Below are positions 1 to 34,099 of a stretch of DNA of 34,099 nt, in pieces; the first letter of the stretch is position 1; each line of letters starts with the position of its first letter. A program made the translations under genes and the position numbers. Source of the stretch: an uncultured Erysipelotrichaceae bacterium (GTDB taxonomy: Bacteria > Bacillota_I > Bacilli_A > Erysipelotrichales > Coprobacillaceae); assembly GCA_947074115.1 (NCBI GenBank), contig CAMTOK010000011.1, positions 1 through 34,099 of the forward strand, in the 5' to 3' direction. The notes under the pieces are model-generated. The model worked only from the letters and a program-made list of their open reading frames with translations. It searched no databases and had not been told where the DNA came from.

Positions 1-1
1 T

Positions 2-28
2 GAAGGTGGATGTTGTCAAGATAAATAA
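2..28 (+). CDS. C-terminal tail of an upstream gene (partial)
   Basis: An open frame enters from the left edge and ends at a TAA at 26-28, encoding the tail EGGCCQDK. It is chosen because its stop sits exactly at the foot of a terminator hairpin, as a natural gene end would. Nothing can be said about function from eight residues. The other two frames are stopped at once or run past the terminator. Confidence 0.3.
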   Translation, partial: EGGCCQDK

Positions 29-53
29 GGGTAACAGCAGTTACCCTTTCTTA
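27..53 (+). terminator. Rho-independent terminator
   Basis: An 8-bp stem AAGGGTAA/TTACCCTT with a 6-nt loop is followed by a T-rich stretch. It closes the gene entering from the left. Confidence 0.75.
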
Positions 54-84
54 TTTTAAATATAAAATTTGGAGGAATAATAAT

Positions 85-1167
85 ATGGGATTCGGAATTT
101 TTGGTAACAAGAGAAGAGTGAAACCAATTTTTGTTGGTAGTTATGGAAATGATATCACAAGAGGGATTTATGCTTTTCACATTGATATTGACAATGGTGA
201 GTTGTTAAAAAAGAAATTCTATAAATCATTAGCGAACCCAGTTTCGTTATATCGTAGAGAACGATTTATCTACACTTGTTATAAAAACAATAGTGGTAAT
301 GCAACTGATGGTGGACTTTGGCAATATGCTCAAATGGAGTTACAATTTGGACTTGCAGCAAGAGCGTCATATAAAGGAAAAACTTATATGGGTACATATG
401 TTAACCCTGATAGAACTTATGCATATGCTGTTGATTACTATAATGGTGAAGTTGTCGTTGTTCCTATTTTAAAACAAAAAATTGTTAAAATGACTCAAGT
501 TATTAAAATTGAGGGATCATCTGTTGACCCTAAGAGACAAACAAAATCTCATCCTCATTTTATTGAAGCAACACCAGATGAACAACGTATTTTTGTTTGT
601 GATCTTGGAACTGATGAAGTTGTTTTCTATAAGGTTGTCGATAAAGGACAATTAGAAAGAGATGACGTTTTAACAGTTAAATTAGAACCAGGAAGTGGAC
701 CTAAGAAAATGATTTTCTCACCATGTGGGAAATTTGCTTATGTATTGAATGAATTAAGTAATACTGTTACAGTCTTTAAATACTCACTTGATGGTATGGA
801 ATTTATTGCAACTTACGATACATTCCCTAAAGATCAATTTGATAAGCCAAGCTTAGCAGGTGATATTGTCATGACAACAACAGGTCAATATGTTATGGTT
901 TCAAACCGTGGTCACGATTCATTAACAATCTATAGAAGAAATGATGTTACTGGAGAATTGGAATTTATTGAGTTTGTTGATACTGACCAAAATCCAAGAT
1001 CATTATTGATCATTGATGACAGATGGGTTATTGTTGCATCTCAAAAGGGTGGAACACTTGAAACGTTTGAAATCAAAGAAGGAGAATCAAAAGGTGTTCT
1101 CTTTGAAACGCATTTCTCATACATGGTAGGAGAGCCTGTCTGTATGGTAGAAGGAAGATTGCTGTAG
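85..1167 (+). CDS. Lactonase-family beta-propeller protein (YkgB/6-phosphogluconolactonase type)
   Basis: A 360-residue soluble protein with no signal peptide, the usual length of the lactonase family (about 340-360). The family folds as a seven-bladed propeller and includes 6-phosphogluconolactonases of the YkgB type and muconate-lactonizing relatives. Seen here: an opening strand KPIFVGSYG, the hallmark SHPHFIEATPDEQRIFVCDLG near residues 154-174, and the repeated blade signature SPCGKFAYVLNELSNTV near 211-225. The start ATG follows GGAGGA at 71-76. The gene stands alone between two terminators. If it is a true 6-phosphogluconolactonase it serves the oxidative pentose phosphate pathway, but many family members have unproven substrates, so the exact reaction is left open. 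Confidence 0.88.
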   Translation: MGFGIFGNKRRVKPIFVGSYGNDITRGIYAFHIDIDNGELLKKKFYKSLANPVSLYRRERFIYTCYKNNSGNATDGGLWQYAQMELQFGLAARASYKGKTYMGTYVNPDRTYAYAVDYYNGEVVVVPILKQKIVKMTQVIKIEGSSVDPKRQTKSHPHFIEATPDEQRIFVCDLGTDEVVFYKVVDKGQLERDDVLTVKLEPGSGPKKMIFSPCGKFAYVLNELSNTVTVFKYSLDGMEFIATYDTFPKDQFDKPSLAGDIVMTTTGQYVMVSNRGHDSLTIYRRNDVTGELEFIEFVDTDQNPRSLLIIDDRWVIVASQKGGTLETFEIKEGESKGVLFETHFSYMVGEPVCMVEGRLL

Positions 1168-1192
1168 ACTGACACATGTGTCAGTCTTTCTT
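1166..1192 (+). terminator. Rho-independent terminator
   Basis: A perfect 11-bp palindrome AGACTGACACA/TGTGTCAGTCT begins at the lactonase stop codon and is followed by a T-rich run. Confidence 0.85.
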
Positions 1193-1212
1193 TATGATAT
1201 TGTTGTTAAAAG

Positions 1213-1241
1213 TTGATAAAACTTTTAAAATCACCTATAAT
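1213..1241 (+). promoter_or_regulatory. Sigma-A-type promoter of the mltG-greA operon
   Basis: TTGATA at 1213-1218 and TATAAT at 1236-1241 are 17 bases apart. The ribosome site GGAGGT of mltG follows at 1251-1256. It is the only convincing promoter before greA, so it probably drives the whole six-gene operon. Confidence 0.8.
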
Positions 1242-1260
1242 ATGTTGAACGGAGGTCAAT

Positions 1261-2307
1261 ATGAAGAATAAGAGAACGATTATTATTTCAGTTATATCAA
1301 TCATAGTTGCGTGTATTATTTTTGCTGTGTTCTTCTACCAACAAGGGTTGAAAGCACCATCTACACAAAATGATGAAGATGTCATTGTTCTTATAGAAGA
1401 AGGGTCATCGGGGAGAGATATTATTACTGCTTTAGATGAAGCAGGGTTAATTAAGAATAAATTATGTGCCCAAATTTATTTAAAATTAGGGTCATTTAAT
1501 CATTTACAAGCCAATACATATATATTTAATCAAACAATGGGTGTTAAAGAGTTGTTATCTATTATTGAAAATCCTGATTTTGAATATATACTTAAGTCAA
1601 AGTTAACAATTATTGAAGGAACAACATTACCACAAGTTGCATCAACACTTGCTGAAATTCTAGAACTTGAAGAAAAAGAAGTGATTAAGCAGTTAAATAA
1701 TAAAGACTATTTACAATCACTTATTGATCAATATTGGTTCTTAAGCGATGATATTTTGAAAAGTGGTATCATGTATGGTTTAGAGGGATATCTTTATCCT
1801 GAAACGTATTTTATTACGGAACAAAATCCATCATTAGAAAATATAATGAAAGTTGTTTTAGATCATAGTCAAGACATCTATGATCAATTTAAAGATGAAA
1901 TTGCAAAAACAAGATGGTCATTCCATGAATTTATGACTTTAGCGTCAATAGTTGAAAAAGAGTCATTATTTGATGAAGATAAAAATATGATTGCAGGTGT
2001 ATTTGTTAATCGATTAGAAAAATCAATGTTATTACAAAGTGATATTACTGTTAACTATGCATTACAAAGAACTGGAGTCAATGTGTCAATTGCACAAACA
2101 CAAACAGATTCTCCATATAATACCTATAAATATTTAGGATTACCAATTGGACCTGTTAGCAATGTGTCTTCAGATACTATGAAAAGAACTTTAGAATATA
2201 GTGATCATGACTTTATTTATTTCTTTGCTGATGAAAATGGAAAAGTTTATTATAATGTCACTTATTCAGATCACCAAAAAACAGTGGAAGAGTATAGATG
2301 GTATTAA
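1261..2307 (+). CDS. mltG: Endolytic murein transglycosylase MltG (YceG-like)
   Basis: A 348-residue membrane-anchored enzyme that cuts nascent peptidoglycan glycan strands, releasing the end of a growing strand. One N-terminal membrane segment (about residues 7-25) leaves the rest outside the cell. The catalytic block LASIVEKES lies at 227-235; by alignment with E. coli MltG the catalytic Glu is E232. It is followed by the family pattern VFVNRL (248-252), a Gln/Asp pair (QSD) and a proline-rich YLGLPIGP segment. The start is set by GGAGGT seven bases before the ATG. In Bacillus the same gene (yrrL) heads the trmR-trhP1-trhP2-udk-greA group, as here. The next gene starts two bases after the stop. 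Confidence 0.95.
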   Translation: MKNKRTIIISVISIIVACIIFAVFFYQQGLKAPSTQNDEDVIVLIEEGSSGRDIITALDEAGLIKNKLCAQIYLKLGSFNHLQANTYIFNQTMGVKELLSIIENPDFEYILKSKLTIIEGTTLPQVASTLAEILELEEKEVIKQLNNKDYLQSLIDQYWFLSDDILKSGIMYGLEGYLYPETYFITEQNPSLENIMKVVLDHSQDIYDQFKDEIAKTRWSFHEFMTLASIVEKESLFDEDKNMIAGVFVNRLEKSMLLQSDITVNYALQRTGVNVSIAQTQTDSPYNTYKYLGLPIGPVSNVSSDTMKRTLEYSDHDFIYFFADENGKVYYNVTYSDHQKTVEEYRWY

Positions 2308-2308
2308 T

Positions 2309-2908
2309 ATGTATTTATTAGATGAAATAGAAGAAAATGCGTTAAAAAGAAATATTCCCGTTATGCAAAAAGAGGGAATACTCTTTTTAATTACACAATT
2401 AAATGATATAAAAGCAAAACATTGTTTAGAAATAGGATCAGCGATTGGTTATTCAGCTATGATGATGGTTAACAATGTAGAAGGATTACAAGTTGATACG
2501 ATAGAATTAAATGATGAAAGATATTTAGAAGCGAAAAACAATATTGAAACATTTCAATTAAAAGAACGCATTCATCTTTATCATGATGATGCATTAGAAT
2601 TTAATTGTGATCAACTTTCAACAAAAGAATTTGATTGTTTATTTATTGATGCAGCTAAAGCACAATATCAAAAATTTTTTGAAAAGTATATTCCTTACTT
2701 AAAAAAAGAAGGAATCGTTATAGTTGATAATTTAGATTTTCATGGTATGATTCATCATATCGATGATATAAAAAATCGAAATACAAAACAGTTAGTGAAA
2801 AAAATCAAAAGATTTAAAAACTGGATTGAACAAAACGAAGAGTTTGAAACAACATATTACCCTATAGGGGATGGTATATGTGTTATAAAAAGAAAGGTGA
2901 ATTTATGA
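2309..2908 (+). CDS. trmR: tRNA 5-hydroxyuridine methyltransferase TrmR (O-methyltransferase family 3)
   Basis: A 199-residue SAM-dependent O-methyltransferase. Motif I EIGSAIGYSA at 41-50 binds SAM. FIDAAKAQY (112-120) and VDN (139-141) give the acidic and Asn ligands of the divalent metal used by family-3 enzymes. In Bacillus subtilis TrmR (YrrM) methylates 5-hydroxyuridine at tRNA position 34 to 5-methoxyuridine. The next two genes make that 5-hydroxyuridine, so the substrate call rests on both motif and context. The ATG at 2309 is preferred over a longer frame that opens inside mltG. It lies two bases after the mltG stop with a weak ribosome site (GGAAGAG, 16 bases upstream), which suggests translational coupling. 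Its stop overlaps the next start as ATGA. Confidence 0.88.
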   Translation: MYLLDEIEENALKRNIPVMQKEGILFLITQLNDIKAKHCLEIGSAIGYSAMMMVNNVEGLQVDTIELNDERYLEAKNNIETFQLKERIHLYHDDALEFNCDQLSTKEFDCLFIDAAKAQYQKFFEKYIPYLKKEGIVIVDNLDFHGMIHHIDDIKNRNTKQLVKKIKRFKNWIEQNEEFETTYYPIGDGICVIKRKVNL

Positions 2909-3828
2909 TTTCAGTTGTCTCATTACATGATCATCATTGTATTGATGATTATATAAAATGTGGTATTACAACATTTGTACTTGGATGTGAATACTCATTG
3001 TATCATTCATCACGTATGTCTCTTACTGACATCAAATCACTTGTAGAATCGCATAAAGAATTAACATTCTTTGTCGCTATGAATGCTTTATATGATCAAC
3101 ATTATATGAATGATATAAAGATGTTTATAAAAGAATTATCATTAATCCATGTTCATGGAATGATCTTTCAAGATTTTGGTATTCTCAACATTGTTGATGA
3201 TTGCAACTATGATTTTGAGATGATTTATCATCCAGAAACATTAAATACAAATGGAGCGACATTAAACGTTTTATCAGAATTTGGTGTCGATGCTGCATGT
3301 TTGTCACGTGTTATCCCACTGGTTGAACAAATTGACATTGTGAAAACATCACGTATCCCACTTATGATTCAAATCGCTGGTGTTGAATTCGTTGCAGCAA
3401 GTAAACGTCATCTCTTAAGTAATTATAGAGATGCCTCACAATTAGATTTTGAAATTGAGAATAATCACAAACTCACAATTCAAGCACGTGGATCTCAATT
3501 ACGATTTCAAATTATTGAAGATCGATTTGGAACGGTTGTGCATACAAGTACACGTTTAAATATGATAGATGTATTAGATCAGTTAACTGATTTTAAATAT
3601 ATCTTTATTGAAACAATGTTTAATGATCAAGAAGAAATAAAACAGACTTTATCAGTGTATCAACAAGCATTAGAAGCATTAGAAAATCATACATATGATA
3701 CACAAAAAGAACATTTATTAAAAACATTAGAGGCAATGCCTTATGAATATGATCGAGGATTTATGTTTGATCAAACTGTATACAAACTAGAAGATGTAAG
3801 GAAGATGGAAAATGAAAACAATCAGTAA
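2905..3828 (+). CDS. trhP1: tRNA U34 hydroxylation protein TrhP1 (peptidase U32-related)
   Basis: A 307-residue cytosolic protein of the U32 'collagenase-like' group that lacks the Cys cluster of its partner. It is recognised mainly by position and by U32-like strands such as MIYHPETLNTNGATLNV (about 101-117) and the closing segment MPYEYDRGFMFDQT. In Bacillus the pair YrrN/YrrO (TrhP1/TrhP2) is needed for prephenate-dependent 5-hydroxyuridine formation at the tRNA wobble base. The length matches YrrN closely. The ATG overlaps the trmR stop by four bases (ATGA) and is preceded by AAGAAAGGTGA. Its 3' end overlaps trhP2 by 17 bases, so the two are probably made in equal amounts. Confidence 0.85.
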   Translation: MISVVSLHDHHCIDDYIKCGITTFVLGCEYSLYHSSRMSLTDIKSLVESHKELTFFVAMNALYDQHYMNDIKMFIKELSLIHVHGMIFQDFGILNIVDDCNYDFEMIYHPETLNTNGATLNVLSEFGVDAACLSRVIPLVEQIDIVKTSRIPLMIQIAGVEFVAASKRHLLSNYRDASQLDFEIENNHKLTIQARGSQLRFQIIEDRFGTVVHTSTRLNMIDVLDQLTDFKYIFIETMFNDQEEIKQTLSVYQQALEALENHTYDTQKEHLLKTLEAMPYEYDRGFMFDQTVYKLEDVRKMENENNQ

Positions 3829-5068
3829 GGTGATTGATGGTAAGAGAGTCATTATAAAGAAACCTGAACTGTTGGCACCTGCTGGAAGTTTAGAAAAATT
3901 AAAAACTGCAATTATATATGGAGCTGACGCTGTGTTTGTTGGTGGGAAAGAGTTTTCTCTTCGCTCACAAGCTTCAAATTTCACGTTAGAGGACATATCA
4001 GAGGCAGTTGAGTTTGCTAATGGGTATGGGGCACATATCCATGTCACGTGCAATATTATCTTGCATAACGATAACCTTGAAGGAATCAGAGAATATTTAA
4101 AGGCACTTGATGATATTGGTGTAACAGCCATTATTGTTGCTGATCCTTATATCATGAGTATTGCCCGGGACATGAAATTAAAATTAGAAGTTCATGTTTC
4201 AACTCAATTAAGTACTTTGAATTTAGAAGCAATTCAATTTTATAAAAAGTTAGGTGTAGACCGTGTTGTTCTTGGAAGAGAAACAACATATGAAGACCTC
4301 AAAGAAATAATGGCGCATACGCCATTAGACATAGAGTACTTTATTCACGGTGCTATGTGTATCCATTACTCTGGACGTTGTATGTTATCCAACTATATGA
4401 GCCGTCGTGATGCAAACCGTGGTGGATGTTCTCAATCATGTCGTTGGTTCTATGATTTATATGATAATGGAATGAAATTAAATCAAGAAGATGATGTGCC
4501 ATTTAGTATGTCATCAAAAGATATGGCACTTGTCAATCATATACATGAATGTATAGAGTTAGGTGTTGATTCATTTAAAATAGAAGGTCGTATGAAGTCA
4601 TTGCATTACATAGCGACAGTCGTTTCTACATACCGTAAATTAATAGATGAGTACTGTGAAGATCCTGATCATTTTGTTGTGGAAAAGGATTTTGAAAAGG
4701 AAATTGAAAAAGCAGCAAATCGTTCATTATCTCATGGATTCTTCTTTGAGAACCCTACAAAACAAGAACAATTGTTTCAATTAAGAGATGAACATCCAAC
4801 TCAAGAATTTATTATTCGTGTTTTGGGGTATAATGAAGAGACTGGACTTGCTCATATTGAACAAAGGAATCATTTTAAAGTTGGAGAGACAGTAGAAATT
4901 TTCTCTCCACATCAAAAAAATATGATATTTAAAATAGAAAAGATCTATAATAAAGATATGGAAGAAGTGGACGTGGCAAACCATCCAATGGAAGAGTTAT
5001 ATATCCCTCTAGATAAAATGGTTTTTGAACACGATATGGGAAGGAAGGTAAAAACGAATGAATCATGA
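3812..5068 (+). CDS. trhP2: tRNA U34 hydroxylation protein TrhP2 (peptidase U32 family)
   Basis: A 418-residue U32-family protein. The opening ELLAPAGSLEKLKTAI (19-34), EVHVSTQLST (126-135) and the U32 signature IHGAMCIHYSGRCMLSNY (178-195) are all present. Visible cysteines in the core are C183, C190, C206 and C210; in characterised U32 proteins such as UbiU/UbiV, conserved cysteines hold an iron-sulfur cluster, which is inferred here. The FKIEGRMKS motif follows at about 255. The family is not a peptidase in this role: with TrhP1 it hydroxylates wobble uridine of tRNA, and TrmR then methylates the product. The ATG at 3812 follows AAGGAAG and lies inside the trhP1 end. Its own 3' end overlaps udk by 11 bases. 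Confidence 0.92.
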   Translation: MKTISKVIDGKRVIIKKPELLAPAGSLEKLKTAIIYGADAVFVGGKEFSLRSQASNFTLEDISEAVEFANGYGAHIHVTCNIILHNDNLEGIREYLKALDDIGVTAIIVADPYIMSIARDMKLKLEVHVSTQLSTLNLEAIQFYKKLGVDRVVLGRETTYEDLKEIMAHTPLDIEYFIHGAMCIHYSGRCMLSNYMSRRDANRGGCSQSCRWFYDLYDNGMKLNQEDDVPFSMSSKDMALVNHIHECIELGVDSFKIEGRMKSLHYIATVVSTYRKLIDEYCEDPDHFVVEKDFEKEIEKAANRSLSHGFFFENPTKQEQLFQLRDEHPTQEFIIRVLGYNEETGLAHIEQRNHFKVGETVEIFSPHQKNMIFKIEKIYNKDMEEVDVANHPMEELYIPLDKMVFEHDMGRKVKTNES

Positions 5069-5684
5069 TGATGTTGTGATTATTGGTATTGCAGGTGGAA
5101 GTGCTTCTGGTAAGACATCTATCGCAGAACAATTATATTATTTCTTTAAAGGATCTCATAAAGTGAAGATCATTAAACAAGATGATTATTATAAAGATCA
5201 AACTCATTTAGAGTTTGAAGAAAGAATTAAAACAAATTATGATCATCCATTTGCTTTTGATACAGATTTACTTGTTTCACACTTATCTGATTTAAAAGCA
5301 AAGAAAGCAATTGAAAAACCTACATATGATTACGCACTTCATACGAGAAGTGATATTACTGAAATTATTGAAGGAAGAGATGTTATTATATTAGAAGGTA
5401 TCTTTGTTTTAGCAGAAGAAGCTGTCAGAGAGATGTGCGATATTCTTGTCTTTGTTGATACCGCAAGTGATATTCGTTTTATTAGACGATTAAAACGTGA
5501 TATTGATGAAAGAGGACGCTCTTTAGAAAATGTATGTAGTCAGTATTTGAATACAGTTCGACCAATGCATGAACAGTTTATTGAACCTTCAAAACGTTAT
5601 GCTCATATCATAATTCCTGAAGGTGGAAATAACAGAGTTGCTGTCGATTTATTGTTTACAAAAATAAAAAGTATCATAGATTAA
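5058..5684 (+). CDS. udk: Uridine kinase
   Basis: A 208-residue P-loop kinase that phosphorylates uridine (and cytidine) to the monophosphate in pyrimidine salvage. Walker A is GGSASGKTS at 13-21; KQDDYYK (about 36-42) and YDHPFAFD are the nucleoside-pocket motifs of the family; EKPTYDYALHTR (about 92-103) and the LEGIFVL strand follow. The length equals that of typical bacterial Udk. The start ATG lies inside the end of trhP2 with GGAAGGT upstream. Udk and greA close this operon in Bacillus too. Confidence 0.95.
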   Translation: MNHDDVVIIGIAGGSASGKTSIAEQLYYFFKGSHKVKIIKQDDYYKDQTHLEFEERIKTNYDHPFAFDTDLLVSHLSDLKAKKAIEKPTYDYALHTRSDITEIIEGRDVIILEGIFVLAEEAVREMCDILVFVDTASDIRFIRRLKRDIDERGRSLENVCSQYLNTVRPMHEQFIEPSKRYAHIIIPEGGNNRVAVDLLFTKIKSIID

Positions 5685-5692
5685 GTCTAGTA

Positions 5693-5720
5693 TTTTACTA
5701 AAAACTGTGATATAGTAAAA
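5693..5720 (+). repeat. Inverted repeat in the udk-greA gap
   Basis: TTTTACTA and TAGTAAAA form an 8-bp stem with a 12-base loop between udk and greA. It lacks a strong U-tail. It may attenuate or mark RNA processing, or simply be AT-rich chance. Confidence 0.35.
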
Positions 5721-5737
5721 AACGCGAGGTGAATATT

Positions 5738-6223
5738 ATGGACCATGATAAAATTCTATTAACCCAAAGTGGGGTAGAAGATTTAAAAAACGAAAGAGAA
5801 CGTTTAGTTAATATTGAAAGACCAAAAGTCATTGAAGAACTTCAATTAGCACGTTCACAAGGAGACTTGTCTGAAAATGCTGATTATGATTCTGCAAGAG
5901 AGAAACAATCTCATATCGAATCAAGAATTAAAGAAATTGATCAAATTCTTTTAAAAGTAACAATCATTGAAGCATCTCAAATGGATAGCACTGTTGTTAA
6001 ACCAGGTGCGACAGTCACTTTATTAGATTTATCTGAGAAAGATGCTCAACCTGAAAAATATCAAATCGTTGGGACATTTGAAACTGATCCTTTAAGAGGA
6101 AAGATTTCAAATGAATCTCCATTAGCGAAAGCGGTTATAGATCATATTGTAGATGATGTTGTAACTGTTGGGGTTGCAGAACCTTACGAAGTTAAAATTT
6201 TAGATATCATTTATGAAGCATAA
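5738..6223 (+). CDS. greA: Transcription elongation factor GreA
   Basis: A 161-residue cleavage factor that rescues backtracked RNA polymerase. The N-terminal coiled coil (about 12-75) carries the acidic tip GDLSENADY at 42-50, with D43 and E46 as the catalytic pair by homology to E. coli GreA. The C-terminal FKBP-like domain follows, with VGVAEPYEVKILDI at the end. The ATG at 5738 is chosen over an upstream GTG at 5729 because GCGAGGTG sits six bases before it. The gene ends on a strong terminator. Confidence 0.96.
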   Translation: MDHDKILLTQSGVEDLKNERERLVNIERPKVIEELQLARSQGDLSENADYDSAREKQSHIESRIKEIDQILLKVTIIEASQMDSTVVKPGATVTLLDLSEKDAQPEKYQIVGTFETDPLRGKISNESPLAKAVIDHIVDDVVTVGVAEPYEVKILDIIYEA

Positions 6224-6251
6224 AAAAAGATGAGGAAACTCATCTTTTTTT
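6223..6251. terminator. Bidirectional terminator between convergent genes
   Basis: The stem AGATGAG/CTCATCT with a GAAA tetraloop is flanked by an A-run on the left and a T-run on the right, so it works on both strands. It ends greA (+) and the small membrane gene at 6250-6606 (-). Confidence 0.88.
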
Positions 6252-6606
6252 ATTTGCTTTGTAAATAATCTCTGACTTCTTTTGTTATTCCTACAACGAT
6301 AAAGATAAACGATTTCAATATTAAGTGGAGAACTTGAATGTTTCCTAAATGAATGAGTAAACTAATTAAGAAATACATAACACTGAAAGCCAAACAGTGA
6401 TGTAGACGCTTTTCTTCTATTTGTGAAGTAAAATAGAGAGAGGCAATAAAGAGTAAAGTATATGAAATAACTTGTACAAATATATTCGTAAAGAGTGAAC
6501 TCAATTGCATGAAATAAGATAATATGGCTAAAATAAGCGATAGAATGATAAATGGAATAAGAAATAACATGATAGTCGTGAGATAAATTTTTAGTGTTTT
6601 TTTCAT
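6250..6606 (-). CDS. Small four-helix membrane protein (TIGR04086/YrzE-like)
   Basis: A 118-residue hydrophobic protein with four predicted membrane segments (roughly residues 9-33, 41-58, 69-86 and 91-108) and a charged C-terminus. Size and layout resemble the uncharacterised TIGR04086/YrzE membrane family of Bacillota, but the match is by look only. The ATG at 6606 is chosen because GGGGGT lies five bases upstream; an alternative GTG at 6624 has no ribosome site. It is divergent from the next gene with only about 40 bases between them. No function can be assigned. Confidence 0.7.
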   Translation of the reverse strand: MKKTLKIYLTTIMLFLIPFIILSLILAILSYFMQLSSLFTNIFVQVISYTLLFIASLYFTSQIEEKRLHHCLAFSVMYFLISLLIHLGNIQVLHLILKSFIFIVVGITKEVRDYLQSK

Positions 6607-6646
6607 TGTGACCCCCTTGTACACTATATGAAAAGGAGTTTAAAAT

Positions 6647-7279
6647 ATGAAATATAGCGAAATTTTTTTATTGAGTTTAATGACATATGTGTATTTGATC
6701 ATTTTACTTAGGTTTTTAGGTAAAAAAGAGATGAGTCAATTAAGTGTTTTAGACCTTATTGTCTTTTTGATCATTAGTGAATTAATGACGTTTTCAATTG
6801 GCGATGAAAACCTCAACTTCTGGCATAGCGCCCTTGCAGCGGCTGTCATTGTGTGCGCTGATAAATTATGTTCCTACATAACTATGAAGATTCCAAAATT
6901 AAAATCCGTTTTAGAAGGACATCCAACATATATCATAAGAAATGGTGTTTTATTTAAAGATAAAATGAAAAAGCTAAATTATACTGTTGGTGATTTGTGC
7001 CAAAATTTAAGAGAGCAGGGGATAGGTTCTATTTCTGAGGTACAATTTGCGATTCTAGAAATAGATGGGCAATTATCTGTCATTGAAAAAACACAAAATC
7101 AAGTCTGTTTACCTTCATCTTTTATTATTGATGGTGTTGTTGATCAAAAAATGTTAGAAGAAATTGATAAAGATGAAGAGTGGTTAAAAAAAGAGTTAAA
7201 GAAAGAGGGCATTACGGATTTATCAACGATTTTTTATTGTGTTAAAGAAGTGGATGGTTGGTATTACATAAAAAAATAG
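6647..7279 (+). CDS. DUF421/YetF-family membrane protein
   Basis: A 210-residue protein with three N-terminal membrane segments (about 5-22, 34-50 and 57-74) and a cytosolic C-terminal half. Diagnostic family features are LLRFLGKKEMSQLSVLDLIVF in the second helix region, and VLEGHPTYIIRNGVLF with the NYTVGDLCQNLREQGI segment in the DUF421 domain. YetF-type proteins have been linked to spore resilience in Bacillus, but no biochemical role is settled. AAGGAG precedes the start by about ten bases. It stands as a single gene between a divergent membrane protein and the convergent ABC operon. Confidence 0.88.
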   Translation: MKYSEIFLLSLMTYVYLIILLRFLGKKEMSQLSVLDLIVFLIISELMTFSIGDENLNFWHSALAAAVIVCADKLCSYITMKIPKLKSVLEGHPTYIIRNGVLFKDKMKKLNYTVGDLCQNLREQGIGSISEVQFAILEIDGQLSVIEKTQNQVCLPSSFIIDGVVDQKMLEEIDKDEEWLKKELKKEGITDLSTIFYCVKEVDGWYYIKK

Positions 7280-7298
7280 GCTAGAATCATCTAGCCTA
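7272..7298 (-). terminator. Terminator of the ABC transporter operon
   Basis: An 8-bp stem TAGGCTAG/CTAGCCTA with a 6-base loop starts at the stop codon of the DUF421 gene. Read on the minus strand it is followed by a clear U-run (the A-run at 7271-7276), so it primarily ends the ABC operon. It may weakly end the plus-strand gene as well. Confidence 0.8.
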
Positions 7299-8085
7299 AT
7301 AACATTCTATCGTTAACAAATTCATGACCTGAAGCTTCTTCAAATTTCTTGAGTAAATCAGAAACTTGGAGGGCTTTTTTTTCTTCTCCTTTGACATCAT
7401 ATATGATTCTTCCTTCATACATCATAATCAAACGATTACCAACATCAATAGCGTCTCTCATGTTATGAGTTACCATTAATGCTGTTAAACCTTGTTCAGT
7501 CACTATTTTATCAGTTAATTGTAAGACTTTAGAACTTGTTGCAGGATCTAAGGCTGCAGTATGTTCATCAAGTAATAATAATTGTGGATGTTTTAATGTT
7601 GCCATTAACAATGTTAATGCTTGTCTTTGACCACCAGATAAAAGACCAACTTTAGAAGTTAAACGATCCTCTAGACCTAAACCTAAGTCTTTTACAACAT
7701 TAACGTAGTCTTCTTTTTCTTCTTTAGTGACACCCCATTTAAGTGTACGTCTTTTACCTCTACGTTTTGCCATTGCTAAATTTTCCATGATTTGCATCTC
7801 TGCCGCAGTACCTAACATAGGATCTTGGAAGACACGACCAATTAATTTAGCTCTGTCGTATTCAGCTTTTAAAGAAATATCATGACCATCTAAAGTGATA
7901 ATTCCACAATCTATAGGATAAGCACCAGCAATCATATTGAGTAATGTACTTTTACCAGCACCGTTACCACCGATGATTGTTACAAAATCTCCCTCATCTA
8001 ATTGTAGACTAATATTTTGTAAAGCTTTCTTTTCGTTAACAGTTCCGAGGTTGAATGTTTTGCTAACATTTGAAATCTTAAGCAT
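7291..8085 (-). CDS. ABC transporter ATP-binding protein (TrpZ-like)
   Basis: A 264-residue ATPase of an amino-acid-type importer. Walker A GGNGAGKST at 39-47, Q-loop FQDP at 86-89, signature LSGGQ at 149-153, Walker B LLLLDE at 169-174 and the H-loop VTHN all look intact. The paired permease and lipoprotein are of the TrpXYZ class (ABC_sub_bind lipoprotein with a branched-chain-like permease). The ATG at 8085 is preferred over a TTG at 8094 because AGGAG is ten bases upstream of the ATG but touches the TTG. It overlaps the permease stop by eight bases. Confidence 0.92.
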   Translation of the reverse strand: MLKISNVSKTFNLGTVNEKKALQNISLQLDEGDFVTIIGGNGAGKSTLLNMIAGAYPIDCGIITLDGHDISLKAEYDRAKLIGRVFQDPMLGTAAEMQIMENLAMAKRRGKRRTLKWGVTKEEKEDYVNVVKDLGLGLEDRLTSKVGLLSGGQRQALTLLMATLKHPQLLLLDEHTAALDPATSSKVLQLTDKIVTEQGLTALMVTHNMRDAIDVGNRLIMMYEGRIIYDVKGEEKKALQVSDLLKKFEEASGHEFVNDRMLLG

Positions 8086-9004
8086 GATCTTCAATCTCCT
8101 TTCCTGTTAATTTTTTATACATTGACAATTGTTTTCTTTTGTTCATAATAACTGGTATTGTTAAAGCCACTGCGACAATAATGGCAGTTAATAGTTTTAA
8201 ATCATCAGTATTTAATCCTAATTGTAAGACGATAACAATAACGAAACGATAAACAATAGAACCTAACATAATCGCTAATAATTTGACAGCAAAGCCACCT
8301 TTTTTACCAAAGATCACTTCACCGATGACGATAGAAGCAAGCCCAATGACAATAGCCCCTGTCCCCATACGGACGTCAGCTGACCCTTGTTGTTGTGCAA
8401 TAATCGCACCTGAGAAAGCCACCAAACCATTTGAAATCATAAGTGCTAATACTTTAGTAAAGTTTGTATTTACCCCTAATGAACGTACCATTTGTTCATT
8501 ATTTCCTGTCGCTCTAATAGCTGAACCGAGTTCAGTTCCAAAGAACCAATAGAGAAGGGCAATGACAATCACAGCAAATATAACACCAATAATAATAACA
8601 ACCATGTTTAATGATAAATTCGTTTGATTTGCTAAACCTTTAAATAATGTTTCAATTCTAAGAAGAGGGATGTTAGAACGTCCCATGATTCTTAAGTTAA
8701 TAGAATACAGACCAATTTGAGTCAGGATACCAGCAAGGATTGCTGGTATCTTGCATTTAGTATGGAGTAATCCAGTTACAAGCCCAGCGATAAAACCAGC
8801 TAATGTTGCCACTAGCAAAGAAATAATTGGGTCAACACCATTTGTTAAGGCGATAGCACATACTGCACCACCTGTGGCGAAACTTCCATCGACTGTTAAG
8901 TCTGCAAAATCTAATAATCTAAATGTGACAAAGACACCTAAAGCCATGAAACCCCAAAGAATCCCTTGTCCTAATGCTCCTTGTAATGATAATAAAAGAC
9001 TCAT
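8078..9004 (-). CDS. ABC transporter permease (TrpY-like)
   Basis: A 308-residue integral membrane protein with about eight to ten hydrophobic helices. It belongs to the permease group related to branched-chain amino-acid permeases, with the N-terminal block FVTFRLLDFADLTVDGSFATGG (about 25-46) typical of the TrpY/YjfF-like class. GSAIRATGNNEQMVRSLGVN (about 160-179) is the cytoplasmic EAA-type coupling loop that contacts the ATPase. AGGAG lies nine bases before the ATG. It starts ten bases after the lipoprotein gene ends, and its last codons overlap the ATPase gene. Confidence 0.92.
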   Translation of the reverse strand: MSLLLSLQGALGQGILWGFMALGVFVTFRLLDFADLTVDGSFATGGAVCAIALTNGVDPIISLLVATLAGFIAGLVTGLLHTKCKIPAILAGILTQIGLYSINLRIMGRSNIPLLRIETLFKGLANQTNLSLNMVVIIIGVIFAVIVIALLYWFFGTELGSAIRATGNNEQMVRSLGVNTNFTKVLALMISNGLVAFSGAIIAQQQGSADVRMGTGAIVIGLASIVIGEVIFGKKGGFAVKLLAIMLGSIVYRFVIVIVLQLGLNTDDLKLLTAIIVAVALTIPVIMNKRKQLSMYKKLTGKEIEDHA

Positions 9005-9014
9005 TATATAACTC

Positions 9015-9998
9015 CTATTCTACAATGTTTGCGTTTGCGAATGCTTCACCAGTAATATCTACACCGATTTCAGCTGCAGTTGTTTTGTTAATTGTTAACT
9101 CACAATCTTCACCTGGTAAATAAGCAACTGGCATTTTATCAGGTGTATTTTCACCTTTTAAGATAGCAAGAGCTTGTTGACCAGCTAATTTTCCTAAGTT
9201 AGTATAATTTAAACCATAAGTTGCTAAACCACCAGATTTAACCATACCGTCTTCACCAGTGATCACAGGTAATTTTCCTGGATTTGCAACTTGTGCAACA
9301 GCTGGCATATTTTCAGCTAATAAGTTATCAGTAGGGATATATAAAGCATCTACAGTTCCTACAATTGAACTTACTACTGATTGAATATCAGCAGAAGTTG
9401 AAACAGTTTTTCTTACAACTTCTAATCCTAATTCTTTTGCTTGAGTTTCAGCTAAATCAGCTTGTAAAATTGAGTTATCTTCTGAACCGTTATATAAAAT
9501 AGCGATTTTAGAAGCAGTTGGTACTAAATCTTTTAATAATTGTAATTGTTGATCAATTGGATTCATATCACTTGCACCAGTAATATTACCACCAGGTAAA
9601 TTGTAATCTTCAACTAATCCAGCATCTTTAGGATCAGTAACAGCACAGAATACGATAGGGATATCACTTGTTAATGATGCAGCAGCTTGTGATGTTCCAG
9701 TTGCAATTGTATAAATTAAATCAACTTGATCATTGATTAATTTTTGTGCAATTGTTGTTGCATTAGATGTATCTCCACCAGCATTATGATGTTCGATATT
9801 TTCTTCTAATACCCCAGCTGCTAATAATACTTCTTTAAAACCTTCATACGATTGATCTAAAGCGTCAAATGCTGCGATTTGAATAACCCCAACTTTCACT
9901 TCAGAAAGGTCTTTGGTTTTTGTATCTCCACCTTCATTAGATGAACATCCAGTCAATACAAGACCTAAAGCTAAAAATAAACCCATTAATTTTTTCAT
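9015..9998 (-). CDS. ABC transporter substrate-binding lipoprotein (TrpX-like)
   Basis: A 327-residue extracytoplasmic receptor of the ABC_sub_bind family (PF04392). A lipoprotein signal peptide ends in the lipobox LTGC, with the lipidated Cys at residue 18, followed by a Ser/Gly/Asp-rich linker. Family features include VGVIQIAAFDALDQSYEGF (about 37-55) and FCAVTDPKDAGLV (about 121-133). In streptococci TrpXYZ takes up tryptophan. Here the T-box upstream reads best as tyrosine-responsive, so tyrosine or a related aromatic amino acid is the likeliest ligand; this is inferred from regulation only. AGGGGA precedes the ATG. It is the first gene of the three-gene operon. Confidence 0.9.
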   Translation of the reverse strand: MKKLMGLFLALGLVLTGCSSNEGGDTKTKDLSEVKVGVIQIAAFDALDQSYEGFKEVLLAAGVLEENIEHHNAGGDTSNATTIAQKLINDQVDLIYTIATGTSQAAASLTSDIPIVFCAVTDPKDAGLVEDYNLPGGNITGASDMNPIDQQLQLLKDLVPTASKIAILYNGSEDNSILQADLAETQAKELGLEVVRKTVSTSADIQSVVSSIVGTVDALYIPTDNLLAENMPAVAQVANPGKLPVITGEDGMVKSGGLATYGLNYTNLGKLAGQQALAILKGENTPDKMPVAYLPGEDCELTINKTTAAEIGVDITGEAFANANIVE

Positions 9999-10020
9999 CT
10001 TAATTTTCCCCTTTTCTTAG

Positions 10021-10262
10021 AAATAAAAAAACTCGCTTTGAGGACGTCTAAACGTGTTACCACCCCAATTTGCTATACCTTCACAAGTACAACCTTAGCA
10101 AGTTTGAAACTTTCATAGATAACGTTATGACCCGGTTATTTTTGAAATAACACTCCTTGGTGTATTCAAAATCTCATCACGTATGATTTTCACCTGCCAT
10201 CATATCTCTTCATGTCACTAAGATTTTTACTTGTCCATATCAACGATTTCTTTATTTCTATA
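10021..10262 (-). promoter_or_regulatory. T-box leader (probable UAC/Tyr specifier) of the TrpXYZ-like operon
   Basis: Read on the minus strand, this leader has the loop-E pair AGUA ... GAA flanking a short stem (AAAAUC/GAUUUU), placing the specifier triplet directly after GAA. That triplet is UAC (complement of 10162-10164), followed by the expected purine A. The T-box sequence GGGGUGGUAACACG lies at 10066-10053, and a U-run follows at 10030-10021. The UGGU in the T-box would pair with an A73 discriminator, which fits tRNA-Tyr but not tRNA-Trp (G73). Uncharged tRNA would then promote readthrough into the importer genes. ACA (Thr) is the next-best reading of the specifier. Confidence 0.85.
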
Positions 10263-10274
10263 AATATACATATT

Positions 10275-10303
10275 ATCATAGAGTAGCATCCTAGATTTGT
10301 CAA
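10275..10303 (-). promoter_or_regulatory. Sigma-A-type promoter of the T-box/ABC operon
   Basis: On the minus strand TTGACA (complement of 10298-10303) and TATGAT (complement of 10275-10280) are exactly 17 bases apart, just upstream of the T-box leader. The stretch between this promoter and the ZIP terminator (10304-10372) is AT-rich and shows nothing else. Confidence 0.88.
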
Positions 10304-10372
10304 TCAAAAATACGTCATAATGATAATAAATTATCTTATATAGTAAATATTTTATCAAATTTTCTTAAAAAG

Positions 10373-10400
10373 CAAAAAAAGTGGAAAAATTATTCCACTA
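10373..10400 (-). terminator. Terminator of the ZIP gene
   Basis: On the minus strand AGTGGAA/TTCCACT forms a 7-bp stem with a 6-base loop followed by seven U. It begins at the stop codon of the ZIP transporter. Confidence 0.88.
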
Positions 10401-11186
10401 AGATAACATAATATCGAGAATCATCATAATGAGGAATCCTGCCATACAAGCTATGGCACCTATATCGATTTGATTCTTACAAGATGCTTCAGGAATTAAG
10501 TCTTCAACACAAACAAATAACATAGCTCCAGCTGCAAAACTTAATGCAAAGGGGAGAATATTAGAAATCATAGAAGCAAAGAAGTAACCGATTAAAGCTG
10601 CAGGTATTTCAATGATTCCTGAGAATTGGCCATACATTAATGCTTGGAATTTAGTTTTTCCATATTGATGCATTGGTAAAGAGATAGCTGTTCCTTCAGG
10701 GAAGTTTTGAATACCGATACCAATAGAAAGAATAAGAGCAGGGATTAAGTTTTCACTTGCACATGCAAAGGCAACCCCAACTGCTAAACCTTCTGGTATA
10801 TTGTGTAAAGTCATAGCTAACATTAATAATTGATTTTGTGAGAGCTTGGCTTTAACACCTTCAACTTCATGAGACAACATATGTTCATGAGGAAGAATTT
10901 TATCAATAACAGATAAAAAGAGTACACCACATAAGAATCCAAAAGGTATTATTAACAAATACCATTTACTAAGACCTTCAAGTAAGTCCATAGCCGGTAA
11001 GAGTAAAGAGAAAAATGATGCTGCTATCATGATCCCAGCGCTACTTCCGAGAGCTATTGAAACGAGATTTTTATTTTCTTTTTTTGTTACATACACTAAT
11101 GAAGCACCTAATAGTGTAGATAACCAGTTAAAAACAATAGCCCCAAGAAAAATCAAGAAAGGCATTTTAGTTAAAATTGAAAGCAT
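10398..11186 (-). CDS. ZIP-family metal transporter
   Basis: A 262-residue membrane protein with about eight helices. The two metal-site motifs of bacterial ZIP proteins are both present: HNIPEG at 128-133 (helix 4) and QNFPEG at 160-165 (helix 5). An EHMLSHEVEG stretch (101-110) in the long cytosolic loop supplies extra His/Glu. By family it carries Zn2+ and possibly Mn2+ or Fe2+ into the cell; the Gln in place of His in the second motif is common in the GufA-like branch. GAGAGGTG lies about six bases before the ATG. No clear metal-responsive operator is visible upstream. Confidence 0.92.
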   Translation of the reverse strand: MLSILTKMPFLIFLGAIVFNWLSTLLGASLVYVTKKENKNLVSIALGSSAGIMIAASFFSLLLPAMDLLEGLSKWYLLIIPFGFLCGVLFLSVIDKILPHEHMLSHEVEGVKAKLSQNQLLMLAMTLHNIPEGLAVGVAFACASENLIPALILSIGIGIQNFPEGTAISLPMHQYGKTKFQALMYGQFSGIIEIPAALIGYFFASMISNILPFALSFAAGAMLFVCVEDLIPEASCKNQIDIGAIACMAGFLIMMILDIMLS

Positions 11187-11208
11187 TGTTTCACCTCTCT
11201 ATAGAGTA

Positions 11209-11242
11209 TGAAAAAAGAGTAAATGTGTGACATTTACTCTAG
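11209..11242 (-). terminator. Terminator of the helical-repeat/cold-shock gene
   Basis: A 10 to 11-bp stem AGAGTAAATG/CATTTACTCT with a short loop is followed on the minus strand by a U-run (A-run at 11211-11216). It separates the ZIP gene from the gene upstream of it. Confidence 0.88.
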
Positions 11243-11251
11243 TTTTATAGG

Positions 11252-12499
11252 TTAATAGTTTATATCTTCATATAGAGTTTTAATTAAAACTGCTTTTAAT
11301 GTAGGAAGTTGTTTTTTAACATCAAATGTTTTCATGACTGTATATTCTACAACATCTCTCTTTTCAACATCTTCATCATAAATATAATCAGCTTGTCTAA
11401 AGAATAAGTTATCATCACCATCAACATAAATGCTTCCATAAGCTTTATCTTGATTATAGAATGAAACGCGTCCTTCTTGTCTTTCAATATATAATGATAA
11501 GTTGTCCATTAATGAGTTATATAAACGGTCATATAATTCACTACTTGTGTAATCAACAAATTCACTTGCACATGTAAATGCACTTGCATCTTTTTTGTTT
11601 TCACTTAATAAGTGATAAATCATTGATTCAATAATTTGTGCAGTTTCTTTAGCTTCAACAGTTTGTGTCATTTCAAGAACTTTTAAGTATAATGGTAATT
11701 CATCAAAATGATAACCTTTAATAAAGAAGTTATAAATTAAGTGAGTATAAGCTTCTTTTGTTTTTCCTGTATTTAAGTATAGATCATATAAAACATCAAA
11801 AGATTTTACTTGAGAAATTTTATTACCTAAAGCTAAATAAGCGTTTTCTGCTTCTTCATATCTTTCACATTGAACTAATGCATAAGCTCTATAATACTGA
11901 ATCCATGATAAGTTGTTATAATGCCATTGAATAGGTTGTGTTAATGCTTGATTTGCACATTCAATAACACCTTTATAATCTTGTGACTCATAAAGAGAAC
12001 GAACTTTTAAACGGTACCATTTTTCACGTTTTGATTCAAATTCTTTTCCTTCTTTATTAACAAATGGGGCAGTACTTAATTTTTGCGCATCTAATAAATT
12101 TAATAAAGATAATAGTTTTTTATAGTCAATATCTTTTCTTGTTTGCACATATTTCATTGCTTTGTTAATAGTTGCTTCATAAGGAGAGTACTTTTCTTGT
12201 TTACAAAGGTTTGTGATTTCGTCTACCATTGAAAAGAAAACATTTTCCTTTTCTTCAATTGTTTTTTCATCAACGTTAATAAATTTATTATAAAGTGCAT
12301 AACCATAGTGAGGAATAAAACTTTTTAATCCTTCACCTACTTGTAAGAAAGTACGTCCAACTTCAATAGCGTCATCTGTCTTACCTTGATTTTTTAATTC
12401 TTTAACATAATCCATAGCTTGAAAATCATTAAAAGTGCTAGGATCGTTTTCAAAACGTTCAAAATAATATTTTAAATCTTTTGGTTCACGTTTTTCCAT
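11252..12499 (-). CDS. Helical-repeat (TPR-like) protein with C-terminal cold-shock-like domain
   Basis: A 415-residue soluble protein that I cannot name. Residues about 10-330 are almost all helical, with TPR-like pairs such as YYRAYALVQCERYEEAENAYLAL (about 202-224) and VLYDLYLNTGKTKEAYTHLI. The last 75 residues (341-415) look like a cold-shock/OB fold: EGRVSFYN aligns with GKVKWFN, KAYGSIYV with RNP1 KGFGFI, and NLFFRQAD with RNP2 VFVHFS. Some aromatic RNP positions are changed, so nucleic-acid binding is an inference. The ATG at 12499 is chosen over a GTG at 12508 because GAGGTG lies seven bases upstream. It has its own promoter and terminator and follows glmS. Confidence 0.8.
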   Translation of the reverse strand: MEKREPKDLKYYFERFENDPSTFNDFQAMDYVKELKNQGKTDDAIEVGRTFLQVGEGLKSFIPHYGYALYNKFINVDEKTIEEKENVFFSMVDEITNLCKQEKYSPYEATINKAMKYVQTRKDIDYKKLLSLLNLLDAQKLSTAPFVNKEGKEFESKREKWYRLKVRSLYESQDYKGVIECANQALTQPIQWHYNNLSWIQYYRAYALVQCERYEEAENAYLALGNKISQVKSFDVLYDLYLNTGKTKEAYTHLIYNFFIKGYHFDELPLYLKVLEMTQTVEAKETAQIIESMIYHLLSENKKDASAFTCASEFVDYTSSELYDRLYNSLMDNLSLYIERQEGRVSFYNQDKAYGSIYVDGDDNLFFRQADYIYDEDVEKRDVVEYTVMKTFDVKKQLPTLKAVLIKTLYEDINY

Positions 12500-12518
12500 A
12501 TCAATCACCTCGATAGAT

Positions 12519-12547
12519 ATTATATCAATTTAAAAAGTTAAAGTGAA
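12519..12547 (-). promoter_or_regulatory. Promoter of the helical-repeat/cold-shock gene
   Basis: On the minus strand TTCACT (complement of 12542-12547) and TATAAT (complement of 12519-12524) are 17 bases apart, directly upstream of the ribosome site. The -35 is weak (4 of 6). Confidence 0.6.
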
Positions 12548-12576
12548 GAAAAAAACCAAGTTTTCACTTGGTTTTA
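12548..12576 (-). terminator. Terminator of glmS
   Basis: On the minus strand AAAACCAAGT/ACTTGGTTTT makes a 10-bp stem capped by a GAAA tetraloop, then more U. It starts at the glmS stop codon. Confidence 0.9.
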
Positions 12577-14373
12577 TTCTACAGTGACTGATTTAGCTAA
12601 GTTTCTTGGTTTATCTACATCGCAACCTTTAATGTTTGCAGCAAAATACGCCATAAGTTGTAAAGGAATAGCGACAAGAATTGTTTGTAAAATTGGAGAA
12701 ACATAAGGTAACACATAAGTGTAACGTGCATCAATAGGAGGGTTAAGGCTATTTGTAATTAAAATAACTTCTGCTCCTCTGGCAATTGTTTCTTGAATAT
12801 TGCTCATTGTTTTAGCAGCAATATGTGGTTGAGTTGCCACGGCAATAACAATTGAACCTTCTTCTATTAATGCAATAGGTCCATGTTTTAATTCACCAGC
12901 AACATAAGCATCTGCGTGAATATAAGACACTTCTTTTAATTTAAGTGCGCCTTCTAATACGCTTGTATAATCTAAACCTCTACCAATAAAGTAAGCATCT
13001 CTTTGATGTTCTAATAATGAGGCAAATTGTTCAAATGAATCAATGTCGCCTAATATCTTTTGAACGAGATTTGGTAAGTCTTTTAATTCATGGATTGCTT
13101 TTAAATCAACGTGTCCAAATTGTTGTGCAACATAGTATGCAAATAAGATGAGTAACACAAGTTGAGTTGTATAAGCTTTCGTTGATGCAACAGCAATTTC
13201 TGGTCCTGCACAAGTGTATAAAACATAGTCAGCATCTCTTGATATCGTGCTTCCTAAAACGTTTGCGACAGCAATTGTTGTTGCGCCTTTACTTTTAGCA
13301 AGACGAAGCGCTGCTAAAGTATCAGCTGTTTCACCTGATTGAGAGACAAAAATACACAATGTCTTTTCATCAATGACAGGATCGTTATATCTATATTCAC
13401 TTGCGACATCTTTAAAAACAGGAACTTTGATGAGATGTTCTAAAATATGAGCACCACATAAACTTGCATGATATGCAGTTCCGCATGCAACAAAGTGAAC
13501 TTTATTAAATTGTTTAAAATCAATATTATCTAATTCATCTAATTTTATAGTTTCATCTTGAATACGTCCTCGTAATGTTTCTTGAATAACATGAGGTTGT
13601 TCAAAGATTTCTTTTAACATGAAAGTGTCATATCCATCTTTCTTTGCTGCTTCTAAATCATAAGGTACAGTAACAAGTTCTTTTTTGATTGTTCTAAAAT
13701 TCTTATTTAAGAAAGTAATAGAATCAGTTTTTAAAACAGCAATTTCATAATCATCTAAGAAGTAGACATCTTTCGTATACTCTAATAATGCCGGTATGTC
13801 ACTAGCAGCAACATAAGCACCATCACATTTTCCAATAATTAAAGGACTATCTTTTTTAACAACAATGATTTGATCAGGTTCATGTGTTGTGATAATACAC
13901 AATGCATAACTTCCTTCAATTCTTTCAATCACTTTTCTTGTTGCTTCTAACATGTCCCCTTGGTAGTAGTAGTCTAACAGTAAAACAACGACTTCACTGT
14001 CAGTTTCAGAATGAAAGTGATATCCATGTTCAAGTAATTCATCTTTCAATTCTTTATAATTCTCAATAATTCCATTATGAACTAATGAAATTGTTTCATC
14101 ACCATTTGTATGAGGATGAGAATTCAAATGGGAAGGGATCCCATGAGTTGCCCATCGTGTATGGCCAATACCTACATGACCCTCCAAATGATAATCTTCT
14201 AATTTTGTTTCCAATTGAGCAAGACGTCCTTTACATTTGACTGTTTTTAAACCAGAGTTCTCAATTGTTGTCACACCGGCACTATCATAACCTCTGTATT
14301 CGAGTTTAGATAATCCCTGCATTAAAAAGGGCAAAGCTGGTCCTTTACCACTAAAAGCTGTAATTCCACACAT
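12574..14373 (-). CDS. glmS: Glutamine-fructose-6-phosphate aminotransferase (GlmS)
   Basis: A 599-residue enzyme that makes glucosamine-6-phosphate from fructose-6-phosphate and glutamine, the entry step to UDP-GlcNAc and peptidoglycan. After Met removal the nucleophile Cys (residue 2, MCGITAFSGKG) heads a class-II glutaminase domain with YRGYDSAG, HTRWATHG and HNGIIENY. Two SIS sugar-isomerase domains follow, with SQSGETADT at about 345-353, and the C-terminal DKPRNLAKSVTVE closes the active site as in all GlmS. The length is standard. AGGAGGA precedes the ATG. Expression is controlled by the glmS ribozyme 47 bases upstream of the start. Confidence 0.97.
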   Translation of the reverse strand: MCGITAFSGKGPALPFLMQGLSKLEYRGYDSAGVTTIENSGLKTVKCKGRLAQLETKLEDYHLEGHVGIGHTRWATHGIPSHLNSHPHTNGDETISLVHNGIIENYKELKDELLEHGYHFHSETDSEVVVLLLDYYYQGDMLEATRKVIERIEGSYALCIITTHEPDQIIVVKKDSPLIIGKCDGAYVAASDIPALLEYTKDVYFLDDYEIAVLKTDSITFLNKNFRTIKKELVTVPYDLEAAKKDGYDTFMLKEIFEQPHVIQETLRGRIQDETIKLDELDNIDFKQFNKVHFVACGTAYHASLCGAHILEHLIKVPVFKDVASEYRYNDPVIDEKTLCIFVSQSGETADTLAALRLAKSKGATTIAVANVLGSTISRDADYVLYTCAGPEIAVASTKAYTTQLVLLILFAYYVAQQFGHVDLKAIHELKDLPNLVQKILGDIDSFEQFASLLEHQRDAYFIGRGLDYTSVLEGALKLKEVSYIHADAYVAGELKHGPIALIEEGSIVIAVATQPHIAAKTMSNIQETIARGAEVILITNSLNPPIDARYTYVLPYVSPILQTILVAIPLQLMAYFAANIKGCDVDKPRNLAKSVTVE

Positions 14374-14420
14374 TAAAAAATTCCTCCTATAGATTTGTGT
14401 AGTTACTATAGAGACATACC

Positions 14421-14545
14421 GAGTGAAATTTGTTTAATGATTGCTCATTATCTTTGCTCACTGTTTAGGTAGTATGATACCTCCAGATCATCCGCCGAAT
14501 ATTTCGATAAATCTGGTCCTCGTCAACTCATAGAGTCCTGGCGCT
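14421..14545 (-). ncRNA. glmS self-cleaving ribozyme/riboswitch
   Basis: Read on the minus strand, AGCGCCAGGACU begins at 14545, with the expected cleavage between A (14545) and G (14544). The conserved core GUUGACGAGGA follows, then UUAUCGAA and UUCGGCGGAUG, which form the double-pseudoknot active site. A hairpin GGUAUCAUACUACC and a longer P4-type arm (AGUGA...UCACU) end near 14421. The class cleaves its own mRNA when glucosamine-6-phosphate is bound. All core blocks are intact. Confidence 0.95.
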
Positions 14546-14683
14546 AAGTCTTTTGCTTTCTCTAAGTAACGTGATTAATTATACATATTATTTTATGCGA
14601 GTGTTTTCATATGTTGAAACAATAAACCCATATTTTTATGAAATAATACAAAATCATCTATTTTAATTAAACTATGTCGACTA

Positions 14684-14696
14684 ATGATTATCATTT
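14684..14696. promoter_or_regulatory. Fur-box-like palindrome
   Basis: AATGATTATCATT is a perfect 6-1-6 palindrome matching the central 13 positions of the classical Fur consensus (AATGATAATCATT). It lies 90 bases upstream of the PemK-like start. A 13-base AT-rich palindrome can arise by chance, so this is only a candidate operator. Confidence 0.3.
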
Positions 14697-14704
14697 AAAA
14701 TAAA

Positions 14705-14728
14705 AAAATCTTACTCCTAATAGATTTT
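14705..14728 (-). terminator. Terminator-like hairpin with no visible gene
   Basis: AAAATCT/AGATTTT forms a 7-bp stem with a 10-base loop; on the minus strand it is followed by a U-run. No minus-strand gene precedes it. It could stop antisense transcription before the glmS promoter. Confidence 0.35.
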
Positions 14729-14786
14729 ATGAATAAAAATAAGCAAAGTGATAAAAATGGATGTATATAAAGTTAGGAGGTAAGTT

Positions 14787-15311
14787 ATGGGTATGAAGGG
14801 TAATCTCTTAGAGATCAATAAATCTTTAGAGAGATTAAAAAAATCTGGAGTCTACGATGTTGAAAAATATAGTTTTGCATTATTGCACCAGACCAATCAA
14901 CTTGAATATTTTTACTGTCATTTGGTGAAAGATGGAGATTGTGATCAAACATTCTATCATATTAATAGAAGACCACAAGTTCATCAACTTGCATACTTTA
15001 ATATAGGAAGAGGATTCCCAAAAGAATTAATGGATGGACATTGGTGTTACATATTAAAAGATATGGGTTATAAAATGCTTGTTGTACCATGTACATCTAT
15101 TAAAGAAGATTCAACACCAGTAAATCCTTTATTTGAAAAGGATATTAAAATAAAAAACAAAGAACACGAATCACAATGTCGTCTTCAATTAAGTGATATC
15201 CGTTCTGTAGATATTCAACGTCTTGATTTAAGAAAAGAATTTTATGATGTTTTAGATGATGAAGAAGAAGTGAGTGAATTTGTACAAAAGAATTTATTTG
15301 AAAATGTCTAA
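14787..15311 (+). CDS. PemK/MazF-like protein without a partner antitoxin
   Basis: A 174-residue protein. The middle resembles the PemK/MazF fold: VHQLAYFNIGRGFPKELMDG (about 66-85) fits the first strand and loop, KMLVVPCTSIKEDS (about 97-110) fits the conserved VVVAPLTS strand, and QLSDIRSVDIQRLDL (about 134-148) fits the helix that closes the fold. It has about 65 extra N-terminal residues and an acidic C-terminal tail. MazF-type proteins are mRNA endonucleases; whether this one is active cannot be seen, and no small antitoxin gene adjoins it. AGGAGG lies six bases before the ATG. The next gene starts 36 bases downstream. Confidence 0.6.
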   Translation: MGMKGNLLEINKSLERLKKSGVYDVEKYSFALLHQTNQLEYFYCHLVKDGDCDQTFYHINRRPQVHQLAYFNIGRGFPKELMDGHWCYILKDMGYKMLVVPCTSIKEDSTPVNPLFEKDIKIKNKEHESQCRLQLSDIRSVDIQRLDLRKEFYDVLDDEEEVSEFVQKNLFENV

Positions 15312-15347
15312 TATTTCCTGTATAGTCTTAAAAAAGGGGATAGAGAT

Positions 15348-16043
15348 ATGACATTTTCTAGTGGATTAAAAAAAGGTCTGCCTATAGCCCTGGGATACTT
15401 TCCAGTGGCTTTTTCTTTTGGTGCCTTAGCTTTAAGTAGTGGTTTACCTATTGGGTTAGCTTCTCTTATATCATTAACAAATTTAACGTCATCAGGCCAA
15501 TTTGCGGGATTAACATTAATTTTACATAACAGTTCTTATTTAGAGTTAATGATGACGATGATTTTTATTAATAGCCGTTATTTTTTAATGTCTTTGTCTT
15601 TAAGTCAAAAATTAAAACCAACAATGACAACATGGCAAAGAATGATCTTTTCTTTTGGTGTAACGGATGAAGTGTTTGCAGTTGCATCTTTAGAAGAAGA
15701 GAAATTGAGTTTTGAGTATTGTTTAGGACTGATCACATTACCTATTGTTGGGTGGAGTTTAGGGACTCTATGTGCAGAATTGTTTATGGGCTTACTGCCA
15801 TTAAGTTTACAAAACGCAATGGGAATAGCGTTATATGGGATGTTTATTGCGATTATTGTTCCTCCATCATGCCAACATAAAGAAATATTAGAAGTTGTCA
15901 TTGTGAGTGCAACAGTATCTATAGCGTTATTTTATATTCCAATCTTTCAAAGTTTAGGAAGTGGAATCCTTCTTATTATATCTTCTTGTATTGGTGCACT
16001 TTATGGGGCAATTCGTTATCCAAGAGAAGGGGGTATAGAATGA
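15348..16043 (+). CDS. azlC: Branched-chain amino acid exporter, large subunit AzlC
   Basis: A 231-residue membrane protein with seven to eight helices. The family opening GLKKGLPIALGYFPVAFSFG (about 6-25) and SLTNLTSSGQFAGL (about 42-55) are typical of AzlC, as is the length. AzlC and AzlD together form a LIV-E type exporter for branched-chain amino acids and their analogues such as 4-azaleucine. AAAAGGGGAT precedes the ATG. Its stop overlaps the azlD start as ATGA, so the subunits are translationally coupled. Confidence 0.92.
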   Translation: MTFSSGLKKGLPIALGYFPVAFSFGALALSSGLPIGLASLISLTNLTSSGQFAGLTLILHNSSYLELMMTMIFINSRYFLMSLSLSQKLKPTMTTWQRMIFSFGVTDEVFAVASLEEEKLSFEYCLGLITLPIVGWSLGTLCAELFMGLLPLSLQNAMGIALYGMFIAIIVPPSCQHKEILEVVIVSATVSIALFYIPIFQSLGSGILLIISSCIGALYGAIRYPREGGIE

Positions 16044-16345
16044 AGTACGAACTGATTATGATCGCAATTATGGCGTTAACAACGTATGTGATAAGGATGA
16101 TCCCACTGACATTCTATAGAAAAGAAATCAAATCTATTTATGTTCAATCTTTTCTTTATTATATTCCCTATGCGGTTCTTGCTTCGCTTACGTTTCCGTA
16201 TATATTATACGCATGTGATTCAATGGTTGCTGCGGGAGTAACGACATTAATACTGATGGTGTTGTCTTACAAAGGGTTGAAATTATTTGAAGTGGCTATG
16301 ATTGGCATTGTTCTTGTCTATATATTACAACTTATCATTTTATAG
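16040..16345 (+). CDS. azlD: Branched-chain amino acid exporter, small subunit AzlD
   Basis: A 101-residue protein with four hydrophobic segments. The N-terminal MIAIMALTTYVIRMIPLTFYRK (about residues 7-28) and LYYIPYAVLASLTFP are the AzlD hallmarks. The ATG at 16040 overlaps the azlC stop by four bases and is preceded by GAAGGGGG; a longer frame opening inside azlC is rejected. It is the obligate partner of AzlC by family knowledge. Confidence 0.9.
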   Translation: MKYELIMIAIMALTTYVIRMIPLTFYRKEIKSIYVQSFLYYIPYAVLASLTFPYILYACDSMVAAGVTTLILMVLSYKGLKLFEVAMIGIVLVYILQLIIL

Positions 16346-16379
16346 TTTTATGGTGTATTTTTATGAGAGGGGAGAAATG

Positions 16380-17585
16380 ATGAACAAACATCATATTGTC
16401 ATTATTTTATGTATTTTAGGAATAGCGAGTATATTCCTTTTTTTTATACAATCAGAACATCAAGTTCTATGTCGAAAGGAAGTTTCTTTTGAGATAGGAC
16501 TGCCTATTGATCTAGATGATATCTTTTTATTTGAACATTTAAGTTATGAACAAAGAGAAATGTTAAAACAAAAAATAACTATAGATTCATCATATACGAG
16601 CCAAGTCGGAACGTCTTTGCTTAAGTTTAATTACGAAGGTTATGTTTATGAGATTACGATTCATATGATAGATACGGTAGCACCAATAATCAATTGTACT
16701 GATATAGCTATTGATACAGAAACTCGCTCTTTTCATATCGATGATTATATAACAATCATCGATGAAAGCTTATGTCAAGTCAGTGTCGATGATAGATCTG
16801 TTCATTATGGCGTTGTTGGTGAATATGCTATTGATATAAAAGCGATAGATGAAGGACGAAATGAAACGACTATTAAATCGACTGTTACTATTAAAGAGAA
16901 GGAAGAACAAGACACTGCTATTCAATCAAGTGATAATCAAACGGATGCATTGACTCAGGATTCTTCTACAACATCTCATGCGACACATGAAGTGTCTTTA
17001 TTACCCAAACAAGATCCTGTTCATCAACAAACTCAATCAACAACACCAACAAATGAACAAAACGCTATAAAAGACGTTGTCTCTTTAACATTATCAAAAT
17101 CGAATGAGCGAATGAAGCTTGGTGAAAAGATACAGGTCATAGCGACGTTGAACGGTCTAAATGATAATGTAATTTGGTCATCATCGAAACAAAGCGTTGC
17201 GAGTGTTGTTGATGGGGTCATCACAGCACGTAGTGTAGGAAGTGCTGTGATCACTGCGCAAGTTGCCGATTTGAAACAAACCTGTCATATCACTGTTGTA
17301 CAAGATGATGTGATATGGGCACTTACGGATGATGATATGATTCAATATGCAAAGGATGTTATAACATCATTAGGGTTTGAATGGGCACAAGAGATGACAA
17401 AGGATTCAAGTGGGTGGTCAACGCCTTATATCGTTAAGTACACAGATCGTGCTGATGACATTAAACAAGCGATTCAGGATGATATTCTCGCAAAAGCAAA
17501 ACGTTTAGATCAAAATCAAGGTGGTATGAAATTGCTTATTGAAAATGAAGGACAAGAGAAAAAACGACTTTATATATTGTATTAA
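16380..17585 (+). CDS. Membrane-anchored protein with Ig-like (DUF5011-type and Big_2) domains
   Basis: A 401-residue extracellular protein tethered by an N-terminal membrane helix (about 6-23). Domain order: a region about 35-95, a bacterial Ig-like fold (about 96-170, starting TVAPIINCTD and ending in TVTIKEK), a Ser/Thr/Gln-rich linker (about 172-228), a Big_2 domain (about 230-305; LGEKIQVIATL, VIWSSSKQSVASV, SVGSAVITAQVAD), and a conserved-looking C-terminal domain of about 90 residues (WALTDDDMIQYAKDV...). Proteins of this build sit on the cell surface; the function is unknown. ATG codons lie at 16377 and 16380; the second has the better spacing from GAGGGGAG. It lies 35 bases after azlD and ends on its own terminator before the adhesin. 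Confidence 0.75.
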   Translation: MNKHHIVIILCILGIASIFLFFIQSEHQVLCRKEVSFEIGLPIDLDDIFLFEHLSYEQREMLKQKITIDSSYTSQVGTSLLKFNYEGYVYEITIHMIDTVAPIINCTDIAIDTETRSFHIDDYITIIDESLCQVSVDDRSVHYGVVGEYAIDIKAIDEGRNETTIKSTVTIKEKEEQDTAIQSSDNQTDALTQDSSTTSHATHEVSLLPKQDPVHQQTQSTTPTNEQNAIKDVVSLTLSKSNERMKLGEKIQVIATLNGLNDNVIWSSSKQSVASVVDGVITARSVGSAVITAQVADLKQTCHITVVQDDVIWALTDDDMIQYAKDVITSLGFEWAQEMTKDSSGWSTPYIVKYTDRADDIKQAIQDDILAKAKRLDQNQGGMKLLIENEGQEKKRLYILY

Positions 17586-17611
17586 AGAAGGAGAGAGTTC
17601 CTTCTTTTTTT
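17584..17611 (+). terminator. Rho-independent terminator
   Basis: An 8-bp stem AAAGAAGG/CCTTCTTT with an 8-base loop and a long T-run follows the Ig-domain gene. Confidence 0.85.
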
Positions 17612-17639
17612 CATAACTGAAGGGAGGTGGTGTGATGTT

Positions 17640-17711
17640 ATGAAGAAAATTAGATCTCCATGTTATTGTGATCTATCTAAAAATAAATTAGGGAGGGAAA
17701 GAGATGTATAG
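17640..17711 (+). CDS. Possible 23-residue leader peptide overlapping the adhesin start
   Basis: The ATG at 17640 follows GGGAGGTGG at a distance of about ten bases and opens a 23-codon frame (MKKIRSPCYCDLSKNKLGR...) that ends in TAG at 17709-17711, five bases inside the adhesin gene. It could couple translation of the adhesin. It may equally be chance, because the adhesin has its own GGGAGGG site. Confidence 0.22.
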   Translation: MKKIRSPCYCDLSKNKLGRERDV

Positions 17712-20700
17712 TTTAAGTAAAAACAAATTTTTAACTGGCTTTATAGCAATGAGTATGTTGATTGCCGTGTTCTTTCAATCGATTGTTCCTGCTTCTGCAG
17801 CAACATTAATGACGTTGAATAATGCATCGTTATCATCATATCTAACAAAGGCAGCGTATAGTGATAATGTCAATGCATATCATGCGGGTGGGGGACAAGG
17901 GGTCTTCCGATTAAATGGGTCAAAGTATTCATATTGTATAGAATCGTTCATTGGTCTAAGTGACGATAAAACATATACAAATGATATTCAAGACCTAAAT
18001 ACAATGATGCAAAGAATACAAGAGAGAAATCGAAAATACCGTAGTACTGGAACAAGTGCAGCAGAAAAGCGTGAACTAATATCCTATGTTCTGGCACTCT
18101 CTCCATCAAATGTCGTGAGTGGTAGTGTTGAAGAAAGAATTAAATGGCTTGTTGGGCAGACTTTAATATGGGAAATTACTTCTGAGGAAAGAGATGCGCA
18201 GTTTAATCAATTACCATTAACTATCCAAGGAGCAATGCGTTTTAAAGATACATATGTATTTAATCAAGCTGCACATCAAAAGATATATGATGACTGTTAT
18301 AATGATCTTGTTACTAGAATCCAAAATTATTGGAAAATTCCTTCATTTATGATGAGACAACAAAGTCTTGCCAAAACAGTTGAATTAGATCAATACGATG
18401 AAAAAACAGGAGAATACTATACAACATTAACTGATACGTCAGGCGTATTATCTTATTTTGACATCTATTCTACTGAAGGAACAACATCGATTAATGGGAA
18501 TGATTTAACAATTAAAACAAAATCCACTTCAAGTCTTTCCTTAACAGCGATCAGTGAAGTTGAAAAGGGGACGACACCAATCTTTTGGGGAGATACAGAA
18601 GGCAAACAGGCAATGGTGACATCAGGAGATTTTGAAGATCCTAAACCTAGAGGCTATTTAAATGCTGTTGTCTCAATTGGTCATCTGAATATTATTAAAA
18701 AGGATAATAAGGGAAATCTCGTTGAATCAACATCGTTTAAGATTTCAAGACATGCAGATATGTCAGAGTCAATTGGAACTTATACGACTGATCATCAAGG
18801 ATCAATCACTATTCAAAACTTACCTGTCGGGACTTATTATATTCAAGAAGTATCAGTACCAAGTCATTTGACTCTTGATTCACAAATTAAAAGTACTCAA
18901 GTGTTGGCAGGTAAGAAAACAACGTATGAAGCAACTAACAATTGGAAACAAAGTTATATTCAAGTTACAAAGAAAGATGCAAAAACAAATCAAACGGTTT
19001 TACAGTCTGGTGTTCAATTTGAAATTGTCCAAAATAATAAAGTCATTGAAACGATTTCAACAAATAAAGATGGGATAGCGACATCTCATTTACTTGATTA
19101 TGGAACCTATCAAGTCAGAGAAAAATTAGCACCATCAAATTATCAATTGATCACAACATCACAGACACAAATCATTGATCAGCACAATCAAGTTTATCAT
19201 TTAACTTTTTATAATGAACCAATTGTAGGGTCTATAGTTTTAACGAAAGCTGATTCGATTAATAAAACGAATAGTCCACAAGGAGATGCAAGTCTAGTCG
19301 GTGCTAAATACGCTTTAATCGCTAAAGAAACAATCTATAACCCAGCGACTGGAGAACAACTCTTTGGTGTAAATGAAACAATTTCAATTAAGCAAATAGG
19401 TGAAAGTTCATGGGGTGATGAAGGGGTGAAAGAAACAAATGGGTCCTCTCAAATAACCTGGAATCAATTACCGTTAGGAACTTATGAAATTGTTGAAGTT
19501 GATGCATCGACGGGTTACTTATTAGATAAGAGTCAACATCTTATAACACTTTCTACAACAGACCAAAGTGTAACAAAAGTCGCTAAGAATATAACAGTTT
19601 ATGAAGATGTTATTCAAGGACGTATACAAATCGTAAAGTCAGCACACACAGGAGATAACGGTCTTGTAAAAGGGCTAGGTGGTGTTGAATTTACAGTGAA
19701 GCTTCATAGTGATGTTTTAAAAAATGGTTGGGACAATGCGCAAGTCTTTGATACCCTTATAACAGGAGAAGATGGTGTCGCAGTCACTCAAAACTTACCT
19801 TATGGAACATATTTGATTAAAGAATCAAAAACACCAGAAGGTTATTCTGTTTCTGAAGATTTCTTAGTGAATATAAGTGAAAACAACCAAACGTACACGC
19901 GTATAGTGAATAATATTCCATTTCGCTCATGGTTAAAACTTGTGAAAGTCAATGAGAACAATGAGGAAGTGATCTTATCTCATGCAACATTTAAGCTTAT
20001 TGACCAAAATAAAGAATATGTGAAACAAAAGGTTGGAGATTCTTATGTAGAATCATTTACAACAAATAATGAAGGAATCGTTGTTTTACCACAAATGCTT
20101 GAAAAAGGTATTTATTCTATCGTTGAAATTCAAACGCCTGAAGGATTTTTAGTAGGGGATCAAACTGAAATCATGATTTTTGATGCGAATAGTTTAATAA
20201 CCTATGATCAAGACGGTGATGCAATGATAACGATTAAAATTGTCAATGAAAGACCAACTGGAAGTATACTTTTAACTAAACGATTTGAAGGTAATGTCAA
20301 TCAGGGAATTTCTAAAGCAATATTTGAACTTATTGCTAAAAACCAAATCATTGACCCAACTCAAGGGACTGTTTTATATTATGAAGGTGAAACGGTAGGA
20401 ATCTATACAACGGATGAATATGGTCAAATTATTATTGAAGGTTTACCATTAGGCACGCTAGGAGCAACTTATGAACTGGTTGAGATTGAAACGATGCCTG
20501 GGTATGTTTTATATGATGAACCACTTATTTTTGAATTTGTTATAACTGATCAAATTCAACGTGTTTATCAATTGAATCAAGAATTGACAAATAAACAATC
20601 AACATTACTGATTTCAAAATGTGATGGTGTCACTTCTGAATTTCTTGAAGGTGCAACATTACAATTATTAAATAGCCAAGGAGATGTTATCGATGAATGG

Positions 20701-21555
20701 ATTTCAACAATGGAGCCACATCTTGTTTTGGGACTTGTCTTTGGTGAAAGTTATACATTAAGAGAAATACAAGCACCTGAGGGTTATATTAAAACATCTG
20801 ACAGAGTCTTTGTTTATGAATCAAATGAACAAGTTGAAACGCTTTATAATATGTCACTAGCTGTTTTTAAACAGGATAAAAATTCAAATGAAGTCTTATC
20901 TGGTGCGCATCTTCAAATCATAGATCAAGATGGTCAAGTGATAGACGAATGGGTGAGTCAATCAACAGCACATCGCGTAAGTGGTTTGATAGAAGGTCAA
21001 ACGTATACTTTAAAAGAATTAAGTGCGCCTTATGGTTATGATCTAGGGAAAGATATGATATTTGAATTGAATCAAATCAATGATCAGCAAACTCTTATCT
21101 TTTACAATGATTTACTACAAACAAATATCTTAGTGAATAAATTGGACAGAATGACGAGTGAAGTCGTTGATAGTCGTGAGCTTGTTATGGGGATATATAG
21201 TGACAAAGAGTGTACAAATCTTATTGCACTGAGTGCTTATAATCCTTCATACCAAATGATTGAATTTCCAGCACTACCATATGGTGAATACTATTTAAAA
21301 GAAATAACAGCACCAGAAGGTTACGAGCTTAGTGATGAGGTGTTAAAGATAGAACTTAATCATTTAACTGACGGTGTTGGTGATTACACAATTGTTGATT
21401 ATTATAATGACGCAATTATAATAACGTTAGGCGAAGAAGATGATGAAACACCTGTTAAAACGGGTGACAAACAAGTATTATTAACGTATTTAGGTTTATC
21501 AACAATCAGTGTATTTATGGCATTATATTTATGCAAAAAAAAGGAAAGTGAATAA
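17704..21555 (+). CDS. Surface adhesin: thioester domain, nine SpaA-type repeats, sortase-like tail
   Basis: A 1283-residue cell-wall protein. A signal peptide ends near ASA (30-32). Residues about 34-215 form a thioester (TQXA) domain: YCIE with Cys78 and GQTLIW with Gln152 are the expected partners of the internal Cys-Gln thioester, used by such proteins to bond covalently to host surfaces. A linker domain follows to about 325. Then come nine prealbumin-like SpaA/Cna-B repeats starting near residues 326, 417, 509, 638, 741, 852, 966, 1052 and 1138. Most carry a Lys near the first strand and a Glu in E(x)2-3PEGY-type motifs, able to form isopeptide bonds. The tail has TPVKTGD (1249-1255), a hydrophobic helix and KKKESE, a sorting signal that departs from LPXTG. 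GGGAGGG precedes the ATG. No sortase gene is in the window. Confidence 0.92.
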   Translation: MYSLSKNKFLTGFIAMSMLIAVFFQSIVPASAATLMTLNNASLSSYLTKAAYSDNVNAYHAGGGQGVFRLNGSKYSYCIESFIGLSDDKTYTNDIQDLNTMMQRIQERNRKYRSTGTSAAEKRELISYVLALSPSNVVSGSVEERIKWLVGQTLIWEITSEERDAQFNQLPLTIQGAMRFKDTYVFNQAAHQKIYDDCYNDLVTRIQNYWKIPSFMMRQQSLAKTVELDQYDEKTGEYYTTLTDTSGVLSYFDIYSTEGTTSINGNDLTIKTKSTSSLSLTAISEVEKGTTPIFWGDTEGKQAMVTSGDFEDPKPRGYLNAVVSIGHLNIIKKDNKGNLVESTSFKISRHADMSESIGTYTTDHQGSITIQNLPVGTYYIQEVSVPSHLTLDSQIKSTQVLAGKKTTYEATNNWKQSYIQVTKKDAKTNQTVLQSGVQFEIVQNNKVIETISTNKDGIATSHLLDYGTYQVREKLAPSNYQLITTSQTQIIDQHNQVYHLTFYNEPIVGSIVLTKADSINKTNSPQGDASLVGAKYALIAKETIYNPATGEQLFGVNETISIKQIGESSWGDEGVKETNGSSQITWNQLPLGTYEIVEVDASTGYLLDKSQHLITLSTTDQSVTKVAKNITVYEDVIQGRIQIVKSAHTGDNGLVKGLGGVEFTVKLHSDVLKNGWDNAQVFDTLITGEDGVAVTQNLPYGTYLIKESKTPEGYSVSEDFLVNISENNQTYTRIVNNIPFRSWLKLVKVNENNEEVILSHATFKLIDQNKEYVKQKVGDSYVESFTTNNEGIVVLPQMLEKGIYSIVEIQTPEGFLVGDQTEIMIFDANSLITYDQDGDAMITIKIVNERPTGSILLTKRFEGNVNQGISKAIFELIAKNQIIDPTQGTVLYYEGETVGIYTTDEYGQIIIEGLPLGTLGATYELVEIETMPGYVLYDEPLIFEFVITDQIQRVYQLNQELTNKQSTLLISKCDGVTSEFLEGATLQLLNSQGDVIDEWISTMEPHLVLGLVFGESYTLREIQAPEGYIKTSDRVFVYESNEQVETLYNMSLAVFKQDKNSNEVLSGAHLQIIDQDGQVIDEWVSQSTAHRVSGLIEGQTYTLKELSAPYGYDLGKDMIFELNQINDQQTLIFYNDLLQTNILVNKLDRMTSEVVDSRELVMGIYSDKECTNLIALSAYNPSYQMIEFPALPYGEYYLKEITAPEGYELSDEVLKIELNHLTDGVGDYTIVDYYNDAIIITLGEEDDETPVKTGDKQVLLTYLGLSTISVFMALYLCKKKESE

Positions 21556-21570
21556 TTCACTTTCCTTTAT
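21533..21570. terminator. Bidirectional terminator between the adhesin and ackA
   Basis: A 14-bp inverted repeat AAAGGAAAGTGAAT/ATTCACTTTCCTTT at 21540-21568 overlaps both stop codons. The A-run before it gives a strong U-tail on the minus strand; the plus-strand U-tail is poorer. Confidence 0.85.
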
Positions 21571-22757
21571 AAGTTTAATAATCGTTTTGTGTCTCTAGCA
21601 ATGACTAATTCTTCATTTGTTGGAATAACATACACTTTGATTTTAGATTCAGGTTTTGTAATTAAACGTTCACCCTCACCATTTTCATTAGCGTCATCAT
21701 CAATCACGATTCCTAAAGCTTCACTAACTAATCCGATAATTTCTTTTCTTGCATAAGCAGAGTTTTCGCCGATCCCTGCAGTAAATGCTATGGCATCACA
21801 CCCACCTAAAGCGATGAAGTAACGACCAATATAAGCGATAATACGTCTAAAGTAAATATCGATTGCTAATTGAGCTCTTTCATGTCCCGCTTGAGCCGCT
21901 TCAATAACATCTCTAAAGTCACTTGATACACCAGAAACACCAAGTAGTCCAGATTCTTTATTTAACATAGAGATAACATCTTTTATATCCATACCAATCT
22001 CTTCGATTAGGTAATCAATGATAGATGGATCTAAGTCACCACTTCTCGTTCCCATGACAATACCAGCTAATGGTGTGAATCCCATAGATGTATTGATTGA
22101 TTTACCGTTTTTCACTGCTGTTAAACTTCCGCCAGCACCTAAATGTGCAACGATCACTCTTGATTCTTCAGGGTTACCTAGTTTTTCAATAACTCTATGA
22201 GAAACATAATAGTGAGATGTTCCATGAGCACCATATTTTCTAATTTTATAATCTGTATAGAATTTATATGGAATTGGATAGATATAACATCTAGGTTCTA
22301 ACGTTTGGTGGAATGCTGTATCAAACACAGCAACTGCACCAGCAGATGGAATTGCTTCTTTAAACGCATAATAACCAGTTAAGTGAGCTGGGTTATGTAG
22401 CGGAGCTAAAGATTTTAATTCTTCAATTTTAGAAACAACATCATCATTAATGATTGCTGATTCATTAAAATAAGCACCACCTTGAACAACACGGTGCCCC
22501 ACACCTTTAATTTCATCTAATGATGAAACGATATTATGTTCAATTAAAGTGTTTAATAAAAGTTGAACCGCTTCCTTATGAGTAGGAATAGGTAATTTCT
22601 TTTGGATTTTTTCCCCATTATATTTAACTGTGAAGATTGATTCATCTAAACCGATTCTTTCAATCACTCCCGATGTAATAACTGATTCATCATCCATTTC
22701 AAATAACTGAAATTTTAAGGATGAACTACCTGCATTAACTGCAATAATTTTAGACAT
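21567..22757 (-). CDS. ackA: Acetate kinase
   Basis: A 396-residue enzyme that makes ATP from acetyl phosphate and ADP, releasing acetate, the main energy step of acetate fermentation. Family signatures are intact: VNAGSSSLKF at 7-16, GHRVVQGG near 87-94, VAVFDTAFHQT near 143-153, YGAHGTSHYYV near 173-183 and TAGIGENS near 324-331. The length is that of typical AckA. AGGAGG lies seven bases before the ATG. It is a single gene without pta beside it. TATAAT-like elements lie upstream on the minus strand but without a clear -35. No Rex operator was seen, although rex is encoded 4 kb away. Confidence 0.97.
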   Translation of the reverse strand: MSKIIAVNAGSSSLKFQLFEMDDESVITSGVIERIGLDESIFTVKYNGEKIQKKLPIPTHKEAVQLLLNTLIEHNIVSSLDEIKGVGHRVVQGGAYFNESAIINDDVVSKIEELKSLAPLHNPAHLTGYYAFKEAIPSAGAVAVFDTAFHQTLEPRCYIYPIPYKFYTDYKIRKYGAHGTSHYYVSHRVIEKLGNPEESRVIVAHLGAGGSLTAVKNGKSINTSMGFTPLAGIVMGTRSGDLDPSIIDYLIEEIGMDIKDVISMLNKESGLLGVSGVSSDFRDVIEAAQAGHERAQLAIDIYFRRIIAYIGRYFIALGGCDAIAFTAGIGENSAYARKEIIGLVSEALGIVIDDDANENGEGERLITKPESKIKVYVIPTNEELVIARDTKRLLNL

Positions 22758-22869
22758 AAATGATCCTCCTTATATAAAAGTTATTATAGCATTAAATATA
22801 AAAAAAACTAGCGAAATGTATTATATAATTATATATTCATCGTTATCTTATACAAAAAATGATTTTTTC

Positions 22870-22898
22870 TTGTAAAAACAAAATATACCAATTATAAT
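22870..22898 (+). promoter_or_regulatory. Promoter of the thiT riboswitch mRNA
   Basis: TTGTAA at 22870-22875 and TATAAT at 22893-22898 with a 17-base spacer, ending a few bases before the TPP aptamer. Confidence 0.75.
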
Positions 22899-22903
22899 GT
22901 ATT

Positions 22904-22990
22904 CGAGCCAGGGGTGCGTCATGCTGAGAAAGGTTTACCTTATCCCTTATCATCTGAACTGGATAATGCCAGCGTAGAGAGTGCAAATAG
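22904..22990 (+). promoter_or_regulatory. TPP (THI element) riboswitch
   Basis: The conserved blocks GGGGTGC (22911-22917), GCTGAGA (22923-22929), CTGAACTGGATAATGCCAGC and GTAGAGA are in the right order for a thiamine pyrophosphate aptamer. The following hairpin (22999-23029) is the expression platform. TPP binding would favour termination and shut off thiT. Confidence 0.95.
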
Positions 22991-22998
22991 ACCGTTTT

Positions 22999-23029
22999 GC
23001 TTTCTTTACATACAAAGAAAGCTTTTTTA
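22999..23029 (+). terminator. Regulatory terminator of the TPP riboswitch
   Basis: GCTTTCTTT/AAAGAAAGC, a 9-bp stem with a 6-base loop and six T, lies between the aptamer and thiT. Confidence 0.88.
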
Positions 23030-23063
23030 TTTGTTGGCTCCAATATTAAGAAGGAGAAGAAAC

Positions 23064-23603
23064 ATGAAAAATTCAAAGAGTGTAAAAGCAATTGCTTTTA
23101 TCGCAATGTTTGCAGCATTGCACATCATTTTAGAAATCGCATTTGATTTCTTACCATCTCAACCACAGGGTGGAAACATTTCATTATCATTATTACCAAT
23201 TTTATTAGCAAGTTACCTCATTGGTGTAAAAGAAGGATTGTGTGTTGGTTTAATTTCAACATTACTTCAATTTGTATTAGGTTTAGCTAAATTTTATGGA
23301 CCTTGGTCTGTTGTTTTAGATTATTTAATACCTATTACTATTGTAGGGGCAGCAGCTTTCTTTAAAAATATAAAAATGGGACAATATACACTTTATACAG
23401 GAATCATTGTTACAATGGTTTTAAAATTCGCTTCACACTTTGCAAGTGGTGCTTGGTTATTTGCTGAATATGCACCAGAAGGGATCAATGTCTATTACTA
23501 TTCATTAACATATAATATTGTTTATTGTTTACCAACTTTAATCATTTGTTATATTGCATTTGTGATTATCTATCCAAGATTAAAGAAATCAATCCGCTTA
23601 TAA
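23064..23603 (+). CDS. thiT: Thiamine ECF transporter S-component ThiT
   Basis: A 179-residue protein with six membrane helices that binds thiamine and works with a shared ECF energizing module encoded elsewhere. LPSQPQGGNISLSLLPILL (about 31-49) is the family loop and helix; KFYGPWSVVLDYLIP (about 79-93) and HFASGAWLFAEYAPEG (about 125-140) supply the aromatic and polar residues that hold thiamine in the Lactococcus protein. The ATG at 23064 follows AGGAG; a longer frame that runs back through the riboswitch is rejected. Control by the TPP riboswitch supports the substrate call. Confidence 0.95.
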   Translation: MKNSKSVKAIAFIAMFAALHIILEIAFDFLPSQPQGGNISLSLLPILLASYLIGVKEGLCVGLISTLLQFVLGLAKFYGPWSVVLDYLIPITIVGAAAFFKNIKMGQYTLYTGIIVTMVLKFASHFASGAWLFAEYAPEGINVYYYSLTYNIVYCLPTLIICYIAFVIIYPRLKKSIRL

Positions 23604-23626
23604 AGACCGTATGGTCTTTTTTATTT
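23602..23626 (+). terminator. Terminator of thiT
   Basis: AAAGACC/GGTCTTT with a GTAT loop and a following T-run overlaps the thiT stop codon. Confidence 0.88.
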
Positions 23627-23654
23627 TGCTTTCAAATGGTATGTGTTGTATAAT
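23626..23654 (+). promoter_or_regulatory. Promoter of the DUF402-tsaE-tsaB-rimI-tsaD-rex operon
   Basis: TTGCTT at 23626-23631 and TATAAT at 23649-23654 are 17 bases apart, just upstream of the first gene. The genes downstream overlap or nearly touch, so one transcript probably covers all six. Confidence 0.65.
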
Positions 23655-23681
23655 AATATGTTGTAGAAAGAGGTACGCAGT

Positions 23682-24215
23682 ATGACGAATGCATTAAAAT
23701 ATAAAGACGTACTTATCCATTGTTATAAACATAATGGAGAAATTCATAGATGTTGGGATAAAGGATTTGTATTAGAAGAAACAGCACAACATTTTATTGT
23801 TGTCAATAATAAGACACTTGTCACAGAATCTGATGGTAGACGATGGTATACACGTGAGCCAGCAGTCTGTTACTTTCCGAAAAATGCATGGTTCAATGTG
23901 ATCTGTATGATTAGAAAAACAGGAGTTCATTATTATGTTAATATAGCATCGCCGACGTTATATGATGGAGAAGCGATCAAATATATTGATTATGATCTAG
24001 ATGTAAAAATCTTTCCAGACTATCAATATAAAGTTTTAGATGAAGAAGAATTTATAAAACATAGCCAAATAATGGGATATCCTAAAGATTTAATGGCAAT
24101 ACTAACACAACAACTAGAAGAAGTTATTCAAATGGCAAATGCAAAACAAGGGCCATTTGAAGAAGGTTTTGCTGAAAAATGGTATCAATTATATCATAAT
24201 GTTATTGGACATTAA
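23682..24215 (+). CDS. DUF402 nucleoside tri-/diphosphate phosphatase (YgaC/Ntdp-like)
   Basis: A 177-residue cytosolic protein of the DUF402/YgaC family, of standard length. Characteristic segments are CYKHNGEIHRCW (about 14-25), EPAVCYFPKNAWFNVICM (about 59-76), and VNIASPTLYDGEAIKYIDYDLDVKIFPD (about 86-113), which carries the metal-binding acidic residues. The Staphylococcus member hydrolyses nucleoside tri- and diphosphates; that activity is carried over by family only. AGAGGT lies before the ATG. It leads the t6A gene cluster, with tsaE eleven bases downstream. Confidence 0.88.
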   Translation: MTNALKYKDVLIHCYKHNGEIHRCWDKGFVLEETAQHFIVVNNKTLVTESDGRRWYTREPAVCYFPKNAWFNVICMIRKTGVHYYVNIASPTLYDGEAIKYIDYDLDVKIFPDYQYKVLDEEEFIKHSQIMGYPKDLMAILTQQLEEVIQMANAKQGPFEEGFAEKWYQLYHNVIGH

Positions 24216-24226
24216 GGAGGTATTTT

Positions 24227-24667
24227 GTGATTTTAAAAACTGAACAAGATCTTATTGATTTTGGAGAACAAATAGGGAAGGCTTTGTTTCCTGGTGCACT
24301 GATCACTTTAAAAGGCGATTTAGGAGCAGGTAAAACAACGTTGACCAAAGGGATAGGTAAAGGATTGGGTGTAACAAAGATTATCAATTCACCAACCTTT
24401 ACAATAATGAAAGAGTATCAGGGTGAAATGATGTTACATCATTTTGATGCATATCGATTAGAAGGCGAAGACTCTGAACTTGGGTTTGAAGAAATATTTG
24501 AGGGTGAAGGGGTCTGTGTTGTTGAATGGCCTCAATATATTGAACATATTTTACCAGAAGAGAGATTGGACTTAGTTATCTATAAATGTATGGATCAAGG
24601 AAGAGAAATCTTATGTACACCTTTTGGAGAAAAATATGTGACTTTAGCTAAGGAGTTAGAACTATGA
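24227..24667 (+). CDS. tsaE: tRNA t6A synthesis ATPase TsaE
   Basis: A 146-residue P-loop protein with Walker A GDLGAGKTT at 30-38, the switch SPTFTIMKEY (about 53-62), HFDAYRLE (about 70-77) and VVEWPQYI (about 101-108), all typical of TsaE. It drives turnover of the TsaB-TsaD complex that puts threonylcarbamoyl on adenosine 37 of ANN-decoding tRNAs. It starts with GTG, eight bases after AGGAGG. Its stop overlaps the tsaB start as ATGA. Confidence 0.95.
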   Translation: MILKTEQDLIDFGEQIGKALFPGALITLKGDLGAGKTTLTKGIGKGLGVTKIINSPTFTIMKEYQGEMMLHHFDAYRLEGEDSELGFEEIFEGEGVCVVEWPQYIEHILPEERLDLVIYKCMDQGREILCTPFGEKYVTLAKELEL

Positions 24668-25269
24668 AAACATTAATACTCGATACATCAAATCAATATT
24701 TACTTGTCGCGTTGTATCAAGATGATCAATGTGTCGATTGTATTCAAGAGTTAGGTTCAAAGAAACAATCGGAAAACTGCATCCCCTACATAGAAAAATT
24801 ACTCAATAAACACAATTGGGAAATGATGGATTTAGATGAAATTGTTTTAACAAGAGGACCAGGGTCATATACGGGCGTACGCGTCGCTATGACTGTCGCA
24901 AAAACACTGAGTGTTATTTCACCAGTAAAAATAAAAGCCATTTCTTCACTTCTTGCTTATGCAGGACTTAAAAAGGCTGTTTCAATTTTAGATGCAAGAA
25001 GCAAAAAAATCTTTATTTGTGCTTATCAAGATGGAAAAGCACTATGTGAGGAGATGCTTATTGACCTTCAAGATTTGGATGCATTCTTAAACGACTATCA
25101 AGGATTCGAGATTGTTGGTCAAACAGAATTAATTGATTCAAAGGAACAAGAGTACAACTTAGCACAAAACATTTACGATGCTTCAAAACATTGTGAATAT
25201 GTGATGAATGTTGATTGTTTAGTGCCAACGTACTTAAAAGATGTTGAGGCTAAACAAATATGCAAATAA
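24664..25269 (+). CDS. tsaB: tRNA t6A synthesis protein TsaB
   Basis: A 201-residue ASKHA-fold protein that scaffolds TsaD. The opening MKTLILDTSNQYLLVALY and the signature LTRGPGSYTGVRVAMTVAK (about 59-77) are diagnostic. The second half is more divergent, as usual. Four bases overlap tsaE and ten bases overlap rimI, showing tight coupling. Confidence 0.95.
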   Translation: MKTLILDTSNQYLLVALYQDDQCVDCIQELGSKKQSENCIPYIEKLLNKHNWEMMDLDEIVLTRGPGSYTGVRVAMTVAKTLSVISPVKIKAISSLLAYAGLKKAVSILDARSKKIFICAYQDGKALCEEMLIDLQDLDAFLNDYQGFEIVGQTELIDSKEQEYNLAQNIYDASKHCEYVMNVDCLVPTYLKDVEAKQICK

Positions 25270-25709
25270 GATGCATGGATTTAAATGATATTGATCAAGT
25301 TGTAACCATCAGTCAAATGATCTTTGCGGTGCCATGGAAAAAGGAAGACTTTCAATACGAACTGACGACACATCCTTCAGCTTTGTATTATGTTATTGAA
25401 AATCAAGATGAGATACTTGGTTATATCGGTATGTGGCATTTTTATGAACAAGCTCAAATAGCGACTTTTGGAATTCACAAAGATTATCAAAGACAGGGAC
25501 TTGGTCAAATGTTATTAAGTTATACAATTGAACAAGCACGAAAAAGAGATGTTGAAACATTATCTTTAGAGGTGCGTCAATCAAATATAAAAGCAAGAAC
25601 AATCTATGAGAAGAATGGATTTGTTGATGCTGCAATACGTAAGAATTATTATCAAGATAATCATGAGGATGCTATCCTCATGATCAAAGAATTGGAGGGA
25701 CAATCATGA
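25260..25709 (+). CDS. rimI: Ribosomal protein S18 N-alpha-acetyltransferase RimI
   Basis: A 149-residue GNAT acetyltransferase. The acetyl-CoA pocket motif is QRQGLG at 77-82, and LEVRQSNIKARTIYEKNGF (about 101-119) is the RimI-type C-terminal motif. It acetylates the N-terminus of ribosomal protein S18 in characterised species. It is commonly set between tsaB and tsaD as here. Four bases overlap tsaD. Confidence 0.93.
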   Translation: MQIRCMDLNDIDQVVTISQMIFAVPWKKEDFQYELTTHPSALYYVIENQDEILGYIGMWHFYEQAQIATFGIHKDYQRQGLGQMLLSYTIEQARKRDVETLSLEVRQSNIKARTIYEKNGFVDAAIRKNYYQDNHEDAILMIKELEGQS

Positions 25710-26719
25710 GTATCATACTGGCAATAGAATCAAGTTGTGATGAGATGTCAATAGCGATCTTAAAGGGAAAACGAGAATTACTATGCAATATAGTGGCATC
25801 ACAAATTGATACACACCGTTTATTTGGTGGTGTTGTTCCAGAGATAGCGAGTCGTATGCATGTTGAGTGTGTATCGACTGTTCTTAAAACGGCATTACAA
25901 GAAGCAAAAATAACTATGGAAGATGTCGATGCGATAGCAATCACGAAAGGACCGGGATTGGTTGGATCATTGCATGTTGGTATGCAGGCAGCCAAAACAC
26001 TTGCACTTGCTTATCACAAACCCCTTATCGGTGTCCACCATATCGCCGGACATATCTATGCAAACGAATTGGTAGAAGATATTGAGTACCCTTGTTTGTG
26101 TTTGGTTGTCAGCGGAGGACATAGTGAACTTGTTTATATGAAGGAAGCATTTTCTTTCGAGGTCATCGGTCAAACGCTGGATGACGCGATTGGAGAAGCA
26201 TATGATAAAGTTGGACGTGTTTTAAATCTTCCTTATCCAGGAGGACCAGTCATTGACAGAATGGCAAAAGAAGGGACACACCGTTATAAATTACCACTTC
26301 CATTAAATGATGACAGTTATAATTTCTCGTTTAGTGGTTTAAAATCTGCGGTCATTAACTTAACACATAATGCTGCTCAAAGAGGAGAAGAAATTATCCC
26401 TGAAGATTTAGCGTGTTCATTTCAAAATGTAGCGCTTGATGTCTTGATTAATAAAACAATCAAAGCAGCGAGTGAATACAATGTAAAAGAAATTATCGTG
26501 GCAGGTGGCGTGAGTGCAAATCGTGGTTTAAGAGAAAAACTAACAGAAAGAAGTCCAATTAAGGTTTTATTCCCACCAATGGCATATTGCACAGATAATG
26601 CTGCAATGATTGCTTCGGCAGGAAGAATTATGTTTGAAAAAGGTGTTTTGAGTGAATTAGATTTATCAGTCAAACCATCATTTGATTTAGAAGGAGAAAG
26701 TATACATGAGTCAAACTGA
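25706..26719 (+). CDS. tsaD: tRNA N6-adenosine threonylcarbamoyltransferase TsaD
   Basis: A 337-residue catalytic subunit of the t6A complex. The metal site HHIAGH places ligands at H112 and H116; AIESSCDEMS opens the protein, KGPGLVGSLHVG (81-92) and SGGHSELVY (about 134-142) follow, and YCTDNAAMIA is near the C-terminus. It transfers the threonylcarbamoyl group from TC-AMP (made by TsaC/YwlC, not in this window) to A37. The start is fused to the rimI stop (ATGA), and the 3' end overlaps rex by 14 bases. Confidence 0.97.
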   Translation: MSIILAIESSCDEMSIAILKGKRELLCNIVASQIDTHRLFGGVVPEIASRMHVECVSTVLKTALQEAKITMEDVDAIAITKGPGLVGSLHVGMQAAKTLALAYHKPLIGVHHIAGHIYANELVEDIEYPCLCLVVSGGHSELVYMKEAFSFEVIGQTLDDAIGEAYDKVGRVLNLPYPGGPVIDRMAKEGTHRYKLPLPLNDDSYNFSFSGLKSAVINLTHNAAQRGEEIIPEDLACSFQNVALDVLINKTIKAASEYNVKEIIVAGGVSANRGLREKLTERSPIKVLFPPMAYCTDNAAMIASAGRIMFEKGVLSELDLSVKPSFDLEGESIHESN

Positions 26720-27353
26720 GAAAAAACATCAAAAAATTTCTAAAGCGACAATGTCACGTTTCCCTAGATATTTAAAAGCTTTACGTAATATGCAACATGA
26801 AGGAAAAGATCATTTTCTTTCAAGTGAATTAAGTGATGTAACGGGTATTCAGGATACGACAATTAGAAGAGATTTTGGATTCTTAACAGATAAAGAATCA
26901 TTAGGTAAAAGAGGGATTGGTTACGATACAAAAGAAATTATCAATGTCTTAAATAATGTATTAGGATTAGGATTAGATGAATCTATTATCTTAATAGGTA
27001 TTGGGAACTTGGGAAGTGCGATCTTAAAATATAATAGATGGCAATATACAGTTGGTCAAATTGTATGTGGATATGATCAAGATCAAAATAAAGTTGGAGA
27101 ACGTTTTGGAGTTAAATTAAATCATATTGATGATTTAGAAAATACATTTCCAAAAGGGTGTAAGATTGCTATTTTGGCTATTAGCCAAAATGTACAAGAA
27201 ACAGTCGATCGTTTAATGGCATTAGGGGTAAAGGGGATTGTTGATTTCACTCACAGTCACTTTACAGTTAATGAAGACGTTGTTGTACAAACGGTTGATG
27301 TTGTTGTTGCTATTCAAGAACTTGTTTTAAAAATGCATGCAAATGATGAATAA
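26706..27353 (+). CDS. rex: Redox-sensing transcriptional repressor Rex
   Basis: A 215-residue repressor that senses the NADH/NAD+ ratio. The N-terminal winged helix has ISKATMSRFPRYLKAL and the recognition segment around 43-58 (TGIQDTTIRRDF). The Rossmann NAD(H) domain carries G98-x-G100-xx-G103. Rex usually represses fermentation genes when NADH is low. The ATG follows AAGGAGAAAG and lies inside the tsaD end, so its level is tied to the t6A operon. No clear Rex operator was seen in the window. Confidence 0.96.
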   Translation: MSQTEKKHQKISKATMSRFPRYLKALRNMQHEGKDHFLSSELSDVTGIQDTTIRRDFGFLTDKESLGKRGIGYDTKEIINVLNNVLGLGLDESIILIGIGNLGSAILKYNRWQYTVGQIVCGYDQDQNKVGERFGVKLNHIDDLENTFPKGCKIAILAISQNVQETVDRLMALGVKGIVDFTHSHFTVNEDVVVQTVDVVVAIQELVLKMHANDE

Positions 27354-27414
27354 ATAAAAAAAGTGTTGAAAACAATACTAAAAGATGTTAATAATAATGA
27401 AAAGGTTATGACTT

Positions 27415-27620
27415 GAGAACGCTAACAAGAAAAAGAGAAAAGCGAGTTTTGGATGGTGAAAGCAAAACACATTTGTTCAGTGGAACACTCAACGAACCGG
27501 GCAGGAGAAATTAAGTAGACTGCCACGTTTACTGCGTTAAAGTCTAGAGAGCATCACTCAGTGATGAATTAAGGATGGTACCGCGATCACATCGTTCCTT
27601 TTAGGAACGTTTTTTTATTA
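27415..27620 (+). promoter_or_regulatory. T-box leader of asnS (AAC specifier)
   Basis: A T-box leader with a compact Stem I, an apical GGTGAAAGC element, the conserved AGAGAGC block (27547-27553), T-box AAGGATGGTACCGCG (27571-27585), and a terminator. The likely specifier is AAC at 27484-27486, followed by A, in the context GTGGAACACTC; this is an Asn codon and fits the downstream gene. Uncharged tRNA-Asn would prevent termination. A weak promoter, TTGAAA at 27366-27371 with a poor -10 near 27389, may lie upstream. Confidence 0.9.
27593..27617 (+). terminator. Regulatory terminator of the asnS T-box
   Basis: CGTTCCT/AGGAACG, a 7-bp stem with a 3-base loop and eight T. Its 5' arm would be sequestered in the alternative antiterminator. 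Confidence 0.9.
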
Positions 27621-27636
27621 TAAGGAGGAAAATATT

Positions 27637-29022
27637 GTGTTCGAATTTATGACAATTAGAGAATTGTATGAAGTCATTGTTTCAGGAGCGAATTTTGAAG
27701 CAGAAGGGTTAGAGTATGTTGAATTAGATGGTTGGGTAAGAACAAACCGTGATAATGGTAAGATTGGTTTTATCGCATTAAATGATGGAACTTATTTTAA
27801 GAATTGTCAAATTGTATACTTACAAGAATCTATTGAAAACTATGATGATATCAAACGTATCTCAACAGGAAGCGCAATTCGTGTATTAGGTAAAGTAAAA
27901 TTAACACCGGAATCTAAACAACCATTTGAAGTTGAAGCAACGCAAATTGTTGTTGAAGGACACTGTGATGAAGATTATCCATTACAAAAGAAAAGACATG
28001 GTTATGAATTCATGAGAGAAATTCCTCATTTAAGACCAAGAGCAAACTCTTTCTATGCTATTTTTAGATTAAGAAGTGTTTTATCAATGGCAATTCATGA
28101 GTTTTTCCAATCTCAAGGATTTGTTTATGTTCATACACCATTAATTACAGGTAATGATGGTGAAGGTGCTGGAGAAATGTTTAGAGCGACAACAATTGAT
28201 GATCAAAACTTTGAAAATGACTTCTTTGGAAAAGAAGCATTCTTAACAGTAACTGGTCAGTTACACGTAGAAGCATTCTGTATGGCATTTAGAGATGTTT
28301 ATACATTTGGTCCAGCTTTTAGAGCTGAAAACTCAAATACTTCAAGACATGCAAGTGAATTCTGGATGATTGAACCTGAAATCGCATTTGCTGATTTAGA
28401 AGACAATATGGATCTTATTGAAGATATGGTTAAATATTGTATTGATTACGTATTAGAAAATGCACCAGAAGAAATGAAATTCTTTGAACAAATGATTGAT
28501 AAAGATTGTATCAATAGAATTACAAAAGTCAGAAATAGTGAATTCAAACGTATGACTTATACTGATGCAGTAGCATATTTAGAAAAAGCTGACATAAAAT
28601 TTGAAAATAAAGTTGAGTGGGGTATGGATTTAAACAGTGAACACGAAAGATATATTTGTGAGCACATCGTTGGTGGTCCTGTCTTCTTAACTGATTATCC
28701 AAAAGATATTAAAGCTTTCTATATGAGATTAAATGAAGATAACAAAACAGTTGCTGCATGTGACTTACTTGTTCCTGGAATCGGAGAACTTGTTGGGGGA
28801 AGTCAACGTGAAGAACGTTATGAAAACCTTATTGCAATGATGGAAGAAAAAGGTATGGAAAAAGATGGTTTAGAATGGTATCTTGATTTACGTCGTTTCG
28901 GAGGTTGTAAACACGCTGGGTTCGGTCTAGGATTTGATCGTCTCTTAATGTATCTAACAGGAATGCAAAACATCAGAGATGTTGAACCATTCCCACGTAC
29001 ACCAAGAAATCTTAAATTCTAA
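27637..29022 (+). CDS. asnS: Asparaginyl-tRNA synthetase
   Basis: A 461-residue class IIb synthetase that charges tRNA-Asn. The N-terminal OB anticodon domain is residues about 20-115 ([22 protein letters not shown]). Class II motif 2 contains FRAEN near 228-232, and motif 3 is [12 protein letters not shown] near 429-440. The length is typical. The start is a GTG eight bases after AGGAGG; the ATG at 27649 is too far from that site. It is regulated by the T-box upstream and closed by its own terminator. Confidence 0.97.
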
Positions 29023-29046
29023 GAGAGTCAACGACTCTCTTTTCTA
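29021..29046 (+). terminator. Terminator of asnS
   Basis: AGAGAGTC/GACTCTCT with a 3-base loop and a short T-rich tail overlaps the stop codon. Confidence 0.85.
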
Positions 29047-29077
29047 TCTCGTATATAAATAAGAAAGGGGTAAGGTA

Positions 29078-30538
29078 ATGAGTGAATTAGATTTAATCAA
29101 TCTTTATTTTAATATAATTGATTTAAATGAACCTGCTATCGTAAGAGGTGTCACTAAAAGTTATCAATCAAACCAACAATTTGTTGAATGGTTAAACCAA
29201 AGAGGTTTAGAATTTTCTTCTTTGTTATTAATCAATGATGATATCATATCAACATTAAAAGCCAACTCTTCTTTAGATGATATTGCGAGTAAAATAGAAT
29301 CGCCATTTAAAGAGGAATGTGCAACATTTTCAAGACATTATAAGAGTCAGATGCATGTCGTTTATATCGGTAATGGAGAACAGGTAATAGATCAAGAGAA
29401 GTGTCGTTTAATTCATCCATATTTTTATTCAATAGAATATCAAAAAGAAGCAAGTAGCTTTTCATTCTTTGATCCATTTGCATCATTCATAGGTGCACTT
29501 ACACATATAGAAATGTGGCCAGGCGTATTGATTTTTAATGATCAACATCATTCTTTTGTCTCAATAAATAGTCAAAAAGAATTAGAAGATATCTTAAAAT
29601 CAGTAGGAAAAGGAAATGATTTATTTAAAAAGTATTCATCATTAGATAATGATTCTTATTATATTCAAATCAGTGATCTCCATCTTGGAAGAGGAAAAAG
29701 AAAGACAGGGTTAAATCAATTAAGAGCGTCTCTCTATCAATTGTCTCTTTATTTACATTCACCTTATCCATTAAAATATCTCATCACAGGAGATTTAATG
29801 GAGTCACCTAATCGAAAGAATATGTATTTAGCTAATGATTTTATGAATGAATTAAAGAAGAAATATCATGCCGATGTGACATTTGTACTCGGGAATCATG
29901 ATGTTATTGTGCATGGATTTAACTTTGCAAGACGTCAAAAGAGTAAAGTTATTGCTTATCTTCTTGGAGAAAGTATCAAAGTATTAGAGAAAGAAAAAGT
30001 CATTATTATTAAACTTGATACTACAAGTGAAGGTAATCTTGCAAGAGGAAAAGTTGGACAACGTCAACTCGATGAGATTGATGATGAATTATCAGCAATT
30101 GAAAACGTTGATGAATACACGAAGATTGCCATTTTACATCACCATGTTCATCCATTGACTAAGGCACAGTTTCTCAAACTAAAATGGAATGAAAAGACTT
30201 TTATAGGACGTTTAATAGAAAAGTCAAAAGTATTGGTTGATGCACCGCTTTTAATCAATTGGTTAGAAGAAAGAAATATACAATATGTTTTTCATGGACA
30301 TAAACATGTTCCTTTCTTTAAACGTATTCATAATATCGTTTATGTAGGGGCTGGGAGTGCTACAGGCGGTTTAAAAGAAAGTAAAAGTCGTTATATTTCA
30401 TATAACGTCATGAAATACAGTATGGAAGAAAAGAAGATGAAATCATGTTTGATCTTCTATGATGATAAAGCAAAAGCAGAGAGACAAAGGGTAGAAGTCT
30501 ATCTGTATGAGGAGGAAGACAATGAAAATAATGGATAA
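29078..30538 (+). CDS. Calcineurin-like metallophosphoesterase with an unknown N-terminal domain
   Basis: A 486-residue protein. Residues about 195-440 are a two-metal phosphoesterase: SDLHLG (D200, H202), GDLME (D239), GNHD (N273, H274), the HHH at 354-356 and GHKH (407-410) give a full set of metal and catalytic ligands. Residues 1-190 form a separate alpha/beta region I do not recognise. No signal peptide or membrane segment is seen, so it acts in the cytosol. The substrate is unknown; nucleic acids, cyclic nucleotides and phosphoproteins are all possible in this fold. A good ribosome site (AAAGGGGTAAGG) precedes the ATG. Its last 17 bases overlap the dehydrogenase gene, so the two products probably work together. 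Confidence 0.8.
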   Translation: MSELDLINLYFNIIDLNEPAIVRGVTKSYQSNQQFVEWLNQRGLEFSSLLLINDDIISTLKANSSLDDIASKIESPFKEECATFSRHYKSQMHVVYIGNGEQVIDQEKCRLIHPYFYSIEYQKEASSFSFFDPFASFIGALTHIEMWPGVLIFNDQHHSFVSINSQKELEDILKSVGKGNDLFKKYSSLDNDSYYIQISDLHLGRGKRKTGLNQLRASLYQLSLYLHSPYPLKYLITGDLMESPNRKNMYLANDFMNELKKKYHADVTFVLGNHDVIVHGFNFARRQKSKVIAYLLGESIKVLEKEKVIIIKLDTTSEGNLARGKVGQRQLDEIDDELSAIENVDEYTKIAILHHHVHPLTKAQFLKLKWNEKTFIGRLIEKSKVLVDAPLLINWLEERNIQYVFHGHKHVPFFKRIHNIVYVGAGSATGGLKESKSRYISYNVMKYSMEEKKMKSCLIFYDDKAKAERQRVEVYLYEEEDNENNG

Positions 30539-31910
30539 AATGAAAGATGAAGATCTAGGAATTGCATTATTATATAATTTTACTTTAGGGTATGAACAAC
30601 CTGTACCAATGGATGTTTATGATTTGGTGTTACCATTTCTTTATAATGACGCTATAAGAGATTCATTATTAAACTATGAAACAATCGAACATATGTTGTT
30701 AGAACAACAAATTAACAATCATGATTTTAATGGTCAAATGATAAAAGGCGTTAAAGATTATAGAGATATGACAACACGTTCATTAGGAATTGCATTGTTA
30801 CAGAAAGTATTGGCATTTGATTTTGTAGAGAATGTCATGTGTGGCCGTGCATTAGAGTCTTCAATTCTTCAATTAAATGAAGCAAAGCATTTAGGTAAAT
30901 TATTAAAAGGAAAAACATTTAATCAAGTTTATCAATTGTTCTTAAGTTTGAAAAAGAAAATTGTTATTCTCCAAAGCTCATCAGTAGGTGAAGATATAGA
31001 TTTGTCATTTTTCCATAGCTTAGGTGATGTTGTTATGTATGAAACAACAGAACAAGATCAGATTATTGATTATATAAAAGATGCTCATATTGTTGTGACA
31101 AATAAAAACAAACTTGGTCAAAAAGAACTTAGTGAATGTTATCAATTAGAATTGATCTGTTTGTTTGCGACAGGTGTTAATAATATTGATTTGGATTACT
31201 GTGAAGAAAGAGGAATCGGTGTGTGTAATGTTAAAGGATACTCAACTGATACTGTTGCTCAACATACATTTGCGTTGGCCTTAAGCCTCATAGATCAAAT
31301 CCAAAAATATGATCAATTTATAAAGGCAAAAGAATATGTTAACTGTGGATCGTTTTCATATTTTGATTATACGTTCCACGATGTCTCATCAATGACATGG
31401 GGTATTGTCGGTATGGGTGATATTGGTAAAAAGGTTGCTGAAATTGCAAGAGCGTTTGGTGCCAATGTTCAATATTTTTCAACAAGTGGTTTAAATCAAG
31501 TAGGTGATTACAAACGTGTTGATTTTGATGAGTTATTAGCAACGTCTGATATGATTTCAATTCATGCACCATTGTATGATAAAACGCAATACTTATTTAA
31601 TGCAGAAGCATTTTCTAAAATGAAAAAGAATGCAATGATTATTAATGTAGGGCGTGGTGGAATTATAGATGAACAAGCACTTGTGGATGCGTTAAATCAA
31701 CAACTTATTAGTGGTGCTGGATTAGATGTCTTTGAACATGAGCCATTATTAGAAACTGATCCTATTTATTCATTACAAAACATGGATCAAGTTGTCTTAA
31801 CACCTCACGTAGCATGGGGAAGTCAAGAAGCAAGACAACGTTGTGTAGAGGAAGTTTACAAAAATATAGAAGCACATTTAAAGGGTGCAAAGAGAAATAG
31901 GGTCGTTTAG
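30522..31910 (+). CDS. D-2-hydroxyacid dehydrogenase with an extra N-terminal helical domain
   Basis: A 462-residue protein. Residues about 144-455 are a complete NAD-dependent D-2-hydroxyacid dehydrogenase: GMGDIG gives G297-x-G299-xx-G302 for NAD binding, and R378 (NVGRGG), a Glu in FEHEP (405/407) and H429 (TPHVAW) form the catalytic triad. It would interconvert a 2-keto acid and a D-2-hydroxyacid (glycerate, lactate or similar; not resolvable here). Residues 1-143 are an all-helical extension absent from ordinary members, which start near residue 144. It contains LVLPFLYNDAIRDSLL (35-50) and YRDMTTRSLGIALLQKV (80-96). The ATG at 30522 follows GGAGG by six bases; an ATG 15 bases upstream is too close to that site. 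It overlaps the phosphoesterase gene by 17 bases. Confidence 0.85.
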   Translation: MKIMDKMKDEDLGIALLYNFTLGYEQPVPMDVYDLVLPFLYNDAIRDSLLNYETIEHMLLEQQINNHDFNGQMIKGVKDYRDMTTRSLGIALLQKVLAFDFVENVMCGRALESSILQLNEAKHLGKLLKGKTFNQVYQLFLSLKKKIVILQSSSVGEDIDLSFFHSLGDVVMYETTEQDQIIDYIKDAHIVVTNKNKLGQKELSECYQLELICLFATGVNNIDLDYCEERGIGVCNVKGYSTDTVAQHTFALALSLIDQIQKYDQFIKAKEYVNCGSFSYFDYTFHDVSSMTWGIVGMGDIGKKVAEIARAFGANVQYFSTSGLNQVGDYKRVDFDELLATSDMISIHAPLYDKTQYLFNAEAFSKMKKNAMIINVGRGGIIDEQALVDALNQQLISGAGLDVFEHEPLLETDPIYSLQNMDQVVLTPHVAWGSQEARQRCVEEVYKNIEAHLKGAKRNRVV

Positions 31911-31922
31911 ACCCTTTTTTCT
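31898..31922 (+). terminator. Terminator of the phosphoesterase-dehydrogenase unit
   Basis: AGGGTC/GACCCT with a GTTTA loop and six T overlaps the dehydrogenase stop codon. Confidence 0.85.
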
Positions 31923-31950
31923 TGCTTAAATAGGAAAAAACAAGTATATT
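31922..31950 (+). promoter_or_regulatory. Promoter of the folT-like gene
   Basis: TTGCTT at 31922-31927 and TATATT at 31945-31950 are 17 bases apart. Transcription would start near 31957 and run through the Shine-Dalgarno at 31969-31973 and then the transposon remnant before reaching the start codon. Confidence 0.6.
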
Positions 31951-31968
31951 TTGTTTATATCAAAAAAA

Positions 31969-31973
31969 GGAGG
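31969..31973 (+). promoter_or_regulatory. Stranded Shine-Dalgarno (GGAGG) 105 bases from the folT-like ATG
   Basis: AAAGGAGGA is the only strong ribosome site between the promoter and the folT-like gene, but no start codon follows it at usable spacing. Without 31976-32074 it would stand six bases from the ATG at 32079. Confidence 0.6.
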
Positions 31974-31975
31974 AG

Positions 31976-32032
31976 TCTACGTCAGTAGCAAGAATGTACG
32001 GTCTTAGATCGGAATTAACGCCTGTGGACTAG
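31976..32032 (+). pseudogene. 3'-terminal fragment of an IS605-family tnpB
   Basis: The frame STSVARMYGLRSELTPVD-stop resembles the C-terminal tail of many Bacillota TnpB proteins (a G-x-(R/S)-x-ELTPVE-like ending). Only these 18 codons remain; no RuvC or zinc-finger part is present upstream, where the sequence passes into a promoter and terminator. It overlaps the omega-RNA scaffold as in intact elements. Recognition is from memory of the family, not from a search. Confidence 0.6.
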
Positions 32033-32074
32033 AAATGAGGGTGAAGCAGGAATTTGCTTAATGTAGCAGTACAG
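31976..32074 (+). ncRNA. Orphan omega-RNA scaffold / right end of an IS200/IS605-family element
   Basis: GCCTGTGGA (32020-32028), then GAAGCAGGAA (32043-32052), then a small stem TGCT/AGCA and GTAC follow the order seen at the 3' end of tnpB genes. There the transcript forms the guide RNA of the TnpB nuclease, with the guide taken from the sequence just past the right end. The terminal stem is much weaker than in active elements, and no tnpA or intact tnpB is in the window. It now lies in the 5' leader of the folT-like gene. Confidence 0.65.
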
Positions 32075-32078
32075 TATT

Positions 32079-32885
32079 ATGGAGCAATTAATTTGTATTA
32101 TTTTAATTATCGCATTAGGTTTTTATGTTTTTAAATGTTTTCCTTTTCCAAAAGGAAAAGTCAATTATGTTGTTATCGCAGCATTGTTTATTGTCTTAAC
32201 TCTTATTTGTAAAAGTTTAGCAATCAAGGTCCCTTTGTTTGGGGTTGAAAGTTTAAAAATAAGTGTTGAGTATATTCCATTAATGGTAGCAGGTATTTTT
32301 TTACCACCTAGCTATGCATTTATTATTGGGTTAAGTTGTGATTTAATCGGTCTGATTTTAGTCCCAACAAGTTTCCCGTTCTTAGGATTTACACTCGGAT
32401 TAATTCTGGTTAGTGTCATTCCATCATTAATTAAAGAATATTCAAAATTTATTGATGCAAAATATGTAGAGAAATTCTCAATCATCTTAATATGGATTTT
32501 GGCTATTGGAGCATCAACTTACATATACTTTTTAAAACAATTTGAATTATCAAAACAAGTGTACTATATAACAACTTTTCAAAAAAGTTTATTAACAATC
32601 ATTTGTTTTGGACTTGCATTTGTTTTTACTGTGATTCTTATTCAATTAAAGAAAAGAATCAAAATAGAGGAAGGAAAAGATTTTGCGATTTGGATGTTAA
32701 GTGTTGTGATTGTTGAAATTGTTGTGACACTATGTATAACACCATTGAATTTACAAATCATGTATGGTATACCATTCCTTGTCTCTATGTGTATAAGAAT
32801 CATAAAAGCGTGTTTTGTTATTCCGCTTAATATATTCTTAGGTTATACAATTATAAAATTTATGAAAAAAATGATTAAACTCTAA
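32079..32885 (+). CDS. ECF transporter S-component, FolT-like
   Basis: A 268-residue membrane protein with about seven to eight helices. The stretch SLKISVEYIPLMVAGIFLPPSYAFIIGLSCDLIGLILVP (about 57-95, seen in pieces) matches the S-component pattern of the folate-family ECF transporters: a strand and loop, a helix with AGxFxPP, then GxxxDxxG. It would bind a vitamin (folate by family look) and rely on an ECF ATPase module encoded elsewhere. It is longer than typical FolT (about 170-200 residues) because of extra C-terminal helices. The ATG at 32079 is the only start: an in-frame TAG lies at 32064, and no Shine-Dalgarno lies nearby. A strong terminator follows. Confidence 0.7.
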   Translation: MEQLICIILIIALGFYVFKCFPFPKGKVNYVVIAALFIVLTLICKSLAIKVPLFGVESLKISVEYIPLMVAGIFLPPSYAFIIGLSCDLIGLILVPTSFPFLGFTLGLILVSVIPSLIKEYSKFIDAKYVEKFSIILIWILAIGASTYIYFLKQFELSKQVYYITTFQKSLLTIICFGLAFVFTVILIQLKKRIKIEEGKDFAIWMLSVVIVEIVVTLCITPLNLQIMYGIPFLVSMCIRIIKACFVIPLNIFLGYTIIKFMKKMIKL

Positions 32886-32908
32886 ACCTGCATTGCAGGT
32901 TTTTTTTC
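32885..32908 (+). terminator. Terminator of the folT-like gene
   Basis: AACCTGC/GCAGGTT with an ATT loop and nine T directly after the stop codon. Confidence 0.92.
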
Positions 32909-32965
32909 TTTTCCCCACGTTTAAAGTCGAATTATGTTGTGTACACTACAGTCGAGGTGAATAAT

Positions 32966-33409
32966 ATGGATAAAGAAGAATATGATCAATTGGCCGAAAA
33001 TCTAAAACCAAAAGTTCCTATGTGGAAGAATGCATTCAATGCATTTATTTATGGTGGAGTGATTGGTTTTATTGCTCAAGGGGTACTAGAATTCTATATG
33101 AATGTTTACAATTGTAGTCAAAAAGAAGCAACGCCAATGATGATTATTACACTGGTATTTGTTGCGTGCTTATTAACAGGCTTAGGTGTCTATGATATGA
33201 TCGCAAAACATGCTGGTGCTGGAACTTTTATACCAATTACAGGCTTTGCGAATAGTATGGCATCTAGCGCATTAGATTGTAAAAGTGAAGGTTTGATATT
33301 TGGTATAGGAAGTAATATGTTTAAATTAGGTGGGACTGTCATCACATATGGTGTTGTCAGTGCATCGTTGTTAGGAGTGGTTCGATATGTCTTCACGCTT
33401 TTTGGGTAA
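32966..33409 (+). CDS. spoVAC: Stage V sporulation protein AC (SpoVAC)
   Basis: A 147-residue inner-spore-membrane protein with three to four helices. Diagnostic segments are FIYGGVIGFIAQGV (about 29-42), GVYDMIAKHAGAGTFIPITGFANSM (about 74-98) and SEGLIFGIGSNMFKLGG (about 104-120). SpoVAC is part of the channel that moves dipicolinic acid into the forespore and out on germination. The ATG at 32966 follows GAGGTG by six bases; a GTG 27 bases upstream has no site. SpoVAA and SpoVAB are not upstream, which matches spore formers with a reduced spoVAC-AD-AE set. Its 3' end overlaps spoVAD by 23 bases. A forespore promoter is expected but not clearly visible. Confidence 0.95.
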   Translation: MDKEEYDQLAENLKPKVPMWKNAFNAFIYGGVIGFIAQGVLEFYMNVYNCSQKEATPMMIITLVFVACLLTGLGVYDMIAKHAGAGTFIPITGFANSMASSALDCKSEGLIFGIGSNMFKLGGTVITYGVVSASLLGVVRYVFTLFG

Positions 33410-34099
33410 TTCCTACATCTTTCAAAACGTATACATAGCCTCTACTGGAACAACTTGTGGTCCATTAGAAGATCAAGGACCATTGTCACAATATTTTGAT
33501 AAGAGTTTTGATGATTATCATTGTGATGAAGATTCATATGAAAAAGCAGAACGCAAGATGTTAAGAGAAGCGTTGGATATATGTTTACAGAAAGCAAAAT
33601 TAAGAAATAAAGATGTTGACCTTTATTTTGGGGCTGATTTATTAAATCAAATTGCGACAACAAATTACTTGGCTAGAGAAGTGCCTAAACCATTTGTGGG
33701 ATTATATGGTGCTTGTTCGAGTTTTTGTTTATCAATGGCAATGGCATCTCTCATGGTAGATGCGGGTTATGTTGATAAATCTATAGCGATGGTATCAAGT
33801 CATAATGCGACTGCAGAAAGACAATTCCGTTTTCCAGTAGAATATGGTATTCAAAAGAAAGAAGTGACAACATTTACTGCCACTGGTGGGATAGCAACAC
33901 TCCTTACAAATCAAGTGAGCGATATACGTGTAGAATCAGTCACTTTGGGAAAGGTCATTGACTTACAACAAAATGACCCTAATGATATGGGTAGGGCAAT
34001 GGCACCAGCAGCGTTTGATACAATCAAAACACATTTTCAAGATTTACAAAGAACATTCCATGATTATGATTTGGTTGTTACAGGTGACTTGTCATCTTA
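33387..34099 (+). CDS. spoVAD: Stage V sporulation protein AD (SpoVAD), 3' end beyond the window
   Basis: The frame runs open from ATG at 33387 to the window edge (237 codons seen, of roughly 330-340 expected). SpoVAD is a thiolase-fold protein that binds dipicolinic acid at the spore inner membrane. Seen: VYIASTGTTCGPLEDQGPLS near 15-34, LYFGADLLNQIATTNY near 82-97, GLYGACSSFCLSMAMAS near 107-123, AMVSSHNATAERQFRFPVEYG near 135-155 and FTATGGIATLL near 163-173. TAGGAGTGG lies about 12 bases before the ATG, inside spoVAC. Confidence 0.95.
   Translation, partial: MSSRFLGNSYIFQNVYIASTGTTCGPLEDQGPLSQYFDKSFDDYHCDEDSYEKAERKMLREALDICLQKAKLRNKDVDLYFGADLLNQIATTNYLAREVPKPFVGLYGACSSFCLSMAMASLMVDAGYVDKSIAMVSSHNATAERQFRFPVEYGIQKKEVTTFTATGGIATLLTNQVSDIRVESVTLGKVIDLQQNDPNDMGRAMAPAAFDTIKTHFQDLQRTFHDYDLVVTGDLSS

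Follow-up and report, generated by a model that had tools for sequence, protein, structure and literature searches.

A folT leader probably domesticated from the guide RNA of an IS607-type transposon

A Shine-Dalgarno sequence that lies far from its start codon can be brought near it: RNA structure does so in T4 genes, and splicing does so in the c-di-GMP group I intron of C. difficile. Among transposon RNAs, RAGATH-18 is the reRNA of IS607 TnpB, for which 5′-AGGAG is the target motif in 18 of 22 strains (PMC11061315), and the RAGATH-18 kink-turn (k-turn) has been crystallised (PMC8191799). Domestication of TnpB has so far been described via the protein, as in Cas12 and in TldR, the TnpB-derived RNA-guided repressors (PMC13418256). 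In the folT leader described here, what has survived seems to be the guide-RNA scaffold alone, now a cis-acting element of the mRNA and swapped against a classical riboswitch. The best explanation for the locus as a whole, to which we assign a probability of about 0.6, is a domesticated remnant of an IS607-type (or close IS605) element that acts as a cis translational switch of folT.

The window, a 34,099-nt stretch of DNA from an uncultured Erysipelotrichaceae bacterium, contains folT (32079-32885, + strand), which encodes the 268-aa S component of a folate-family ECF transporter (TIGR04518, E 9.3e-36; PDB 4z7f, a folate ECF transporter, E 8e-4). Its ATG is located at 32079-32081 and a GGAGG at 31969-31973, with the blocks GCCTGTGGA and GAAGCAGGAA in between, all as the earlier note had read them. 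The Shine-Dalgarno sequence AAAGGAGGAG (also given as AAAGGAGG; 31966-31975, +) includes AGGAG, lies ~105 nt 5′ of the folT ATG, and marks the left boundary of the leader element. It pairs with the anti-Shine-Dalgarno at -11.8 kcal/mol, compared with a median of -8.2 kcal/mol for those ORFs in the window that begin with ATG and encode 150 aa or more (best value over the first four starts), while the final 20 nt before the ATG yield +0.1 kcal/mol, i.e., no pairing. Thus, the sole strong Shine-Dalgarno for folT is 5′ of the element, and the AUG is without one of its own.

Upstream, an intrinsic terminator of the preceding D-2-hydroxyacid dehydrogenase gene (31899-31915, +; three terminator-like sites found versus 0.4 expected) indicates that folT is probably a separate transcript. 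The 17-base-spaced promoter TTGCTT-N17-TATATT proposed before is not returned by a consensus scan, in which promoter-like matches in the leader region are no more frequent than in shuffled sequence. In the adjacent region 29078-31910, a phosphoesterase partly resembles the anti-phage family NF053862 below its cut-off, and the N-terminus of the neighboring dehydrogenase resembles the ABC-3C middle component 3 (PF20131), just under cut-off; PADLOC returned nothing convincing for this pair. Elsewhere, the window holds ordinary RNAs, namely a T-box leader (10037-10252, -), a glmS ribozyme (14412-14556, -), and a TPP riboswitch (22900-22998, +).

The center of the leader is a 59-nt core that resembles omega-RNA and reRNA (31994-32052, +). 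It scores 87.4 bits with covariance model R1, built from folT leaders only, and 51.3 bits with the reciprocal model R3, built from tnpB-adjacent 3′-end RNAs only. The core is composed of UGUA, hairpin Pa, GAAUUAACG, helix Pb with the k-turn, the GNRA-capped Pc, and GAA. Pa (CGGUC-UUA-GAUCG; 31999-32011, +) has a loop that varies in length in relatives. Pb (CCUGU/GCAGG; 32021-32050, +) displays compensatory changes in four of its five pairs and harbors the k-turn, formed by UGGA (32025-32028) and GAAG (32043-32046) with a 3-nt bulge (32040-32042, +), in the same layout as in the crystallised RAGATH-18 k-turn. The mini-hairpin Pc (CUAGAAAUGAG; 32029-32039, +) stands in place of the long inner arm of the transposon RNA; it is capped by a GAAA tetraloop, and the Pc loop is mostly GNRA among the leaders.

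Two further helices can be drawn from the flanks. The P1 5′ strand GUCUAC (31975-31980, +), assessed by flank pairing against shuffled flanks, can pair with GUAGC on the 3′ side (32063-32067) or with a local GUAG (31985-31988) to form a 5′ hairpin. Likewise, the P2 5′ strand AGCAA (31987-31991, +) has its partner in UUGCU (32054-32058, +), of which UGCU (32055-32058) may instead pair with AGCA (32065-32068) in a 3′ hairpin that excludes P2. GUAGCA (32063-32068, +) comprises the P1 3′ strand and corresponds to the terminus GAGTAGCAG at the right end of IS607 in relatives. Direct repeats of the GUAGCAA type flank the core, so P1 and P2 would compete with the possible local 5′ and 3′ hairpins; most single 3′ hairpins are not significant. 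In one genus, Faecalibacillus, the folT leader contains three tandem cores spaced by 6-10 nt, whereas the Eggerthia leader is minimal.

Comparative analyses support this fold. Pa and Pb are backed by compensatory changes: 8 of 12 pairs vary on both sides and 97.5% of cells are paired, values that none of 500 shuffles equalled by any measure. The P2 strands change jointly between clades (AGCAAA/UUUGCU, CAAUC/GAUUG, UAGAA/UUCUA). Moreover, cognate 5′ and 3′ flanks out-pair exchanged ones in all 5000 trials (-10.7 versus -8.4 kcal/mol, relatedness ignored). The window leader by itself folds no better than its shuffles (z 0.76); the case for the fold therefore rests on comparison and covariation. 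Rfam searches of the window leader gave no family at a meaningful level up to E 5. An upstream ORF of the form AUG/GUG-UAC-GGN was rejected as a conserved feature, as the start exists and the reading frame is not kept among the leaders.

By nucleotide similarity, the leader is seen in 27 of 37 genomes of the source family, source genome counted, and R1 gives high-scoring matches to it for 33 of 43 genomes in the family, spread over 13 of 20 genera. A broader R1 tally of 36 genomes and 16 genera takes in genomes with tnpB-type matches only. The family includes Thomasclavelia, Massilimicrobiota, Faecalibacillus, Longibaculum, Stoquefichus, and Eggerthia. Among the loci fetched, strong R1 matches sit upstream of a folT orthologue, and in 392 genomes sampled across the phylum they are confined to the source family. 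With model R2, whose leaders include two from the sister family, the sister family comes to five genomes with a folT leader, and sister-family leaders look intermediate (GAAUUUACG, GGAGUG..CAC). One of the five (L152, genome G621) is a variant whose Shine-Dalgarno overlaps the Pb 3′ strand instead of lying 5′ of the element, which suggests plain sequestration. Plasmid and phage collections gave no informative match, and no folT leader of such a kind was found in the open-licence literature.

Conservation in 13 genera and the sister family argues that the leader is a selected regulatory RNA and its insertion ancient. A recent IS scar is thereby ruled out; of the origin put forward in the earlier note, the loss of the transposon body stands. 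Remnants do persist, as exemplified by solo omega-RNA-like cores with no tnpB detected at five loci of relatives (L151, L158, L159, L164, and L166). Nevertheless, we consider it barely credible that an inert IS remnant lies in the folT 5′ UTR by chance, given a core that is near-invariant in 13 genera with compensatory changes, its tandem copies, the folT-exclusive association, and a Shine-Dalgarno kept at the far edge. In one of the solo cores (L166:3478-3567, L101), the 3′ strand contains the ATG of a HigA-like XRE antitoxin ORF.

The kinship of the core with TnpB guide RNAs was assessed in both directions, including by the covariance search that the earlier note had suggested as a check. 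In the 2.1-Mb source genome, R3 has a single match, which is the window leader core at 31994-32052 (E 3.3e-8), and it also matches every other folT-leader locus tested. Conversely, R1 matches tnpB 3′ ends, more weakly than folT leaders, and seven of its eight non-folT matches in the 392-genome phylum sample are tnpB 3′ ends. In the IS607 copies L046, L103, L110, and L162, the core follows closely 3′ of the tnpB stop, and Rfam names the L046 core RAGATH-18. The RAGATH-18 model (RF03064) matches five of seven tested leaders at the right place with 25-31 bits, below its gathering score of 44.9 bits, and has no match to the window leader up to E 5. The conserved core nucleotides are largely those of the transposon RNA. 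Given the agreement of R1 and R3 and these sub-threshold RAGATH-18 matches, the leader core is very likely homologous to the TnpB guide-RNA scaffold and the product of an ancient domestication. An IS607-type element with its RAGATH-18 reRNA is the best-fitting source, the core being common to IS605 too.

This likeness is at the RNA level, not coding. The earlier note had read the last 18 codons of tnpB here, yet that frame (MYGLRSELTPVD, then a stop) is not kept in other leaders, and in intact IS607 copies the tnpB stop is 5′ of the core. A coding tnpB tail was accordingly dismissed, as it is not conserved as protein.

Because the core keeps the nucleotides of TnpB-bound RNAs, the folT leader might be processed into a guide that serves TnpB, or a nuclease-dead TldR, in trans. 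A search of the source genome for tnpB, likewise suggested in the earlier note, returned no PF07282 or PF01385 match, and no TnpB-domain match that could represent a TldR with its guide. PF01385 also has no match in 24 of the 33 leader genomes, the source genome among them, and the would-be guide of the leader has no second genomic site within two mismatches. With neither tnpB nor a second guide site found in the source genome, a retained guide is unlikely. Further, the scaffold is without the long arm and the long 3′ part of the reRNA (PMC11061315), and the spacing of the tandem units is too short for guides. Taken together, these findings make a function as guide in trans highly improbable.

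The insertion site points to the IS607 family. Intact IS607 copies from relatives begin directly 3′ of AGGAG or GGAGG in seven of seven cases. Their right end reads TTTTGAGT(A/G)GCAG or, as a variant, TTTTTAGTAGCAG, and each of the 10 distinct flanks has an ATG 3-10 nt farther on; for seven of these flanks a script confirmed that a frame of 40 aa or longer is open, and three were read by eye. The folT leader terminates in GAGTAGCA or GTAGCA ~8-12 nt ahead of the folT ATG and thus matches an IS607 insertion both in position and in its right terminus. As IS607 copies insert directly after AGGAG, which is also a Shine-Dalgarno, and before ATGs, the split of the folT ribosome-binding site is accounted for. 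The insertion between Shine-Dalgarno and start codon that the earlier note had postulated is hence matched by intact elements. Loci L169-L178, L046, L153-L156, and L162 carry intact IS607 copies between AGGAG or GGAGG and an ATG, as the target motif predicts, and insertion at such sites may be a general habit of the IS607 family in this order. The leader 5′ hairpin was rejected as an IS607 left end, since the left ends of intact copies differ.

A 19-nt stretch, AAGAAAGGAGAGTCTACTC, located just 5′ of the core in the sister-family leaders L149 and L150, recurs without mismatch inside tnpB (KKGEST codons; L169, L172, and L175), an identity reached in 0 of 2000 shuffles. A deletion between two AAAGGAG repeats may have left this match behind. 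At L178 (genome G026, contig C17), the right end of a tnpB-less IS607-like core lies 6 nt upstream of an ATG that opens a 135-aa ORF, possibly as a second domestication or as a small non-autonomous element.

The findings on kinship and position also bear on whether the leader is a native folT regulatory RNA that has no transposon kinship and resembles omega-RNA through convergence on a k-turn. K-turns recur in unrelated RNAs, and the leader is old and gene-specific, as a native RNA would be. However, the likeness covers all 59 nt of the core, including UGUA-hairpin-GAAUUWACG outside the k-turn, and the reciprocal models, the tnpB 3′ ends among the non-folT matches, and the correctly placed RAGATH-18 matches all speak for kinship. 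As the element, moreover, is placed like an IS607 insertion and carries the left motif and right terminus of one, convergence is improbable. Conservation across genera before folT, which the earlier note had set against a transposon origin, was found and does not exclude that origin; both are true.

In relatives, the leader seems to replace a folate-sensing THF riboswitch before folT. Of 37 genomes from the family, the leader is present in 27, a THF riboswitch in eight, both in none, and neither in two (one of them 69% complete). The riboswitch therefore occurs in 8 of 10 leaderless family genomes, compared with 0 of the 27 that carry the leader (Fisher p 1.2e-6, not corrected for relatedness). 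None was detected in 11 further leader genomes, in a run without its own positive control genome whose model had matched relatives earlier, and the THF-I model (RF01831) has no match in the whole source genome. The THF riboswitches of relatives mostly precede shorter ECF S-component genes (~180 aa).

This exchange has to be weighed against control of the leader by a protein. A host k-turn-binding protein of the L7Ae family, or another RNA-binding protein, could stabilise the core and set translation: every k-turn residue is kept in the leader, and the isolated RAGATH-18 k-turn binds archaeal AfL7Ae (PMC8191799). Restriction to folT and the trade against the THF riboswitch instead point to a signal related to folate, and we regard protein control as rather unlikely.

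Our preferred reading, the domesticated transposon remnant, can be laid out as follows. An ancestor in common with the sister family would have received an IS607-type or closely related IS605 element immediately 3′ of the folT Shine-Dalgarno AGGAG. Tnp genes tnpA and tnpB would then have been lost, with the compact guide-RNA core and right end kept and conserved as a protein-independent, cis-acting RNA. Ribosomes are predicted to initiate folT from the Shine-Dalgarno that borders the element on its 5′ side. In the putative on state, a folded core with P2 and P1 closed would loop out 80-90 nt (~220 nt in triple-core leaders) and place the Shine-Dalgarno beside the AUG. In the putative off state, the 5′ hairpin (CUAC/GUAG) and the 3′ hairpin (UUGCU/AGCA) would form, leaving the Shine-Dalgarno ~105 nt away. 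A folate-related signal probably sets the balance between the two, given that the element takes the place of the THF riboswitch before a folate transporter gene.

Cis-acting control of folT translation by the leader is likely; looping, switching, its direction, and the ligand are inferred. Of the three roles that the earlier note had offered, the translational regulator is the one supported, whereas the inert scar is contradicted by the covarying conservation and the retained guide is made unlikely by the failure to find tnpB or a second site in the source genome. The leader is a conserved, structured 5′ element tied to one metabolic gene family, as is characteristic of a riboswitch. A direct folate-type ligand is conceivable, though we hold it only tentatively. 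With similar reserve, we suggest that the leader might represent a new metabolite-riboswitch class, the third of folate type, with a domesticated TnpB guide-RNA scaffold as aptamer; such a switch would work by drawing a remote Shine-Dalgarno up to the start codon. Among the conserved core nucleotides, no binding pocket specific to the leader is apparent, and since these are largely those of the transposon RNA, a specialised ligand pocket is less likely and a structural or protein-bound role possible. Moreover, a switch that folds to turn on would need a folate-shortage signal or an unfolding ligand, unlike most vitamin-transporter riboswitches.

As the AGGAG motif is a Shine-Dalgarno, IS607 insertions separate a ribosome-binding site from its start codon and place a compact folded RNA exactly at the position of a translational switch, which suggests why such domestication can happen. 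The origin of a regulatory RNA class thereby becomes directly testable. If the riboswitch reading is true, this would be the first transposon guide RNA made into a ligand-controlled mRNA switch without its protein.

Compared with known systems, the leader is closest to the RAGATH-18/IS607 TnpB reRNA (RF03064; PMC11061315). Both possess the CCUGU/GCAGG helix, the GGA/GAUGAA k-turn with UGUA-hairpin-GAAUUWACG 5′ of it, the right end GAGTAGCA, and AGGAG on the left. In contrast to the reRNA, the leader has no adjoining tnpB, its inner arm is cut to a GNRA mini-hairpin, and the 3′ part with pseudoknots PK1 and PK2 is missing (PMC11061315); it scores below the Rfam gathering score, is fixed before folT, and occurs in tandem in one genus. 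The core is shared with IS200/IS605 omega-RNA as well, being found in five IS605-type tnpB ends of relatives (L104-L107 and L157), from which the leader differs by the same absence of tnpB, reduced inner arm, missing 3′ part, fixation before folT, and tandem arrangement. Several IS605 copies are less like the leader, because they have AUAGGG..CCCGAAU where it has UGUAC-hairpin-GGAAU. TldR repressors likewise derive host gene control from a TnpB system, but they keep the protein and their guide acts in trans, whereas the leader is RNA alone and in cis (PMC13418256). The THF-I riboswitch (RF01831) is also a folT leader, often in folC/folT neighborhoods, and in relatives it is the alternative to this leader; its sequence and fold are unrelated, and its transporter gene is mostly the shorter one. 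As in the T4 genes and the c-di-GMP intron, the Shine-Dalgarno is far in sequence and would be near in the folded RNA, as it is in folded or spliced RNA there; in the folT leader, however, there is no splicing, and the bridge is transposon-derived and conserved over many genera.
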